A program made the translations under genes and the position numbers. Positions 1-64,000 of a DNA stretch of 64,000 bases are shown piece by piece (within the stretch, counting starts at the first letter, position 1; each line of letters starts with the position of its first letter). The notes beneath the pieces are model-generated. The model did not search any database and was not told the origin of the DNA. It saw only the letters and a program-made list of their open reading frames with translations. The stretch covers positions 1,116,001 to 1,180,000 of the forward strand of contig NZ_CP033169.1 in assembly GCF_003691585.1 (NCBI RefSeq), read 5' to 3'. This DNA is from Biomaibacter acetigenes (GTDB lineage Bacteria > Bacillota > Thermosediminibacteria > Thermosediminibacterales > Tepidanaerobacteraceae).

Positions 1-345
1 ATACTGGTATGAAAGAGCAGTCTTATGATCGCAAAGATTTGTTAAACCCCGAAGGCAATAATAGCACTTGCCGCAGGGTACCGTCACCGAGAGCAGCACC
101 CGGTCTCCCATGTTAAATCCCTCAACCCCGTCACTGACTTCCACTATTTCACCGGCAGCTTCATGGCCCAGAACCCTTGGAAGCGTCATGCCGTGGGATG
201 AACCTCCTGCCTTTATGTTTCTCAAGTCACTGCCGCAAATGGCGCAGGCGCGGACTTTTACCAGGAGACCGCCTTTTGGAGCAGAAGGACTGGGGATATC
301 CTCCAATCTCAAGTCGCTTTTACCGTGAAGCCTCAAAGCAAGCAT
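1..345 (-). CDS. Zinc-dependent medium-chain alcohol/sugar dehydrogenase, N-terminal part (runs off window)
   Basis: The gene starts at 345 (ATG behind AGAGGTGA) and leaves the window at position 1, giving 115 N-terminal residues. It shows the MDR/GroES-like catalytic domain: catalytic-zinc cysteine in ACAICGSD, the GHE motif in VLGHEAAGEI, and the four-cysteine structural zinc loop (CGKCYYCLRGLTNLC). The family oxidises or reduces sugars and polyols with NAD(P). It lies just downstream of a class II aldolase on the same strand, so a sugar-alcohol pathway is likely (inference). It resembles the dehydrogenase at 33086-34123 in these motifs. The substrate cannot be read from the sequence. Confidence 0.88.
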   Translation of the reverse strand, partial: MLALRLHGKSDLRLEDIPSPSAPKGGLLVKVRACAICGSDLRNIKAGGSSHGMTLPRVLGHEAAGEIVEVSDGVEGFNMGDRVLLSVTVPCGKCYYCLRGLTNLCDHKTALSYQY

Positions 346-421
346 CAAAATCACCTCTTAAAAAAATGCCGCCGCTGTTAGTTTTACTATGATGATAAAA
401 GCAGCGGAAAATATATTCAGG

Positions 422-1270
422 CTATGCTCTATTATAGCTGCCGCAAAGATGTATTTTTTCTCTGACCAATTGCTTCATCATTTCCATGGGCTTTTCATAT
501 ATTTCATGGAGCGATGCATGCTCCGGCAGCTCCGATATCGTCGCTTTTAGTCCTTTAAATAAGGCCATGCGAAGTTCAGTGGCAATATTCAGCTTGGAGA
601 TACCGGCGGCTATGGCCTCTTTTACCTGGTCATCGGGTGTTAGTGAACCGCCGTGGAGCACGAGGGGAGTGTCAGTTATTTTAACTATGTCTTTTAAACG
701 GTCGATATCAAGCCGGGGTTGTCCCCTGTATGGTCCGTGGGCGGTGCCGATGGCCACAGCCAGAGCATCCACACCGGTTTTCTCCACAAATTCCTCAACT
801 TCGGAAGGGACTGTAAAAAAGCCCTTTATATCTTCTGCCGAGTCCGAAAGCCCGACTCCCACATGGCCCAGTTCTGCCTCTACGCTGATACCGGCAGCAT
901 GGGCGAATTCTACTACCTGGGATGTGACCCGAATGTTCTCTGAAAGCGACAGGGTAGAAGCGTCCAGCATGACCGAATTAAATCCCAGGGAAATGTATCT
1001 TGCCACGGTTTGGATGTCGGCGCCGTGATCTAGGTGAATACACACAGGTATCCTGGAGCTTGCGGCCACTTCTTTCATCATGGGGACCAGGTAGCGCAAA
1101 GTACAGCTTTTCATATCCGGATCCAGAACCATGGCTATGACAGGGGATTTTTCCTCTTCGGCAATATCCACTACGGCCTTAAATGTCTCCAGATTATTGA
1201 CATCAAAGGCTGGGACAGCGTACTTATTTTTTCGAGTTTCTGAAAGAATTTCTTTTAAAGTTGCCAGCAT
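422..1270 (-). CDS. Class II fructose-bisphosphate / ketose-bisphosphate aldolase (GatY/KbaY/Fba type)
   Basis: A 282-residue protein of normal family length starting at ATG 1270 behind TAGGAGGG. Family motifs are present: HLDHGAD (catalytic Asp and zinc-binding His), EAELGHVG, AIGTAHGPY and LHGGS, the later zinc and phosphate ligands. Class II aldolases split ketose-1-phosphates or 1,6-bisphosphates into DHAP plus an aldehyde in the cytoplasm. The HGGSL sequence, where many members have HGGSG, and the dehydrogenase directly downstream point to a tagatose- or ketose-phosphate pathway as well as glycolytic FBP aldolase; sequence alone does not decide. It is transcribed divergently from the MFS gene. 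Confidence 0.9.
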   Translation of the reverse strand: MLATLKEILSETRKNKYAVPAFDVNNLETFKAVVDIAEEEKSPVIAMVLDPDMKSCTLRYLVPMMKEVAASSRIPVCIHLDHGADIQTVARYISLGFNSVMLDASTLSLSENIRVTSQVVEFAHAAGISVEAELGHVGVGLSDSAEDIKGFFTVPSEVEEFVEKTGVDALAVAIGTAHGPYRGQPRLDIDRLKDIVKITDTPLVLHGGSLTPDDQVKEAIAAGISKLNIATELRMALFKGLKATISELPEHASLHEIYEKPMEMMKQLVREKIHLCGSYNRA

Positions 1271-1505
1271 ATAAACCCTCCTAAAAATTGAACAAATGTT
1301 AAATAGAAGAAAAAAAGTGCAAAAACATATATAAAGTAATTCGACAAATTATTTTAAAATCCTTCCCGACAGCATCATTTCAAAGGAGAAAACACTTTTA
1401 AAATCTTTATTTTATGTTAAATTTATGTTAAAATTTTATAGTGCTGCCGGAAGATTAAACAGTATAATTATTTTAATATAAAAGTAATATTCGGGAGAGA
1501 ATAGG
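1271..1505. promoter_or_regulatory. Divergent intergenic region, AT-rich
   Basis: This 235-bp gap separates the aldolase (minus) and MFS (plus) genes, so it should hold both promoters. It is very AT-rich and contains a short direct repeat (TTATGTTAAA type) around 1413-1436. I could not assign a clear -35/-10 pair or operator. Confidence 0.3.
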
Positions 1506-2762
1506 ATGCAAAACGGTATAAGAAGATGGATTGCCCTGCATTTTCCTGCTTTGACCCACAGGAATTTCAGGCTCTTCTGGTTCGGTCAATGCGTATCCCT
1601 TATAGGCACATGGATGCAAAATATAGGCCAGGCCTGGCTGGTGCTAAAAATAACGGATTCATCCTTTAAGCTGGGGCTTGTGAGCGCCCTGCAGTTTACA
1701 CCGGTGCTCCTGCTGTCACTTTTTGCAGGGGTAATTGTCGACAGGCTTCCCAAAAGGAGAATACTGATTTTTACTCAGACAGTCCTCATGATACTCGCCC
1801 TTATTCTGGCCACCCTAACCGCAACCGGGAAGGTGAGATACTGGCACATACTGGTACTGGCCGCCATTCTCGGGTTTGTAAACAACATAGACATGCCCGC
1901 CAGGCAGTCCTTTATAGTTGAATTGGTGGGAAAAGAGCACCTCATGAACGGCATTACCCTGAATTCCACGATATTCAATGCGGCAAGACTTATAGGTCCG
2001 GCAGTGGCCGGTTTTGTGATGGGTTTTTTCGGCATAGCGGTATGTTTTTATTTGAATGCATTGAGTTTTCTGGCGGTAATATTGGGTCTTTTGATGATTA
2101 AAATCCCGTCAGAAACAACAATAGTTCAAGACTCTTCAAAGAATAAAAAACCAGTCCTGGAAAATATAAAGGAAGGTCTAACTTACATTAAAAACACGCC
2201 TCCGGTATTCATCACCGTTATACTCATGGCATTAATAAGCACATTTTCGTTGAATTTCAATGTGCTGGTACCGGTACTGGCCAAAAAAGGGTTTGGCCTG
2301 ACTGAAGAAGGCTTCGGATTCATGATGTCCTCCCTGGGAAGCGGAGCTCTCATCGGGTCTATAATGCTGGCCGCCACCACTCATAAACCTACTTCGCGGA
2401 TATTAATAGGTGCCGCTCTGGGGCTGTCGGCGGCCCAGATTATACTGGGGACAGTTAACTCACAGATACTGGCTATGGTATTTCTGGCTCTGACCGGATG
2501 GATGATGGTGACTTTTACCGCTTCTGCCAACAGCACCATACAGGTAAATACGCCCGACCATCTACGAGGCAGGGTGATGAGCGTATATTCACTGGTCTTC
2601 GCCGGAGTGGCACCGCTGGGCAGCCTATTTGCCGGGTCACTGGCCGGAAGGTTTGGGGCGAGAGCGGCCTTTGCAACAGGCGGTTTTATCGGTATCATTG
2701 CGGCAGGGATTGCCGTTTGCCAGATTATCAAATTTCACAAGATATCGTCGCTTAAAGTGTGA
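1506..2762 (+). CDS. MFS transporter, drug/metabolite exporter type (DHA3/EntS-like)
   Basis: A 418-residue polytopic membrane protein with about 12 hydrophobic segments. Its N-terminus (NFRLFWFGQCVSLIGTWMQ) and the loop VDRLPKRRILI, a version of the MFS motif DRxGRR, are typical of the EntS/DHA3 exporter group. ATG 1506 follows GGGAGAG. A late segment (HLRGRVMSVYSLVFAG) is also characteristic of this group. Likely a proton-driven efflux protein of the plasma membrane; substrate unknown. No regulator is adjacent. Confidence 0.87.
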   Translation: MQNGIRRWIALHFPALTHRNFRLFWFGQCVSLIGTWMQNIGQAWLVLKITDSSFKLGLVSALQFTPVLLLSLFAGVIVDRLPKRRILIFTQTVLMILALILATLTATGKVRYWHILVLAAILGFVNNIDMPARQSFIVELVGKEHLMNGITLNSTIFNAARLIGPAVAGFVMGFFGIAVCFYLNALSFLAVILGLLMIKIPSETTIVQDSSKNKKPVLENIKEGLTYIKNTPPVFITVILMALISTFSLNFNVLVPVLAKKGFGLTEEGFGFMMSSLGSGALIGSIMLAATTHKPTSRILIGAALGLSAAQIILGTVNSQILAMVFLALTGWMMVTFTASANSTIQVNTPDHLRGRVMSVYSLVFAGVAPLGSLFAGSLAGRFGARAAFATGGFIGIIAAGIAVCQIIKFHKISSLKV

Positions 2763-2842
2763 TAAAAAATTTACTCTGTTTTAAAGGATTTAATAGAATA
2801 ATAGAGAAATAATTGAAATAAAGTTTAATGTTGAAAGGGGAT

Positions 2843-3964
2843 ATGAAATTGCAGGACCCGAGGTTTGAGAAACTGGCTTACAAGCTTATTCACTATTCGG
2901 TGGAATTGAAAAGGGGGGAAAAAATTCTCATAGAATCGGGCCCCGGGGAAATTCCATTAATTAAGGCGCTGATACGGGAAGCATATAGAGCAGGTGCCAG
3001 ACCTTTCGTTTCATTGAATATGCAACAAATAGACCGGGAGATCCTGATGCACGTTGATGAAGAAACCTTAAAGATGATGGCAAGGTATGATTCTGCCCGC
3101 ATGAAGGATATGAACGCTTATATTGGAATCAGGGGCGGTGAAAACATAGCGGAACTTTCCGATGTGCCCCAGGAAAAAAAGACTATTTACATGCAGCTTT
3201 ACGTAAAGCCAGTGCACGGCGAGATACGGGTGCCGGATACCAGGTGGTGCGTTCTCCGCTATCCCAATCCATCCATGGCCCAGCTGGCCGACACCAGCAT
3301 CGAAGCTTTCGAGAATTTTTACTTTGACGTGTGCTGCCTGGATTATGCCAGGATGTCCAGGGCTATGGAGCCTCTGGTAGACTTGATGAACAAAACAAAG
3401 ATGGTACATATTAAAGGACCGGGCACTGACCTCACTTTCTCCATAGAAGGTTTGCCCGCCATAAAGTGCGATGGCAAGAAAAACATACCCGACGGGGAAG
3501 TCTATACCGCACCGGTTAGAGATTCGGTTAATGGAGTTATATCCTACAATACCCCTTCGATATATCAGGGGTTTACCTTTACAGATATAAGATTCGAATT
3601 TAAGAACGGCAAAATCATTAAGGCCACGGCCAATGACACCGAACGTATCAATAAAATTCTGGATACCGATGAAGGTGCCCGGTATATAGGGGAGTTTTCC
3701 TTAGGATTGAATCCGTTTATATTGAAGCCCATGAAGGATACGCTTTTTGACGAAAAAATTGCCGGAAGCATACATTTTACCCCCGGCAAGAGTTATGATG
3801 AGTGCGACAATGGCAACAAATCCGCCATCCACTGGGACCTGGTGTATATCCAGCGGCCGGAGTACGGCGGCGGTGAAATCTGGTTCGACGGCAAACTGGT
3901 AAGGAAGGATGGCATTTTTGTTCCCGAAGAACTCCGGGGATTAAATCCCGAGAATTTAAAATAA
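2843..3964 (+). CDS. Aminopeptidase, peptidase family M29 (AmpS/PepS type)
   Basis: A protein of 373 residues. I chose ATG 2843 over ATG 2828 because AAGGGG lies 4-10 bases before it and the family usually begins with the KLAxxLxxYS segment. M29 aminopeptidases are cytoplasmic, two-metal enzymes that release N-terminal residues. The likely metal and catalytic ligands are in the C-terminal part: GEFSLGLNP, the His of GSIHFTPG, the YDE segment and IHWDLV. Length is close to the family norm (about 370-410). It follows the MFS gene by 80 bp and precedes a membrane protein gene by 26 bp, so it may be co-transcribed with the latter. Confidence 0.9.
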   Translation: MKLQDPRFEKLAYKLIHYSVELKRGEKILIESGPGEIPLIKALIREAYRAGARPFVSLNMQQIDREILMHVDEETLKMMARYDSARMKDMNAYIGIRGGENIAELSDVPQEKKTIYMQLYVKPVHGEIRVPDTRWCVLRYPNPSMAQLADTSIEAFENFYFDVCCLDYARMSRAMEPLVDLMNKTKMVHIKGPGTDLTFSIEGLPAIKCDGKKNIPDGEVYTAPVRDSVNGVISYNTPSIYQGFTFTDIRFEFKNGKIIKATANDTERINKILDTDEGARYIGEFSLGLNPFILKPMKDTLFDEKIAGSIHFTPGKSYDECDNGNKSAIHWDLVYIQRPEYGGGEIWFDGKLVRKDGIFVPEELRGLNPENLK

Positions 3965-3990
3965 TAAAAGGCTTCTAAGGAGGGGAGAGC

Positions 3991-5823
3991 ATGTTTGACA
4001 GGGATATTGCGGCAGGCTTTAAGAGGGTAAAGTTGATATGGCCTGTTGTGATTTTCCCGTTTTTATGGGACCTCGTAAAAATACTGGCCGTTTACATGAG
4101 CAGTTTTCTGGGTTACAATCTGTATCTCGACCATGACTTCGGCAGTGTTTTGATAAACTTAAAAACAACCCATAATCTGAGGATTTTTATACCCTCTCCC
4201 CTCCCTTCCATACAGCAGATGGGCTTACTAAATGTATTCCGTGCAGGTTCGGGTGCCTTCAACGATTCCTGGGCCGGCATCATGGCATACGGTGCTTTTT
4301 TATTTCTCGGAGGCCTTGTAACTGCAGGCTATCTGGGTTTGCTAAAAGACGGCATCAGAAATAGAAGGCCGCATATAAAAACATTTTTCCAATTTGCATG
4401 GTATTATGGCCCAAGATTTTTTCTGGTTTTTCTTTTTGAGGGTCTTTTCCTTTCATTAATCACTTTATTCGGCGAATCCAGGTGGTTGAATGCAGCTATA
4501 GGTTTTATGGGGTTTATATTTGTTTTACTGCCTTACGTAATCATTATGGAAGATTATGGGTTAATAGAAGCAGTAATGGCGGCCCCCATGCTTTTGTTAA
4601 GATATTTCAAGGATTTTGCCATATTTTTTTCAGAAGTGGCGGCTGTTTCAGCCGTTTTTTACGCATTTATTAATTCAGCCGGCATGTGGGGATGGTTTAC
4701 AGCCCTTGTCGTGTGGCCATACATGGGCACCAGCCTGGTATTCGATATAATGCTGTTTTATCATGATCTGGTCATGAAACAGCCGCTGACCGAGAGCCCG
4801 AGGGAGCACCTGAGAGGTTATGGGCAATCGTTTTTAAAAACCATTATAATCATACTGGTTATGACACTTATAGCGGGGCTACCCACCGTGATTTCTAAAA
4901 ACAGGTATTTCACAGTATTGATGCCATGGCACCATCCTGTGATCGAGAGAGAGGGCTGTGTGTATCAGACTGAAGGTAGTCTGGTGCTGTCGCCCCATAA
5001 TCGTTTTAAAAAGGCAAAGTTGATAATAGACAGTCTATCTCCTTCAAAAGATGATATACTTTATACAAAACCGGGTTTTATCAAGGGCAAGGGGAGAATA
5101 ATCACCGCCGGATTTAAACCCATATATTTTTCCTTTGAACTGGCACGGACAGCGGCGGATGAGAACGCTGTATACAGCCTTCAGAACGGCGGCAAAGTTG
5201 AGGCTACCGACGGCATATGGGGGAATCCGGTGGAAAGAGGTATGGTACTTGCCATAAGCAGTGACCTGAAATGCATCTCAGGAGTGATATATGACAAGAG
5301 GGATTACTCGGAATTTAATACCCTCTGGTCTCCGGAAAAAGATAGTGTTTTTCTAGGACCTGCAGCCAGAAAAAAGGATCTATACGGTTTTTATGCTTCG
5401 GATAAAATTCCTCAAACTCCCGTAGAGTTCCAGTGGGTCTATAACAGGGCACTTACGATACCGGCAGCGGGAGAAAAAGACCCCGTATTTATCATGGAGA
5501 AGATGAATGTAGCCTTTGAAAGTCTTGATTTGGATTTGCTCCTCAAGATTCTTTATTATGTAAGCGATTTAAAGCCGGAGAATGTGCTATCCCTTCTTCA
5601 AGAGAAATTTTCTCATTACAAATGGAATATGAAGGCTAAAGGCCTTGAAAACTGGAACAACAATGTAAAGACCGATGTGAGCTATTACCCCATATCCGGC
5701 GAGAAAATCATGCTGGTAGGAGACTATCATTACCTGGAAGATAAGATGGGCTTCAGGGCGGAATTATTTAAAATAGGCGAGCGATGGAAAATCACAAAGA
5801 TGACCATAAAGGGAGGCATGTAA
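3991..5823 (+). CDS. Large membrane protein of unknown function
   Basis: A 610-residue protein from ATG 3991 behind AGGAGGGG. About the first 300 residues hold six or seven hydrophobic segments (for example near residues 20-40, 90-115, 140-180, 220-250 and 280-300). The remaining ~300 residues look soluble and extracytoplasmic or peripheral, with mixed alpha/beta character and no motif I recognise. The gene follows the M29 aminopeptidase closely. A general membrane protein with a C-terminal sensor or ligand-binding domain is possible, but no function can be assigned. Confidence 0.7.
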   Translation: MFDRDIAAGFKRVKLIWPVVIFPFLWDLVKILAVYMSSFLGYNLYLDHDFGSVLINLKTTHNLRIFIPSPLPSIQQMGLLNVFRAGSGAFNDSWAGIMAYGAFLFLGGLVTAGYLGLLKDGIRNRRPHIKTFFQFAWYYGPRFFLVFLFEGLFLSLITLFGESRWLNAAIGFMGFIFVLLPYVIIMEDYGLIEAVMAAPMLLLRYFKDFAIFFSEVAAVSAVFYAFINSAGMWGWFTALVVWPYMGTSLVFDIMLFYHDLVMKQPLTESPREHLRGYGQSFLKTIIIILVMTLIAGLPTVISKNRYFTVLMPWHHPVIEREGCVYQTEGSLVLSPHNRFKKAKLIIDSLSPSKDDILYTKPGFIKGKGRIITAGFKPIYFSFELARTAADENAVYSLQNGGKVEATDGIWGNPVERGMVLAISSDLKCISGVIYDKRDYSEFNTLWSPEKDSVFLGPAARKKDLYGFYASDKIPQTPVEFQWVYNRALTIPAAGEKDPVFIMEKMNVAFESLDLDLLLKILYYVSDLKPENVLSLLQEKFSHYKWNMKAKGLENWNNNVKTDVSYYPISGEKIMLVGDYHYLEDKMGFRAELFKIGERWKITKMTIKGGM

Positions 5824-5968
5824 ATGATTAACTATGGAGATTTCCAGAAAGTGGATATGCTATTTCAGGTTTTTCATCGGAAATATTAGTTTTGGGAGTA
5901 AAAATCATAAAGGCCATGTGATCTTATTACAGCCAGAAAGGGAAGCGGGTACTGGGAGAGAAAATTTT
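5824..5968 (+). pseudogene. csaA: Remnant of csaA-like tRNA-binding chaperone gene (internal deletion)
   Basis: ATG 5824 opens with MINYGDFQKVDM, the usual start of CsaA/MetG-C-type tRNA-binding proteins (about 110 residues). Right after it the text jumps to ISGFSSEILVLGV (from 5862) and, after a one-base shift, NHKGHVILLQPERE, which match the C-terminal part of the same family (FKSEVLVLG, VVLLQPDRE). About 60-70 central residues are missing and the frame is broken. This is a true remnant rather than a small gene. It sits 3' to the membrane protein and runs into the end of the DUF3006 gene on the other strand. Confidence 0.62.
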
Positions 5969-6181
5969 TTAACTATCTTCAAATAGATTTTCTGCCAGCT
6001 TACATATATATTTTTTCCGGCGAAGAGTTTCTTTTTCATCGACGGTCATACTTTCCAGGTCGATGATATCGCCCTCCCGGGCTTTGGATGGCAGCAGATT
6101 CCTCTTTATGTTCATGGTTTTTCCATCATCGGTTTCGACTACTGCAAATTCGCCTTCGAACCTGTCGATGACAGCGAACAT
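5969..6181 (-). CDS. DUF3006 domain small protein
   Basis: A 70-residue protein starting at ATG 6181 behind AGGAGGT, which fixes the start; a longer upstream reading lacks such a site. The sequence FAVIDRFEGEFAVVE and the basic/acidic beta-rich body with LLPSKAREGDII fit DUF3006, small proteins often found directly after ComEC-like MBL-fold hydrolases, as here. Function unknown; possibly a partner of the hydrolase (inference from context). Confidence 0.82.
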   Translation of the reverse strand: MFAVIDRFEGEFAVVETDDGKTMNIKRNLLPSKAREGDIIDLESMTVDEKETLRRKKYICKLAENLFEDS

Positions 6182-6239
6182 AGGATACCTCCTCGAACAC
6201 CGGTTAAAACTAAATGAATTATGATCGGCTGACAACTGA

Positions 6240-7177
6240 CTAATTGACTCTGCCGACCCTGATGTTTTTTCCATCACTTTCCACTAGTATATTTCCATTG
6301 TCAGCGGTGGGTGTAAACTTTTACACCGTAGGCGGCCAGACGCCTTAATGTTTCTTTGTGGGGATGGCCGTAATCATTGTTTTTTGCGACACTGATTATG
6401 GCGTATCTGGGAGATACGGCCGAAAGAAATTCTTCAGAAGTGCCTGAACTGCTACCGTGATGGCCGACTTTCAAGACGTCCGCTCGCAAATTGAAGCCTA
6501 GTTTTAGCATTTCCTCTTCGGATAACTTCTCGGCATCGCCGGTAAAGAGTAAGGATGTACTTTTATATGTGACTTTTATTACAGCGCTGTAATTGTTCAG
6601 GTCCTCGTAGTGAGCGCTGTTTGGAGCAAGGATTTCAACCTTTACGTCATCTTCAACGGGTATAGTCATACCGCCCATTGCAGTGGTGATTTTTAAATTT
6701 TTTGCGGCTATGGATGTGAGCACATCTTTAAAAGTTCGGGTGGTAGTCGTGACCTTTGGCATATATATTTTCCCAATATTAAATGTGTTTATTATATCAT
6801 CCATGGCACCGATATGATCTTCATGGGGTGAGTTCCCACCACTACATCTAGTTTTTTGACACACTGCTTTTTTATGAAACTATTATTTTATCTCCATCGT
6901 CGTTGTTTCCAGCATCGATGAGCATAGTCTTTCCTTCGGGAAATTTTATAAATATGCTGTCAGCCTGACCCACATCGATGAAATTACTTCAAGCAGCGAA
7001 GAAGACGACGGCAAGCTCCGGTCTTCCGGCAGGTTGTCACCGGTCTGGGTTTGAGACGTCTTTCCGGTCTCGGGGAAGGTTTGAAACGAACAACCTGAAA
7101 CCAGCAGGGTCGTGAAAAGAATTTACCAGAAGCAGTATGTACAGGAATTTCTGATTCTTAAGTAAAAACCTTTTCAT
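6240..7177 (-). pseudogene. MBL-fold (ComEC/Rec2-like) metallohydrolase lipoprotein, frame broken by several indels
   Basis: Read across frames the product is about 310 residues: start at 7177, a signal peptide with lipobox LLVSGC, a Ser/Thr-rich linker, [10 protein letters not shown], the metal-binding HPHEDHIGAMDD, LLFTGDAE, LKVGHHGSS and the tail VESDGKNIRVGRVN ending at 6240. This is the secreted ComEC-like MBL family. As read the gene is interrupted at about 6303, 6826, 6877, 6994 and around 7100 by one-base changes. Only 6301-6864 is a long uninterrupted piece. Either sequence error or decay. The downstream partner is DUF3006. Confidence 0.8.
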
Positions 7178-7244
7178 TTAAAACATCTCCCCTTCGATGT
7201 TACCGATTCCATTATACCATATATTCTTTTTTTCGGAGGTAATC

Positions 7245-8254
7245 ATGGAGAAACAATTTATAAAAGACCTGAAAGTAGGCGACAGGGTTAAAAGTTTATT
7301 TGGGGTTACAAAGAAAGCATTGGTAAATTATCGATCCAGCAGTTCAAAAGCTCCTGGCCAGTATATGAAACTGCACCTGGTGGATTCCAGCGGCAGCGTA
7401 GAGGAAGGATTTGGGACGGGGCGGGTAGAGGCTTCAGATCTTTTCAATGAGGGAGATGGTGGTGCTGGTAGAGGGCAATGTGGCGGACTACAATGGTCTT
7501 CAGATTAACATAACCAGGATTGAAAAATATGAAGGAGCTGTGGACCCCGCAATGTTTCAGCAATGTACACCAAAAAACCGCCGTGAGATGGTAGAGAAGC
7601 TAATAGTCTTGTTCACTCGGTTAAAAATGTATATCTCAAAAAACTCCTCATGCTCATATTCGAGGATAAGGATTATTATCCGGCATATATAAACGCGCCG
7701 GCAGCTCAGAAAATCCACCATGCTTACATAGGCGGCCTTCTGGAACACAGTCTTGAGGTGGCCAAAATATGTGAAAATATTGCCGCCAATTACTCCGATG
7801 TGATTGAACGGGACCTTTTGATAACCGGAGCTCTCCTGCACGACATAGGAAAAATAAAAGAATATGATTTTTCGAGTATTTCTTTTGAGATGACGGATAT
7901 CGGGAAACTGGTCGGGCATCTCATTCTTGGAAAGGAAATGGTAGATGAAAAAATCCGGGAAATCAATGAGTTTCCTGAACACCTGAAACTTGCCATCGGC
8001 CACATGATCATTTCACACCATGGCGAAAAAGAGTGGGGATCCCCTGAAGTTCCCAAAACCATGGAGGCCTTTGCCCTCTTCACGCGGACCTTTTAAGCGC
8101 AAGGTTGAATCAATTTGCAGGGCTCATACGAAATCATCACGATCCCGAAACTTCCTGGACTCCCTGGGACAAGTTCCTGGAGCGCAGCGCTTATATACAA
8201 AATTACACTGCGGTCCGGAAAATTCAAGATGATATTGCCGCCTCCCGGGATTAG
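7245..8254 (+). pseudogene. yhaM: 3'-5' exoribonuclease YhaM (OB-fold plus HD domain), frame broken
   Basis: ATG 7245 follows CGGAGGT. Joining frames gives about 330 residues: N-terminal OB-fold (KDLKVGDRVKSLFGV, KLHLVDSSG), then the HD phosphohydrolase core with HHAYIGGLLEHSLEV, LLHDIGKI and ISHHG, ending at TAG 8252-8254. YhaM is a Mn-dependent 3'-5' RNA/DNA exonuclease. One-base indels are seen near 7404, 7424, 7458, 7602 and 8080; the first two compensate each other, leaving seven wrong residues between. That pattern suggests sequence error rather than selection-free decay. Confidence 0.85.
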
Positions 8255-8442
8255 TCCCAGCAGGACCTACCGTCGGTGGTTATGCATTTTCCAAAATCGT
8301 CTTTTTTCTCGTAGGCATCGCAGTAGGTGCCTTCTTTTGATGTGCACCCCGGCCTGATGGAATTCACCATCACGCTTTCAGCGCAGCATTCGCTGTCTTT
8401 GTTATATTTGCAGGTGGAAACATTGCATTTTATGTTTGCCAT
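8251..8442 (-). CDS. DUF1540 small cysteine-rich protein
   Basis: A 63-residue protein from ATG 8442 behind AAGGAGGG. It has the DUF1540 signature: CNVSTCKYN, then ECCAES, SIRPGCT and TYCDAY, giving several paired cysteines suited to metal binding. Such proteins are common in spore-forming Clostridia; function unknown. Its 3' end overlaps the end of yhaM on the other strand by 4 bp. Confidence 0.83.
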   Translation of the reverse strand: MANIKCNVSTCKYNKDSECCAESVMVNSIRPGCTSKEGTYCDAYEKKDDFGKCITTDGRSCWD

Positions 8443-8609
8443 GGAATGCCCTCCTTGAAAAATTTTTTTCATATTTAGTATCCCAGGATTTGTTTTTAAT
8501 TATTTATACAGTTATGGAGGAATTCCATTTCTTTTTGTAGAATAACATTTATAAGACGAAAATGACTTTAAAAATCAATCAAATGGCATAATAGTAAAAA
8601 AGGGTCGAG

Positions 8610-9539
8610 GTGCATACTTTGCAAAGATAAATTTAAAAGATATAATAATGAAAATGGATCTGGAAACCCTGGTCAGCAGCCAAACACCACCCGATATATT
8701 TGTAGCGGATTTAACCGGCCGGGTCTGGAACTTGCCGGGTTTTTTGACTATTTTGCTTTTGAAAGAATACAGATATTGGGCATGACCGAAATATCCTTTC
8801 TGGAAAGTCTTCCTGCCAGGGTACGCCAGGAGCGCCTGGAGAAATTATTATCCTATGAGATACCATGTATTATTATAACCCGGAAACTTACGCCCCCCGA
8901 AGAAATCATTGAACTTGCAAAAAAGTATAAAAGGTATGTTTTGACCACTCCGGCAGCTACCACAAGGTTCATCAGTAAACTTACCGATTTCCTTGAAAGC
9001 GAGCTGGCTCCCAGGACCACCATGCATGGGGTGCTGGTAGACATATACGGTGTTGGCGTACTTATACTCGGAGAAAGCGGCATAGGCAAGAGCGAAACTG
9101 CTGTGGAACTCATAAAACGGGGCACCGCCTGGTGGCAGATGACGCCGTGGAGATAAAACAGGTGGCAAAAAATGTACTGGTAGGCACTGCACCTGAACTT
9201 ATAAGGTATTATCTGGAAGTGCGCGGACTGGAGTCATAGATGTCAAGACCATTTTCGGTGCAGGTGCTGTAAGAGATGATATAAAAATTGAGATGGTAAT
9301 TGAGGTGGTGGAATGGGAAAAATATAAGGAGACCGACAGACTTGGTCTTGAGGAGGAGAAAATCAATATACTGGATTCTTCCATTCCCAAAAAGACCATA
9401 CCAATACGGCCCGGAAGAAATCTTGCCGCCATACTTGAAGTTGCGGCCATGGACCACAGGTTAAAGGACATGGGCTATAATGCCGCCATTGCAATTTAGC
9501 CGCAGACTTTTTAAAGAACTCAATGAAAAAAATAAATAA
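8610..9539 (+). pseudogene. hprK: HPr kinase/phosphorylase, frame broken by several indels
   Basis: Joining frames gives the full HprK: LNRPGLELAGFFDYF, the Walker A loop [11 protein letters not shown] (9070-9102), [21 protein letters not shown] and the end at TAA 9537-9539. HprK phosphorylates Ser46 of HPr and so controls carbon catabolite repression; the matching HPr is encoded at 60571. One-base changes are inferred near 8630, 8713, 9123, 9231 and 9494. The start is uncertain (GTG 8610 or TTG 8619, near GTCGAGG). Because HprK is a key regulator and all domains are otherwise intact, sequence error is the likeliest cause. Confidence 0.85.
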
Positions 9540-9553
9540 ATGGAGGTTTACAT

Positions 9554-10608
9554 ATGCTTGATGATTTAAAAGCCATAAAGGAACTGGATAAAAGTGGCAT
9601 GCTGGACCTTATCTATCATCTACCGGACCACTGCGAGGAAGCCATAAAAATTGCGAGGGATTCCATCCGGGGTTTGAGATTTCATAACATAGTGAATGTG
9701 GTAATCACCGGCCTCGGCGGTTCGGCCATAGGCGGGGATCTTATACGAATGATCTCCCAGGACCGTTCTGTAATACCCATCCTGGTGAACAGGGATTACA
9801 CCCTTCCGGCCTTTGTGGACGAGAAAACCCTGGTTATAGCTTCCAGCTACTCCGGCAATACCGAAGAGACTCTTGCCTCTTATCAGGAGGCCTTGAAAAG
9901 AAAAGCCAAAGTGCTGGTCATAACTACGGGCGGTGAATTGAAAAAAAGAGCCCTGGCCGACGAAGTGCCGGTTATAACCATCCCGCATGGCCTGCCTCCA
10001 AGGGCGGCTCTTGGATATTCCTTCTTCCCGCTTCTGGTAGCTCTTGAAGAGCAGGGCATCGTTCCCAGAAAGCATTTTAAAATAGAGGAAACCATCAAGC
10101 TTTTAAAGGAAACCCGGGATTACCTGTATCCTGAAGTGCCCGAAACCGACAACCCTGCAAAACTTCTGGCTAAAAACTTCACGGCAAGCTTCCGGTCATT
10201 TACGGAGTATCCGGTGTTACCGAAATCGTTGCGGTAAGGTGGAAGGGACAGCTCAATGAAAACGCCAAGCATCCGGCCTTTTTCAATGTGTTTCCCGAAC
10301 TAAACCACAATGAAATAATGGGCTATGAGGGAGACAAAGACCTGCTTTCGAAAATGGAGATTGTGATTTTAAGGTCTCCTGATGAAAATGATCGTATTAG
10401 AAAACGTATTGATATAACCAAAAGTTTAATAGAGGATGTAGTAAGTGGAGTTACGGAAATATGGCCTAAAGGGGAGTCTGCTCTGGAAAGGATGCTTTAT
10501 CATATAATTTTCGGGGATTATGTAAGCGCATATCTTGCCATCCTGAACCAAAAGGACCCCACTGAAATAGATTTTATAAATGCTTTAAAGGACCGCCTGA
10601 AAAGCTAA
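9554..10608 (+). pseudogene. Bifunctional phosphoglucose/phosphomannose isomerase, one frameshift
   Basis: ATG 9554 follows GGAGG 15 bp after hprK. Two collinear pieces (9554-10237 and 10181-10608) join into about 351 residues through one missing base near 10180. SIS-domain features are clear: VITGLGGSAIGGDL, SSYSGNTEET and, after the shift, IYGVSGVTEIVAVRWKGQ and NAKHPAFFN with FPELNHNEIMGYE. The enzyme interconverts glucose-6-P, fructose-6-P and mannose-6-P. The frame break looks like a sequence error. Confidence 0.86.
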
Positions 10609-10623
10609 ATTGGAGGAATACGT

Positions 10624-11373
10624 ATGATTCTGGAAGTTGATACCCATTGTCATACTGTTGCCAGCGGCCATGCATATAGTACCGTCGTAGAAAATGCTCA
10701 TGTGGCGGCGAAAAAGGGTTTAAAGATGATCGCCATCACGGACCACGGCCCTGCCCTGCCGGGGGGCCCCCATTATTACCATTTTGGTAATATAAAGGTG
10801 TTGCCCCGGCAGATAGAAGGGGTTTACATACTGCGCGGCATTGAGGCTAACATATTGGATTATAACGGAAACCTGGACCTGCAGGAAGCCTATTTAAAGA
10901 ACCTTGATATAGTCCTGGCCGGTTTTCATACCTTTTGCTATCCAGGAGGCAGCGTTGAGGAAAACACCATGGCCGCCATCAATGCCATGAAAAATCCCCA
11001 TGTGGATATACTGGTACATCCAGGGAACCCCGAATTCCCTATAGATATAGATAAGGTTGTCCGGGCAGCGGTGGATTACAATGTACATATAGAAATAAAC
11101 AATAGCTCCTTTACGGTGAGCCGCCGGGGCAGTGAGGAAAACTGCATACTCATCGCAAAAAAGGCGGCGGCTCTCGGAGCAAAAATCTCGGTGGGAAGCG
11201 ATGCACATATTTGTTATGATGTAGGCAATTCTGACAAGGCCATAAGAATAATAAAAGAAGCAGGTATTTCTGAAGAAAATGTGCTCAACACTTCCATAGA
11301 GAAGGTGATAGCCTTTTTAAAGTCAAAGGGACGGGATATTGTCCCGGAGTGTAAATCCAATACAAAAATATAA
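10624..11373 (+). CDS. PHP-domain phosphatase, YcdX type
   Basis: A 249-residue protein from ATG 10624 behind GGAGG. The PHP metal site is complete: DTHCHT, ITDHGPALPGGPH, GIEANI, VHPGNP and SVGSDAHI near the C-terminus. YcdX-type enzymes use three metals to hydrolyse phosphate esters; the natural substrate is unclear. It lies 15 bp after the isomerase gene and 18 bp before the transaminase gene, suggesting an operon. A second member of the same type is encoded at 56918. Confidence 0.88.
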   Translation: MILEVDTHCHTVASGHAYSTVVENAHVAAKKGLKMIAITDHGPALPGGPHYYHFGNIKVLPRQIEGVYILRGIEANILDYNGNLDLQEAYLKNLDIVLAGFHTFCYPGGSVEENTMAAINAMKNPHVDILVHPGNPEFPIDIDKVVRAAVDYNVHIEINNSSFTVSRRGSEENCILIAKKAAALGAKISVGSDAHICYDVGNSDKAIRIIKEAGISEENVLNTSIEKVIAFLKSKGRDIVPECKSNTKI

Positions 11374-11391
11374 ACTTGAGGGGGTTTATTC

Positions 11392-12243
11392 ATGTCAACT
11401 GTAGTGTACTTAAACGGCGAAAGGGTGGACTATGAAAACGCCAGGATTTCGGTGGAAGATAGAGGATTTCAGTTTGGAGATGGAATCTATGAAGTTGTGA
11501 GGGTGTACGGCGGCAGGTTTTTCTATCTGGACCGGCATCTGGCACGTATGAAAAAAGGAGCCGATGAAATATACCTTGACATGGATTTTGGTCTTGATAA
11601 TCTGGAGAAGGTTTGCCGCCAGGCTTTAAAAGAAAGCGGCTTTAAAGATGCTTCGGTATATATCCAGGTTACCAGGGGGGCATATCCCCGCCAGCACACC
11701 TTCCCACCGGAAAGTTCCTGCACATGGGTTGTGATTGTAAGAGAAGCCAAGGCCCAGCCCCGGGAATTTTATGAAAATGGCGTTATGGGCATTACGGTTC
11801 CCGATGAGCGCTGGAACCGCTGCAATATAAAAACCGTTCAGCTTCTGGCCAACAGCATAGCCAAGGAAAAAGCCAAAAAAGCCGGAGCCTATGAGGCTAT
11901 ATTTCACCGGGGAGGCTGTGTCACCGAAGCCTCCAGCAGCAATGTATTCATAGTCAGGAACAAAAAACTTCTGACCCATCCCGCAAATAACTTTATCCTC
12001 CACGGCATAACCCGCGGGGTTGTTTTAGAAATAGCCCGAGATAATAAAATCGACTATTCTGAAGAAGTATTTTCCCTGCAGGACTTATTTGAAGCCGAGG
12101 AGGTATTTGTTTCGGGGACCATGACCGAGGTCATGCCCATTGTGAAAATAGATGGCAAAATCATTGGAGATGGAGTGCCGGGAGAAATAACCAGAAGTAT
12201 AATGAAAGCTTACGATGCACTTACAAAAACCATTGATCAGTAG
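11392..12243 (+). CDS. dat: D-amino-acid transaminase (PLP fold type IV)
   Basis: A 283-residue class IV aminotransferase starting at ATG 11392 behind GAGGGGG. The start YLNGERV, the DRGFQFGDGIYEV segment, the PLP lysine in CNIKTVQLL (about residue 145), the EASSSNVF loop and FVSGTMTEVMP are typical of D-alanine transaminase, which makes D-glutamate or D-alanine for peptidoglycan. Branched-chain transaminase is the alternative within the fold, but length and the YEVVRVY and LANS segments favour Dat. murB lies 2 kb downstream, in line with a wall role. Confidence 0.85.
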   Translation: MSTVVYLNGERVDYENARISVEDRGFQFGDGIYEVVRVYGGRFFYLDRHLARMKKGADEIYLDMDFGLDNLEKVCRQALKESGFKDASVYIQVTRGAYPRQHTFPPESSCTWVVIVREAKAQPREFYENGVMGITVPDERWNRCNIKTVQLLANSIAKEKAKKAGAYEAIFHRGGCVTEASSSNVFIVRNKKLLTHPANNFILHGITRGVVLEIARDNKIDYSEEVFSLQDLFEAEEVFVSGTMTEVMPIVKIDGKIIGDGVPGEITRSIMKAYDALTKTIDQ

Positions 12244-12313
12244 TATTTTATCGAATAAACTTTTAAAAAAATTAATATAAATAGGGTAAAAGGTGCTTCG
12301 GGAGGGATATATC

Positions 12314-13657
12314 GTGTACCGGCGGCCATTTACCCTATTTTTTTGTTTAATTTTTGTTTTTTTAATGGTAGGTTCTAACGGCTGTGGGTCTGATAAAAAG
12401 AGCGTGGAGCCTAACGTAAAAAAGGAATGGCAGGGTGTTATAACCCTGTGGGATTTCCCACGATGGCGGGACAAAAATGGGGACAGGTTCGGATGGATAG
12501 AGAAGAAGATCTCGGAATTTGAAAAAAAACATCCGGGTGTTTTTATCCACTTAAGACAGCTTAAATGGGAATACGGCTTGATAGAACTAAAAGCCGCTGC
12601 AGCGGCGGGCACACCTCCGGATATGGCACCGGTGGCGGCAGACTTTGATTTCATATCGGCGGGATATCTGGAACAGGTGGATGAGTATATCAAACCGGAA
12701 GATATTCCCAAATACGATGAAAAAGCCATCGAAGCGGTATCATATCAGGGAAGGATCTATGGATTTCCATGGTTCATAACCACTCACAGCCTTTTTTTAA
12801 ACCTGGAAGCCTTCAGTGCAAGAGGCGCAAAAAACCCCGGGAATGAAACATGGACTTATGATGAATTTGTTGCAGCCCTTCAGAAATTGACTTATGATAA
12901 AAACAGAAACGGGAAGATGGATTACTATGGCTTTAACTTGTTTTTATCTCCAGGAAATTTTACGGTATGGCCATTTTTAACCATGGATGGTGCGAATATT
13001 TTTGATGAAAACGGCAATTTTGTTTTAAATAGCCCCGAGGGTGTTTCAGCCCTGGCCAAAATGGTGGACCTTGCCGCAAAATATAAGGTTGTGCCCGAAG
13101 AAGATTACGGCACCCTGGAAGAAAACCTGGTCTGGGGAGACTTTGCGGAAAAAAGAAAGATTGCGGTTTATCCCGCCGGCCCCTGGGCCATAAAGGTACT
13201 TGAAGACAGGGAAAGGGCGGGCAAAGGCTTTAAATTTGATATTGCTCAATATCCCGCAGGTCAAAAGCAGCCCAGGGCCTTTGCCATTGTTTCGGCCTAT
13301 GGCATCTTCAAGCAAGAAGATGGGGCAAAAAAAGAGCTCTGTGCCGAATTTTTAAGTTATATAACCTCTGAAAAGGAGCAACAAGCTCTAGAACAATACG
13401 GTGTGTTTCCGGCTATCAAAGCTGTGCGGCAAAAGATGATCGAAGACCCCTTTATGAAAAAGATGGAAAAAATATTGGATGATGCCCGGGTTTTGCCAAA
13501 AGTAAATAATTTGTATAAAAAGGATGAGATCCTGACAGCTCAGATACGTATGGCGCTTCTTGCCCAAAAGACCCCGGCTCAGGCTTTGGAGGATGCTGCA
13601 AGGGAAATAGAGAAGATATCAAAAAATGGAATGACAACCTTTATGTGGAATAAATAA
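12314..13657 (+). CDS. Extracellular solute-binding lipoprotein, family 1 (sugar ABC type), orphan
   Basis: I place the start at GTG 12314 behind GGGAGGG, giving 447 residues; an ATG-less upstream reading to 12293 is less likely. The N-terminus is a lipoprotein signal with Cys at the end of MVGSNGC. The body is a MalE-like binding protein (TLWDFPRWRD, GTPPDMAPV, YGFPWFITTHSL). Residues DKNRNGKMD resemble a calcium-binding loop found in this family. No permease or ATPase genes lie nearby, so it must work with components encoded elsewhere or have another task. Confidence 0.82.
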   Translation: MYRRPFTLFFCLIFVFLMVGSNGCGSDKKSVEPNVKKEWQGVITLWDFPRWRDKNGDRFGWIEKKISEFEKKHPGVFIHLRQLKWEYGLIELKAAAAAGTPPDMAPVAADFDFISAGYLEQVDEYIKPEDIPKYDEKAIEAVSYQGRIYGFPWFITTHSLFLNLEAFSARGAKNPGNETWTYDEFVAALQKLTYDKNRNGKMDYYGFNLFLSPGNFTVWPFLTMDGANIFDENGNFVLNSPEGVSALAKMVDLAAKYKVVPEEDYGTLEENLVWGDFAEKRKIAVYPAGPWAIKVLEDRERAGKGFKFDIAQYPAGQKQPRAFAIVSAYGIFKQEDGAKKELCAEFLSYITSEKEQQALEQYGVFPAIKAVRQKMIEDPFMKKMEKILDDARVLPKVNNLYKKDEILTAQIRMALLAQKTPAQALEDAAREIEKISKNGMTTFMWNK

Positions 13658-13725
13658 AAAAAGGAAAGCAAACAATAATATGGTAAGTAATTATTCGAAA
13701 ACCGGCTATAATTTTGGAGGAAAAC

Positions 13726-13983
13726 ATGGAACTTAAGAAAAACGACCTCATTGACAAAGTCATCATGGGGCCGCCTAAAATCGTTAATGATATAACTTTT
13801 ATACCTATACTGAGCGTTACATTCGGCTGTTTCGAAAGTTTTGGAGCGGGCTTTGGAGCAAGCATTTGCCCTAAAGCTTTTGTTGTAATAGATAAGGATG
13901 GCAACATAAGTTTTTACAATTTGATTCCCGGAGAAAATCCTGTGGACATGATAAATGCTGTCAGTAACAATTGTGATGAATAG
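13726..13983 (+). CDS. Small GerW/YtfJ-like sporulation family protein
   Basis: An 85-residue protein starting at ATG 13726 behind GGAGG. The pattern MGPPKIVNDITFIPI, then VSFG-like VTFGCFESFGAGFGAS, then PKAFVVIDKDG matches the core of the GerW (YtfJ) family, associated with spores. It is shorter than usual and the Gly-rich stretch is reduced. Function inferred from family only. An AT-rich 129-bp gap follows before murB. Confidence 0.6.
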   Translation: MELKKNDLIDKVIMGPPKIVNDITFIPILSVTFGCFESFGAGFGASICPKAFVVIDKDGNISFYNLIPGENPVDMINAVSNNCDE

Positions 13984-14112
13984 ATTATATAGTAGAAAAA
14001 ACTCCAAGGTTTTTTAAAATTCATGCAGGATTTATCTTCAAAATATAGAAATAAACTATGTTAAGTACTTAAAGCAAGTCCTTTTTAATTGGAAAAAAGA
14101 AGGGAAGGTAAC

Positions 14113-15027
14113 ATGAAGCTTGATTTACTTTACGACAAATTGAAGAACTTTATATCCGAAGAAAGAATCAAACAAAATGAACCCATGAAAAACCATACTT
14201 CCTTTCATATAGGTGGCCCTGCAGATATTTTAGTCTTGCCGCAGGATGCTGAAGAAATAAAAAGAATTATAACATGCTGCAAGGATGAGGGTGTCCCCTT
14301 TTTTGTGATGGGGAATGGAACAAATCTATTAGTGAGGGATAAGGGTATCCGAGGCGTTGTCATAAAACTTGCTCAAAATTTTAATGACATACAAATTACC
14401 AAAAACATAATAAAATGTAAGGCGGGAATGGCTGTATCTGCAGCGGTGCGTGCCGCTTTGGAAAACAGCCTCAGCGGCCTCGAATTTGCAAGCGGCATTC
14501 CTGGCACTGTGGGCGGTGCTGTGGTCATGAATGCGGGTGCTTTTGGCGGGGAGATGGCCGATGTAGTAAAAAAGGTAAATGTTCTTGATCTAGAAGGAAA
14601 TATTTTTGAGATGTCAAAGGATGAATTGGGGTATTCTTATAGAAATTCTGTGCTTCAAAAGGGAGATAAGATCTTGCTCGATGTGGAAATGGAACTTACC
14701 CCAGGAAATCGCGATGAAATAAAGGCAAAAATGGAGGATTATATCTCTCGAAGGAAACAGAAGCAACCATTGAATTTACCCAGTGCCGGCAGCGCTTTTA
14801 AAAGGCCGCCGGGGAACTATGCCGGATATCTCATAGAAAAGGCTGGGCTCAAGGGTTACAGGATAGGCGGTGCCATGGTTTCAGACCTTCACGCCGGCTT
14901 TATAGTCAATATAGACAATGCTACATGTGAAGATGTGCTGAAATTGATAAAGCATATTCAAAAGGAGGTAAAGGATAAGTTCAATATAGACCTGGAACCT
15001 GAAATAAAAATCCAGGGTGAATCATGA
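14113..15027 (+). CDS. murB: UDP-N-acetylmuramate dehydrogenase (UDP-N-acetylenolpyruvoylglucosamine reductase)
   Basis: A 304-residue flavoprotein; ATG 14113 is preferred over 14089 because GGGAAGG precedes it. Motifs: HTSFHIGGPAD (FAD site), VMGNGTNLLV, GLEFASGIPGTVGGAVVMNAGA, YSYRNS with the catalytic Ser region, SAGSAFKRP and GAMVSDLHAGFIVN. It reduces the enolpyruvyl group in the second step of muramic acid synthesis in the cytoplasm. Length and motifs are those of type II MurB. The next gene starts 20 bp downstream. Confidence 0.95.
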   Translation: MKLDLLYDKLKNFISEERIKQNEPMKNHTSFHIGGPADILVLPQDAEEIKRIITCCKDEGVPFFVMGNGTNLLVRDKGIRGVVIKLAQNFNDIQITKNIIKCKAGMAVSAAVRAALENSLSGLEFASGIPGTVGGAVVMNAGAFGGEMADVVKKVNVLDLEGNIFEMSKDELGYSYRNSVLQKGDKILLDVEMELTPGNRDEIKAKMEDYISRRKQKQPLNLPSAGSAFKRPPGNYAGYLIEKAGLKGYRIGGAMVSDLHAGFIVNIDNATCEDVLKLIKHIQKEVKDKFNIDLEPEIKIQGES

Positions 15028-15046
15028 AAGTAAGGAGGCATATAAA

Positions 15047-16720
15047 TTGATTGTGGGGCTAGATATGGGGGGAACCCATGTAGATGCTGTAATTATCGAC
15101 CGGGGAAACATAGTTGATATAGCCAAGACCCCCGCCGATCGCTCCGATCTGTTTGGTTCCATATGGGCGACCCTAGATAACTTACTTTCAGGAAAAAAAG
15201 TGTCACGCATTGAGCGTATTAATTTGAGCACTACTGTATCGACTAATGCCATTATAGAAGGTAAGACTGCTCCCGTCGGCATGATTATCGAAAGTGGTCC
15301 GGGCATGGACCCTTCTTTTATGTCATGCGGCAGTGAAAATATATTCATTACCGGATATGTCGACCATAGGGGCAGGGAAATAAAACCCTTTGATCCGGTA
15401 GAAATTCAGGAAGCAGCGTCCCGATTCAAGCAGCAAGACATTAAAACCTGTGCCGTGGTAGCCAAGTTTTCCACTCGAAATCCACTGCATGAAATTAATA
15501 TTCAAAAGATGTTAAAAGATGAGTTTTGCCCCATAACTATGGGACATACCCTTTCAGGGAAACTCAATTTCCCTCGGAGAGTCTTTACGTCCTACTTGAA
15601 CTGTGCTGTATACCATGTCTTTAAAGCGTTTTGTGATAGCATAAGAAAGGCTATGCAGAAGGAGAACATCCATGTTCCTGTGAATGTGCTTAAAGCCGAT
15701 GGCGGCACTATAAGTTTGGATGTAGGGCAACAATATCCGGTAAATACCATATTATCGGGGCCTGCCGCCAGTCTCATGGGCGCCTGTGCCTTTAATGCCG
15801 GCGATAAAGATGCCGTATTTCTGGATATTGGTGGCACCACCACCGATATTTCCTTCGTAGCTGATGGAGTACCCTTATTTGAACCTCTTGGTATAAATAT
15901 AGGTCCTTATAACACACTGGTAAGAGCCATATACAGCGTATCCATAGGCCTTGGAGGAGATAGCGCCATTCATATAGAAAATGGCGAATTAAAAATAGGC
16001 CCTCAGAGAGAAGGATTTCCCATGGCCCTCGGAGGTCAGGTGCCGACTCCCAGCGATGCCATGATAGTGTTAGGGCTTCTTGACTTCGGAAATAAGGACC
16101 GGGCTATTTTGGCCATGAAGCTTTTAGGGGAAAAGCTGGGTATGGATGCCAGGGCTGCTTCTGAAGTTGTATATGAAAAGATGGCAGACATAATAAAACA
16201 AAAGGTGGACAGCCTTATTAAGGATATAAACAGCCGCCCTGTATATACCGTAAAGGAACTTTTATACGGAAAAAGACTAAAACCTGAATATGTTTCCATA
16301 ATAGGGGGCCCAGCCAGGGCTATGGCTCCGGTGCTGGAAAAGAAATTCAATCTTCCCTGCCGCGTTCCCGAAAATTATGAAGCGGCCAATGCGGTGGGAG
16401 CAGCCCTTGCAAAAACCACCGCCGAGATTACCCTTCTTGCCGATACGGCGTCAGGAGTGCTTTCGGTCCCGGAGATTGGTCTGTATAAGCGAATTGACAG
16501 AAATTTCACCCTGGATATGGCCAGGCAAAAAGCTCTGGAGCTTTTAAAGCAGAGGGCTTCCATACTGGGAGCTGAGGGTAGTGAAACCGAATCAGAGATA
16601 ACGGAGGAATCGAGCTTCAATATGGTGCGGGGGTTTTATACCAGCGGCAAAAACATAAGGATTAAAGCCCAGGTAAAACCCGGATTACTATATGAACTAC
16701 GAGGTGTGAACTATGCTTAG
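15047..16720 (+). CDS. Hydantoinase/oxoprolinase (HyuA-like) family protein
   Basis: The start is set at TTG 15047, with AAGGAGG nine bases upstream, giving 557 residues. The N-terminus VGLDMGGTHVDAVII is the ATP-binding acetate kinase/actin-like start of HyuA proteins; STTVSTNAIIEGK and FLDIGGTTTDISFV follow. HyuA-like proteins hydrolyse cyclic amides with ATP or act in acetone carboxylation, normally with a partner HyuB subunit, which is absent here. The gene overlaps the HDAC-like gene by 8 bp (ATGCTTAG), so the two are translationally coupled; joint action on an amide substrate is an inference. Confidence 0.85.
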   Translation: MIVGLDMGGTHVDAVIIDRGNIVDIAKTPADRSDLFGSIWATLDNLLSGKKVSRIERINLSTTVSTNAIIEGKTAPVGMIIESGPGMDPSFMSCGSENIFITGYVDHRGREIKPFDPVEIQEAASRFKQQDIKTCAVVAKFSTRNPLHEINIQKMLKDEFCPITMGHTLSGKLNFPRRVFTSYLNCAVYHVFKAFCDSIRKAMQKENIHVPVNVLKADGGTISLDVGQQYPVNTILSGPAASLMGACAFNAGDKDAVFLDIGGTTTDISFVADGVPLFEPLGINIGPYNTLVRAIYSVSIGLGGDSAIHIENGELKIGPQREGFPMALGGQVPTPSDAMIVLGLLDFGNKDRAILAMKLLGEKLGMDARAASEVVYEKMADIIKQKVDSLIKDINSRPVYTVKELLYGKRLKPEYVSIIGGPARAMAPVLEKKFNLPCRVPENYEAANAVGAALAKTTAEITLLADTASGVLSVPEIGLYKRIDRNFTLDMARQKALELLKQRASILGAEGSETESEITEESSFNMVRGFYTSGKNIRIKAQVKPGLLYELRGVNYA

Positions 16721-18023
16721 GGCTAAGAATAGACTGGGTCTTGTATTTTTCCCGGCTTTCGACTGGGCGATAAGCCCCACCCATCCCGAGAGAGAAGAAA
16801 GGCTGCTGTATACTCAGGACCAGGTATTTGAAGAGGGAATAGCCGATATTGAAGGGATCAAATTCTTTAATCCCGGCATGGCCACTGAAAAAGATGTACA
16901 GAGGGTGCATTTTTGTGTGCCTGATGTGATGTCACGGGTGACCGAGTCCCATCTCATTTCCGCCGGAGGTGCCATCAAAGCTGCAGAAGCCCTTATGGAA
17001 AAAGAAGTGGACAAAGCCTTTGCCATAGTAAGGCCGCCGGGACATCATGCCCAGAGGGTCGTCTTTGGCGATAGGGGCTTTTGCATCATAAATATAGAGG
17101 CGGTAATGCTGGAAAACATAAGACAGAGGTTTGGCCACCGGAGAATAGCCATAGTAGACACCGACTGTCATCATGGGGACGGCACCCAGGACATATACTG
17201 GAATGACAGGGATACCCTTTATATATCCTTCCATCAGGATGGCAGGACACTTTATCCCGGCACCGGTTTTCTGGATGAGTTTGGCGGTCCGGCAGCCATC
17301 GGATACAACATAAATGTTCCCCTGCCGCCGGAAACGGGAGAAGAAGGATTTTTATATGTGCTGGATAACCTCGTAATGCCCATATTAGAAGAATATAAAC
17401 CCGATCTTGTCGTCAATTCCGCCGGCCAGGACAACCACTACACAGACCCCATCACCAACATGAACTTTACCGCCCATGGCTATGCCAAGTTAAACCACAG
17501 GTTAAACCCGGACATTGCGGTCCTGGAAGGCGGGTATTCCATAGAAGGAGCCCTTCCTTATGTGAATCTTGGCATAATCCTGGCCATGGCGGGGCTTGAT
17601 TACTCCCATGTAAGGGAGCCGGACTATGATCCCACAAAACTTAAGCAGTCTCCCCGCATCACCGAATATATAAAAGAGTTGTGTGAGAAGATCTACGAGC
17701 GCTGGTGCAGAAAAGAGGGTATCGCTAGAGAAACTCTCAAAGGTAAGGAGTATGTATTGAGGCCGAGAAATGTATATTATGACACCGACGGCATCATGGA
17801 GGAACAGACACAGAAGTTCAAAGTTTGTCCCAACTGCTCCGGCCTGAATACCATCCACTCCCGCTCCGACTGGGGCTATGAGATATTCGCTGTCTCCATA
17901 CCGCGTGACGCCTGCCCGGCATGCATTGACGAAGGATACAAAATATATAAAGAAACACCGGAAGGGAAGTATTTTAAAACCTTTCTTCAAGATAGAGTAA
18001 ACGACACATATATGAGTAAGTAA
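16713..18023 (+). CDS. Histone-deacetylase-family amidohydrolase with C-terminal zinc-ribbon-like region
   Basis: A 436-residue protein. The HDAC/acetylpolyamine amidohydrolase core is clear: RPPGHHA, the Zn site in DTDCHHGDGTQDIYW, FHQDGRTLYPGTG, NSAGQDNHYTDP and VLEGGYSIEGA. Beyond about residue 360 there is an extension with two CxxC pairs (KVCPNCSG and DACPACIDEG), suggesting an extra zinc knuckle. Bacterial members deacetylate small molecules such as acetylpolyamines or acetoin-related substrates. Its coupling to the hydantoinase-like gene is notable. Confidence 0.87.
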   Translation: MLRAKNRLGLVFFPAFDWAISPTHPEREERLLYTQDQVFEEGIADIEGIKFFNPGMATEKDVQRVHFCVPDVMSRVTESHLISAGGAIKAAEALMEKEVDKAFAIVRPPGHHAQRVVFGDRGFCIINIEAVMLENIRQRFGHRRIAIVDTDCHHGDGTQDIYWNDRDTLYISFHQDGRTLYPGTGFLDEFGGPAAIGYNINVPLPPETGEEGFLYVLDNLVMPILEEYKPDLVVNSAGQDNHYTDPITNMNFTAHGYAKLNHRLNPDIAVLEGGYSIEGALPYVNLGIILAMAGLDYSHVREPDYDPTKLKQSPRITEYIKELCEKIYERWCRKEGIARETLKGKEYVLRPRNVYYDTDGIMEEQTQKFKVCPNCSGLNTIHSRSDWGYEIFAVSIPRDACPACIDEGYKIYKETPEGKYFKTFLQDRVNDTYMSK

Positions 18024-18031
18024 TTTTCTTT

Positions 18032-18070
18032 TTAAGGCGGGGCACACCGAAAGTTTTGGCCCCACCTTAA
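18032..18070 (+). terminator. Stem-loop after the HDAC-like gene
   Basis: A 12-bp stem with one mismatch: TTAAGGCGGGGC (18032-18043) pairs with GCCCCACCTTAA (18059-18070), 8 bp after the HDAC-like gene. It lacks a clean T-run, so termination is likely but not certain. Confidence 0.5.
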
Positions 18071-18099
18071 ACATTCATCAAAAAAATAAATCGCACACA

Positions 18100-18114
18100 A
18101 ACGAAAATTATGTT
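18100..18114 (+). promoter_or_regulatory. Candidate operator AACGAAAATTATGTT
   Basis: AACGAAAATTATGTT upstream of the first deoR gene recurs as AACGAAAATAATGTT at 20567-20581, just before the second ABC ATPase gene; the two differ at one of 15 bases. AACGAA-type boxes are usual for DeoR-family repressors, so these may be binding sites of the cluster's regulators. Not proven. Confidence 0.35.
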
Positions 18115-18155
18115 AAAATATGATTATAATTGTTGATTTATGGAGAGATAATAGA

Positions 18156-18926
18156 ATGTTTGCAATTGAGCGGCAAAATAAGATAAAAGAGATACTATTT
18201 AAAGAAAAAAGAGTGGATGTTTCAGAGCTCAGCAAGCTTTTTGAAGTTACGGAGGTTACTATCCGCCGGGACCTGGACAAGCTTGAGCAGGATGGCTTCC
18301 TCATAAAAACTTACGGTGGAGCGGTCTTAAACGAGGAGGCTTTCAAAGATGCAACAAAAGATGAGTCTGAAGATGAAAACCTTGAAGATAAGCAATTGAT
18401 AGGCAGTATTGCTTCTCATATGGTAGAAAACGGAGAGGCCATATTCCTTGGACCCGGGACCACCTGCCTTGAAATAGCTAAAAAAATCAAAGACAAAAAA
18501 ATCACGGTTTTAACCAACGATCTTGTCATAGCTCTTGAGTTAAAGGATGCCCTGGGAATAAAGGTCATAGTATCCGGAGGGGATCTCATACAATCCACAT
18601 CCATGCTGGTTGGCCGGTTTGCCCATCAGGCGCTGGAAGGCATCTATATAAACAAGGCTTTCATAGGCGTGAAAGGTGTAAACTTCGAAACCGGCTATAC
18701 TCTGGATAGATATGAAGAGGCTTTATTCCTGCAGGAAGTATCCAAGATATCCAGAGAAGTAATCATTGTCGCAGACCATACCAAATTTAATAAAATTGCC
18801 TTTGCCAGGCTGGGAGACCTGACCATGGCCAGGAAAGTCATAACAAACAAGCAAATTCCTGATGAATATAAAAGCTTTTTCTTTGAACATGCGGTAAAGC
18901 TGTATACCACCTATGAATTTGAATAG
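18156..18926 (+). CDS. DeoR-family transcriptional regulator (first of the rhamnose cluster)
   Basis: A 256-residue regulator; the start is ATG 18156 (MFAIERQNKIKEIL), the family's normal beginning, behind GGAGAG. The N-terminal winged helix has the DeoR signature VSELSKLFEVTEVTIRRDLDKLEQDGFLIKTYGGA spread over residues 20-55; the C-terminal DeoRC sugar-phosphate sensor includes FLGPGTTCLEIAK and VLTNDL. It precedes the ABC importer genes by 17 bp and probably controls them, with a rhamnose-pathway phosphate as the signal (inference). Confidence 0.9.
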   Translation: MFAIERQNKIKEILFKEKRVDVSELSKLFEVTEVTIRRDLDKLEQDGFLIKTYGGAVLNEEAFKDATKDESEDENLEDKQLIGSIASHMVENGEAIFLGPGTTCLEIAKKIKDKKITVLTNDLVIALELKDALGIKVIVSGGDLIQSTSMLVGRFAHQALEGIYINKAFIGVKGVNFETGYTLDRYEEALFLQEVSKISREVIIVADHTKFNKIAFARLGDLTMARKVITNKQIPDEYKSFFFEHAVKLYTTYEFE

Positions 18927-18943
18927 TGATTTGTGGGGGACGT

Positions 18944-20476
18944 ATGTTGAACTATTTTTTAGAGATGAAAAAAATAACAAAGAGTTTTAATGGAAATATA
19001 GTCTTAAAGGATGTAGACCTTTTTGTCCGCAAGGGTGAAGTGCATGCATTAGTTGGGGAAAACGGTGCCGGAAAGTCTACTCTCATGAAGATTTTGGCAG
19101 GGGTAATGCAACCCGATACAGGGGAGATATTTATTGACGGAAAGCGACAAGTTTTAAACAATCCTAAACAGGCACAGGACGTGGGGATATCCATGATATT
19201 CCAGGATATAAATCTATTTCCTGACTTGACCGTTGCAGAGAACATATTCCTTCAAAGAATTCCATTGAAAAGAATTGGGTTGTTAAAACTGATAGATTGG
19301 AAAAAGATACATAAGGATACTGAAAAATATTTGAAATATATGGGCCTGAATTTCAAACCGCAAACTTCAGTTAAATCTTTGAGCGTGGGTGAACAAAAAT
19401 TCGTAGAAATAATAAGAGCCATGTTTCAAAAGGCAAAGATCATTATCATGGATGAGCCGACTACGGCGCTAACTGAAAGGGAGACATGCCAGCTTTTCGA
19501 AGTTATAAGGGATGTAAAAAAATTAGGGGTTACAGTTATTTTTATTTCCCATAGGTTGGATGAGGTTACGAAAATAGCTGACAGTTTGACCATTCTAAGA
19601 GATGGCAAAGTGGTGGAAACAGGTATTGCCCAAAACTTAGACCTGAATCATATAGTAAAAATGATGGCTGGTAAGGAAGTGGAGGATAGGTATCCAAAAT
19701 TAAATGTAAAATTAGGTAAAGAAGTGCTAAAGGTTGAAAACCTTGGATATAATGACCGAATTAAGGATATCTCTTTCAGCCTCAGGAGCGGCGAAATCCT
19801 TGGAATAACGGGCTTGAGCGGAGCTGGCAGGAGAACGCTAGCCAGGACGATTTTTGGTATCAACAGGCCGTTTGAAGGTAAAATATTCATAAATGACAGG
19901 GTATTTAGAAACATGACTCCTGATCTGGCAATTAAAAATGGGTTATGCTATGTAACGGGGATAGTGGCCGGAGAAGGTTTGATACTGAAAATGGCCGTAC
20001 CGTCGAATATCACTCTGACAAACCTGAATAGGGTTTCCCATAAGGGCATTCTTATAAACACGGAAGAATTAAAAGCTGCCAGAGATTTTATAAAAAGGCT
20101 GGAAATAAGAGCGGAAGAAACGGACATAGTCCAGAATTTAAGTGGAGGCAGTCAGAAAAAGCTGTTGTTTGCCAAATGGCTTTTTGCCAATGCAAGAATT
20201 ATGATGATTGAAGATCCGACTACCGGTATAGATATAAGTTCAAAAGTTGACATATACAACATCATCAATGAACTGGTTCGTTCAGGAGTGGCTATAATTT
20301 TAATCTCTTCGGATCTGCCTGAATTGATTGGGATGTGCGATAGGATAATGGTAATGTACAACGGAGAAATAAAAAAGGAATTTTCCAGGTCTGAAGCGAC
20401 CCAGGAAAAGCTATTGTTTTATGCGTCGGGCGGGGAGGATTCAAAAAGAACACAAACGAACATAAACAAAAAATAA
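18944..20476 (+). CDS. Sugar ABC transporter ATP-binding protein, double NBD (RbsA/RhaT type), first copy
   Basis: A 510-residue protein with two nucleotide-binding domains; ATG 18944 follows GTGGGGGA. NBD1 has Walker A GENGAGKST, signature LSVGEQK and Walker B IIIMDEPTTAL. NBD2 is degenerate: GLSGAGRRT in place of a GKS/T loop, LSGGSQKK, and MMIEDPTTGID where the Asp-Glu pair is reversed. Such subunits energise class CUT2 sugar importers. A second full double ATPase follows at 20625, which is one more than the two permeases and one binding protein require. Confidence 0.9.
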   Translation: MLNYFLEMKKITKSFNGNIVLKDVDLFVRKGEVHALVGENGAGKSTLMKILAGVMQPDTGEIFIDGKRQVLNNPKQAQDVGISMIFQDINLFPDLTVAENIFLQRIPLKRIGLLKLIDWKKIHKDTEKYLKYMGLNFKPQTSVKSLSVGEQKFVEIIRAMFQKAKIIIMDEPTTALTERETCQLFEVIRDVKKLGVTVIFISHRLDEVTKIADSLTILRDGKVVETGIAQNLDLNHIVKMMAGKEVEDRYPKLNVKLGKEVLKVENLGYNDRIKDISFSLRSGEILGITGLSGAGRRTLARTIFGINRPFEGKIFINDRVFRNMTPDLAIKNGLCYVTGIVAGEGLILKMAVPSNITLTNLNRVSHKGILINTEELKAARDFIKRLEIRAEETDIVQNLSGGSQKKLLFAKWLFANARIMMIEDPTTGIDISSKVDIYNIINELVRSGVAIILISSDLPELIGMCDRIMVMYNGEIKKEFSRSEATQEKLLFYASGGEDSKRTQTNINKK

Positions 20477-20566
20477 CGTAAAAATATTTGATAAAAAGAA
20501 GGAATTTTTGACTTTTTGTAGAATATAAAATATATAAAAATAAACAATACAACAAAACAATACATT

Positions 20567-20581
20567 AACGAAAATAATGTT
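20567..20581 (+). promoter_or_regulatory. Second candidate operator AACGAAAATAATGTT
   Basis: Second copy of the box seen at 18100-18114, located 44-58 bp before the start of the second ATPase gene in an AT-rich gap. The spacing suits a repressor site over a local promoter. Inference only. Confidence 0.33.
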
Positions 20582-20624
20582 TCATTTTATAAAAAACAAA
20601 ATAATAAAAAAAAGGAAAATGGTC

Positions 20625-22145
20625 ATGAACGATTTTGTATTGGAACTCGACAATATTTCAAAAACTTTTCCGGGGGTAAAGGCTCTGAGCAAAGTCAAGT
20701 TTAACTTGCGAGCCGGAGAAGTGCATGCCCTGATAGGCGAAAACGGGGCGGGGAAGTCGACTTTTATTAAAGTAATAACAGGTGTGCACCAGCCTGATAG
20801 TGGAGAAATTTTTCTGTATGGTAAAAAAGTAACTTTTGCCAATCCCACTGTGGCGCGGGTCCAGGGTATAGCCGCAATTTATCAAAACACGACCTGCTTT
20901 CCCGACATGACCGTCACTGAAAACATTTTTCTCGGACATGAATATGTAGAACACAGAACAAAGCGAATCTTATGGAAAAAAATGCACGAAAAGGCAAGAG
21001 AGCTGCTCCGATCGATAGGAAGCAATATAGATCCCGAAGAAAAGATGGGCAGTTTGAGTGTCGCACAGCAGCAAATGGTAGAGATCGCAAAAGCGCTTTC
21101 CCAGGATGCAAAGATACTGCTTATGGATGAACCTACCGCGGCTTTGACCAATCGTGAAACAGAAGAACTCTTTGCCATAACCAGAAGACTTAAAGAAGCG
21201 GGAACATCAATTATTTTTATTTCTCATAGAATCGAAGACATTTATAAAATTGCCGACAGGGTGACGATCTTTAGGGACGGCTGTTATGTGGGGACATGGA
21301 ACATATCGGATATTACCAGAGATGACCTTATAAAACTTATGGTAGGCAGGGAGATAACCCGACTTTTTCCTAAAAAGCAAGCGAAGATAGGCAATGAGAT
21401 ATTGAGAGTGGAGGGCCTGTGCAAAACGGGGATCTTTGCAGATATATCCTTTAACCTGCATGAAGGTGAAATATTAGGTCTTACGGGTCTTATCGGTTCA
21501 GGAAGGTCCGAAGTCGCTCAGGCCATTTTCGGTATATATCCCGCCGATGAAGGGAAAATCTATATAGAAAACAGGGCGGTAAACATTGATAATCCACTAA
21601 AGGCAATGAAGCTGGGGATAGGCTATCTGCCGGAAGACAGGCAGATACAGGGCCTCGTATTGCCGTTTTCCATCATGGAAAACATCACTTTGCCGGTGAT
21701 AGAGGATTTTTCACGCAGAGGATGGCTGCACCGATCGGCCGAATATATTAAAGCGAAAGAAATGGCCGAACTTTTGCAGGTCAAGGCAACCAGCGTTTTC
21801 GACAAGGCTTATTCGCTGTCGGGAGGCAATCAGCAAAAGGTTGTGGTGGCAAAACTTCTGGCTGCCAGGCTGAAGGTACTGATCCTGGATGAACCAACCA
21901 AGGGTATCGATGTGGGTTCAAAGGCTGCCATACACGAAATAATGAGCAACCTGGCTTGCCGGGGGTTCGGAATCATCATGATTTCTTCCGAAATGCCGGA
22001 GGTTCTGGGCATGAGCGACAGGATCCTGGTAATGCATGAAGGCCGGATCACCGGTGAATTCGATAGGGCAGAGGCTACCCAGGAGAAGATCATGGAGGCG
22101 GCTATAACAAAAAGGACTCGGCAGAGAACGGCGGAAGCTTTCTAG
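20625..22145 (+). CDS. Sugar ABC transporter ATP-binding protein, double NBD, second copy
   Basis: A 506-residue protein; ATG 20625 is chosen because AAGGAAA precedes it and MNDFVLELDNISK is a normal start (ATG 20619 is possible). NBD1: GENGAGKSTFIK, LSVAQQQ, LLMDEPTAALT. NBD2: GLIGSGRSE, LSGGNQQK and LILDEPTKGIDVG, the canonical form for this family. This copy is closer to standard RbsA than the first and may be the working partner of the permeases; the first may add regulation or a heterodimer. Confidence 0.9.
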   Translation: MNDFVLELDNISKTFPGVKALSKVKFNLRAGEVHALIGENGAGKSTFIKVITGVHQPDSGEIFLYGKKVTFANPTVARVQGIAAIYQNTTCFPDMTVTENIFLGHEYVEHRTKRILWKKMHEKARELLRSIGSNIDPEEKMGSLSVAQQQMVEIAKALSQDAKILLMDEPTAALTNRETEELFAITRRLKEAGTSIIFISHRIEDIYKIADRVTIFRDGCYVGTWNISDITRDDLIKLMVGREITRLFPKKQAKIGNEILRVEGLCKTGIFADISFNLHEGEILGLTGLIGSGRSEVAQAIFGIYPADEGKIYIENRAVNIDNPLKAMKLGIGYLPEDRQIQGLVLPFSIMENITLPVIEDFSRRGWLHRSAEYIKAKEMAELLQVKATSVFDKAYSLSGGNQQKVVVAKLLAARLKVLILDEPTKGIDVGSKAAIHEIMSNLACRGFGIIMISSEMPEVLGMSDRILVMHEGRITGEFDRAEATQEKIMEAAITKRTRQRTAEAF

Positions 22146-22351
22146 GCCTTAAGGCCCAGGACATATACGTCACGCGTGAAAACACTTCAGCAGGGAAAGA
22201 ACCAATTCGCATTTGGATGGAAATAATGAGCGGGTTATGGCGTTGTGTAAGGCGCACGCTTTTGTATAGCTGCTCGGCTTTCCTGAACTCCAGCGGCCAT
22301 CTTCTGTTAAAGGTGGTTTTTCAGTATAAAGTATAAAAGGTGGGAATGCTT

Positions 22352-23359
22352 GTGGCGGAAATAATTTTAGAAAAGAAATCAAGAATTTTAGGTATTGCAA
22401 AGTTCAGAGAATTGGGATTACTGGGATTTATAATTATACTTGCTGTTTTTGTGCAATTACGCAATCCAAGCTTTTTAACGATGGAAAATCTCAACGATAT
22501 GATAAAAAACACAGCAATATTGAGCATTCTAGCAGTAGGAATGATGCTTGTAATAATAACCAGGGGAATTGATCTTTCGATAGGAGCAACACTGGCGTTG
22601 GCCGGTATGATATCCGCATTGACCGTAAGCAGCAATCCGCATATGTCACCCGTAACCACAATACTGCTTGGAACTGCGGTAGGTGTGGCATGTGGAGGCG
22701 TTATTGGATTTCTTATATCAAAAACAGCTATTCTTCCGATTATTGCCACGCTAGGCATGATGAATGTATTTAGAGGTTTGACATTCATGGTCAGCAATGG
22801 CAGATGGGTGAGTGCAAACCAGATGCCGGCAAGCTTTAAAGCGATTGCAACGGGTAAAATCCTTGGAATAAATACGCTGATATTTATTGCGATCGTTATA
22901 TATGTTGTATTTTTCTACTTTATAAATTATACAAGAACCGGAAGACAGATTTATGCCGTGGGGAGCAATCCCGATTCAGCAAAAATCAGCGGCATCGACA
23001 ATGAAAAAATCCTGTGGATGGTTTATACAATAATGGGAGCTCTTGCAGGACTTGCAGGCGTGCTGTGGGTTTCAAAGTTTGCTTCAGCCCAGGGCGATAC
23101 AGCCATGGGTTATGAGATGAACGTTATCGCTGCCTGCGTCCTTGGAGGAGTAAACATAGCGGGAGGTTCGGGAAAGATATCCGGTATAATATTGGGGTCG
23201 CTTCTGCTGGGGATATTGAACAATGCTCTACCCCTTATTAACGTTTCTCCATTCTGGCAGCAGGCAATCCAGGGTGTTATCATCCTTATTGCTGTAATAA
23301 TCAATGCCCTTGTAAAAAGAAGCGTTGAGAGAAACAACCTTATGAGGAGGAAAATATAA
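22352..23359 (+). CDS. Sugar ABC transporter permease (RbsC family), first
   Basis: About 335 residues. GTG 22352 is preferred, with AAGGTGGG seven bases upstream; GTG 22340 or ATG 22346 are alternatives. Eight to ten hydrophobic segments, the motif TRGIDLSIGATLALAG and GGVNIAGGSGKISG are typical of CUT2 permeases. It forms the membrane channel with the next gene product. A 190-bp gap before it holds no gene I can see. Confidence 0.9.
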   Translation: MAEIILEKKSRILGIAKFRELGLLGFIIILAVFVQLRNPSFLTMENLNDMIKNTAILSILAVGMMLVIITRGIDLSIGATLALAGMISALTVSSNPHMSPVTTILLGTAVGVACGGVIGFLISKTAILPIIATLGMMNVFRGLTFMVSNGRWVSANQMPASFKAIATGKILGINTLIFIAIVIYVVFFYFINYTRTGRQIYAVGSNPDSAKISGIDNEKILWMVYTIMGALAGLAGVLWVSKFASAQGDTAMGYEMNVIAACVLGGVNIAGGSGKISGIILGSLLLGILNNALPLINVSPFWQQAIQGVIILIAVIINALVKRSVERNNLMRRKI

Positions 23360-23362
23360 GCC

Positions 23363-24355
23363 GTGAAGCATAAAAGCATTATTACAAAAAAGGAAATTAA
23401 TCTGAGAAATTTTTTCTTCCAATGGGAATGGATGCTTGTTCTAATCTTCATTGTTATAAATGTAATAAATTCAAATTTGTCTCCGTATTACCTGGATGCA
23501 GCACAGTTGCTTGATGCGACAATGGCTTTTCTTGACAAGGCGTTCATTGTCCTTCCCATGACCTTTGTCATAATACTCGGCGATATCGACATATCTGTAG
23601 CTTCAACAGTGGCTTTGTCGGCAGTAATTATGGCTGTTACATACAACCATGGAGTATCTATGGTGCTTGCAATGATTATATGCCTTTTGGTGGGAACCGT
23701 TTGCGGTTTTATAAACGGATACCTCATAGTAAAATTCAAGGAACTATCGGCGGTGATTGTCACGCTTTCTACAATGATAATTTACCGGGGAATTGCTTAT
23801 ATAATACTTAAGGATCAGGCTGCAGGCAAATTTCCGACATGGTACCAGTTCCTCGGCTGGGGAAAGATCGGAGGCATTCCGCTGATACTAATAGTATTTT
23901 CTATTTTTGCAATCCTTTTCGGCCTGCTGCTTCACAAAACGACCTTTGGGAGACGTGTCTATGCCATGGGGAATAATATAACTGCTTGTCGTTTTTCGGG
24001 AGTGGAAGTCGATAAAATAAAAGTTATAATCTATACTCTTACTGGTTTTATGTCAGCTGTTACAGCATTGTTTTTGACATCGAGGATGGGAAGCACAAGA
24101 CCGAACGTAGCTATAGGGTATGAACTGGACGTAATTGCCACGGTCGTCCTTGGCGGTGTGAGCTCGGCCGGAGGTAAGGGAAGAATCATAGGGCCAATAA
24201 TATCGGTTTTCCTTATCGGTTTCCTTCGATATGGATTGGGCCTAATAAATGTTCCTTCTCAAGAATTGCTAATAATAATAGGCTTATTGCTCATATTTGC
24301 CGTAATGATACCAAACTTAAAAATAAATACAAAAAATCTAAAGTTTATAAAGTAG
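23363..24355 (+). CDS. Sugar ABC transporter permease (RbsC family), second
   Basis: A 330-residue permease starting at GTG 23363, three bases after the previous stop, with GAGGAGG upstream. It shows GDIDISVASTVALSAV and GGVSSAGGKGRIIGP, the paired motifs of the family. Together with the previous permease it should form a heterodimeric pore, as in rhamnose and autoinducer-2 (Lsr) importers. Confidence 0.9.
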   Translation: MKHKSIITKKEINLRNFFFQWEWMLVLIFIVINVINSNLSPYYLDAAQLLDATMAFLDKAFIVLPMTFVIILGDIDISVASTVALSAVIMAVTYNHGVSMVLAMIICLLVGTVCGFINGYLIVKFKELSAVIVTLSTMIIYRGIAYIILKDQAAGKFPTWYQFLGWGKIGGIPLILIVFSIFAILFGLLLHKTTFGRRVYAMGNNITACRFSGVEVDKIKVIIYTLTGFMSAVTALFLTSRMGSTRPNVAIGYELDVIATVVLGGVSSAGGKGRIIGPIISVFLIGFLRYGLGLINVPSQELLIIIGLLLIFAVMIPNLKINTKNLKFIK

Positions 24356-24384
24356 TTTTAGCTTTGAATGATTATTAGTAATTG

Positions 24385-24414
24385 ATATACAACAGTTAAA
24401 AACTGTTTGTATAT
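24385..24414 (+). other. Intercistronic stem-loop before the binding protein gene
   Basis: ATATACAACAGTT and AACTGTTTGTATAT form a near-perfect stem (one bulged T) with an AAA loop, between the permease and binding protein genes. Such hairpins commonly stabilise or separate the more abundant binding-protein mRNA. No T-run follows. Confidence 0.5.
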
Positions 24415-24443
24415 AAAATTAATTATCAAAGGGGGAAAATTGA

Positions 24444-25532
24444 ATGAAAAGAGCACTGGTTATCATCCTGGTTCTTGCGCTTGCTGTGTCTTTGCTGGCT
24501 GGATGTGGTCAAAACGCGTCACAAAGCTCCGGACAAAATTCTGAAAAAGCCTCGGAACAAAACTCTGGACAGGGCAAACCTCAGGGAGAAACTAAAGCAG
24601 GAAAAATGAGAATTGCTCTAATAGTTAAGAGCACAGGAAATCCTTTCATGGAGAAAATGGCGGATGGATTCAAGACTGCTGTTGAGGAAGGCGGCAATGA
24701 AGCTATTTTAAAAGCGCCTGATCAGCCGACTGCTGAAGCTCAAATTCAGATGATTGAAGAGCTTATTGCCCAAAAGGTTAATGCAATCGCTGTATCTGCC
24801 AATGACCCCGATGCTCTTCAGCCCGCTCTTCAAAAGGCCATGAAAGATGGCATAAAGGTGCTTTCTCTGGATTCAGCAGTTAATGCCGAAAGCCGTATGG
24901 TACATATCCAGCAGGCAGACCCGGAAAGAATCGGAAGAATACAGATACAGGCGGCATATGAGATGATTGGCGGAGAAGGGCAGATAGCTGTTCTCAGTGC
25001 CACATCACAGGCAACTAATCAGAACACCTGGATTCAATGGATGAAGGAAGAACTAAAGGATCCCAAGTACGCAAAGATGGAGCTTGTAAAGGTTGCATAT
25101 GGCGATGACCTCCGGGATAAGAGTGTTTCTGAAACCGAAGGCCTGCTCAAGTCCTACCCTAATCTTAAAGCAATTATAGCGCCTACGACAGTTGGCATAG
25201 CTGCTGCAGGCAAAGTGCTTACAGACAAAGGCCTTAAAGGCAAGGTTTACCTGACAGGCCTTGGATTGCCGAGTGAAATGGCAGAATATATTGAGAGCGG
25301 TGTTTGCCCATGGATGTATTTGTGGAATCCTATAGACTTGGGGTATTTAGCCGGATGCGCTGCTAATGCTCTGGTGAAGGGAGATATCACGGGTAAGGCC
25401 GGAGAAAAATTCACTGCCGGAAAACTTGGGGAGAGAGAAGTTATCCAGGTCGGGGATGGAACAGAAATCATGCTTGGCGACCCCTTCAAGTTTGACAAAA
25501 GCAATATCGAGGAATGGAAGAACGTATATTGA
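24444..25532 (+). CDS. Sugar-binding lipoprotein of the ABC importer (rhamnose/Lsr type)
   Basis: A 362-residue protein from ATG 24444 behind AAGGGGG. The signal peptide ends in the lipobox SLLAGC, followed by a Ser/Gln/Asn-rich linker and a periplasmic-binding-protein type I domain (NPFMEKMADGFK, QKVNAIAVSANDPDAL, KVLSLDSAV). It delivers sugar to the permeases. The company of rhamnose mutarotase, isomerase and kinase suggests L-rhamnose as ligand. Confidence 0.9.
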   Translation: MKRALVIILVLALAVSLLAGCGQNASQSSGQNSEKASEQNSGQGKPQGETKAGKMRIALIVKSTGNPFMEKMADGFKTAVEEGGNEAILKAPDQPTAEAQIQMIEELIAQKVNAIAVSANDPDALQPALQKAMKDGIKVLSLDSAVNAESRMVHIQQADPERIGRIQIQAAYEMIGGEGQIAVLSATSQATNQNTWIQWMKEELKDPKYAKMELVKVAYGDDLRDKSVSETEGLLKSYPNLKAIIAPTTVGIAAAGKVLTDKGLKGKVYLTGLGLPSEMAEYIESGVCPWMYLWNPIDLGYLAGCAANALVKGDITGKAGEKFTAGKLGEREVIQVGDGTEIMLGDPFKFDKSNIEEWKNVY

Positions 25533-25558
25533 TTTAAAATATAATTTGAGTTTAATTT

Positions 25559-25589
25559 GCCTCCCTCAAACTTCATGTTTGGAGGAGGC
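25559..25589 (+). terminator. Stem-loop between binding protein and mutarotase genes
   Basis: GCCTCC (25559-25564) pairs with GGAGGC (25584-25589) and CAAAC pairs with GTTTG inside. It lies between two same-strand genes and lacks a T-run, so partial termination or mRNA processing is more likely than full termination. Confidence 0.45.
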
Positions 25590-25608
25590 ATGTCATTGGG
25601 GGTATATC

Positions 25609-25935
25609 ATGAAAAAGAGCAATAAATTTGCATGGACCTGGACGATAAAAGAAGAGTATCTTGATGAATACGTAAAAATGCATCTTAACCCATGGCCTGA
25701 AATTTTAGAAGAACACAGTAAAGCCGGAATAAAAAATTACTCCATATTCCAGAATGGAAATCAGTTCTTTTACTGTTTTGAATGTGACGATGTAGAAGCT
25801 GCGTTTGATTATATTGCAAAAAGCGAAGCATGTAAGAGATGGAACGCTATTACATCCAGGATGGTAGAGGGTTCGTTTGATTTTAATGAAGCGGAGCCTA
25901 TAAAACCAATGCGAGAAGTATTTTATTTAGAGTAA
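25609..25935 (+). CDS. rhaM: L-rhamnose mutarotase
   Basis: A 108-residue protein starting at ATG 25609 behind GGGGGT. Residues FAWTWTIKEEYLDEYVKMH, HSKAGIKNYSIF and FYCFECDD, and the closing MREVFYLE, match the RhaM/RhaU family, a ferredoxin-like dimer that interconverts alpha and beta rhamnose. Position after the importer and before the isomerase supports the call. A long terminator palindrome follows. Confidence 0.88.
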   Translation: MKKSNKFAWTWTIKEEYLDEYVKMHLNPWPEILEEHSKAGIKNYSIFQNGNQFFYCFECDDVEAAFDYIAKSEACKRWNAITSRMVEGSFDFNEAEPIKPMREVFYLE

Positions 25936-25992
25936 TGCTTAAAACTAATTCAAATCAAATGTAAACGAACTCAAGATGGAGTCAAGATATGC

Positions 25993-26052
25993 ATATTTTT
26001 ATAGTTAAAAGTGGGTACAGAAATCTGTACCCACTTTTAACTATAAAAATAT
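25993..26052. terminator. Perfect 28-bp palindrome, bidirectional terminator
   Basis: Arms 25993-26020 and 26025-26052 are perfect reverse complements (28 bp) around an AAAT loop. The outer part is A/T-rich, so either strand has a U-run after a GC-richer core (GTGGGTACAG). It should end transcription of the importer-rhaM unit. The stem is unusually long for a terminator. The rest of the gap to 26316 is AT-rich and shows no gene. Confidence 0.8.
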
Positions 26053-26316
26053 ATAAAACAACAAAAATATTATCGATTAAGAGCCACAAATTTCAACGTA
26101 AATCTATAATATTATTTCAATTGATATGAAGTATGGTGAGCGGAAATCTAATTCTTACTTGTGCCGCTTTTAGGCATAGATTTTTTTGGAACCAAAAAAT
26201 TTTTTTTTGAAATCCCAAAAATAAAGAGGATTTTTTGTTTGTTTAGAGAATATATATAAATAATAAAAGCATCAAATGAAAAAGACATTTTTGAAAGGCT
26301 TTAAGGGAGGCTAAAC

Positions 26317-27141
26317 ATGCGACCCGAGGAACGGCGGCAGGAAATTATGAAACATTTGAATGAACGGGGCATTGCAAAAGTTACTGAATTAAGCGAAATA
26401 TTCCAGGTAACGGAGGAAACCATTCGTCGGGACTTAGAATATCTTGAAGGCAAGGGCTACTTAAAGCGCACCCATGGCGGCGCCTACAATATAAAAATAG
26501 GTCAGGAAGAGACCGCTTTTTATATCAGAAATATGCGAAACCGGCTGGAAAAGCAAAGTATTGGAAAGGTTGCGGCAGAACTGGTCCAGCCGGGCGATGT
26601 CATAGCAGTAGATGCCAGCACTACAGCTCTGCAGTTTGTATATTTTTTGAAAGAAAAAAAGGACATTGTTGTGATTACCCATGCCATAAAAGTAGTCATG
26701 GCATTGGAAGGTAACCGAGATATTACGGTGATATGCACCGGTGGGACATTGCAGCCCAGGACCCTATCCTTCGTAGGACCTCTGGTGGAGAGTGCGCTTT
26801 CCAACTATAACATCAGAAAGGCTTTCATTTCCTGTAAAGGCATAACTTTAGAGGAAGGCATAACCGAATCCACAGAACTTCAGGCAAAAGTCAAGCAGGA
26901 GATGTTAAAAGCCGCAAAAGAGACCATCTTGCTGGTGGACCACGATAAATTTGGGACCGCCACACTTACCACCATGGCTCCGGTAACGGCGGTAAATAAA
27001 ATAATAACAGATACAGGAACACCGAAAGAGGACCTGGATAAATTAAAGAAACTGGGTATCGAAGTTATAGTAGCGCCGGGGCCAGGTGAAGTCCACAATG
27101 TGAGTTATGGTGAGTCAGAGAACCGTCACCTGACTCATTAA
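26317..27141 (+). CDS. DeoR-family transcriptional regulator (second of the rhamnose cluster)
   Basis: A 274-residue regulator from ATG 26317 behind AGGGAGG. N-terminal helix-turn-helix: VTELSEIFQVTEETIRRDLEYL followed by GYLKRTHGGAY; the sensor domain has AVDASTTALQFVYFL and TGGTLQPRTLSFVG. It directly precedes the rhamnose isomerase gene (39 bp), so it likely controls the catabolic half of the cluster, while the regulator at 18156 heads the uptake half. Confidence 0.9.
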   Translation: MRPEERRQEIMKHLNERGIAKVTELSEIFQVTEETIRRDLEYLEGKGYLKRTHGGAYNIKIGQEETAFYIRNMRNRLEKQSIGKVAAELVQPGDVIAVDASTTALQFVYFLKEKKDIVVITHAIKVVMALEGNRDITVICTGGTLQPRTLSFVGPLVESALSNYNIRKAFISCKGITLEEGITESTELQAKVKQEMLKAAKETILLVDHDKFGTATLTTMAPVTAVNKIITDTGTPKEDLDKLKKLGIEVIVAPGPGEVHNVSYGESENRHLTH

Positions 27142-27180
27142 CAATGAAATGGCAAAATTTAAAAAGGAGGTTTTTTGACC

Positions 27181-28395
27181 ATGTCAAAAGGATATGAAGT
27201 CTGGGAAGAGAGGCAGATGGAAAAAGGTATCGATGTGGAACGGGTAAAGGAGAAGATCAAAAGCTTCAAAGTGGAGACTCCTTCCTGGGGTTACGGGGAT
27301 TCGGGTACCAGATTTAAGGTGTTCAAACAGGCTGGAGTGCCCAGAAGCCTTTTTGAGAAGTTGGAAGATGCCGCTCAAGTGCATAAGTATACGGGCATCT
27401 GTCCTTCGGTAGCCATACATATACCCTGGGACAAAGTAGATGACTATGGCGAAGTGAAAGAATTTACTGAGAGTTTGGGGCTTAAAATCGGTGCTGTAAA
27501 TCCCAACCTATTCCAGGATGATGACTATAAATTCGGCAGTGTTTGCAATGCAAATCCGGAAATAAGGAAAAAAGCAGTAAACCATATGCTTGAATGTGTT
27601 GAAATCGCAAGAGCAGTTGATTCAAAGATACTGAGCCTGTGGTTTGCCGACGGTACCAATTACCCGGGGCAGGGGGACTTTAGAGACAGGAAACACTGGA
27701 TGCAGGAAAGCCTGGCCGAGCTTGATGCCGCCATGGACGACGATATGAGGATGCTCATAGAATACAAATTTTACGAGCCGGGATTTTATCATACAGATAT
27801 CGCTGACTGGGGCATGGCATACACCTTTGCCACAAAAATAGGTAAAAAAGCCCAGGTACTGGTGGATTTAGGGCACCATCCCCAGGGGACAAATGTGGAA
27901 CACATAGTGGCGTTTTTGCTGGATGAAGGCAAACTGGGCGGATTCCATTTCAACAACAGGAAATACGGCGATGATGACCTTATCGTAGGTTCCATCAATC
28001 CCTATGAACTCTTCCTTATCTTCAACGAACTGGTGGCGGGAGCCTGCGATCCCTGGACGAAGGAAACCGCTGAAAATGTGGCATACATGATAGACCAGAG
28101 TCATAATATTGAGCCCAAGGTGCCTGCCATGATACGTTCGGTTCTGAATGTTCAAACTGCCTATGCAAAAGCGCTTTTAGTAGATAGGGAACTTCTAAAA
28201 GAACGTCAGTTGAACGGTGACGTTCTGGGGGCCGAAGCTGTGGTAAGAGAGGCCTTTGAGATTGATGTAAGGCCGCTTTTGGGAAAAGTAAGGGAGGAAA
28301 TGGGACTTGCTCCAGATCCTATGAAGGCGTATCTTGAGAGCGGTTATGAACAAAAGAAACTCGAAAGGGGCATAGGCGGCAAGGGCTGGGAGTAA
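27181..28395 (+). CDS. rhaI: L-rhamnose isomerase (RhaI type)
   Basis: A 404-residue TIM-barrel sugar isomerase; ATG 27181 has AAGGAGG ten bases upstream and is preferred to TTG 27175. Segments [44 protein letters not shown] and [15 protein letters not shown] hold the expected Glu, His and Asp metal ligands of the Bacillus/Pseudomonas type enzyme. It converts L-rhamnose to L-rhamnulose in the cytoplasm. Confidence 0.92.
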
Positions 28396-28480
28396 TACTG
28401 AAGGTGCATGCCGGTTCTTTGTTGTTAGAAAATTGTTACGATGACAAGAATGTTCTAACCATAGAAAGAAGGTATATACC

Positions 28481-29527
28481 ATGCATGATGCGGCATTTCA
28501 GGAGCTTGAGATCATATCCCAGGCCGTGGGCAACTTCCCTGACATGGTGCAGGGGGGCGGAGGCAACACTTCGGTAAAACTCAATGATGAACTTATGGCA
28601 GTTAAAGCCTCGGGTTATAAATTGAAACAAGTGACCCGGAGTGAAGGATTCGTGTTAGTAAATTATAAAGATATTAAGGATTATTTTGCCAGAGCGGATT
28701 TAAATTCCGATATAGACTATGAAAAAGATAGCACCGCTTTTTTGAAAAAGAGTGTAGTGAAAGTTGAAGGATTAAGGGATCTCAGGCCTTCAGTGGAAGC
28801 AGGTTTCCACTCCATTTTACTAAAATATGTCATACATTCTCATTCGGTTTATGCAAATATTCTTTGCTGCAGCAAAAAGGGTGAAGAAATCATAAGGAAG
28901 GTATTTTCCGGCAAACATTATAATATTCTCTGGGTTCCCTATGTAAATCCGGGTTTTTACCTGACGCTCAAGATACAGGAAGGCATAAAGTGTCATATAG
29001 AAAAAGGCGGCAAATTCCCAAAAGTTATATTTATGGAAAATCACGGCCTAATTGTTAATTCTGACAGCCGAGAAGAAGTTATAAAGCTACATGAAGAAGT
29101 AAACGAATCAATAAAAACATTTTTACACATAAATAGTCCCTATCCAGAAATAACACTCGAAAGAGTAAATGATAACACTTATTTAAGTCGCACTACTTTT
29201 CTTACCGATTTCTTTAAGAACAATCTAATTTCCCCGGATTATTTCGACGTAGTGGCACTTTACCCGGACCAACTGGTTTACCTGAACGATAACATTTCAG
29301 TGGACGGTATGGATAATAAGCTCAATATCAACACAAAGACAGGTGAGATAATATATAAGTCTTCTTTTTCGGAAGCCATGACCATGGAGGAAACATTATT
29401 GGGATATGTCTATGTGGTGAGTAAGATAAAACAATGTAATCTTCCCATAAAAACCATGACCCCTGAGGAGATAGGTTTTATAAAAAATTGGGAGAGCGAA
29501 AAATACCGCAAAACCTTAATCAAATAG
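28481..29527 (+). CDS. Class II aldolase/adducin-domain protein, probable rhamnulose-1-phosphate aldolase
   Basis: A 348-residue protein from ATG 28481. Class II aldolase features: GGGGNTSVKL (phosphate loop), KASGYKL, the metal ligands in VIHSHSVYAN, and FMENHGLIV. In Bacillus this domain is the N-terminal half of the bifunctional RhaEW aldolase-dehydrogenase; here it stands alone and an SDR is encoded separately at 32250. It should split rhamnulose-1-P to DHAP and L-lactaldehyde. AAAGAAGG precedes the start. Confidence 0.82.
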   Translation: MHDAAFQELEIISQAVGNFPDMVQGGGGNTSVKLNDELMAVKASGYKLKQVTRSEGFVLVNYKDIKDYFARADLNSDIDYEKDSTAFLKKSVVKVEGLRDLRPSVEAGFHSILLKYVIHSHSVYANILCCSKKGEEIIRKVFSGKHYNILWVPYVNPGFYLTLKIQEGIKCHIEKGGKFPKVIFMENHGLIVNSDSREEVIKLHEEVNESIKTFLHINSPYPEITLERVNDNTYLSRTTFLTDFFKNNLISPDYFDVVALYPDQLVYLNDNISVDGMDNKLNINTKTGEIIYKSSFSEAMTMEETLLGYVYVVSKIKQCNLPIKTMTPEEIGFIKNWESEKYRKTLIK

Positions 29528-29537
29528 GAGGATTTTC

Positions 29538-30803
29538 ATGAAAACCAAAGCAGTAAGGTTATATGGCAAGAATGATCTCAGGCTTGAAGAATTTGAACTG
29601 CCGCCCATAAAAGACGATGAAATCCTGGCCCACATTGTATCGGACAGCCTTTGCATGTCTTCATACAAGGCGGCGGTGCAGGGACCGGAACACAAGAGGG
29701 TTCCGAAAGATATAGACAAAAGACCCGTCATCATCGGACATGAATTTTGCGGTGAAATTCTGGAAGTAGGGAAAAAGTGGAGCCCAAAATTCAAACCCGG
29801 TCAGAAGTTTACCGTTCAGCCGGCCTTAAACTACAAAGGAACTCTTGCGGCACCGGGATATTCCTTCCAGTATATAGGGGGAGATGCCACATATATTGTC
29901 ATACCCAATGAAGTCATGGAGATGAATTGCCTCCTACCCTATAACGGCGAAGCATATTTTTACGGTTCCCTTTCAGAACCCATGTCCTGCATAGTGGGAG
30001 CCTTTCATGCTAGCTATCATACTACCCAGGGTTCCTATGTGCATCACATGGGCATTGCGGAAGGCGCCAACATGGCCATGCTGGGAGCAGCAGGTCCCAT
30101 GGGATTAGGTGCCGTAGATTATGCCATTCATGGTCCGAGAAAACCTCGCTTCTTAGTGGTAACCGATATCGATGATGCAAGACTTGCCAGGGCTGCCCAG
30201 ATCATCACCGTGGAGGAAGCCGCCAAAAACGGTGTGGAACTCAAATATGTAAATACCGCCGGCATCGAAAACGTGGATAAATACCTTCTGGATCTCACCG
30301 GCGGAAAAGGCTACAGCGATGTGTTCGTATTTGCACCCGTAAAACCCGTGGTAGAGCTGGCCGATAGAATCCTGGGCAAGGACGGCTGCCTCAATTTCTT
30401 TGCAGGTCCCACCAATCCGGCCTTTTCTGCAGAATTCAACTTCTACAATGTGCACTACAGCTCTACCCATGTGGTGGGCACCAGCGGCGGCAACACCGAT
30501 GACATGATTGAATCTCTACAGTTAATGGAAAAAGGCCTCATAAACCCGGCAGCCATGATCACCCATGTAGGAGGCCTCAACTGCGTGGCTGAAACCACCT
30601 TAAACCTCCCCAAGATACCCGGCGGCAAAAAGCTCATATATACCAACATCGACATGGAACTTACCGCTATTGCAGATTTCAAGGAGAAGGGCAAGACAGA
30701 TCCACTTTTTGCAAAACTTGCCGAGATCATTGAAAATAACAATGGTCTTTGGTGTGCCGAAGCAGAAAAGTATCTGCTGGAAAATGCCAAACCTATAAAA
30801 TAA
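29538..30803 (+). CDS. Zinc-binding dehydrogenase, sorbose-1-phosphate-reductase-like MDR
   Basis: A 421-residue MDR protein from ATG 29538 behind AGGAGG, 10 bp after the aldolase gene. It has the GHE motif (VIIGHEFCGEILEVG), a likely catalytic Cys (SLCMSSYKAA) and a Rossmann segment (MAMLGAAGPMGLGAVDYA) but no four-cysteine structural zinc loop. That layout is known from L-sorbose-1-phosphate reductase-like enzymes. In this cluster it could reduce or oxidise a pathway intermediate such as lactaldehyde; the substrate is unproven. Confidence 0.82.
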   Translation: MKTKAVRLYGKNDLRLEEFELPPIKDDEILAHIVSDSLCMSSYKAAVQGPEHKRVPKDIDKRPVIIGHEFCGEILEVGKKWSPKFKPGQKFTVQPALNYKGTLAAPGYSFQYIGGDATYIVIPNEVMEMNCLLPYNGEAYFYGSLSEPMSCIVGAFHASYHTTQGSYVHHMGIAEGANMAMLGAAGPMGLGAVDYAIHGPRKPRFLVVTDIDDARLARAAQIITVEEAAKNGVELKYVNTAGIENVDKYLLDLTGGKGYSDVFVFAPVKPVVELADRILGKDGCLNFFAGPTNPAFSAEFNFYNVHYSSTHVVGTSGGNTDDMIESLQLMEKGLINPAAMITHVGGLNCVAETTLNLPKIPGGKKLIYTNIDMELTAIADFKEKGKTDPLFAKLAEIIENNNGLWCAEAEKYLLENAKPIK

Positions 30804-30836
30804 TGTATAAAAAAACCAGGAGCAAGGGGAAAAATT

Positions 30837-32123
30837 ATGGACAAACGATATCAACAATATGTTGAAGACCTAAATAATGATGATGTTAATATCAGGCTTG
30901 AAAGTATCAGGAAGCTTGCAGAAGCCATTAAAAATGGCGATATATTGCGGCCCCAGAGCGGTGATTGTGTGAATAACCATATTCACACCTGCTATTCCTT
31001 TTCACCCTATTCCCCTACAAAAGCTGTATGGGCCTCATATAATGCGGGTCTTGCCACATGTGGTATTGTAGATCATGATACCGTAAGTGGTGTCAGGGAG
31101 TTCATAGAGGCCGGGAAAGTCATTGGCATGGCCACTACCATAGGTATGGAATGCAGGGTGGATTTTTCCAGGACGCCTTTAAAAGGGAGGAGAATAAACA
31201 ACCCCGATCAAGACGATATCGCCTATGTGACTCTTCATGGCATCCCCCACACCCAGATAGATAAAGTAAAAGCATTTATAGAACCTTATAAGGAAGAAAG
31301 AAACAAACGTAACCGACTGATGGTGGATAAAATAAATGATTTAATTGCCGCATCAGGTATTAAATTGGACTTTGATAAAGATGTAGTTCCCATTTCTAAA
31401 AATAACGAAGGCGGGAGCATAACCGAAAGGCACATACTTTTTGCTCTGGCAAAAAAATTGGCGGAGAAATTCGGCAGAGGCCTTGCACTTCTGGACTTTT
31501 TAAAAGTAGAAATGAAATTGCCCGTAAGCGACAAGAACGAAAAATACTTGCAAGACACCGAAAACGAATATTATCTTTACGATGTATTGGGAGTGTTAAA
31601 GAGCGATACATCTTCCTTTTATATCGACGCCACCAGCGAGTGCCCGGACGTAAAAGATTTTATCAAACTGGCAGACGAGGTGGGAGCTATCTCAGCGTAT
31701 GCGTATCTGGGGGACGTGAAGGATTCCGTCACCGGAGATAAAAGGACCCAGAAATTTGAAGACGACTACCTGGAAGAGCTATTTGAGGTATTAAAGGAGA
31801 CCGGATTTAAAGCCGTCACTTATATGCCCACAAGAAACAGCATAAATCAGCTGACGAGACTAAAGGCCCTCTGCAAAAAATACGGATTTTTTGAGATAAG
31901 CGGCGAAGACATAAATTCCCTGAGACAATCTTTTATCTGTGACGCCTATAAAAAACCCGATTTTCAAAACCTTATCGATTCCACGTGGGCACTTATAGGG
32001 CATGAAAAAGCCGCTACCAAAGATATAGAAGACGGTATGTTTTCACAAAGGACCATACAAAAATATCCTGATTTGGAAGAAAGGATCCAGGTATATAAAA
32101 AACTAGGTATTAGCAGCAGGTAA
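30837..32123 (+). CDS. PHP-domain protein in the rhamnose cluster, function unknown
   Basis: A 428-residue protein starting at ATG 30837 behind AAGGGG. After a ~45-residue helical lead it has a PHP start (NNHIHTCYSFSPYSP), GIVDHDTVSG and GMECRVDF, and near the C-terminus GEDINS, where many PHP enzymes have SDAH. The metal site therefore looks partly altered. PHP proteins are usually phosphoesterases. A role in removing a toxic sugar phosphate is a guess from context. Its placement inside a rhamnose operon is unusual. Confidence 0.75.
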   Translation: MDKRYQQYVEDLNNDDVNIRLESIRKLAEAIKNGDILRPQSGDCVNNHIHTCYSFSPYSPTKAVWASYNAGLATCGIVDHDTVSGVREFIEAGKVIGMATTIGMECRVDFSRTPLKGRRINNPDQDDIAYVTLHGIPHTQIDKVKAFIEPYKEERNKRNRLMVDKINDLIAASGIKLDFDKDVVPISKNNEGGSITERHILFALAKKLAEKFGRGLALLDFLKVEMKLPVSDKNEKYLQDTENEYYLYDVLGVLKSDTSSFYIDATSECPDVKDFIKLADEVGAISAYAYLGDVKDSVTGDKRTQKFEDDYLEELFEVLKETGFKAVTYMPTRNSINQLTRLKALCKKYGFFEISGEDINSLRQSFICDAYKKPDFQNLIDSTWALIGHEKAATKDIEDGMFSQRTIQKYPDLEERIQVYKKLGISSR

Positions 32124-32249
32124 TAAATATGGTTCAGATGTAGAAAGTCGAAGGGTGGTGACATGTGAAGGTTGGCTGCACCATGGCCTTCACTGTCATC
32201 CAGAATGACTTTTTAAACTAGAACCAAATAGCAGATTGGAGGAATTTAC

Positions 32250-33074
32250 ATGGAAAAATCGTGGCTTAATCTTGAAGGCAAAGTGGCCATTGTCACTGGC
32301 GGTGCATCGGGCATAGGCAAAGCAGTGGCTCAAAAGATGGCAGAACAAGGTATGAATGTGGTAATTTCCGATGTGAACCCCGCTGGACAGGAGGTTCTAA
32401 AGGAGCTCTGTGGTGGTCCCCAAAAGCATCTTTTTATAATGACTGATGTCACAAAGGCCGAAAGTGTCGAAAATATGGTGCAAAAGACTATAGAAAAATA
32501 TGGCAAGTTAGATGTGCTGGTAAATAATGCAGGGGTTAACCTGCCCAGACTTCTGGTAGACCCCAAAGACCCCAAAGGAAAGTTTGAGCTAAAAGAAAAA
32601 GAATTTGACCTGATGGTGGCCATCAATCAAAAGGGAGCATTTTTGTGCGCTCAAGCGGCAGCCAGGGAAATGGTTAAAAGAAACTCGGGCGTAATAATAA
32701 ACATGAGCTCCGAAAGCGGCCTGGAAGGTTCCGAAGGCCAGAGCTGCTATGCCGCTACCAAGGCCGCCCTTTATTCCCTTACCAGGTCCTGGGCAAAGGA
32801 ACTGGGAAAATATGGAGTAAGAGTCGTAGCTCTGGCACCGGGGATCCTGGAGAAAACCGCTTTGAGGACAGAGGCCTATGAGGAGGCACTGGCATACACC
32901 CGAGGGATAACCGTAGAGCAACTTAGAAAAAGTTATGAAAAAGTATCTATTCCTCTGGGAAGAGTAGGAAGACTCAGCGAAGTGGCGGACCTGGTCTGCT
33001 TCCTGGCATCGGATAGGGCAAGCTACATCCACGGTGTCACTTACAACATAACCGGGGGGAAATCCCGGGGTTAG
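32250..33074 (+). CDS. Short-chain dehydrogenase/reductase, sorbitol-6-phosphate-dehydrogenase-like
   Basis: A 274-residue SDR from ATG 32250 behind GGAGG. Cofactor loop VTGGASGIGKAV, NNAGV, the serine of NMSSESG, the YAATK catalytic Tyr-Lys pair, and the C-terminal NITGG are all present. The Asp after the second strand (SDVN) suggests NAD preference. It may supply the dehydrogenase step that is fused to the aldolase in Bacillus RhaEW (L-lactaldehyde oxidation). A 126-bp gap before it shows no gene. Confidence 0.85.
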   Translation: MEKSWLNLEGKVAIVTGGASGIGKAVAQKMAEQGMNVVISDVNPAGQEVLKELCGGPQKHLFIMTDVTKAESVENMVQKTIEKYGKLDVLVNNAGVNLPRLLVDPKDPKGKFELKEKEFDLMVAINQKGAFLCAQAAAREMVKRNSGVIINMSSESGLEGSEGQSCYAATKAALYSLTRSWAKELGKYGVRVVALAPGILEKTALRTEAYEEALAYTRGITVEQLRKSYEKVSIPLGRVGRLSEVADLVCFLASDRASYIHGVTYNITGGKSRG

Positions 33075-33085
33075 GGGGTTATATA

Positions 33086-34123
33086 ATGAAAGCAGCCGTT
33101 TTTGAAGACATTGAGAAAATTATAGTAAAAGATGTTCCCATGCCCGAAATAGACGATAACAGCATTCTTGTGCGGGTAAAAGCATGTGCCATCTGCGGTT
33201 CGGACATCAGGATATTCCATCATGGCAACAAGAGGGTAAAACCTCCGCAGATATTAGGTCACGAGATCGCAGGCGAGGTAGTGGAAGTAGGAAAAAAAGT
33301 GACCAAGTTCAAACTTGGTGACAGGGTGGCTATGGGGGGAGATATACCCTGTGGCGAGTGTAAATATTGTGAAAGCGGTATCGGTAACAACTGCAACATA
33401 AATTATGCCCTGGGATATCAGTTCCCTGGAGGTTTTGCCGAATATGTATTGCTCAATAGCCTGGTGGTAAATTACGGCCCTGTGCATAAGATCCCAGCCA
33501 ATGTATCCTATGATGAAGCGGCACTGGCAGAACCCCTGGCCTGTGTGCTAAACGGCCTGGAGCTTTCCAACATAAAACTTGGCGATACGGTGGTCATCAT
33601 AGGAGCCGGGCCCGTAGGATGTATGATGATAGAAGTAGCAAGACACATGGGCGCAACGAAAATTATCATGGTCCAGCGGTCCAGGCCCAGGCTTGAAATA
33701 GCTAAAAAATTCGGGGCTGATGTCTACATCTGTTCTTCTGAAGAAAATGCAGTATCCAGAGTCTGGGAAGAGACCGGAGACCAGGGGGCTGATGTGGTGA
33801 TAGTCGCCAACTCTTCTCCCGAAGCCCAGGTGGATGCTTTGAAGATGGCGGGAAACAGAGCCAGGGTCAACTTCTTCGGAGGCCTTCCCAAAAACAATTC
33901 CCTGGTGACGTTTGATACTAATATTATCCACTATAGAGAAATTTTTGTCCACGGCTCCCACGGGGCATCACCCGGCCATCATAGGAAAGCCCTGGAGCTC
34001 ATTGGAACAGGGGCAATAAAGATAGGCAATTACATTTCCCACAGATTTAGCCTTGACGACATCCTCGAAGGATATAAAATGGCTGAAAGTCATGAAGGTA
34101 TGAGAGTCGTTATAAATCCATAA
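33086..34123 (+). CDS. Zinc-dependent alcohol/polyol dehydrogenase (MDR)
   Basis: A 345-residue MDR dehydrogenase from ATG 33086, 12 bp after the SDR gene. Catalytic zinc Cys in ACAICGSDIR, GHE in ILGHEIAGEV, structural zinc loop with four Cys (CGECKYCESGIGNNC) and Rossmann motif GAGPVGCMM. This is the sorbitol/threonine dehydrogenase type. It may reduce lactaldehyde to 1,2-propanediol or act on a sugar alcohol; sequence cannot tell. Confidence 0.88.
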   Translation: MKAAVFEDIEKIIVKDVPMPEIDDNSILVRVKACAICGSDIRIFHHGNKRVKPPQILGHEIAGEVVEVGKKVTKFKLGDRVAMGGDIPCGECKYCESGIGNNCNINYALGYQFPGGFAEYVLLNSLVVNYGPVHKIPANVSYDEAALAEPLACVLNGLELSNIKLGDTVVIIGAGPVGCMMIEVARHMGATKIIMVQRSRPRLEIAKKFGADVYICSSEENAVSRVWEETGDQGADVVIVANSSPEAQVDALKMAGNRARVNFFGGLPKNNSLVTFDTNIIHYREIFVHGSHGASPGHHRKALELIGTGAIKIGNYISHRFSLDDILEGYKMAESHEGMRVVINP

Positions 34124-34138
34124 AGGGAGGGATATGAT

Positions 34139-35560
34139 ATGACCCTAATTTATAATCTAGCGGCGGATTTTGGTGCATCCAGCGGGCGGCTTATCCTCAG
34201 CAAGTTCGATGGAGACAAAATTGAACTGGAAGAAATCCATAGATTTTCCAATGACCCCGTGAGGATAGGGAGCAGGTTTTACTGGGACTTTCCAAGGTTA
34301 TTTCATGAGCTTAAGAACGGACTAAAAAAAGCGGCGCTGAAAGGAATCGATATATCCGGTATCGGCATCGATACCTGGGGCGTGGATTATGGCCTGATCG
34401 ATAAGAACGGGGACCTTTTATCAAATCCTATTCATTACAGGGATAATAGGACCGACAACATAATAGACGATATAGAAAAAATCATGTCCTTCGAAGAAAT
34501 ATATAAAGTCACCGGCATACAATATTTGCAATTAAACACACTGTATCAGCTTTATGCCGACTTAAAATTCAGACCGGATATATTAGAAAAAGCCGACGCA
34601 CTGCTGTTTATGCCGGATCTTTTCAATTTCTACTTGACCGGACAAAAATATAATGAGTATACCATTGCCTCCACATCCCAGATGCTGGAAGTATTTTCGA
34701 AGACCTGGGCTTTGGAAATGCTGGAAAAATTGTCTTTGCCAACAAAGATCCTTCAGAAAATAATCATGCCGGGCAATATAATAGGTAAATTGACCAAAGA
34801 CATCCAGGAAGAGACAGGCTTGCCCGATGTGCCCGTTATGTCTGTAGGAAGCCATGACACCGCTTCTGCCGTAGCGGCAACACCCCTCGAGGGAGAAAAC
34901 TGCGCATATATAAGCAGCGGCACCTGGTCGCTGCTGGGGGTAGAAAGCAAAGAACCTATAGTAAACGAAGATTCTTTAAAAGACAACTTCACCAATGAAG
35001 GCGGCCTGGAGGGCAGAATAAGATTTTTAAAGAACATAAACGGTCTGTGGATGATACAGCAACTTAAAAAACACTGGCAGGAGCATGGGATTGATGTGGG
35101 GTACGGTGAGATAAGTAAAGCTGCTGCAGCGGTTAAGAACGACGGCTTCATAATTGACCCCAACGATAAGAGCTTCCTGGCTCCATTGAACATGGCAACA
35201 GCGGTACAGCAGTATTGTATAAATAACGGCCAGGGTGAGCCCAGAGAGATAGGTGAGATCGCCAGAGCCGTATATAACGGCCTTGCCCGGGAATATAAGG
35301 CCAGGATATCGAACCTGGAAGAAATCACCGGCAGAAAAATAAATGTTATCAACATGGTCGGTGGCGGCATCCAGGACGAGTTTTTATGTCAACATACTGC
35401 GAATATAACCGGCAAGACTGTGCTGGCAGGCCCCATAGAAGCCACCGCTCTCGGAAATATCCTGGCGCAGCTCATTGCCCTGGGAGAAATAAATGACCTT
35501 TCTCAAGGCAGGGAAATCGTTAAAAATTCTATAACGCAGAAAAAATATACCCCACAATAA
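34139..35560 (+). CDS. rhaB: Rhamnulokinase
   Basis: A 473-residue FGGY-family kinase from ATG 34139 behind AAGGGAGGG. It starts with AADFGASSGRLILSKFDG and has GIGIDTWGVDYGLID, HYRDNRTDN, GSHDTASAVAATP, SSGTWSLLGVE and VVGGGIQDEFLCQ, all typical of RhaB. It phosphorylates L-rhamnulose at C1 with ATP. It is the last gene of the cluster and is followed by a terminator at 35630. Confidence 0.94.
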   Translation: MTLIYNLAADFGASSGRLILSKFDGDKIELEEIHRFSNDPVRIGSRFYWDFPRLFHELKNGLKKAALKGIDISGIGIDTWGVDYGLIDKNGDLLSNPIHYRDNRTDNIIDDIEKIMSFEEIYKVTGIQYLQLNTLYQLYADLKFRPDILEKADALLFMPDLFNFYLTGQKYNEYTIASTSQMLEVFSKTWALEMLEKLSLPTKILQKIIMPGNIIGKLTKDIQEETGLPDVPVMSVGSHDTASAVAATPLEGENCAYISSGTWSLLGVESKEPIVNEDSLKDNFTNEGGLEGRIRFLKNINGLWMIQQLKKHWQEHGIDVGYGEISKAAAAVKNDGFIIDPNDKSFLAPLNMATAVQQYCINNGQGEPREIGEIARAVYNGLAREYKARISNLEEITGRKINVINMVGGGIQDEFLCQHTANITGKTVLAGPIEATALGNILAQLIALGEINDLSQGREIVKNSITQKKYTPQ

Positions 35561-35629
35561 AGTGAGGATATAAAAACAAGCACAAAAGGAAACAATAGCA
35601 GATATCTTAACTTATAAATGGATTATTTG

Positions 35630-35659
35630 GGCAACGTACTCAAAGTGACGTTGCCTTTT
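35630..35659 (+). terminator. Rho-independent terminator after rhaB
   Basis: GGCAACGT (35630-35637) pairs with ACGTTGCC (35648-35655) around a 10-base loop, followed by TTTT. It closes the rhamnose operon 70 bp after rhaB. Confidence 0.8.
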
Positions 35660-35786
35660 ATGTTTATATGATTTTAGGCGGGGGATAGCATTATTATGTT
35701 TCAGGAAAATATAGCTATTATTTAAAGGATAATATATAATTAAAGTAAGATTAAAGAAAACGAAAAAGAATGCGAGGATGTATATC

Positions 35787-37742
35787 ATGGAAAACTTTGG
35801 ATTTATTAAGGTGGCGTCGGCATCGCCAAAACTTAAGGTAGCCAATACCGATTACAACATATATGAAATTGAAAAAATGATGCGGGAAGCCGATGAAAAG
35901 GGTGCAGCTATAATTGTTTTTCCGGAGTTGTGTATCACGGCATATACTTGCAACGACCTTTTTTTGCAAAGAAAACTTTTGGAAAAAGCTAAAAGTGCTC
36001 TTTTTGAACTTCTGGATAAAACTAAAGACCTTGATATATTGGCAGTAGTCGGTCTTCCCCTTTCTATAGACAGCAGGCTATATAATTGTGCTGCAGCCAT
36101 TCAGCGAGGCCGCATTCTGGGCGTTGTTCCAAAGATGTTTCTGCCCAACTATAAAGAGTTCTATGAAAAGAGGTGGTTTACATCGGGGCATGAGATAAGT
36201 AAAGTGGTCTCGGAGATAAAGCTTTATGGCCGGCCTGTTCCCTTCGGCCACCTCATATTTCGAAATGAGGAATATGATATTACATTAGGTATCGAAATCT
36301 GTGAAGATTTATGGGCCGTCATTCCTCCCAGTTCCTATCTTGCATTGAGCGGTGCCAATATCATCGCAAACCTTTCGGCCAGCAATGAGCTGGTGGCAAA
36401 AGCCGAATACCGGAGGAAACTGGTAGAGCAGCAGAGCGCCCGGTGTATAAGCGGATATATATATGCCGGTGCCAATGTATATGAGTCCACTACTGACCTG
36501 GTTTTCGGTAGCCACTGCCTCATTGCTGAAAACGGCATAATCCTTGCGGAATCCAAAAGATTTAGCCGGAAAAACACCGTTATCTTTGCGGAAATAGATG
36601 TGGACAGGCTTCTCGCTGAAAGACAGTACAACAAGAGTTTTGCCGATGACTATGACATGGAGACCGACCGAAGGAAATATAGATTTGTAGAATTTGATTT
36701 TAACAGAAAAATTTCAATCGATACTGCTGCCGATTTCGTTAGGAAAATAGATCCATACCCCTTTGTTCCTGAGGATCCGGCCACCGTCAGCACCAGGTGT
36801 GAAGAGATCTTTAACATACAGACTACCGGCCTTGCCAGGAGGTTGGAACATACTGGATCAAAAAGAGTGGTATTGGGCATCTCCGGCGGGCTGGATTCAA
36901 CACTGGCCCTTCTTGTCAGTGCAAAGGCCTTCGATCTTCTAGATATCCCCAGAAAAAACATAGAAGCCGTCACCATGCCCGGCTTTGGGACAACGAACAT
37001 GACCTACCAGAATGCTCTCGAGTTGATGAAATCTTTAGATGTAAACATCCGGGAAATCGACATAAAACCCGCATGTCTTCAGCACATGAAGGATATAGGC
37101 CAGGACCCGCATGTACATGATGTGACATATGAGAACCTCCAGGCCCGGGAAAGGACCCAGATCCTCATGGATATAGCCAATAAGGTAAAAGGTCTGGTGG
37201 TGGGGACCGGGGACCTATCGGAACTGGCATTGGGATGGGCTACCTATAACGGTGACCATATGTCCATGTACGGTGTAAACTGTGGAGTCCCCAAGACCCT
37301 GGTGAGATTTCTGGTAAAATGGGTGGCTGATAATGTGGTGGAGGAAAGCACAAAAAAGGTGTTGTATAGAGTCATCGACACCCCCATAAGCCCCGAGCTT
37401 TTGCCGCCCGACGAACAGGGGCACATCCGGCAAAAGACCGAAGATGAAGTGGGGCCCTATGAACTTCACGATTTCTTCCTTTTCTATGCAGTGAGATATG
37501 GAATGAGGCCTAAAAAAATATTATTCCTTGCAAATGTGGCTTTTAAAGATAGATACCGCCCTGACGTAATAAAAAAATGGCTGAAAAATTTCTACCGCCG
37601 GTTCTTCTCCCAGCAGTTCAAACGTTCGGCTTTGCCCGACGGTCCCAAGGTGGGAAGCATAAGCCTTTCGCCGAGGGGTGATTGGCGCATGCCTAGCGAT
37701 GCTGATAGCAGCATCTGGGTGAAAGATTTGGAAGACATCTGA
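35787..37742 (+). CDS. nadE: Glutamine-hydrolysing NAD+ synthase
   Basis: A 651-residue two-domain enzyme; ATG 35787 fits the GAGG site at 35773 better than ATG 35778. Residues 1-290 form the nitrilase-type glutaminase (FPELCITAYTCNDL, LGIEICEDLW with the Cys); the C-terminal part is the ammonia-dependent synthetase with the PP-loop LGISGGLDSTLAL, GTGDLSELALGW and GVNCGVPKTLV. It makes NAD from deamido-NAD, ATP and glutamine. Length is normal for the long bacterial form. Confidence 0.94.
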   Translation: MENFGFIKVASASPKLKVANTDYNIYEIEKMMREADEKGAAIIVFPELCITAYTCNDLFLQRKLLEKAKSALFELLDKTKDLDILAVVGLPLSIDSRLYNCAAAIQRGRILGVVPKMFLPNYKEFYEKRWFTSGHEISKVVSEIKLYGRPVPFGHLIFRNEEYDITLGIEICEDLWAVIPPSSYLALSGANIIANLSASNELVAKAEYRRKLVEQQSARCISGYIYAGANVYESTTDLVFGSHCLIAENGIILAESKRFSRKNTVIFAEIDVDRLLAERQYNKSFADDYDMETDRRKYRFVEFDFNRKISIDTAADFVRKIDPYPFVPEDPATVSTRCEEIFNIQTTGLARRLEHTGSKRVVLGISGGLDSTLALLVSAKAFDLLDIPRKNIEAVTMPGFGTTNMTYQNALELMKSLDVNIREIDIKPACLQHMKDIGQDPHVHDVTYENLQARERTQILMDIANKVKGLVVGTGDLSELALGWATYNGDHMSMYGVNCGVPKTLVRFLVKWVADNVVEESTKKVLYRVIDTPISPELLPPDEQGHIRQKTEDEVGPYELHDFFLFYAVRYGMRPKKILFLANVAFKDRYRPDVIKKWLKNFYRRFFSQQFKRSALPDGPKVGSISLSPRGDWRMPSDADSSIWVKDLEDI

Positions 37743-37829
37743 CAGCATAAGACTTATTCAGTAAAAAATCTTAAGAGGTATAGATATAATTATCTTAATC
37801 TGTCAACCATTTTTTGAGGAGGTTTTTTT

Positions 37830-38669
37830 ATGTACCACATGCTTGTGACTGATATCGACGGTACACTGCTGGACAGTGAGGGTAAGGTGCCGGAAGAAAC
37901 CAAAAAGATTCTGGCTATTTTGCGGGAAAAAAGGGGATTTATAACCACCATTGCCACCGGGCGCATGCTGGCAAGGGCGGAATCTATTGCCCGGGAAATT
38001 ATGATAAATGCTCCTCTTATATGTTACAACGGTGCTCTTATAATAGACATTTATACTCGCCATCGCATTCTAGAGAGACCTATTCCGGCAGGGAAACTGA
38101 TGGAACTCATCAAGCTGTTGAAGGAATGGGGATATGAAGTAATCATATACGAAAATGAAACCATCAAGGTGGAGAGGTTTAATGAAAGGACCCGGTGGTA
38201 CATTAATGAGTGTGAAAGCATAGAATGTAATGTAGTAAATGATATGATAGATTATGTTAAACAAAAAGACTTGAGTTCTTATAAGGTGTTCGCTGTAGGA
38301 GATGTATCAAAAGCTGTAAAAGTTCCCGCCGAACTTCTTTCTAAGTTGGAGGAGGACTTCGAGGTAAGCCTTGCCGATCAAAGTCATATGGAAGTCAATC
38401 TAAAAGGCGTCAGCAAAGGTAGTGCCGTAAAGTTTCTGGCTGATGCGTTCAAAATTGATAGCACTGAAGTAATCACTATTGGAGACGGTTACAATGATGT
38501 ATCCATGCTAAAATATGCCGGTCTGGGTATAGCCATGGGCAATGCGGCAGAACATATAAAAGGGTATGCCAAATACATCACCCTTACCAACTGTGAAAAC
38601 GGTTTGTTGAACATTGTAAACAAGTTCATTATTCCTCAGGAGAAAATAAGCCTCGAAGACCTTAGATAG
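37830..38669 (+). CDS. HAD-family hydrolase, Cof/YidA type
   Basis: A 279-residue protein from ATG 37830 behind GAGGAGG. HAD motif I VTDIDGTLLD, motif II-like IATGRM, and motifs III/IV GSAVKFL and TIGDGYNDVSMLKYAG, with the C2B cap between. Cof-type phosphatases remove phosphate from sugar phosphates or flavin mononucleotide. Substrate unknown; no operon partner is obvious. Confidence 0.9.
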   Translation: MYHMLVTDIDGTLLDSEGKVPEETKKILAILREKRGFITTIATGRMLARAESIAREIMINAPLICYNGALIIDIYTRHRILERPIPAGKLMELIKLLKEWGYEVIIYENETIKVERFNERTRWYINECESIECNVVNDMIDYVKQKDLSSYKVFAVGDVSKAVKVPAELLSKLEEDFEVSLADQSHMEVNLKGVSKGSAVKFLADAFKIDSTEVITIGDGYNDVSMLKYAGLGIAMGNAAEHIKGYAKYITLTNCENGLLNIVNKFIIPQEKISLEDLR

Positions 38670-38714
38670 CCATTCACATCCGACCTCAGAATCATTATTA
38701 TAGGAGGAACGTTT

Positions 38715-39544
38715 ATGTTCTGGAATATTATCTGGCTGATTTTCCTGATATATTCATTTATGCCATTATTCAGACACAGGCAGATAGAAATAGCGCGGTT
38801 CCGCCTGATAAGGGAAATTGAAAAAAGCGAAATTCCCGGGTGATTACATTGATTCACCGGCAGGAGTCCTTAAGCTTGCTGGGCCTTCCCATCAGCAGGT
38901 ATATAAACATCGAGGATTCGGAACAGGTGCTTCGGGCCATAAGAATGACGCCCGATGATATGCCCATAGACATTATCCTGCACACGCCCGGAGGCCTGGT
39001 GCTGGCGGCAGAGCAGATAGCCCATGCCATCAATAAACATCCTTCAAAGGTCACCGTTTTCGTCCCCCACTACGCCATGTCCGGCGGCACCATGATTGCC
39101 CTGGCCTGTGACGAGATAGTGATGGATGAAAATGCGGTCTTAGGGCCTGTAGACCCTCAGTTAGGGAACTATCCCGCTGCTTCCATACTGAGGGTGGTGG
39201 CTCAAAAGCCGGTAGAAAGGATCGACGATGAGACCCTCATTCTGGCAGATGTGGCGGAAAAGGCCATGCGCCAGGTACAGCAAAACGTGTATGAGATTTT
39301 ACGGGGCAATGACATGGAAGAAGAAAAGGCAAGGGAACTGGCCCGTATATTTACAGAAGGCCGGTGGACCCACGACTATCCCATTTCAGCCGAAGAGTTG
39401 AAAAACATGGGCCTTACAGTTTCTACCGACCTGCCCACGGAAATCTACAAATTGATGGAGCTTTATCCTCAGACAGCGCAGATGCGCCCGTCGGTCCACT
39501 ATGTGCCCATCCCTTACGAAAGAAAAAGCAGCGAGAAAAAATAA
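38715..39544 (+). pseudogene. SDH-family membrane serine protease (ClpP fold), one frameshift
   Basis: ATG 38715 follows AGGAGG and starts a membrane anchor (IIWLIFLIYSFMPLF) and a basic helix (FRLIREIEK). The frame stops at 38841, but the next frame continues at once with VITLIHRQESLSLLG, HTPGGLVLAAEQIA and HYAMSGGTMIALACDE with the catalytic Ser. Family members (PF01972, SDH proteinases) carry both parts in one chain, so a one-base change near 38836 is likely. Starting at GTG 38840 is possible but has no ribosome site. Confidence 0.83.
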
Positions 39545-39566
39545 TACTAAAAAATGTACAATAAAA

Positions 39567-39591
39567 GCCCTGTTTATACGGCAGGGTTTTT
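39567..39591. terminator. Terminator hairpin between protease and agrA-like genes
   Basis: CCCTG and CAGGG pair around a short loop and are followed by TTTTTA, 22 bp after the protease gene. It also lies at the end of the minus-strand regulator gene, so it may serve both. Confidence 0.65.
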
Positions 39592-39592
39592 A

Positions 39593-40318
39593 TTAATTTC
39601 CGAATTGCTGAGGTTGTAATAATCTAATTTGGAATTTTTCTTTTAAAAACTGGTATCTTCCTTTGCTCATATAAGCTTTTTCATTATAATCATAAAAACT
39701 TATCTCATATGTGTCTCGGAGGTTTTCTATTTTTTCAACCATTTCCATGTTCACAATGTATGATTTATGGACTCTATAAAAATTACCGTTTAATGATGCT
39801 TCGAGATTTTTTAGATGATCAGTGCATTCATATGCCTTTTTTTTTGTATGTATTTTTGTTTTTTCACCTAATCTTTCAATAAATATTATATCTTTAAGAT
39901 TTAAAAACAGGATACCGTTTCCAGATTTTACAGGAAGCTTTCCAATAGCTTTTAACTTACGGTTGAGTATATTGTTTTCACATTTTATTGTCACGAAATT
40001 TAATGTTTCGTGAAACCTCTCAAAGTCTATGGGTTTTAAAATGTAATCGTAAGGATGAACTTCAAAAGATTCTGTGGCATAACTTGAGTACCCGGTTATA
40101 AAAACCACAAATACATCCGGATTTAGAGAAACTGCTGTTTTTGCTACATTTATTCCATTAATGTCGGGCAGCTCTATATCCAAAAGTAAAATTTGAGGTG
40201 ATTCTTCTCTGATGATATCCTCCGCTTCTTTTCCTGTGCGAGCAGTATATATTTCTTCTATAAAGCTTGTGAGTTTTTCATCGGAATTTAATTGTATGGT
40301 ACCGTTATATTTATCCAT
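39593..40318 (-). pseudogene. LytTR-family response regulator (AgrA-like), N-terminus missing and fused to kinase tail
   Basis: From about residue 23 on this is a LytTR response regulator: phospho-Asp in ILLLDIELPD, switch Thr in FITGYSS, Lys in YDYILKPI, and a C-terminal LytTR DNA-binding domain (GNGILFLNLKDIIFIE, FYRVHKSYIVN). The first ~22 residues are not a receiver start; they are the end of the upstream histidine kinase (MDKYNGTIQLNSDEKL). A deletion has removed the kinase stop and the receiver's first strand with its acidic pair, so phosphorylation is probably lost. It is the last gene of a decayed agr-type locus. Confidence 0.8.
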
Positions 40319-40980
40319 TATCTTCTTTACTATATAAAGGCCGAAGCCTCTTGTATCTTTATGTTTTGTACTATAACCCGCCTCATATATTTTTTTAAAA
40401 TCTCTTCTTTTATAGACGATCCATTGTTTGATATTTTAACTATATAAAATTTCTGTTTTCCAGCCACTTCAAAATATATAATCCTGTTACTTTCTCTTTC
40501 CTTGACCGCTTCTATGGCATTATCGATCACATTGCCCACAACAGTGGAAAGTTCAAAGGAATCCAGTCAGGTATGATATATCCCCAAGCCATTGTATTTT
40601 ACTTCAAAATTAATATTGTTTCTCCGCATCATTTCAATTTTGACATTTATCAATGCCGTCAATGCTGTATCGCCCAACCTCAGTATTTTTTCTATGGACC
40701 TGTAATTTCCAACTATTTTGTTTAAATATTGCTTTAACTCTTCGTATTTTCCCAAAAAAGCGAGGGATTGGATAGTTTGCATATTTTCATGCCTTTCAGC
40801 CCTAAATGTCTTTATAAGCTCCTCGATATCCCTTAAATAACACGTTAACAACTCAAGTTCTGTCTCTTTTTTTGAAGATGATTCGATATATTTCAGCGAA
40901 AAGTAAAATTAAAGGAATATTATCAAGAAACCTTCCGGGATTGATTGAAATACGGTCACATACCATGGAATGGGAAACAT
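40259..40980 (-). pseudogene. AgrC-like sensor histidine kinase remnant
   Basis: ATG 40980 behind GGAGGG opens FPIPWYVTVFQSIPEGFLIIFL, like the first membrane helix of AgrC-type kinases; a TAA and then FYFSLKYIESSSKK follow in frame, so most of the membrane sensor (normally six helices) is gone. The His box (ERHENMQTIQSL), N box (GNVIDNAIEA) and G box (TRGFGLYIVKK) remain. There is an in-frame TGA at about 40567 and a one-base loss in an A-run near 40392. It has multiple lesions and cannot signal as read. It lies between agrD-like and agrA-like genes in the usual agr order. Confidence 0.78.
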
Positions 40981-41120
40981 TTCCATCCCTCCGGCAAGTC
41001 AAAATATAAATATAAAAATCAAGCATCGATCCCGAATTATCATATACTCTTTTGCCTGTCCAAACGGACCTCCGAAACATTTTAGATAATTGAGGATGAT
41101 GCCTTATTAAAATATGGCAA

Positions 41121-41250
41121 TTACTTTAAATCTTCAGGAATATCCGGCTCATAAAATATCCACATACTTTGAGGGCTAGCCCCTATAAAGGCTACAGCAG
41201 TGATGAGATGCAAGAGAGGTTAGAAAGTATGTGCGTACTTTTTTAAACAC
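41121..41250 (-). pseudogene. AgrD-like cyclic autoinducer precursor, Ser type, frameshifted
   Basis: GTG 41250 follows AAAGGGGGCGGG. The start FKKVRTYFLTSLAS is an amphipathic leader. After a two-base loss in a CT repeat (near 41205) the text continues ITAVAFIGASPQSMWIFYEPDIPEDLK and stops at 41121; the C-terminus YEPDIPEDLK is the conserved acidic tail of AgrD-type cyclic lactone peptides. The ring would be S-M-W-I-F, with Ser in place of the usual Cys (lactone, not thiolactone). Too small for standard gene finding. The agrC and agrA remnants follow on the same strand. Confidence 0.68.
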
Positions 41251-41280
41251 TATGTCCCGCCCCCTTTCATACGTTTGGTT

Positions 41281-41363
41281 ATTTTTTTTACTTTACGTAT
41301 TCTCTGTTCGTCTTATATTTCCTGCCGATGTACCGCAACTGGCGTATTTTGAGGGTTGAATGG
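41281..41363. repeat. Direct repeat copy 1 upstream of agrD-like gene (agrB stub or IS end)
   Basis: About 60-70 bp here recur at 46902-47004 in the same orientation with only about two differences in the core, including CCTGCCGATGTACCGCAACT and GGCGTATTTT, ending with GGGTTGAATGG. On the minus strand it is open and ends IGRKYKTNREYVK-stop (41288), about 40 bp before the agrD-like start, the place where agrB ends in agr operons. It could be the 3' stub of agrB or the end of an insertion element whose short repeats (AACTGGCGTATTTTG) remain. Confidence 0.7.
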
Positions 41364-41395
41364 CGTAATGGTTTGATTGAAAACGGTCTTTTTTA

Positions 41396-41424
41396 TTGTC
41401 GCAGTGTATTAAGTATGGTATAAT
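41396..41424 (+). promoter_or_regulatory. Promoter of the type I toxin gene
   Basis: TTGTCG (41396-41401), 17-bp spacer, TATAAT (41419-41424), with TG one base before the -10 (extended -10). It drives the toxin mRNA, whose start should be near 41431. Confidence 0.7.
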
Positions 41425-41459
41425 TTGCATAAGGTAATCGGATAAGCAGGGTGTGGTTG

Positions 41460-41491
41460 CCACCTCCTTGATACTAGAAGGAAGGAGGTGG
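41460..41491 (+). promoter_or_regulatory. Hairpin hiding the toxin Shine-Dalgarno sequence
   Basis: CCACCTCCTT (41460-41469) and AAGGAGGTGG (41482-41491) are a perfect 10-bp inverted repeat with a 12-base loop. The right arm is the toxin's ribosome-binding site, so the primary mRNA should be poorly translated until refolded or cut. This is a known feature of TxpA/BsrG-type toxin mRNAs. Confidence 0.8.
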
Positions 41492-41497
41492 TGCGGT

Positions 41498-41608
41498 ATA
41501 AGTACATATGAGGCTCTGTCATTAATGATTGTATCCTCTATGTTTACCGTATCGCTGATTTCCTTGATTATTGTTTTAATTAAGGCAATAAATAAAGGAA
41601 AAAAATAA
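41498..41608 (+). CDS. Small hydrophobic type I toxin (TxpA/BsrG/Hol_Tox-like), apparent ATA start
   Basis: Frame 41498-41608 encodes 36 residues: STYEALSLMI, then a single membrane helix (FTVSLISLIIVLI) and a basic tail KAINKGKK. The start STYEALSLMI is the hallmark of TxpA/BsrG and 'holin-like' type I toxins. A strong site AAGGAGGTGG ends seven bases before codon 1, but codon 1 reads ATA, not ATG; no ATG/GTG/TTG in frame precedes Glu5. Either a rare ATA start, a disabling mutation, or a sequence error. The product would insert into the membrane. Confidence 0.75.
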   Translation: MSTYEALSLMIVSSMFTVSLISLIIVLIKAINKGKK

Positions 41609-41688
41609 CAATCACCCTGCTCGGCCATAGGGTGATTGTTATTTAATAACCCGTGGCAACCGCACTTTTGCGGTTCCGATTACCTTTA
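41600..41688 (-). ncRNA. Predicted antisense antitoxin RNA (RatA/SR4-like)
   Basis: On the minus strand TTTACA (41716-41721), a 16-bp spacer and TATAAT (41694-41699) form a good promoter; the RNA would start near 41688, contain a small hairpin (AACCGC/GCGGTT) and end at the terminator shared with the toxin gene near 41600. It overlaps the toxin's last codons and 3' end, the usual layout for txpA/RatA and bsrG/SR4, where the RNA pairs with the toxin mRNA and triggers its decay. Confidence 0.62.
41608..41643. terminator. Shared bidirectional terminator of the toxin-antitoxin pair
   Basis: AACAATCACCCT (41608-41619) and AGGGTGATTGTT (41629-41640) form a perfect 12-bp stem. The minus-strand side is followed by a run of T (ATTTTTTT), the plus side by TTATTTAATAA, so it can stop both convergent RNAs. 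Confidence 0.8.
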
Positions 41689-41749
41689 TCTATATTATAA
41701 CATTTTTTTCGCATATGTAAACAACAAAATATTCATTGCATTTTAGGGG

Positions 41750-42427
41750 TTAAATTATCGCACCGTCCCGCAGCCTGATGCGCCTTTTGGCGTGAGCCAT
41801 TACTTCCTGGTCGTGGGTTGCCACAACTACCGCTAAACCTTGACAGTTTAATTCATCCAAAAGTTCCATTATACTATCCCGCGTAGCAGTATCCAGATTT
41901 CCGGTAAGTTCGTCGGCCAGGAGCACCTTTGGGTTGCGTATCAAAGCCCGGGCGATAGCAACTCTCTGCTGCTCACCACCGGACAATTCTCCGGGTCTAT
42001 GTGAGACCCGGTTTGAAAGACCTACCCGCTCCATCAGTTCCATGGCCTTTTTCCTGGCTGAATTGTATTTTTCGTAGGGCAGCAGTGGAACCATCACATT
42101 TTCAAGGGCCGTAAGCTGCGGCAGCAAGCGGAAATCCTGGAATACAAATCCGACAGTCTTGGCTCGCAGTGATACCAGATCTTCCTGGCCGATATCGCAG
42201 GTGTTAAAACCTTCCATGTATACCTCCCCTTGAGTAGGTATTTCCAGCGCTCCGATCATGCGCAGCAAAGTGGATTTCCCCGAGCCGGAATGGCCTATCA
42301 CCGCAAGATAATCATCATCGTCAATATCCAGGGTTATATCCTGCAGTGCCCTTATCTCGCCATTACCCATAGGATAGATGTGTGTTACATTTTTTAACTT
42401 GACAACGGATTCTTTGTTGTTAATCAC
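41750..42427 (-). CDS. ABC transporter ATP-binding protein (MacB/LolD type)
   Basis: A 225-residue ATPase from ATG 42427, overlapping the end of the permease/peptidase gene by 4 bp. Walker A GHSGSGKSTLL, Q-loop FQDFRLLPQLTALENV, signature LSGGEQQRVAIA and Walker B VLLADELTGNLD are intact; the Asp-Glu pair is present. It belongs to the family serving FtsX/MacB-fold permeases (peptide or lipoprotein handling). The partner permease upstream is broken as read, so function may be lost. Confidence 0.9.
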   Translation of the reverse strand: MINNKESVVKLKNVTHIYPMGNGEIRALQDITLDIDDDDYLAVIGHSGSGKSTLLRMIGALEIPTQGEVYMEGFNTCDIGQEDLVSLRAKTVGFVFQDFRLLPQLTALENVMVPLLPYEKYNSARKKAMELMERVGLSNRVSHRPGELSGGEQQRVAIARALIRNPKVLLADELTGNLDTATRDSIMELLDELNCQGLAVVVATHDQEVMAHAKRRIRLRDGAII

Positions 42428-45400
42428 GGCAGTTCCCCCTTCCCGGCGATTTCCCGCAATATGCGTTCCATGAATAATATGTCTTTACCCATAGTTTGGG
42501 GTATGATGCGGTCAACAGTGTCTTTTTTGGTATTCGCAAAAGGTGACGGCCTCCATAAAGGTGCGGTCGGTATACCGGCATCCAGTAAACGGCCTCCCAG
42601 GCCCAATGGAAATGCGGGCTTAAAGTCCATATTCATCTCTTTGCCTATTTTCTCCGCCGCAGCCATCCATTCATCCGGTGTTGTCAACATATCCTGGTCT
42701 TCGGCCAGCACGCGCCGGCGGACGGAAGGATAGCCAAGGTCCCATAATCCCGAGTGGTGTTGGGGCTGTTGTCTGACAAATGGAATTAAGTCTTCGGGCG
42801 TTAAATCTTCTCCTGTAGGATTTATATCCCTTGGCCTGCCGTAGGTAATATCCTCTCTGTAACCGAAGACCAGCGGGTTATTTGACCCCAGCCGGCTCAA
42901 TGCTACCGCAGCCTTGGGCAGAGTATGCTTATCAAGGTACAGGGCCAGCCCTCCGTTATATTGAGCGTCTCCGCCGGCAGCCCACAGAATTCTGACTGGG
43001 ACGGGCAGCGGGTTTTGTTTTAATGTGCGGGCCAATAAAGCCGCTGCGGCAGCACCGCTGGCATTATCGCCGGCACCGGGACCTATGCTGCCGTGATTTG
43101 CTGCTATCAAAATATCCTGTTTTTCCGGTGATGTACCGGGGATGTCAACCCATATGTTCTCCGAATGAAAGCCCGGAATTATCTCCATCACGTCAAGGCT
43201 GAGACCGACAGGGCCGATCTCTTCCGGAAGAGTGCCCGGATTTACGCCCACCACCGCCAGCGGATCATCTTTTAATACATTTTTCAGTGACTTCCGAAAC
43301 TCTTCGGATGAAGCAGCTTCTACCAGGACTATATGCCCGCTTGTTTTTGCATTCTCAGTTTTTTCTCCTGTTAGTATTACAGCATGATCATCGTTCAAAA
43401 TATACTTGTCACCGGCTTTAGCCGTTGAGAGATCCAATGCAAGATAAGAAAAATCCAGGGAAGTGCCCGATACTTCCAGCTTCGAACCGGGGCCCAAACT
43501 TCTGACCGGCGGTATCTCTATGTGCTCGCTTTGCACATCCAAGCCTGCTTTTTGCAGCCAATGCAGCGATGGCAATCCAGCGTAAGGTTTGTGTTGGTCT
43601 TGACCGCATGTTTTTGTTTGTTTTTGAACCCTGTGCATTGTATAAGGATGATATCCAGACGTTTGTGGAAATTCCGATCGCTGCAGGAAAAGCCAAGATG
43701 AAACTGATTGAAAGCCCTGATGGTATGGAATATTCATTGTATATGGCCACTACCATCAGATATGCCATGCCAAAGGCCGATAATAACGCCACGACTACAG
43801 GAAAGAGTATCTGAGGAATGACCAGCTTCTGCAGATGTCTTAATCTCCAACCCAGCTGCTGGAGCAATACTAGGTCCCGGCGGCGAAGATCCAGGTATGA
43901 CAGGATGGAATCCAGGCAGGTCAGGCCAACCAGGATCGTCGATGCCTCACCTATAAGCATCAGCCATATCCCCGCCCTGGCGTGTATAAAATCGCCCAGT
44001 CTTGTGGTGACGGCTTGATGGGCCACCGCCGCTCGGGCCAGCCATGCAAAAATGCTTATGGTTCCGCCGATAACCAGTTGCACTGCCATAAACCGCAATC
44101 GTCCGCCATAATACATTAAATCCTTTCTTATGACAGTGCTTATACCTTCGGTTTTACGGTATTCGGAACCGCTTTTTGTGTAGGGTTTGTTTTTGGAGCC
44201 TTCACGGGATTTAAAAAATTTGGATACACCCCGGTGGGTCGTTACCGCAAATGTCATTCCGCCGGTAAAAGTAACTATCAGCCACAGCAACAAAAGCCTG
44301 TTCCATTCAACATGCAATATTTCATGAAACAATACATTGGCTGCCATTGACAATAAGGCGGCTATGAACCATATTATCAAAACTTCCAGTGATATCATTT
44401 TGGCTATGGTACCGCCCTGCCATCCCAGGGTTTTTAAAATATCCAATTCAAATTTTCTCTGCCAGAGGTATATGCTGCTCCGGTTATGGACAAATATGAA
44501 TCCAACAACAATAAACAATAAGGTCAGAGCCATGGAAAAAAGGCTGAAGATGTTTTGTATCCGGGTGGCTGCCCCCAGGCTGATCCATGATGTCTTGGCC
44601 AGGCCCAGAGGCGGAACGTCTTTATATCCCGGGATATTAAGCTTAACCTCCTGCATCGATGTGCCGGCAATTATATCCACGTGAAGGCCGGTTCGGGCCA
44701 CGATTTCTTCGGCTACCTGCCGGATTTTGGCCTGTCCTTTTTCATCAAAACGGTTGACGTCGGCCACCCTTACCCTTATCACATCGATGGGATGATCTCC
44801 TTCTATAATCTTAGCCGCTTCCAGCGTTGTAAATCCATGGGCCGCAGGCAATTGGACGGTTCCCGGTGTTATGGTGGGATGAAGTTTTACCGGCTCCGAA
44901 AGCTTGTTTCCATTTATATCGCTTTCAAGCAGCATCTCTTCCGAACCATATATGCCAAGAGGGGACTTGGCCAGCTCATTTTGCTTCGGCCCTCGGAAAC
45001 TTACCGTACCAATGGGGTTGAGCTGAAATACGGGTTTGCCCTCAGTTGCCAGATCAACAGCGGATTTCCCCTTCGCTTGAAGGTCATGAAATTGTACCTG
45101 GCCGTCACGTGTACACGTCGGCTCAGGGTAAAATATTAAAGAATTATCTTGTGCAGCTTTATAGTGGATTCCCCGGGTGGTGTAAAACTCCGTTGCCGGA
45201 GCAATGCGCTATAATCCCTGGCTGGTTGTAGAAATAATCCATTGAGGGTCGATCTCTATCCCGGTAGTTTGAAAGGCTCTAAGATATTTAGTAAGCTCGA
45301 TCTCTTTCGTTGCTTTGGTTGTTGCCGGCAACTGCAGCAATCTTTCATCAATATTCTTTTTTAAAAGTAAATCTTTCTCCGTTTTTTGAGTTCTCAAAAG

Positions 45401-46252
45401 ACGGATGGAATCTATCAAGTCCGGTGGCAAATCTAACTTTTCCTCAGTGATTTTTACACTGAGCGGGATTGGGGTTAGTTCATTTATAAGAAGAGGGATC
45501 TGATAAGCATTTGTAGTGATCTTTGCTCCAAAACTTATTTTTTCAACAGGCACAGGGCCTGGCGATAAATATCGGCCCTTTTGCAGAGCATCACTTAAGC
45601 CCACAAGTTTTGCTTCACTTTCCGGGTCGATGGCTACAAGAAAATTATATATATGAGGTAATTCGAAGTATAAAAATAATCTTTCGGAATTACTCCTCAT
45701 TGAAAAACCGTTGTTAGTATCTATTGATGAAATGGCCACTTCCGGTACTTTTAAATTAGGTAATGATGCAATAGATACAATTGTACTTTCGCCAATTTTA
45801 TATTCTTTATATCCGTCACTGGTAAAAAAATCCAAGCCCAGCCGAAGACTCTGGCCTGCGGGGCGTTTTATCTGGACACTGTCAATACTGTTTGTAAAAA
45901 ACCCCAGGGCGGCGATGGGAGCAGCTAATTCCACCCCGGGAATTGATTGTATTTCTCTCCAGGTTTCAATAGAGATTCCGCTGTCTCCATCATAATTTTT
46001 GCATACATAATTCGGTTCCATATAATCCCGATCATCTGCTCTAATAGTATTTTGGCCGGTTTCATTCGGCTTGACCAGAATATCGTAAACATCCCTTGAA
46101 TATTGAGCGATATCTTGTGTTACACTGACCCTGGTTTGCTCTAATGAAAATAACCCCATGCAAGTGCCCATATGTATGGCGAAAAGGCCTAACAGCAGGC
46201 TTGCCGCTTGAATCCTGTAATGCACCAGGGTCCTGTATATATATGCTAACAT
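42424..46252 (-). pseudogene. FtsX/MacB-type permease fused to an M28-like peptidase ectodomain, interrupted
   Basis: Read through, one gene of about 1,270 codons starts at 46252: a membrane helix (IQAASLLLGLFAIHMG), a large extracytoplasmic domain, FtsX-type helices (residues about 480-880), a helix WIAIAALAA and a C-terminal M28-like domain (GAGDNASGAAAAALLARTL). Breaks: an in-frame TAG at 45209-45211 and a frameshift near 43555. The M28 metal site is poor: ANHGSIG lacks the usual Asp after His and WAAGGDAQ lacks the Glu pair, so the ectodomain likely binds rather than cuts peptides. The ATPase gene follows with a 4-bp overlap. Confidence 0.75.
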
Positions 46253-46315
46253 TCTACCACACCTTAAAACATTGGTGATTTTATTCTTTGACCGGAAGTC
46301 TTTATCGATTGAACG

Positions 46316-46355
46316 CCACTTATCTCCCGCTTCTTTTGGCGGAAGATAAGTGGCA
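46316..46355. other. Stem-loop upstream of the permease gene
   Basis: GCCACTTATCT (from 46315) and AGATAAGTGGC (to about 46353) pair with a further CCCGC/GGCGG stretch. It lies between the small orphan reading frame and the permease start. No T-run; role unknown. Confidence 0.45.
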
Positions 46356-46453
46356 CTATGCTCCTGGATTAGCTCATATTAAGTTTCAGATTAATAAAAT
46401 CCCACTTGGAGTAAGTTTTGCTTTATATACTACAAGTTAAAACTAACGTTGCA

Positions 46454-46624
46454 TTAATCTAGTTCGACTACCACAGAATCATAATCAGTGTTTCCATTTG
46501 ATACAGTAAGCTTTGGATACCATTTATATCCTGAAGGCCTACCGGTTAAATTATAACGATGAAAGTAGACATCTGTCTTGTACGAGGTAGAATATCTTTC
46601 GCTATTTCCATCACCATAACTCAT
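46454..46624 (-). CDS. Short reading frame of 56 residues, possible C-terminal gene fragment
   Basis: ATG 46624 to TAA 46454 encodes a polar, Tyr/Ser/Asn-rich sequence (SYGDGNSERYSTSY, NLTGRPSGYKWYPKL, ending DYDSVVVELD). There is no clear ribosome site, and the in-frame stop above it is close (about 46650). It looks like the exported tail of a longer protein, perhaps a fragment. I recognise no family. It sits between the second agrD-like gene and the permease. Confidence 0.4.
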   Translation of the reverse strand: MSYGDGNSERYSTSYKTDVYFHRYNLTGRPSGYKWYPKLTVSNGNTDYDSVVVELD

Positions 46625-46692
46625 TTTAATAATTTTTATTGCTTGACAAAGTTACTATCCCCACATATAATCTCTCTGGTTACTTTTCTTTT

Positions 46693-46724
46693 TGAAGAAA
46701 GGTTATACAACACCTTTCTTCTTT
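46693..46724. other. Stem-loop at the end of the second agrD-like gene
   Basis: GAAGAAAGG and CCTTTCTTC form a 9-bp stem with a 10-base loop containing the stop codon of the agrD-like gene; T-rich sequence follows on the plus strand. It may be a terminator. Confidence 0.45.
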
Positions 46725-46864
46725 TTAATTGGCCCTTTCAGTATTTCCGGGACTTCGGGCTGATAAAACCATCTTATGCACAAAGGCTTAGCAGTAGTGG
46801 CCGCACTGATAAGTGTGAATAAACATACACCGATTATTATAATTTTTCTTTTTAATTCTATCAT
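46703..46864 (-). CDS. AgrD-like cyclic autoinducer peptide precursor, Cys type
   Basis: ATG 46864 follows GAAGGAGGGGAG. The 53-residue product has a basic start (IELKRK), a hydrophobic leader (IIIIGVCLFTLISAATTA), then KPLCIRWFYQPEVPEILKG. A Cys followed by bulky residues and then YQPEVPE closely resembles clostridial AgrD peptides (Cys ring of five followed by HQPEEPKSL). The predicted ring is C-I-R-W-F. No AgrB gene for processing is present, only the shared repeat upstream, and no dedicated AgrC follows. Confidence 0.68.
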   Translation of the reverse strand: MIELKRKIIIIGVCLFTLISAATTAKPLCIRWFYQPEVPEILKGPIKKKKGVV

Positions 46865-46901
46865 GGCTCTCCCCTCCTTCTATAATTTTGTATATTTTGG
46901 C

Positions 46902-47004
46902 TATTTTTTACTTTATGTATTCTCTGTTCGTCTTATATTTCCTGCCGGTGTACCGCAACTGGCGTATTTTGCACCCTAACTGGCGTATTTTGGGGGTTGA
47001 ATGG
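46902..47004. repeat. Direct repeat copy 2 upstream of the second agrD-like gene
   Basis: Second copy of the sequence at 41281-41363. It carries an extra 21-bp unit, so AACTGGCGTATTTTG appears twice (46957-46971 and 46978-46992). The minus-strand reading TGRKYKTNREYIK-stop (46908) ends about 45 bp before the agrD-like ATG. Both copies end with GGGTTGAATGG. Confidence 0.7.
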
Positions 47005-47401
47005 TGAAGGTTATTATCTTCATATCCTGTAATAGGCCTTAACAGAAGATTATCACTGCCGCCAGAAAAGGGTTTACTTCTTTTTTCCTTTCCAGGCTAA
47101 TCGGCAGCTTTTAATTCAATAATTTCTTCTTTGCCTTTTTCCCATCTTATATTATTAAGCGAAAAGTATCATGTTCTCTAGCAATTGTGGTATTGTTTCT
47201 TCGTCCACATCCTTTCTAGCTACTATTCAATGAAATCCCACCAATAAAACTAACCATCAACTTTTGAAGCATTATCTAAAAACCAGCATTGTAACTACGA
47301 AATTGATTTTTAGAAATATATGGAAGCGTAAAAATCATGCAGAAAAACAATTAAGAATGGCAATAATATATCTCGGAAATTCAAAAATGGAGGTGTCTTT
47401 T
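47005..47401. other. Gap with no intact gene
   Basis: About 400 bp between the repeat and the coiled-coil gene. A minus-strand stretch near 47105-47170 reads NNIRWEKGKEEIIELKAAD in one frame but has stops close by, so it may be debris of a former gene. Nothing else was recognised. Confidence 0.3.
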
Positions 47402-47992
47402 TTGGACAATCTAAAGGCTATTCCCAATGCCTTCTCTGAGCAGAATACCAGTCTAGAAAATTTTTTTAAACAGAGCCAGACAAATTTTACAAATGTGTCC
47501 AATCTGGTTAAAAATATACAGGATAATTTACTTACCTTTAAAAATGATATTGATAACACATTAAAACAGATTGAAATGGATATCGAACAAAACAGAAGCG
47601 TGCTCGCAAGGTGGGTAGACGGTTCCAATACCAAATTAAGGCAGGAACAGATTTCTCAAAAGCGCATGGCCCTTCTGGAAGGTGTCAAAAAAATAAATAA
47701 TAATTTAACTCAATTTTCTCAAGAGCTTTCCCGGTATATAGATGAGTTCAATACTGCCTCCCGGCAATTTGCTATAAATTATAAAAATCTGGAAAACCAA
47801 TTAAAAGCCGGTATGAACAATATTCCAACTTCGGTCCGGAACGATTTAACTACTTCGGTAAATCCTGCTGTTCAGAATTTGCAAGAGGCATTGCAGCAGG
47901 CCATCAACGCATTAAATGCAGCTCAGCAAGGTCTTCAGCAAAGAAAGGTGTTCTATGAATTAAACAAGTCCTTAGATAATATGGTGCACTAA
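47402..47992 (+). CDS. Coiled-coil protein of unknown function, paralogue of the next gene
   Basis: The start is placed at TTG 47402, behind GGAGGTG, giving 196 residues; upstream ATGs lack such a site. The protein is almost wholly helical with heptad character (NFTNVSNLVKNIQDNLLTF) and no membrane segment. The C-terminal part (ALQQAINALNAAQQGLQQ, then VFYELNKSLD) is clearly related to residues 88-120 of the next protein (AIQQAINALTQAQQSIQ, VFYQMNQLLD). No known family is recognised. Confidence 0.65.
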   Translation: MDNLKAIPNAFSEQNTSLENFFKQSQTNFTNVSNLVKNIQDNLLTFKNDIDNTLKQIEMDIEQNRSVLARWVDGSNTKLRQEQISQKRMALLEGVKKINNNLTQFSQELSRYIDEFNTASRQFAINYKNLENQLKAGMNNIPTSVRNDLTTSVNPAVQNLQEALQQAINALNAAQQGLQQRKVFYELNKSLDNMVH

Positions 47993-48086
47993 AAAAGCCC
48001 CCCATATGAAAAAATTTCATATATTAAACTACTTGTTAAAGGGAATATTAATTACAGGAAGTTGATTTTTTTTGGGGGGTGCTAAT

Positions 48087-48638
48087 TTGGCACGCAGAAA
48101 AGACCTAAGCGAGTATTTACTGGAGAAAAAAGTGGATGCTGAAGTTTCACAGGAACTAAACAATAGACTCGGTAGCACCGGTACCTACTATGCGAGCATG
48201 GTGGGAGCCGGACAGCCGGCACAAGGAGGTACTCAAACTCAAATGACGCAAGCTCCACAGCAATTCCAGCAGTTGTTGAACCAGTTAAAAAGTCAGGCTC
48301 AAACCCAGCAACAGCAAACAGATACCCAGGTAAGCCAGGCTATCCAGCAGGCCATTAATGCCCTGACTCAAGCCCAGCAGAGCATTCAAGCAAACCAGGT
48401 GTTTTACCAGATGAACCAGTTGTTAGACCAGTCTGCAAAACAGCTTCAACAGTTAAACCAGCAAAATCCTATGCAGCAGTTCATGCAGCAAATCCAGAAT
48501 ACGCAGAATCAGATTCAAAATACCCAGAATCAGGTTCAAAATACCCAGCAGCAGGCTCAACAGGCGGGGCAGCAGGCTCAGCAACAGGCCCAGATAGCAC
48601 AAAGAGCCCAGGAGGCTACTTCTCGGTACTTTCAGTAA
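48087..48638 (+). CDS. Very glutamine-rich coiled-coil protein of unknown function
   Basis: The start is TTG 48087 behind GGGGGGTG, giving 183 residues. After a charged lead (ARRKDLSEYLLEKKVDAEVSQEL) the chain is dominated by Gln, Asn, Ala and Thr, with a run of seven-residue repeats of the type QNTQNQI / QNTQNQV near residues 140-165. There is no signal peptide or membrane helix. It shares the AINALTQAQQS block with the preceding gene, so the two arose by duplication. A surface, spore-coat or scaffold role is a guess. Confidence 0.65.
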   Translation: MARRKDLSEYLLEKKVDAEVSQELNNRLGSTGTYYASMVGAGQPAQGGTQTQMTQAPQQFQQLLNQLKSQAQTQQQQTDTQVSQAIQQAINALTQAQQSIQANQVFYQMNQLLDQSAKQLQQLNQQNPMQQFMQQIQNTQNQIQNTQNQVQNTQQQAQQAGQQAQQQAQIAQRAQEATSRYFQ

Positions 48639-48651
48639 TAACCGTCGGTAA

Positions 48652-48690
48652 ATGAGAGGTTTGTCAGAAGACATACCTCTCATTTTTTTC
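48652..48690 (+). terminator. Rho-independent terminator after the Gln-rich gene
   Basis: ATGAGAGGT and ACCTCTCAT form a 9-bp stem, followed by a run of seven T. It ends the Gln-rich gene and lies just before the mgtE promoter. Confidence 0.85.
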
Positions 48691-48718
48691 TTGACATATT
48701 TTTTAATGGTATTAAAAT
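48691..48718 (+). promoter_or_regulatory. Promoter of the M-box/mgtE transcript
   Basis: TTGACA (48691-48696), 16-bp spacer, TAAAAT (48713-48718). It lies 30 bp before the M-box. Confidence 0.75.
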
Positions 48719-48744
48719 AGAATTGATAAAAGAAAAAAATGTCA

Positions 48745-48946
48745 TTTCTTCCTGTTAGGTGAGGCTCCTGTGCGAATACAGGCCACTGCCCGGAAATGTC
48801 GAGAGACACCAATGGGTTAACAGACTTGGCCGGATTAAGGTCAAATCTAATGTGGCTGGAAACAAGGTTTCCAAAGTCGCCCAGTGCTAAAACCGGTGAC
48901 GAGGGGACAAATTTTTATGCCCTTTCCTTTCAGGAGGGGCTTTTTA
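48745..48946 (+). ncRNA. M-box (ykoK) magnesium riboswitch with terminator
   Basis: The conserved M-box blocks are all here: CTGTTAGGTGAGGCTCCTGT (48752 on), GCCCGGAAATGTCGAGAGAC and ACCAATGGGTTAACAG. The 3' part ends in a terminator stem (GCCCTTTCC with GGAGGGGC, 48919-48940) followed by TTTTTAATTTTT. High Mg should favour the terminator and switch off the mgtE genes that follow, which matches known M-box logic. Confidence 0.93.
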
Positions 48947-49037
48947 ATTTTTAAAACGCATTAAAAGGGGGCGATAAGATGGACCCGGACCCAGGTAGTA
49001 AATACAAAAAATATATAATAATAAAACGGAAGAGGTT

Positions 49038-49080
49038 TATCTTACCGCCTCAGGTAAGATAGCCCTCCAAAAAAGGAGGG
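49038..49080 (+). promoter_or_regulatory. Two hairpins before mgtE, the second hiding its ribosome site
   Basis: TATCTTACC/GGTAAGATA (49038-49046 with 49053-49061) is a perfect 9-bp stem. Directly after it CCCTCC (49063-49068) and GGAGGG (49075-49080) pair around an A6 loop; GGAGGG is the mgtE Shine-Dalgarno. Translation may thus be limited independently of the riboswitch. Confidence 0.6.
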
Positions 49081-49086
49081 ATAAAA

Positions 49087-50472
49087 ATGCTGCCCAAAAA
49101 GGATATTCTTCTTTTAAAGCATCTTTTGGTCCACAAGAAAAACGAGGAGATAAAAACCATACTGGCTAAGCTTCATCCGGCGGATATAGCCGAGATGCTG
49201 GGTGAAATCAAAAATGTCAATAAAAAGATTTTTTTGCGGCTGCTGGATACTGAAAAAGCCGCAGAGGTTTTGGAAGAACTGGAGCCATCCGAGAGGCTGA
49301 CGCTTATAGAAGATATGACCGAGGCTGAAATAGTTAAAATCCTGGAGAACATGTCGGTGGATGAAATAATCGACTTATTCCAGGAGATGCCAAACAGGCA
49401 AGTGGAAAAGCTGCTTTCAAGGTTGCCCGGCTCTTACTATGATGAATTAAAAACCCTGTTAAAAATGGCTGAGGATACTGCCGGCGGCCTTATGACCACG
49501 GATTTTGTTTACCTTTTTTCAGACATTACTGTAAGTGATGCCATAGATGTTGTCAGGCAGTTCGGGCAGGATGCGGAGACCATTTACTATTTATATGTGG
49601 TGGATGAAGCAAAACATCTCATGGGAGTGCTTTCCCTCAGGGAGCTTATAAGTGCCCCGAGGCATAAAAAAATCTGTGACATCATGCACAAAAAAGTGGT
49701 TTCTGTAGATGTGGGCCTTGACCAGGAGGAAGTGGCCAAAACCATATCAAAATATTCGCTGCTGGCCGTTCCAGTGGTGGATAAACAAAACCGCCTTCTG
49801 GGTATTGTTACTGTAGATGATGCTCTGGATGTAATGGAAGCGGAGGATACGGAGGATATTCATAAAATGGCGGGTATTTCCCCGGAGGAAGATGTGGTGC
49901 TCACTTCCAGCATCTGGGGAGCCTCTAAAAAAAGGATTTTTTGGCTCGTGGTTTGCCTTCTGGGAGATCTTCTATCAGGTATGGTCATAGATGTGTATTC
50001 CGGTATATTGCAGTCGGTGGTAGCTGTAGCTTTCTTCATACCGGTGCTTATGGCCACCGGAGGCAATGTGGGGACCCAATCTCTGGCACTGGCCGTCAGA
50101 GGTATTGCCACCGGGGAATTGAACACAAAAAATTTGACTGCATTTATAAAGGAAGAAACCCTGGCAGGGCTCAATGTGGGAATAATTTGCGGTCTGGTGC
50201 TCGCTGTTGTGGCATTTATATGGCAGAAAAACATACATCTCAGCATGTCCGTGGGTATTTCCATGGGTATTGCCTTGATGTTTTCCGCCTTTATAGGCAT
50301 ATTGATACCGATGTTGTTCAATTTTTTGAAAATAGACCCTGCAGTAGCTTCAGGGCCTTTCATAACCACAGTGGTGGATGTGTGCACTCTTGTTATATAC
50401 TTTACCTTTTCCATGGCATTTCTATCCCGGTTTTCCGGTAAATTAGGCCCCGGCTTTGGACCCGGCATCTAG
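49087..50472 (+). CDS. mgtE: Magnesium transporter MgtE, first copy
   Basis: A 461-residue MgtE from ATG 49087. Cytoplasmic MgtE_N superhelical domain (HPADIAEML, LEPSERLTLIEDM), AEDTAGGLMTTDFV, a CBS pair (DIMHKKVVSVDVG, LLGIVTVDDALDVME), then a connecting helix and five membrane helices with the pore motif ATGGNVGTQSLALAVRG and late FITTVVDVCTLVIYF. It is a Mg-gated channel of the plasma membrane. It is under M-box control and is followed 12 bp later by a second copy. Confidence 0.95.
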   Translation: MLPKKDILLLKHLLVHKKNEEIKTILAKLHPADIAEMLGEIKNVNKKIFLRLLDTEKAAEVLEELEPSERLTLIEDMTEAEIVKILENMSVDEIIDLFQEMPNRQVEKLLSRLPGSYYDELKTLLKMAEDTAGGLMTTDFVYLFSDITVSDAIDVVRQFGQDAETIYYLYVVDEAKHLMGVLSLRELISAPRHKKICDIMHKKVVSVDVGLDQEEVAKTISKYSLLAVPVVDKQNRLLGIVTVDDALDVMEAEDTEDIHKMAGISPEEDVVLTSSIWGASKKRIFWLVVCLLGDLLSGMVIDVYSGILQSVVAVAFFIPVLMATGGNVGTQSLALAVRGIATGELNTKNLTAFIKEETLAGLNVGIICGLVLAVVAFIWQKNIHLSMSVGISMGIALMFSAFIGILIPMLFNFLKIDPAVASGPFITTVVDVCTLVIYFTFSMAFLSRFSGKLGPGFGPGI

Positions 50473-50484
50473 GAGGGGGAAAAC

Positions 50485-51831
50485 ATGAGACAGGTGACCA
50501 TAGACATAAAAAAAGTCAAGGAACTCATATCAAAAAAAGCGCTAAAAAGCCTAAGAACCATAATTCAGGACCAGCATCCCGTAGACCTTGCAGAAGTTCT
50601 TGAAGAACTGTCACACCATGAGAGCATAGAACTTTTTAAGGTTATAGATTTTGATGTGGCATTGGAGGTGCTGGCTGAACTTGGTTCTGAAAAAAAGTTT
50701 TTTATATTGACAAATGTCAACCCCCGCTATGCCGTTCAGTTATTAAATGAGATGTCAGCGGACGACCTGGCGGATTTTCTGGGGGAATTGCCTGAAGAAA
50801 AAAAGAATATTGTATTGTCCCTGCTGGAAACCAGAGAACAAAGTGATGTAAGGGGACTCCTTTCCTATGATGAAAATACCGCCGGCGGTCTGATGACTAC
50901 CGAATATATAGCATTTTCCGTGGATTTGAAATCCGAGGAAGCGTTAAACAGGCTTTCCGAACTTGCTCCGGATGCCGAAACCGTATACTATGTGTATGCC
51001 GTGGATTCCATGCACAGGCTGGTAGGTGTGGTTTCTTTAAGGGACTTGATACTGGCGCCGGCCCAGACACCCATAGGGGAATTTATGTCCACGGAAGTAA
51101 AAAAAGTGAAGGCTTCCATGGACCAGGAAGATGTGGCAAAACTCATGAAAAAATACGGTTTCCTGGCGCTTCCGGTGGTGGACGACAATGATGTGCTGCT
51201 GGGAATCGTTACTGTAGATGATGTAATGGATGTTATGGAGGAAGAGACCACCGAGGACATGTTAAAACTGGCAGGTTCCGATGAAAAACTTGATACCCAG
51301 GCCAGCTCCCCGTGGATGAGGGCTAAAAGGAGGCTTCCATGGATCATGGTGGCAGTGATGGGAGAAATCATATCCGGCAGCGTCATCAATAATTTTTCCT
51401 ATACTATCAAGGCTCTGGTAGCCCTATCTTTTTTCATCCCAGTGCTCATGGATATGGGGGGCAATGTAGGAACCCAGTCGGCGGCCATTGTGGTCCGTGG
51501 CCTTGCCACAGGTGAGATTAATCCTGCTTCCCTCGGCAAAAATGTACTGCGGGAAGCAGTGGTGGGCATAATCCTTGGAGCTATAAATGGAACCCTTATT
51601 GCCCTCATAGCATATATCTGGCAGGGAGAAATCGTTTTAGGTATTGCGGTGGGGATCGCCATGGCGTTTAACCTTACACTGGCAGCCATCCTTGGCACGC
51701 TTATGCCGTTTTTGTGGCATCGGATGGGGCATGACCCCGCAGTAGCTGCCGGCCCTTTTGTCACCACGGCACTTGATATAATTGGTCTTTTTATATATTT
51801 CACCGCCGCCACATGGATTTTAAAGGCATAA
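50485..51831 (+). CDS. mgtE: Magnesium transporter MgtE, second copy
   Basis: A 448-residue paralogue from ATG 50485 behind AGGAGGGGG. Same domain order: MgtE_N (HPVDLAEVLEEL), DENTAGGLMTTEYI, CBS pair ending LLGIVTVDDVMDVMEE, and the pore motif MGGNVGTQSAAIVVRGLATG. Clear but divergent relation to the first copy, so an old duplication; possibly a heterodimer or different gating sensitivity (inference). Confidence 0.95.
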   Translation: MRQVTIDIKKVKELISKKALKSLRTIIQDQHPVDLAEVLEELSHHESIELFKVIDFDVALEVLAELGSEKKFFILTNVNPRYAVQLLNEMSADDLADFLGELPEEKKNIVLSLLETREQSDVRGLLSYDENTAGGLMTTEYIAFSVDLKSEEALNRLSELAPDAETVYYVYAVDSMHRLVGVVSLRDLILAPAQTPIGEFMSTEVKKVKASMDQEDVAKLMKKYGFLALPVVDDNDVLLGIVTVDDVMDVMEEETTEDMLKLAGSDEKLDTQASSPWMRAKRRLPWIMVAVMGEIISGSVINNFSYTIKALVALSFFIPVLMDMGGNVGTQSAAIVVRGLATGEINPASLGKNVLREAVVGIILGAINGTLIALIAYIWQGEIVLGIAVGIAMAFNLTLAAILGTLMPFLWHRMGHDPAVAAGPFVTTALDIIGLFIYFTAATWILKA

Positions 51832-51857
51832 AAAAAGCTCCCGCCGGGAGCTTTTTT
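51831..51857. terminator. Bidirectional terminator between mgtE and methyltransferase genes
   Basis: AAAAAAGCTCCC and GGGAGCTTTTTT form a symmetrical hairpin just after the mgtE stop, overlapping the end of the minus-strand gene. It can serve both convergent genes. Confidence 0.88.
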
Positions 51858-53028
51858 ATAGCACCTGAAGCATGAGAAATTTCAAATACCTGGTTTCCTC
51901 CGCAGGCACCAGTATAGGGTGGTCTTTGGCCTGGGTTCGGCTTTCCACAAGTCTCAGTTTTAACCTGGCATCGAAGGCGGCCGATTCGATAATCTCCCGG
52001 AAGAGGGCTTCGCTTACATGATGGGAGCATGAAGATGTGATGAGATACCCCCCGGGTTTTAGCAATTTCAGGCCTCTCAGGTTAATTTCCTTGTATCCCC
52101 TCACCGCATTTTCCAGGGCGTACTTGTTTTTGGCAAAGGCAGGCGGGTCCAGAATGACCGCATCAAACTTCCGCCCTTCATCATAGAACTGACGCAGTAC
52201 ATCGAAGGCATTGCCCTCGGAAAAATGGCATATTTGAGACAGGTTGTTGATTTCGGCATTTTTTCTCGCAAATTCCACGGCTTCATTGGAAGCGTCATAA
52301 GCCAGCACTTTTCTTGCACCGAAATGAGCTGCGCAAAGGGCAAAGGATCCCGTATAACAAAAGCATTCGAGCACATCGGCATCTTTTACCAGCGGTGCGA
52401 TGGCGCGGCGGTTTTCCTTTTGATCGAAAAAATAGCCTGTCTTCTGGCCTTTTTCTACATCTACATAGAAATTCAAACCATTTTCCTCGATAACAACAAT
52501 GGGATCAAACTCACCGTATAAATACCCTTTTTGCTGGGGTAGTCCTTCCAGATCCCGCACTGGTACGTCATTTCTCTCATAAATTCCTCTGGGATTGAAA
52601 ATTTCCCTCAACACATCCACTATGGTGGATTTAAACCGGTCAATACCCAGGGACAGTGTCTGAATGACGAGAATGTCTTCAAACTTGTCCACTATAAGGG
52701 CAGGAAGCAAATCCGATTCGCCGTATACAACCCTGAAACTTCCGGAAAATCCCAGGTTTTCCCGGTATTTTAAGGCATCCAGAATCCTTTTCTTAAAAAA
52801 ATTCCGGTCAATAATTTCGTCCCTGTTATAGGTCAAAAATCTCACAGCAATCTGAGACCTTGGATTTATGTAGCCCCTACCTAGAAATTTTCCTTTGAAA
52901 TTCAGCACATCAACAATATCGCCGGGATTAAATCCGCCTTCTATTGTTTCAATTTCTGTTTTAAATACCCACGGATGTCCTTGTTCAATCCTTTTAGAAC
53001 GGTTTTTTGTTAAAAATACTTTTGCCAT
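51856..53028 (-). CDS. Class I SAM-dependent rRNA methyltransferase with PUA domain (RlmI-like)
   Basis: A 390-residue protein from ATG 53028. N-terminal PUA domain (RIEQGHPWVFKTEI, GDIVDVLNFKGKFLGRGY), a central EEHEE-type domain, then the Rossmann methyltransferase: VLECFCYTGSFALCAAHFG, VLAYDAS, AVILDPPAFAKNK, and SSCSHHV. RlmI makes m5C in 23S rRNA; the DPPAF and SCS motifs fit that fold. The exact target is inferred. Confidence 0.9.
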   Translation of the reverse strand: MAKVFLTKNRSKRIEQGHPWVFKTEIETIEGGFNPGDIVDVLNFKGKFLGRGYINPRSQIAVRFLTYNRDEIIDRNFFKKRILDALKYRENLGFSGSFRVVYGESDLLPALIVDKFEDILVIQTLSLGIDRFKSTIVDVLREIFNPRGIYERNDVPVRDLEGLPQQKGYLYGEFDPIVVIEENGLNFYVDVEKGQKTGYFFDQKENRRAIAPLVKDADVLECFCYTGSFALCAAHFGARKVLAYDASNEAVEFARKNAEINNLSQICHFSEGNAFDVLRQFYDEGRKFDAVILDPPAFAKNKYALENAVRGYKEINLRGLKLLKPGGYLITSSCSHHVSEALFREIIESAAFDARLKLRLVESRTQAKDHPILVPAEETRYLKFLMLQVL

Positions 53029-53143
53029 GCATTAACCCCCGGGAAAAATTTTTGCCCTATTATTATACCATTTTTTCTCAAACTTTTTGCAGGAATTTGA
53101 CATTTTTTAGCGAATTTTTAAACAGTGAAAGGAGCGCCGATTT

Positions 53144-54148
53144 ATGAGCAAGTTTTCCCGGATGATGGATATTGTCATGTATCTTCAAGCCCGCAGTCTT
53201 GTGAAAGCCCAGGAACTGGCAGATATGCTGGAAACAGATCTGAAAACGGTTTACAGGGACATAGAATCTTTGAGGACTGCCAATATACCCATTGAAGCTA
53301 AATCCGGCAGATACGGTGGTTTTTATATACCCAAAGATTTTTACTTTAAAGCTCCTAAACTTACACCGGAGGAAATCGCCGTATTGTTCTTCGCCGGTGA
53401 AATACTCGTAAAGAAAAATGGCTTTATGTTTGAAAAGGATTTTAAAACTGCCCTCTCAAAATTAAAAAATACCCTGGCAAAAGAAGAGATAAACATATCA
53501 TCGGATAAAATTTCCTCCATATCCTATGAGATTGAATCATTAAAAACCAGGCTGTGGGAAAACCTTTTTTATATAATTGAAAAATGTATTTCAGAAAAAA
53601 AGAGTATTGATGTCGAATATTATACACTGAGCAGGGATGAGGTAAAGCGAAGGACGTTAGATCCTTACCATTTGATTTATAAAAACGGTGCATGGTACCT
53701 TATCGCCTTCTGTCACTGGCGCAAAGAAGTCAAAATATTCAGGGTTGACCGGATAAAATCGATTGATGAAACCGGAATACCATTTAAGATAAAAAAAGGT
53801 TTTTCGCTGAGGGATTATCTTAAAAATTCATGGCAGATAACCCGGGGAGAAGAAGCAGATGTAGTGGTGCGCTTTTTCCCGCCGGCTTCAAGACTGGTAA
53901 AGGAAATGGAGTGGCTGCCCACCCAGAAGATTATTGAGGAAAAGGATGGCACTATAATATTTTCGGCTAAAGTGAGCGGACTTATGGAAATAAAGAGATG
54001 GATCCTGGGCTATGGAAGTCAGGCTGAAGTATTAAAACCTCAGAGTTTAAGGGAAGAAATATCTTCGGAGATCAAAAAAATGTTAAAACATTATACCTCC
54101 ACCGGAAAGCGGCATAAAACTGCCGAAAAAGAGGATAATAAAAATTGA
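53144..54148 (+). CDS. WYL-domain helix-turn-helix regulator (YafY/DeoR type)
   Basis: A 334-residue protein from ATG 53144 behind AAAGGAG. N-terminal HTH_11 (LVKAQELADMLETDLKTVYRDIESLR), then the WYL ligand-binding domain with RRTLDPYHLIYKNGAWYLIAFCHWRKEVKIFRVDRI, and a C-terminal WCX-like region. Such proteins sense oligonucleotides or other ligands and control neighbours. Target genes are not evident; it stands just before ykuS. Confidence 0.9.
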   Translation: MSKFSRMMDIVMYLQARSLVKAQELADMLETDLKTVYRDIESLRTANIPIEAKSGRYGGFYIPKDFYFKAPKLTPEEIAVLFFAGEILVKKNGFMFEKDFKTALSKLKNTLAKEEINISSDKISSISYEIESLKTRLWENLFYIIEKCISEKKSIDVEYYTLSRDEVKRRTLDPYHLIYKNGAWYLIAFCHWRKEVKIFRVDRIKSIDETGIPFKIKKGFSLRDYLKNSWQITRGEEADVVVRFFPPASRLVKEMEWLPTQKIIEEKDGTIIFSAKVSGLMEIKRWILGYGSQAEVLKPQSLREEISSEIKKMLKHYTSTGKRHKTAEKEDNKN

Positions 54149-54181
54149 TGGCTTTCAATAATCTCAGGAGGCGAGTTTGAT

Positions 54182-54451
54182 ATGAGCTTTTTGATTGCGG
54201 TTGATGATTCTCTTCATGGCATACGGGATGCTCTTCGGCAAAAGGGTTACCAGACGGTGGAATTGACTTATGCGGATTTCCGAGACGTAGATGCTTATGT
54301 TATCGATCAGAGCAACAAAGACCTGGTAAGGATTAAAAATACCATTGCCGATGAGCCGGTGATAGCCGCTTCCGATGATGATGCGGCCAGGGTGATAAAT
54401 ACCTTGAGAGATAAGCTTAAAGTTTATGAAAAAGAATTAAATGAACCATAA
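54182..54451 (+). CDS. YkuS-family (UPF0180) protein
   Basis: An 89-residue protein from ATG 54182, with AGGAGGCGAG before it, 33 bp after the WYL regulator. Residues IAVDDSLHGIRDALRQKGYQTVEL and DAYVIDQSNKDLV match the UPF0180/YkuS pattern. Function of the family is unknown. Confidence 0.8.
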   Translation: MSFLIAVDDSLHGIRDALRQKGYQTVELTYADFRDVDAYVIDQSNKDLVRIKNTIADEPVIAASDDDAARVINTLRDKLKVYEKELNEP

Positions 54452-54572
54452 AAGTTACTTTTTTAACAATAAGTTAATATATTTTTAACATTATCTTAAT
54501 AAAACCGTGCTAATATATAACCATCCACTGAATTTCAAACCGCTTTCTACCTCCTTATTAAATTAAATTTTA

Positions 54573-54607
54573 AGCAAGCCCCGATAAAGGCTTGCTGATT
54601 TTTTTTG
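54573..54607. terminator. Terminator after ykuS
   Basis: AGCAAGCC and GGCTTGCT form an 8-bp stem around CCGATAAA, followed by GATTTTTTTT. It lies between convergent genes and has T-rich ends on both strands. Confidence 0.85.
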
Positions 54608-54964
54608 TTATTCTTCCTTATTTGGTTCATCCAGGTTAAAATCCAATCCTATGGCCTTTGCAATTATGCCCTGAATGTCTGCCATTAAAACAGCAAAACG
54701 GGCTTCGGCCTCCATATATTGCCTCAATAAAGAATTATAGCTTACTATGTTGTAGAGGTTTTCCAGATTTTTTACGGCTTCATCCACGGGTTTTCCCGAA
54801 AGTCTTAAGGCTTCCACTTCCAGCTGCTTTGTTCTTAAATCTTTTAGCATATTTTTTGCCTGGGGGTCCTTTTCCAGTTCCTCCTTTGCCCTGCTGAATT
54901 CACGGTATTCGGGACACTGGCTTAAAGCCCTGGCCAGTTCATGGGCCAGGTCATATACATTCAT
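54608..54964 (-). CDS. YlbF/YheA-family regulator
   Basis: A 118-residue helical protein from ATG 54964 (YDLAHELARALSQCPEYREFSRAKEELEKD and a second helical hairpin LLRQYMEAEARFAVLMADIQGIIAKAI). This is the Com_YlbF/UPF0342 fold. Paralogues in Bacillus guide RNase Y and affect competence and sporulation. Which paralogue this is cannot be told. It lies 4 bp after the HAD gene. Confidence 0.82.
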   Translation of the reverse strand: MNVYDLAHELARALSQCPEYREFSRAKEELEKDPQAKNMLKDLRTKQLEVEALRLSGKPVDEAVKNLENLYNIVSYNSLLRQYMEAEARFAVLMADIQGIIAKAIGLDFNLDEPNKEE

Positions 54965-54968
54965 AAGT

Positions 54969-55685
54969 CTATACCTCCTTCATATTTTTTACAAAATCAA
55001 GAAGGTCATTTAATGATCCGGTATAGTCACATTTTATGTCAAGGTTTTTCCTGTTGAGCATATGGTCAATCACAAGATATGTCTTCATCCCAAGCAAGCC
55101 GGCTGCCAGGTCTTCCTCCACATCATTGCCTATCATCATGCATTCATCTGGCTTTTTTTGAATCCTTTCAAGAATTTCACCGTAATATTCCACATGGGGT
55201 TTGGAAAAATGCATGTTTTCATAAGTGGTCACGAGTTTGTATGGAAAATCCAGTGCATCTATCCACCTGAGCCGCTCGTATATGGCACTTTCTGGGAAAA
55301 TAGGGCTTGTGGCTATCACAAGATCATAACCCTTTTTAAGGGCTGTTTCTAAAACCTGAGCGGGTACGGGGTTTTTCTTTACAATGCTCGAAAGGGTGGG
55401 GAAATCCTTTTCATAAAACTCATCAAAAATCAGAAATAATTCTTCCTTTTTATCAAAGGGCATTTTTGGGAAAAAGTCCTCCCAGAACACATCTTTATTG
55501 GTCTTTGAAGGATCGAGATCGTGCATCATGACATATGTGGAAGACATAAGTTTTTCAATAAAATCACGAGGTTCTATCCATTTTATAAGTTTTGAGGAAA
55601 GAAGTTTTAGGTAACTACCTATAAATTCATCGGTGTCAACGGGAAGCAATGTTCCGTCCAGGTCAAAAAGAAGTGTATTTATCAT
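54969..55685 (-). CDS. HAD-family hydrolase
   Basis: A 238-residue protein starting at ATG 55685, overlapping the epimerase-like gene end by 4 bp. Motif I FDLDGTLLPVD, motif II-like VIATSP, Lys in FSKPH and motif IV MMIGNDVEEDL, with a helical cap. It is a cytoplasmic phosphatase of the haloacid dehalogenase superfamily; substrate unknown. It belongs to a three-gene minus-strand unit. Confidence 0.88.
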   Translation of the reverse strand: MINTLLFDLDGTLLPVDTDEFIGSYLKLLSSKLIKWIEPRDFIEKLMSSTYVMMHDLDPSKTNKDVFWEDFFPKMPFDKKEELFLIFDEFYEKDFPTLSSIVKKNPVPAQVLETALKKGYDLVIATSPIFPESAIYERLRWIDALDFPYKLVTTYENMHFSKPHVEYYGEILERIQKKPDECMMIGNDVEEDLAAGLLGMKTYLVIDHMLNRKNLDIKCDYTGSLNDLLDFVKNMKEV

Positions 55686-56779
55686 CTTGATACCTCCGGG
55701 TTATTACCATAAATATTTACCGTTTTGACTCCGGTACCGGGCTCATCGCTTAAATTGAACATGGCATTTTCCACGGTAGCGCCGCCTATTACCGGGTCTT
55801 GTTTCAAATACATGGCTGAATCCAGATCGGCCCTTGTTATATTCTTTACTCCGCAGGCCAGGTGTACAGCAGGAAGTATGCTGGCCCGGGTCTCCACCAT
55901 GCAACCTACCATGCATTCCATGCCGGCACTGGCTGCTATGTGGGCTATCTGTAATGCCTTAAAAATCCCTCCGCATTTGGGGAGTTTTATATTGATAAGG
56001 TCCACCGCCTCCTTTTTAATTAGCATCAGGGCATCTTGAAGGGTGTGGCATGCCTCGTCGGCCATGATGGGGACATCCACGCTTCTAGTCACTTTTGCAA
56101 GGCCGTCTATATCCCAGTAAGGCACCGGCTGTTCCACCAGCTCAATATCATACTCTTCTAGAGTCTTTATAATCCTGATGGCTTCCTTAGGTTTCCAACC
56201 CTGGTTGGCATCAAGACGTATTTTTACATCATTACCTATGGCCTGCCGAATTTTTTTTATGCGTTCGATATCCTTGCCCGGCTCTTCTCCGACCTTTACC
56301 TTGAGGGTTTTAAACCCCATATCTTTAAGTTCCATGGCTTCCCTGGCCATGATTTCCGGTTCATCTATTCCTAAGGTGTAGTCGGTTTCCAGAGTGTTTT
56401 TGTATCCACCCAGCAACTTGTACAAAGGCAATCCCGCTGATTTTGCCGTGAGGTCGTATAAAGCCATGTCTACCGCAGCCTTTGCGGCCGTGTTCTTTAC
56501 TATGATACCGTCCATTACAGCAGTTATTTTTTCTATATCGGTCGAATCTAATCCGACAATGGCCGGCGCCAGAACTTCATCAATTACATATTTTACAGAT
56601 GCGAGGGTATCTCCCGTCACCTTCACGGGGCCTGCGGTGCCGCCTATGCCGGTTAATCCATTTTCACCGTGGACATATACTATGATGTTCCTGGCCACCG
56701 AGGTTGTCCCATATGCTACCCTGAAAGGCTTTTTCATGGGGACTTCAATAGTTGCCGCTTCTATTTTCGTAATTTTCAA
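55682..56779 (-). CDS. Enolase-superfamily enzyme, probable dipeptide epimerase
   Basis: The start is set at TTG 56779 behind AGGGAGTG, giving 365 residues; upstream ATGs have no such site. The MLE/dipeptide epimerase pattern is present: MKKPFRVAYGTTS, catalytic KVKVG, metal ligands in RLDANQGW, ELVEQPV and MADEA, and the second Lys in NIKLPKCGG. Family members epimerise L-Ala-D/L-Glu from cell-wall peptides. Muconate cycloisomerase or N-succinylamino-acid racemase activity is an alternative. Confidence 0.85.
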   Translation of the reverse strand: MKITKIEAATIEVPMKKPFRVAYGTTSVARNIIVYVHGENGLTGIGGTAGPVKVTGDTLASVKYVIDEVLAPAIVGLDSTDIEKITAVMDGIIVKNTAAKAAVDMALYDLTAKSAGLPLYKLLGGYKNTLETDYTLGIDEPEIMAREAMELKDMGFKTLKVKVGEEPGKDIERIKKIRQAIGNDVKIRLDANQGWKPKEAIRIIKTLEEYDIELVEQPVPYWDIDGLAKVTRSVDVPIMADEACHTLQDALMLIKKEAVDLINIKLPKCGGIFKALQIAHIAASAGMECMVGCMVETRASILPAVHLACGVKNITRADLDSAMYLKQDPVIGGATVENAMFNLSDEPGTGVKTVNIYGNNPEVSR

Positions 56780-56917
56780 TATATCACTCCCTAAGTTGAT
56801 TGTACCCATAAATAATTCTACGGTTTTTCTGTCAATTCCTGCTTGGAAACAATAAGAAATCAAAAAAATAGATTTTGTCCAAAATATATATTATACTATT
56901 TGTAGAGGAGGAATTAT

Positions 56918-57688
56918 ATGAAGTTATGGGCTGATTTTCATACACATACCAGATACAGCCACGGAACCGGAACTATAAAGCAAAATGTGGAAGTAGCTAT
57001 AAAAAAGGGGCTTTCAGCCATAGGGATATCGGAACACGGCCCGGCCAATATCGGCATAGGCACCGACCTTGACGACTTTGCCAGGATGAGGGATGAAGTT
57101 GAATATTTAAAGGGAATTTACCAGGATATACGCATATTATTGGGCTGTGAGGCTAATATCATCAGCCTCGATGGCGACCTGGACATTCCCGAGAAAATAC
57201 TGGACCAACTGGATTATACCATGGTGGGCCTTCATCCCATGGTGTGGACTGAAAGCCTAAGGGATGGTTACCACCTGCTGGTGGAGAACATGCTACAGCG
57301 GCGCATGGATTCCCTGAAAGAAAAGGTTCTAAGGCAAAACACCCTTGCCCTGATAAGAGCCATAAAAAATCATAAGATAGCTGTCATCACCCATCCCGGA
57401 CTGCACCTGCCCATAGATACTGCTGCTCTTGCCCAGGCGGCGGTAAAATTAGGCACGGCACTGGAAATAAATGCTGGACACGGGTATATGACAGTAGAAT
57501 ATGTTAAAATAGCAAAAAAATATGGTGCCAGGTTCGCCATAGGCAGTGACGCCCACCGGCCGGCCGATGTAGGGAATTTGAGAAGGGGTATCGAGATAGC
57601 GAAAAAAGCCGGTCTGAATGAAAATGATATTATAAATGCTGTATGGATTCCCGAAATATCATCACTTCCCACGCCTCAAAGGGGGTAA
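56918..57688 (+). CDS. PHP-domain phosphatase, YcdX type, second copy
   Basis: A 256-residue protein from ATG 56918 behind GAGGAGG. Metal motifs: [45 protein letters not shown] and IGSDAHRP. It shares fold and motifs with the protein at 10624. It stands just before rapZ (4 bp between), so it is co-transcribed with that operon. Substrate unknown. Confidence 0.88.
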
Positions 57689-57692
57689 AAAA

Positions 57693-58580
57693 ATGGAGGA
57701 TATAAAATTTGTCATCATAACAGGGCTTTCAGGTGCCGGCCGCACCCTGGCCCTGAGAGTATTTGAAGACCATGGTTATTTTTGCGTGGACAACCTGCCG
57801 CCCGCTTTGATACCTACCTTTGCCGAACTCTGCAGGGAAAGCAGAAAAAGAATAAATAAAATAGCCCTTGTCATAGATATAAGAGGTGGAGGTTTTTTCG
57901 ACAGTCTTTTTGAAAGTTTAAAAACCATGAGGGATACCGGGTATCCGTACAAAATTCTGTTTCTAGAAGCATCCGACGAGGTCTTAATCAAGAGATTTAA
58001 AGAAAGCCGCCGCCGCCACCCGCTAGCTCCGGAAGGCCGCATTGTTGAAGGCATAATTTCGGAACGCAAAAAGATGGCTAAGTTAAAAGAAGAAGCAGAT
58101 TGTATAATTGATACCTCCTACAAAACTCCGGCACAATTGAAGGAGGCGATAGTCAGAAATTTTATAGAACCCAAAAGAGAAGAACCGCTTCTGATAAATG
58201 TAGTATCCTTCGGCTTCAAACAGGGCATACCCCTTGATGCGGACCTGGTTTTTGATGTGAGGTTCATACCCAATCCCTTTTATGTGGATGAACTCCGTCC
58301 GCTTTCGGGTGAAGACCCGGAAGTGAGAGATTATGTGATGAAATGGCCGGAAAGCAAGCAGTTTCTTGAAAAATTGCACGACATGGTAGAGTTCCTTATT
58401 CCATATTATATTAAAGAGGGCAAATCTCAACTGGTGATAGCTATAGGCTGCACGGGCGGAAGACACAGGTCTATTGCCATTGCCAACGAACTTTCGGCGC
58501 AACTTAAAGCTGCCCATCATAAAGTAATAGTAGACCATAGAGATGTTAACAAAGATCGGAGTGAAGCAAGTGAATCCTAG
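57693..58580 (+). CDS. rapZ: RNase adapter / nucleotide-binding protein RapZ (YvcJ)
   Basis: A 295-residue protein; ATG 57693 has AAAGGGGG before it. Walker A reads [11 protein letters not shown], with Arg where most members have Lys; then [31 protein letters not shown] and the C-terminal [21 protein letters not shown] and GCTGGRHRS. In E. coli RapZ guides RNase E to the GlmZ sRNA; in Firmicutes YvcJ binds GTP. It is in the conserved rapZ-yvcK-whiA-HPr order. Confidence 0.93.
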
Positions 58581-59511
58581 AATTGTATGTATTGGAGGAG
58601 GTACGGGTCTTCCAAATCTTCTGAGGGGTCTCAAAAAATACACCGACAACATAACCGCCATTGTAACCGTAGCCGATGACGGTGGAAGTTCGGGGATAAT
58701 CCGGGATGAATTAAAGATTCCTCCTCCGGGCGATATAAGAAACTGCCTGCTGGCATTGGCCGATACAGAGCCCCTGATGGAAAATCTATTTCAATACAGG
58801 TTTACCTCAGGCTCTTTTAAAGGGCACAGTTTTGGGAATATATTTCTGGCTGCCATGACGGAAATGCTGGGGGATTTTGAGCTGGCCATAAAGGAATCCA
58901 GCAAGGTGCTTGCGGTCAGGGGAAGGGTATTACCTTCAACCCTGGATGACGTTATTCTTGAAGCCGAATACCATGATGGAAGTACCGTCTGCGGGGAATC
59001 CAACATTCCCCAGCCCAGGCGTGAAATAAAACGCATCCGCATAAAACCGGAAAATGCGAGGCCTCTGGAAGAAGCCCTGGAAGCGGTGGAAAAAGCCGAT
59101 GCTATCATATTGGGTCCCGGAAGCCTGTATACCAGCGTGATTCCCAATTTGCTCGTAAAAGACATGGCAAAAAGTATTTCAGGTTCCCGTGCAAAAAAAA
59201 TATATGTGGTAAATGTTATGACACAGCCGGGAGAAACCACCGGTTACACCGCTTATGACCATATCCGGGCGATCATAGAACACTCCTGCCATGACCTTTT
59301 AGAATACGTAGTTATCAATTCCGGAAAAGTACCTGAGGAATTACTGGAGAGATACCGGGCTGATGGAGCTGTGCCTGTAATTTGTGATAGTGAAAAAATC
59401 AAAAAAATAGGTTATAATGTTGTAGAAGCAGATATTTTAAATTATACCGATGTGGTCCGCCATAGCCCTGAGAAACTGGCAAGAGTGATTATGAAAATAA
59501 TTAAAAGATAA
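58570..59511 (+). CDS. yvcK: YvcK/CofD-like gluconeogenesis factor
   Basis: The start is GTG 58570 with GGAGTGAAG upstream, overlapping rapZ by 11 bp and giving 313 residues. [47 protein letters not shown] and [17 protein letters not shown] are hallmarks. YvcK binds UDP-sugars and is needed for growth on gluconeogenic carbon and for cell shape. Confidence 0.94.
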
Positions 59512-59613
59512 AGGAAAGATATATTACAACTTAAGCAAATATATTTTTTCTTTATAGAAGGTATTTTAATTTTTTTGTAGAATAAACAATTTATATTTAA
59601 GGCAGGTGGCATT

Positions 59614-60837
59614 ATGTCCTTTTCGTATGAGGTGAAGGAAGAACTCGCCCGGGTTGTTTCGGACACATGCTGCCAGAAAGCCGAACTGGCATCCCTTATT
59701 CGCATGGCAGGAAGCATAAAGATAACGGGCGGTCTGGGCAAAGCGGTGCTTCAAATTCAAACGGAACATGCCTCTACTGCCAGGAAAGCATTTAAACTGC
59801 TCAAAAAACATGTGAAATCTCCTGTAGAGATTGTCATCAGAAAGAACAATTTTTTAAAAAACCACAGCATGTATATAATATCCGTAAACCTGCAGGAAGC
59901 CCGAGCTTTGCTTAAAGAACTGGGTATATTGAGCAACAATGAAAAGACAATTGGTTTCAGAGACTCAATAAATCCATCCATTGTCAAAAAACGCTGCTGC
60001 AAACGGGCATATCTCAGGGGGGCTTTCCTGGGAAGCGGGTCAATTAGCGACCCTAAGGGACCATACCATATGGAATATGTTACCACAGGCAAAAGGCAGG
60101 CCAATGCGCTTTCCAGGCTTATCAACAGCTTCGGATTAAATTCCAGGGTGATGGAAAGAAAGAGCAGCCACATGGTATATTTGAAGGATGGCAACAATAT
60201 CGCGGATTTACTTGGAATAATGGGAGCCCATAACAGCCTGCTCAAATTTGAAGAAATAAGAGTAATAAAGGAAATGAGGAACAGTGTAAACCGCATGGTA
60301 AATTGTGAAACCGCGAATTTAAATAAAACCATAGACGCCGCCGTGCGGCAAATTGAATGCATAAATTTTTTAAAGCAGCATAATCTTTTTGATGATTTAC
60401 CTTCAAATCTAAAACAGGTAGCGGAACTAAGGCTAGAATATCCGGACCTGAGCCTCAAAGAACTGGGTCAGATGATGAATCCTGTTTTAGGCAAGTCCGG
60501 TATCAGCTATAGATTGAAAAAAATAGAAAATATTGTGGAGAATTTACAGTCAATGAAAGGGGAAAAAATCATGTTTGAAAAAAATGTTGTAGTCAAAAAC
60601 AAAACAGGTTTACATGCAAGGCCTGCGGCTTTATTTGTACAAACCGCCAACAAATTTAAATCCGATATATTTATTGAGAAAGAGGGGAAAAAGGTAAATG
60701 CCAAAAGCATAATGGGTGTCATGTCTCTTGCCGTGAGCCAGGGTACCAAGATCACCCTTTCGGCCCAGGGAGACGATGAAAAAGAAGCTGTGGAAAAACT
60801 TGTTGAACTCATAGAAAGCAAATTCGGAGAAGAATAA
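59614..60837 (+). CDS. whiA: Sporulation/division regulator WhiA, read in frame into HPr
   Basis: ATG 59614 follows GGCAGGTGG. Residues 1-315 are WhiA: N-terminal LAGLIDADG-like domain (FSYEVKEELARV, CCKRAYLRGAFLGSGSI) and C-terminal HTH (DLSLKELGQMMNPVLGKSGISYRLKKIE). No stop follows; the frame goes on through SMKGEKI into the HPr sequence at 60571, giving 407 codons. WhiA normally ends about here, so either the stop has been lost (TCA at 60550-60552 is one change from TGA or TAA) or an indel is present. WhiA controls division genes such as ftsZ. Confidence 0.88.
   Translation: MSFSYEVKEELARVVSDTCCQKAELASLIRMAGSIKITGGLGKAVLQIQTEHASTARKAFKLLKKHVKSPVEIVIRKNNFLKNHSMYIISVNLQEARALLKELGILSNNEKTIGFRDSINPSIVKKRCCKRAYLRGAFLGSGSISDPKGPYHMEYVTTGKRQANALSRLINSFGLNSRVMERKSSHMVYLKDGNNIADLLGIMGAHNSLLKFEEIRVIKEMRNSVNRMVNCETANLNKTIDAAVRQIECINFLKQHNLFDDLPSNLKQVAELRLEYPDLSLKELGQMMNPVLGKSGISYRLKKIENIVENLQSMKGEKIMFEKNVVVKNKTGLHARPAALFVQTANKFKSDIFIEKEGKKVNAKSIMGVMSLAVSQGTKITLSAQGDDEKEAVEKLVELIESKFGEE
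60571..60837 (+). CDS. ptsH: Phosphocarrier protein HPr
   Basis: An 88-residue HPr with its own start: ATG 60571 and AAAGGGG eight bases before. It has the EI-phosphorylated His15 in KTGLHARPA and the HprK target Ser46 in AKSIMGVMS, so it is HPr rather than Crh, which lacks His15. It carries phosphate in the PTS and, when Ser-phosphorylated, acts with CcpA. In Bacillus this position after whiA is taken by crh. It is also in frame with whiA. Confidence 0.9.
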   Translation: MFEKNVVVKNKTGLHARPAALFVQTANKFKSDIFIEKEGKKVNAKSIMGVMSLAVSQGTKITLSAQGDDEKEAVEKLVELIESKFGEE

Positions 60838-60843
60838 TTTGAA

Positions 60844-60866
60844 GGCTACCGTGACGGTAGCTTTTA
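60844..60866 (+). terminator. Terminator after ptsH
   Basis: GGCTACC and GGTAGC pair around a short loop, then CTTTTAAATT. It is 7 bp after the ptsH stop. Confidence 0.7.
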
Positions 60867-60883
60867 AATTAGATAATAGGTTA

Positions 60884-60939
60884 GGGGACACACCTCCTTT
60901 TCTGGGGTATTAACCTGGGGTAGTCGGAGGAGTGTTCCC
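60884..60939. repeat. Inverted repeat before the ytoI-like gene
   Basis: GGGGACACACCTCC (60884-60897) and GGAGGAGTGTTCCC (60926-60939) pair at 12 of 14 positions around a 28-base middle that contains GGGGTATTAACC. It may be a small mobile-element remnant or an attenuator of the next gene. Confidence 0.5.
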
Positions 60940-60958
60940 AATGTAGGCGGAGGAAATC

Positions 60959-62257
60959 ATGACAAAGCATGAGCAGATAATCAATTATATAAAAAACTTA
61001 AAAGTTGGCTCCAGGATTTCGGTAAGGCAGCTGGCTCAGGAACTCGAGGTTAGCGAAGGTACCGCTTACAGGGCTATAAAAGATGCTCAACTGGAAGGCT
61101 TTGTGTGTACCTTGCCCCGTATAGGGACCGTGCGTATAGAAAAGAAAACCGATGAAGCTATTGAGAAGCTTTCTTTTGCAGAAGTCGTGAATATTGTGGA
61201 GGGTAGCATACTGGGTGGAAAAACCGGACTTCATAAACCTCTCAACAAGTTTTTAATAGGCGCCATGGAAGTCAAAGAGATGGCGCAGTATATTGAGCCG
61301 GAAAGCCTGCTGATTGTGGGCAACCGGAAGGATGCCCAGATACTGGCCCTTAAGATGGGGGCCGCAGTCCTGGTAACCGGAGGGTTCGATGTGGATGAGG
61401 AAGTGGTCAAACTGGCGGACAGTGTAAACATGCCGCTGATTTCTTCATCTTATGACACCTTTACCGTGGCTACTTTTATAAACAGGGCCCTTTACAAACT
61501 TCTGGTGAGAAAAGATGTAATAAGGGTAAAAGATGCCATGGTAAAAGACCCGGACTATCTTGACATGAATGCCACTGTGGGTGACTGGCGCAGGCTTCTC
61601 AAGATAACCCATCACAGTAAGTTTCCGGTAGTGGATGGTGATAAAAAAGTGGTAGGAATTGCCACCACCAATGATATAGCGGGCTTGAAAGATGACATTC
61701 CCATAAAGGATGTCATGAGTAAAAATCCCATAGTGGTGGGTCAGGATACACCCGTGGCCCATGCTGCCCATCTCATGGTGTGGGAAGGGATTGAGCTTAT
61801 TCCTGTGGTGGAGGATAAAAAACTCATAGGCGTCATTACCCGCCAGGATGCCATAAGGGCGCTGCAGAACTTGAGTTTTCAGCCGCAGATAGGGGAAACC
61901 ATAGATGGAATAGTAATGAGCCGGTTTTCGCTGTCAAAGACCGAAAACGGGATAAGGATGCGGGGCAAGACGGGACCTATAATGTTAAATCCTTATGGCG
62001 TGGCCAGCTGCGGAGCTTTGATGACAGTCATGGCCAATGCGGGGTTTGAAGCCTTCAGAAGCCAGAAGCGGCTGGAAACGGTGCCCGATAGTTTTACGGT
62101 ATATTTTTCAAAACCCGTAGAACTGGAAGAAGAGATAGAAGTGACAGCGGATATAATAGACATGGGTAGAAAATCCGGCAAGGCTGAGGTAAATGTATAC
62201 CATAGGGGCAAACTGGTGGCAAAATCTCTAGTTTCCGTGAAGGTTATCGACAGGTAG
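60959..62257 (+). CDS. YtoI-like protein: HTH, DRTGG, CBS pair and hotdog domains
   Basis: A 432-residue protein from ATG 60959 behind GGAGG. Order: winged helix (RISVRQLAQELEVSEGTAYRAIKDAQ), DRTGG domain (about residues 75-180), CBS pair (KDAMVKDPDYLDM to VIGVITRQDAIRAL) and a C-terminal hotdog thioesterase-like fold (EIEVTADIIDMGRKSGKAEV). The set is that of Bacillus YtoI. It probably senses an adenine nucleotide or acyl-CoA and regulates genes; targets unknown. Confidence 0.9.
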   Translation: MTKHEQIINYIKNLKVGSRISVRQLAQELEVSEGTAYRAIKDAQLEGFVCTLPRIGTVRIEKKTDEAIEKLSFAEVVNIVEGSILGGKTGLHKPLNKFLIGAMEVKEMAQYIEPESLLIVGNRKDAQILALKMGAAVLVTGGFDVDEEVVKLADSVNMPLISSSYDTFTVATFINRALYKLLVRKDVIRVKDAMVKDPDYLDMNATVGDWRRLLKITHHSKFPVVDGDKKVVGIATTNDIAGLKDDIPIKDVMSKNPIVVGQDTPVAHAAHLMVWEGIELIPVVEDKKLIGVITRQDAIRALQNLSFQPQIGETIDGIVMSRFSLSKTENGIRMRGKTGPIMLNPYGVASCGALMTVMANAGFEAFRSQKRLETVPDSFTVYFSKPVELEEEIEVTADIIDMGRKSGKAEVNVYHRGKLVAKSLVSVKVIDR

Positions 62258-62267
62258 GTGGTTATAA

Positions 62268-64000
62268 ATGGCCGATTTTGTTCATCTACATGTTCATACA
62301 AATTACAGCCTGCTCGATGGCGCATGTAAAATAGAAAGATTAGCAAAACGCCTGGCGGAAATTGGTGCCAGGAGCGCTGCCATTACTGATCACGGTGTGA
62401 TGTACGGAGTTGTGGATTTTTATAAGGTCATGAAATCCCATGGTATAAAGCCGATAATTGGCTGTGAGGTATATATGGCAAAACGTACCATGACCGACAC
62501 TCAGGCCGGAATAGATGACGACCAGTATCACCTTGTGCTGCTGGCCAGGGATAGTGAAGGCTATAGAAATTTGATGAAGCTTGTTTCTCTGGGGTTCATC
62601 CAGGGCTTTTATTATAAACCCAGGGTGGACATGCATGTGCTCAGGCAGTACAGCGAGGGATTGATAGCGCTGAGCGCCTGCCTGGCCGGAGAGATTCCAA
62701 CCCTTCTTTTAAACGGAGAATATAAAAAAGCCCGGGAGAAAGCACTGGAATACCAGGAAATCTTTGGTGAAAATAATTTTTACCTGGAAATACAGGACCA
62801 TGGCATACTGGACCAGAAAAAAGTAAACAGCGATTTAGTAACACTCAGCAGGGAAACGGGTATTCCCCTTGTGGCCACCAACGATGTCCACTACATTTTA
62901 AAAGAGGATGCGCCGGTGCATGATGCCCTGTTGTGCATCCAGACCGGCAAGACTCTGGAAGACGAAACAAGACTTAAATTTCCCACCGATGAGTTTTACC
63001 TGAAATCATCAGAGGAAATGCAAGATTTGTTTTCATACATACCTGAGGCTGTGGAAAATACCTGTAAAATCGCTGAAATGTGCAATGTGGAACTGGACTT
63101 TAATACCATGCACCTGCCAGCATACCGGGTGCCCGAAGGTTATACCCAGGATGAATATCTTGAAAAATTATGCTATGAAGGCCTGGCGGAGCGTTATACG
63201 GATATTACTCCGGAAATCAAGCAGAGGCTGGAATACGAATTGGATGTAATCAAAAAGATGGGATATTCCAGTTACTTCCTTATTGTATGGGATTTCATAA
63301 ACTTTGCCCGGAAAAATCAAATCATGGTGGGGCCGGGCAGGGGGTCCGCCGCGGGAAGCCTTGTGGCGTACTGCCTTCACATTACCAACATAGACCCGCT
63401 GAAATATAACCTTCTGTTTGAACGTTTTTTAAACCCCGAGAGAGTTACCATGCCCGATATCGATGTGGATTTTTGCTACGAAAGGCGGCAGGAAGTAATC
63501 GATTATGTGGTAAAAAAATACGGCAAGGATAAAGTGGCACAAATCGTAACCTTCGGGACCATGGCCGCCCGGGCAGCTATACGGGACGTGGGCAGGGTCC
63601 TGGGGTACCCCTACGGAGAAGTGGATGCCATAGCCAAGATGGTTCCCGTGGAGCTCGGGATAACCATCGACAATGCTCTGGCATTGAACCCAGAGCTTAA
63701 AAAACTTTATGATGAAAAAGACAGGGTCCGAAAACTTCTGGACCATAGCAAGAGCGTTGGAAGGCTTCCCCAGACACGCATCCACCCACGCCGCAGGTGT
63801 GGTTATATCAAAAGACCCCCTGGTGGAACATGTGCCGCTGCACAAAATGGGTGATTCAAATGTTGCCACCCAGTATACCATGACCACCCTGGAAGAATTG
63901 GGCCTTTTAAAAATGGATTTTCTGGGGCTGAGGACCCTCACGGTTATAAGAGATGCCCTCAATATTATCCGCCACACCCGCCATATGGAGATAGACCTTG
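62268..64000 (+). CDS. dnaE: DNA polymerase III alpha subunit DnaE, 5' part, one frameshift, runs off window
   Basis: ATG 62268 opens FVHLHVHTNYSLLDGAC, the PHP domain; ITDHGVMYG, GCEVYMA, then the catalytic palm GPGRGSAAGSLVAYCLHIT and MPDIDVDF with its Asp triad follow. The first frame stops at 63854, but at about 63751 a one-base change shifts the true reading to ALEGFPRHASTHAAGVVIS and KMDFLGLRTLTVI, which stays open to 64000. The gene is essential, so this is almost surely a sequence error. DnaE is the replicative polymerase (or the lagging-strand partner of PolC). Confidence 0.92.

Follow-up and report, generated by a model that had tools for sequence, protein, structure and literature searches.

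The minus strand between 39593 and 41250 of the window (the whole 64,000-nucleotide stretch analysed, from the Biomaibacter acetigenes genome, a single contig of 3.40 Mb) almost certainly carries a recently decayed agr quorum-sensing locus, a pseudo-operon to judge from its alignments. Remnants of agrD, agrC and agrA lie there in that order, and all the features listed in the original prediction are present. The alignments show the lesions themselves, intact orthologues of the locus and, at the corresponding site of a sister genome (G004), a remnant that matches it; the decay is real but biologically ordinary. Very probably, the third agr locus of this Tepidanaerobacteraceae genome has recently become a pseudo-operon: two large deletions took agrB, the sensor and the beginning of agrA, and agrD and the kinase were disabled by two small frameshifting losses and two stop codons. 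Set against a complete agr operon, the locus keeps an AgrD that matches TIGR04223; the AgrD frame is not open from start to stop, no AgrB (PF04647) adjoins agrD, the multi-helix AgrC sensor is reduced to ~25 codons, the GHKL kinase is interrupted by stops and a frameshift, and AgrA combines a complete LytTR domain with an incomplete receiver. Intact orthologues in G001 and G003, together with these disabling lesions, mark it as an agr pseudogene locus.

Relatives with related loci belong to the Tepidanaerobacteraceae: Tepidanaerobacter sp. EBM-38, a Tepidanaerobacteraceae MAG and Thermoanaerobacterales MAG AS04akNAM_31 (G001, same genus, contig DUMA01000022.1; L033/L039). The G001 locus is intact, with agrD, sensor, kinase, agrB and agrA in order; in G003, sensor and kinase form one fused AgrC of 483 aa, accompanied by AgrB and AgrA. 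By homology, these two loci show that the ancestral order of the window locus was agrD-sensor/kinase-agrB-agrA, with agrB placed between kinase and agrA. G001 resembles the window in gene family, in its AgrA and Ser-type AgrD (80% and 83% aa identity) and in a related type I toxin region upstream of the agr locus; it differs in its intact agrD, kinase, agrB and agrA, in its chromosomal place and in a single TAG that parts sensor and kinase.

The agrD remnant (41121..41250, minus strand, GTG start) would have encoded a Ser-type autoinducer precursor. It scores 26.6 bits against TIGR04223 (cut-off 19 bits) in its native frame and 27.8 bits when read through the frameshift, which proved to be a loss of 2 nt between 41209 and 41208 relative to G001; the predicted frameshifted agrD-like gene is thus found both by profile and by alignment. 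The Pfam AgrD profile PF05931 gave no matches, controls included, whereas TIGR04223 worked. Read through, the window AgrD is 83% identical to the AgrD of G003, as it is to that of G001, and contains S-M-W-I-F-Y-E-P, with Ser five residues before the cleavage-site Tyr. By homology, the ring would be S-M-W-I-F, predicted to close as a lactone. Such a ring had been called rarer than a Cys ring, but the sampled class does not bear this out: its AgrD matches carry Ser at the ring position in 10/21 cases and Cys in 11/21, and every family AgrD that ends YEP(D/E)IP has Ser. A Ser ring is normal in the family of the window genome and no mark of rarity. It is also unsurprising given that a Ser-type lactone peptide has been confirmed in Clostridium thermocellum (PMC5322536); Ser rings are known in Staphylococcus pseudintermedius as well (PMC3673130).

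Downstream, what survives of the AgrC membrane sensor is its first ~25 codons (40912..40986, minus strand; MEMFPIPWYVTVFQSIPEGFLIIFL), recognized by alignment and by tblastn, with 71% identity over 21 aa to an intact sensor protein of the same genome. They run into an in-frame TAA (40909..40911, minus strand) at the join of a deletion, placed by alignment to G001 and G003, in which 552 nt of G001 sequence are missing after 40911, so that the start of the sensor is joined to the kinase. The kinase remnant (40261..40908, minus strand) retains the last membrane helix, the DHp and the ATPase (Pfam SPOB_a and HATPase_c_5) and is 83% identical to G001 at the DNA level; the SPOB_a and GHKL matches fall in separate frames of 40986-40261 (minus strand). 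It lacks 9 nt at 40788/40787, in the dimerisation helix, carries a TGA at 40569-40567 and lacks 1 nt at 40404/40403, which shifts the frame. Alignment with the intact G001 orthologue, a check proposed with the original prediction, therefore places to the base the TAA, the TGA and the frameshift foreseen for a kinase deprived of most of its membrane sensor. The earlier list of lesions stands for everything it named; it had omitted the 9-nt loss, the ~25 surviving sensor codons and the loss of agrB.

The loss of agrB is explained by a second deletion, of 729 nt (40260..40261, minus strand; alignment to G001 L033), which takes the 3' end of the kinase gene, all of agrB beyond its first 7 codons and the 5' end of agrA. 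PF04647 finds no AgrB anywhere in the window; its only two matches in the genome are one at 229.6 kb and a truncated one at 2799 kb. What is left of agrA (39593..40260, minus strand) encodes a complete LytTR domain (E 8.6e-23) and a receiver without its first strand and helix: the Response_reg match starts at profile position 24 of 111, the first ~23 positions being absent. This AgrA is about 76% identical to that of G003 and only about 55% identical to its two paralogues in the same genome. By chance, the join leaves the kinase tail in the same frame as agrA, which yields a single open frame of 241 aa (39593..40318, minus strand), just as had been described for a regulator lacking the first receiver strand.

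This open frame invites two other readings. A genuine new one-protein hybrid of kinase and regulator, of the agr type, would account for the shared frame, but the kinase upstream is broken by stops and a frameshift, part of the receiver is missing, and kinase and AgrA are separate genes in all eight loci compared. A conserved fused form in homologues, named beforehand as the result that would speak against decay, was looked for and is absent from every locus in G000 (two), G001, G003, G005, G006, G009 and G010; we consider such a hybrid scarcely conceivable. It is improbable, though less strikingly so, that the truncated agrA frame still works as an orphan LytTR regulator, independent of phosphorylation and binding promoters of the agr type, possibly in the intact paralogues. 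The frame has no stops, its LytTR domain is complete and its branch shows a nonsynonymous/synonymous ratio like that of the intact copy; given the stop-free frame and the lack of accelerated change, residual expression of a LytTR protein is indeed possible. Against such a function, the receiver has lost its first strand together with the acidic pocket, the sole ATG close to the join is one within the kinase remnant and lacks a good ribosome site, the form is present in no relative and the gene is almost erased in G004.

That last point comes from the chromosomal site itself. The flanking genes, up to 39594 on one side and from 47311 on the other, are collinear with those of G001 and G004, and comparing the same locus in relatives, as had been advised, revealed more than intact orthologues. 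The space between these genes measures 524 nt in G001, of which 132 nt (97%) belong to the region upstream of the window's second AgrD, and about 120 nt in G004, with agrA pieces of 95 nt (96%) and 35-39 nt (95-97%). Because G004 keeps these scraps, the ancestor it shared with the window genome carried agr genes here, and the two lineages are losing them independently. On their own, the lesions of 1 and 2 nt might be read errors, with one assembly of the species at hand, and one of them lies within a TC repeat; that the locus is in truth intact and its lesions an artefact of sequencing or assembly is nevertheless very unlikely, as the 552- and 729-nt deletions and the nonsense substitution are hard to ascribe to read errors, the flanking genes are intact and the sister genome has decayed at the same site. 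Deletions of this size, the G004 scraps and a fusion seen in no relative all argue that the decay is biological and not a matter of indels only, as originally claimed.

The pseudo-operon also appears young. Counted by parsimony with G003 as outgroup, 403 codons of kinase and AgrA changed synonymously 44 times and nonsynonymously 34 times on the branch of the window genome, against 54 and 40 times on that of G001. An old decay was rejected, the accelerated nonsynonymous change it predicts not being seen on the window branch: a long neutral phase would have raised the ratio, yet it is close to that of the G001 branch. The counts are small and suggest that decay came late, most of the branch having been under constraint. 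Since AgrB and the sensor are gone, the AgrD frame is interrupted and the kinase is broken, we infer that the locus has lost its function and can no longer produce an autoinducing peptide or respond to one; all that may still be made is the LytTR DNA-binding remnant, without regulated phosphorylation. Any agr-type signalling that persists would run through the intact locus at 226-232 kb. The window thus records the stepwise death of agr in an anaerobic, clostridium-like lineage, of which close relatives carry intact, partly deleted and almost erased versions and in which one intact paralogue remains.

The surrounding 7.7-kb island holds other elements. A second AgrD-like gene, Cys-type and open (46703..46864, minus strand; 53 aa, TIGR04223 25.7 bits), lies there without agrB, agrC or agrA. 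It has a basic tail (KPLCIRWFYQPEVPEILKGPIKKKKGVV). Related copies lie at 326 kb and, with a TAG, at 2802 kb, and others in G001 and G004; no copy was seen immediately beside an agrB of its own. Upstream of agrD, a Hol_Tox/PepG1-like type I toxin (41453-41640, plus strand) lies opposite a probable antisense RNA, with a promoter-like site on the minus strand at 41721-41694; related copies of the region occur in G001 and G004. The toxin is probably dead too, since its expected start is ATA where three copies from relatives have ATG. Genes for an FtsE/FtsX-like ABC transporter and an M28-type peptidase (41750-46252, minus strand) also belong to the island and are missing at the site in G001 and G004. 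Further on, an M-box magnesium riboswitch (48744-48913, plus strand; 135 bits) precedes two adjacent MgtE-type-like transporter genes.

Elsewhere, the genome has seven AgrD-like sequences in all and two further agr loci. The one at 226-232 kb (L016) is intact and ordered AgrD, AgrD, sensor, AgrB, AgrA, kinase. The other, at 2798-2803 kb (L017), has intact sensor, AgrA and kinase, and its AgrB (L017:4745-5160) bears an internal deletion of ~70 residues, so that this locus is also decaying; the lost segment includes a His and a Cys that we take to match the active site known from S. aureus AgrB. Just upstream of agr, at L016:5354-6185, two small genes encode sigma-70 region 2-like and region 4-like parts as separate proteins; beside them is the gene of a conserved protein of ~105 aa without family match, and similar arrangements occur in L017, L034 and L138; the pair presumably recalls the divided sigma factor SigO/RsoA.

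AgrC is divided between two proteins in most of the family's intact loci, a 158-aa membrane sensor without Pfam or NCBIfam match and a two-helix kinase (L016:7065-7541 and 8925-9785 in the 226-kb locus, where the kinase has 286 aa; others in L035/L036/L037/L038), fused only in G003. Sensor stop and kinase start adjoin or overlap in G005, G006 and G010; in G009, as in the 226-kb locus, agrB and agrA stand between them. In the fused G003 protein, residues 63-442 are covered by the staphylococcal AgrC model from profile position 12, and the separate kinase is covered only from position 135, which locates the division within the membrane sensor. One could suppose that a two-protein AgrC is the family's agr receptor, fixed across several genera, the window locus being a decaying split-receptor copy whose remnant LytTR may act on the intact loci; this we judge quite improbable. 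A limited literature search returned nothing pertinent on a divided AgrC, nor on agr in Tepidanaerobacter or Biomaibacter, and the two-protein loci offer a testable variant of the classic receptor.

Among known systems, the 226-232-kb paralogue shares AgrD ring type, AgrB, AgrA and GHKL kinase with the window locus and differs in being intact, in gene order and in the low identity of its AgrA. Staphylococcus aureus agrBDCA has the same type of AgrD, AgrC and AgrA components, but with a thiolactone ring, another gene order, a single-chain AgrC and all four genes working. The AgrD of the thermophilic clostridium C. thermocellum, Clo1313_2818, is likewise Ser-type and yields a pentapeptide lactone established by mass spectrometry (PMC5322536); unlike the window remnant, it gives a functional peptide, and no agr operon adjoins it.

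Follow-up and report, generated by a model that had tools for sequence, protein, structure and literature searches.

A cyclic pentapeptide derived from an orphan AgrD has been found by mass spectrometry in C. thermocellum (Clo1313_2818, PMC5322536; this and the following comparisons draw on parts of the papers cited). Like the AgrD gene described here, Clo1313_2818 lies outside an apparent agr operon and has a five-residue ring that ends just before a Tyr; its ring is a lactone (Ser), whereas ours carries a Cys, and the sections of that report used here mention no antisense RNA. With the clostridial AgrD family (TIGR04223) our gene shares the leader helix, the Cys core and the Y.PE.PE.LK recognition stretch, but it differs from them in a 10-residue tail, GPIKKKKGVV, that holds a predicted antisense terminator, and in having no adjacent agrB. 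The predicted layout of its 3′ end resembles that of par/Fst, where the 3′ end of a small peptide mRNA is overlapped by a short convergent antisense RNA with a terminator hairpin, RNA II of par being a convergent RNA of about 40 nt (PMC7472228). Unlike par/Fst, the peptide gene is here a Cys-type agrD without an Fst-type family match, the T-run lies on the antisense side only and secreted-protein genes are often next. The prgQ/Anti-Q system of pCF10, a case of countertranscript attenuation, offers another parallel, since a signal-peptide gene heads the operon and the counter-transcript acts before the downstream genes (PMC7117660); it differs in its peptide and in its opposing promoter, from which the prgX mRNA is made as well, and attenuation at agrD is presumed. 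The C. difficile SpoZ RNA was proposed to be antisense to another gene, CD16671, and in the portions of the open-licence PMC literature searched, including PMC10301443, PMC5797083 and PMC10602386, we found no cis-antisense RNA on agrD. The RNA predicted below, if real, would bring cis-antisense control to an AgrD gene, link peptide quorum sensing to convergent-antisense (type I) control, and provide a natural case in which residues of a protein are dictated by a terminator on the opposite strand. The question of orphan AgrD function also becomes directly testable.

The window, that is the whole 64,000-nt stretch analysed (C1:1116001-1180000), belongs to a genome made of one contig, C1, of 3,398,311 bases. 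A first-pass annotation had reported in it a 53-residue precursor without giving its strand; the frame is present, on the minus strand, and the claim that it is intact with a strong ribosome site held, given an ATG-TAA frame with AAGGAGGGGAG just upstream (Table 1). As judged from its profile score and core residues, the gene is an AgrD homologue, the Cys-type precursor of a small dispersed paralogue family. It scores 26.3 bits against NCBIfam TIGR04223 (quorum_AgrD, cut-off 19), the kind of profile check that the annotation had called for, and a six-frame search of its own genome with this model returned 8 places at or above the cut-off, with scores down to 19 bits, and a ninth at 10.3. Pfam's own AgrD model, PF05931, did not detect the gene and was dropped as a test. 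The predicted ring, C29-I-R-W-F33, is followed by the recognition stretch Y34-QPEVPEILK and finally by the extra tail; the motif reported earlier for the end of the precursor is thus there but not quite terminal, as PIKKKKGVV comes after ...EILKG. We predict a ring closing at F33 because the C. thermocellum ring ends before a Tyr (PMC5322536, as far as drawn on here). The Cys and VPEILK are invariant in a 6-row family alignment and the Cys is found in 10/10 copies, whereas the tail is absent from the listed canonical AgrDs, whose ends come soon after the P..L(K/R) stretch. The gene has the TIGR04223 score and the core Cys with recognition stretch that mark an AgrD, and lacks the adjoining AgrB, which is customary but, as the C. 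thermocellum orphan shows, not indispensable to the definition.

Table 1. Positions within the window of the Cys-type agrD gene, its putative control elements and the neighbouring agr remnants.
Feature	Position	Strand	Basis or remark
Decayed agr locus remainder: sensor remnants, kinase pieces, agrA without start	39593..41080	-	Comparison with the G001 locus
Ser-type agrD, frame-shifted	41119..41250	-	One exact box at 41337-41347
56-aa ORF after agrD, where other copies have a secreted-protein gene	46454..46624	-	Possibly a remnant
Antisense promoter TTGACA-17-TATAAT	46643..46671	+	12/12 consensus match
Predicted antisense RNA, ~50 nt, convergent with agrD	46678..46727	+	Ends inferred from promoter and terminator
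Candidate antisense intrinsic terminator GAAGAAAGGT-loop-ACCTTTCTTC-TTTTT, across last agrD codons and stop	46694..46726	+	Sequence, folding, conservation
Cys-type agrD-like gene, 53 aa, ATG to TAA	46703..46864	-	TIGR04223 match, family alignment, pN/pS
Ribosome-binding site AAGGAGGGGAG	46869..46879	-	Shine-Dalgarno-like, read from sequence
Promoter/5′UTR segment	46904..46987	-	84-nt repeat, 89%, upstream of broken Ser-type agrD (41284-41367)
LytTR/AgrA-like box pair ACGCCAGTT-12 bp-ACGCCAGTT, upstream of agrD	46957..46988	-	Sequence and genome pattern search

We found ten Cys-type copies, seven of them intact, in three genomes of one bacterial family. The window's own genome has five, of which the window copy, 326608 and 322609 are intact, 2802848 has a stop inside the ring and 1226890 is 5′ truncated; G001, of the same genus, has two intact copies, and G004, of another genus in the family, has two intact and one frame-shifted. 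The homologues of the window peptide in these genomes are 62-73% identical to it, with one frame-shifted copy at 48%. TIGR04223 matched three of the five other intact members tested, the 322 and C26 copies giving no AgrD profile match. A family profile run across 26 genomes of the class found the same three carriers, and its fourth match (E 8e-4), in G025, has an agrB next to it and is a canonical AgrD. A contig scan of 84,980 species, from which records near the window's own were possibly left out, confirmed nine loci: the two relatives account for five, Caloranaerobacter for two that are canonical, and the remaining two are weak. Likeness among the copies is about 80-98%, and some of them are found in islands common to different genera; certain copy-bearing islands of the window's genome and G004 are 97-98% identical over 2.4-2.6 kb, which makes exchange or recent transfer between genomes likely. 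A phage origin was considered and set aside, since none of the 33 stretches matched in viral contigs was confirmed. The label of orphan given by the first-pass annotation is right in that no agrB or agrC adjoins the gene, but it falls short of what is seen: the paralogues form a dispersed family, their antisense element is conserved, and the window copy has an agr-type promoter.

An antisense RNA about 50 nt long is predicted opposite the 3′ end of the Cys-type agrD, convergent with the gene. Its promoter is the only one on either strand of the window to match 12 of 12 consensus positions (spacers 16-18), and its terminator starts 22 nt further on and reads GAAGAAAGGT-TATACAAC-ACCTTTCTTC-TTTTT. 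All ten Cys-type copies have, on the opposite strand, a promoter with 10-12 of 12 positions and a terminator 22-25 nt beyond it, a combination that occurred in 0-3 of 500 shuffles per copy. It was found in none of the five Ser-type agrD copies of the window's genome and G001, and in none of the 23 canonical agrD genes that could be evaluated, each from a different genome (26 loci less L055, which is Cys-type and positive, L056, which is misplaced, and L036, which ends 4 nt past the stop). Such pairing is not rare as such, since 3 of the 30 promoters in the window with at least 10 of 12 positions have a terminator of this kind after them. The predicted RNA folds as a single stem-loop in all five copies folded (z -2.8 to -4.8, the window copy at -4.3); in five copies, folding of the sense strand near the stop was less marked (z -1.3 to -3.2). 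A terminator on the sense strand was rejected: there the hairpin runs on into A-rich sequence, not T, and a terminator-like T-run was seen on the antisense strand alone. Nor could the 3′ element be assigned to a known RNA family, since Rfam at gathering thresholds gives only an M-box within the window. Three copies with a broken ORF also keep the antisense element intact, which is consistent either with a role extending past the peptide or with decay that is recent.

The pattern of substitution within this element was compared by site class over eight of the ten copies, the near-duplicates G001 C26 and G004 C34 being dropped. Pairwise differences per site averaged 0 for the T-run, 0.013 for the stem, 0.04 for the -10 and 0.11 for the -35; the averages elsewhere were 0.27 (spacer), 0.20 (5′ segment from promoter to stem), 0.17 (loop), 0.14 (agrD codons ahead of the terminator) and 0.54 (flank before the -35). 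Substitutions largely spare the -10, the stem (19 of 20 columns invariant) and the T-run (5 of 5). The only change in the stem, in G001 C3, gives a G-U pair that leaves the stem whole in the antisense RNA, and a mismatch in the sense RNA. No pair of the hairpin has changed on both sides, so there are no compensatory base changes and the case for the hairpin rests on site-class conservation, folding and this strand-specific wobble. The stem and T-run are written in the agrD codons AAA AAG AAG AAA GGT, and the tail codons show no synonymous difference in 69 site-comparisons; only the 322 copy differs there in an amino acid, with I in place of V. The 17 codons before the tail, which cover the core and the recognition stretch, have a pS of 0.49, a pN of 0.11 and a pN/pS of 0.23 and look to be under purifying selection; these counts use five of the seven intact sequences, in pairs that are not independent, and the simulation treats changes as independent. 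With the tail free of synonymous change and the pN/pS of the core low, the constraints on an AgrD peptide and on an RNA element of the opposite strand seem to overlap. These rates also bear on another explanation, namely that the gene encodes an AIP precursor, orphan or cheater, that is under no special RNA control, and that the shared 3′ element is a leftover of recent duplication. The likeness among copies and the islands common to genera would agree with it, but within the same 100 nt the fewest differences fall in the -10, the stem and the T-run, next to synonymous sites that differ at 0.49 per site, and we hold it to be very improbable. The gene context gave no positive evidence for the cheater signal that had been suggested in the first-pass annotation.

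The neighbourhood of the copies raises the question of whether the downstream gene is the true target of this arrangement. In 6/10 copies, an ORF with a signal-peptide-like start (judged by eye) follows after about 75-105 nt, and broken or truncated relatives of such secreted-protein genes follow three more (2803b, 1226 and G001 C3); one of the downstream proteins has a Germane domain and another is weakly C39 peptidase-like, under the cut-off. If control of the secreted-protein gene were the main role, agrD would be a leader ORF with an RNA switch and its peptide a minor product, an idea with which the antisense promoter, placed between agrD and the next gene, and the c-di-GMP-I riboswitches found within 400 nt upstream of 3/10 copies are also consistent. 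The pN/pS of the core codons suggests, however, that the peptide sequence matters, and in the window the next ORF has only 56 aa, no signal-peptide-like start and no family over cut-off, yet agrD is intact; we therefore regard this explanation as decidedly unlikely. Rfam found no c-di-GMP-I riboswitch within the window itself. Seven c-di-GMP-I riboswitches were seen near agrD copies and sigma-factor-like genes (L114, L115, L116, L118 and L119).

Upstream of the window agrD, 9-bp direct repeats 12 bp apart form candidate LytTR sites, in the 9-12-9 layout published for such sites (PMC6193735, in the part drawn on here). The exact pair CCAGTT-N15-CCAGTT occurs ten times in the genome, five of them before agr genes, namely the window agrD, two Ser-type agrD (227 kb and 2,803 kb) and two putative sensor genes (229 kb and 2,800 kb). 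With one mismatch allowed the pair has 66 matches in the genome, against 25 for a reversed control pattern; the single box (up to 2 mismatches) is not enriched, with 71 matches against 148. Within 400 nt upstream (346 for one copy) the exact pair is found in 2/10 copies, the window one and the broken 2803b, which lies after a Ser-type agrD, and G001 C3 has agr-upstream-like sequence from about 720 nt upstream. The boxes are thus limited evidence for LytTR control of Cys-type agrD. Besides the 84-nt repeat shared with the broken Ser-type gene, the window copy has a 130-nt stretch, extending to the ribosome site, with 88% identity to the G001 Ser-type leader, and this suggests that it acquired the promoter of the neighbouring agr locus.

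That neighbouring locus is itself decayed. The first-pass annotation was correct in reading the Ser-type copy 5.5 kb away as broken, as its GTG frame runs VFKKVRTYFLTSLAS and then into a stop, the core VAFIGASPQSMWIFYEPDIPEDLK being in another frame. It was also borne out that no agrB or kinase gene adjoins the Cys-type gene, in so far as none is intact; a decayed agrC-like kinase and a truncated agrA remain at 39.6-41.1 kb on the same strand. Compared with G001, the window locus (39.6-41.25 kb) lacks agrB where G001 has one, and its agrA is without the first 27 residues. Elsewhere in the genome, where the annotation had proposed to look for it, there is an intact agrB of 216 aa (C1:229579-230226), about 0.93 Mb from the window agrD; with the profile hit above, both things on whose absence the agr reading was to be given up are therefore present. 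It is the only intact agrB of the genome, the second having an internal deletion. Its product has R68, G72, G73, H75 and C82, all five being common to 25 of 26 alignable AgrB loci (29 loci were selected without regard to the R/GG/H pattern, 26 aligned there and three did not, and L088 has K for R). An intact agrB with conserved residues elsewhere in the genome makes processing in trans possible, and to that extent the earlier proposal that the peptide is processed by an AgrB encoded elsewhere may stand. It counts against this proposal that the resident AgrB belongs to a Ser-type locus and would have to act on a Cys-type substrate.

The intact agr locus has a hydrophobic 158-aa ORF, a putative AgrC sensor for which no Pfam match was found, a separate GHKL kinase ORF and agrA. 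AgrC appears to be split there (L114:7065-9785, C1:229064-231784), with the 158-aa kinase-less ORF before agrB and the GHKL kinase ORF after agrA. Relatives of the putative sensor occur in 6/7 other genomes tested, besides its own, G004 being the exception. In the second agr locus (L115:3186-5679, C1 ~2.797-2.800 Mb) the putative sensor, agrA and kinase ORFs are kept and agrB is internally deleted, so that this locus could use AgrB only in trans. AgrD was found over the cut-off in 27 of 61 genomes and AgrB over the cut-off in 26 of those, the exception again being G004, whose AgrD matches are Cys-type. G004, which is 99% complete, keeps two intact Cys-type copies with no AgrB and no putative split-AgrC sensor detected, although, as a draft of about 40 contigs, its agr locus could have been missed. 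Intact copies without a detectable AgrB or sensor speak against simple AIP production, and they also count against the proposal of processing by a distant AgrB. They would be expected if the AgrD-derived peptide were now a membrane toxin, held off by the antisense RNA as in a type I toxin-antitoxin system and no longer processed by AgrB; so would the par/Fst-like convergent layout (PMC7472228, in part), the several copies per genome, some of them broken, and a peptide that, in the family alignment, has a hydrophobic N-terminus and a basic tail. The overlapping terminator already accounts for the basic tail, however, and the core and recognition residues (Cys, FY.P.VPEILK) are AgrD-like and seemingly under purifying selection, which is unexpected for a membrane toxin. 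Since, in addition, the peptide has no toxin family match and the T-run is on the antisense side only, unlike the bidirectional terminator shared in par, we find a toxin unlikely.

The reading that we hold to be probable, if only just, is that of a Cys-type AgrD precursor with its own convergent antisense RNA, subject to LytTR activation, AgrB processing in trans and antisense repression. Its computed part comprises the AgrD homology, the conserved antisense signals, the dual constraint, the agr-type boxes, the shared promoter and the one intact AgrB elsewhere. An AgrA-like LytTR response regulator would activate the window agrD, and the distant AgrB would cleave the peptide and close the C29-F33 thiolactone. 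The antisense RNA would be made constitutively and pair with the 3′ end of the agrD mRNA, probably loop to loop through complementary 8-nt loops, and would lower agrD output or, presumably by attenuation, cut agrD off from the downstream gene. Peptide would then appear only when sense transcription exceeds the antisense RNA. A more speculative extension, which we consider doubtful, is that the precursor was captured into a type-I-antitoxin-like unit that spread as a cassette before secreted-protein genes and persists without AgrB/AgrC, the peptide serving as a signal or a weapon and an RNA threshold, not agr, deciding when it is released. As part of this same proposal, the antisense terminator would have been written in the precursor codons, thereby adding a Lys-rich tail to the protein.

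Several other elements were seen around these genes. The stretch L122:6880-6963 carries the antisense promoter region and the first arm of the stem but no agrD; a short ORF whose start is signal-peptide-like lies downstream of it, and the stretch is by these features a cassette remnant. Cys-type copies in L116 and L122 have HTH_16 proteins as neighbours, one of which also has a sigma-70 region 4. An ABC exporter cluster (41750-46252), with an ATPase, an FtsX permease and an M28-like peptidase, separates the two agrD genes of the window; its permease and peptidase frames look, by eye, broken or fused. The three promoter-terminator pairs of the window are the agrD antisense, one on the minus strand at 26096, where a 10-of-12 promoter is followed by a 10-bp stem and a T-run, and one opposite a toxin-like Hol_Tox ORF (PF16935, 43.6 bits; 41453-41721, plus strand). 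The latter, a natural positive control, consists of a promoter TTTACA-16-TATAAT (41721, minus strand) and a 16-bp terminator. A similar Hol_Tox-like ORF (L120:10501-10656) adjoins the agr locus of G001.
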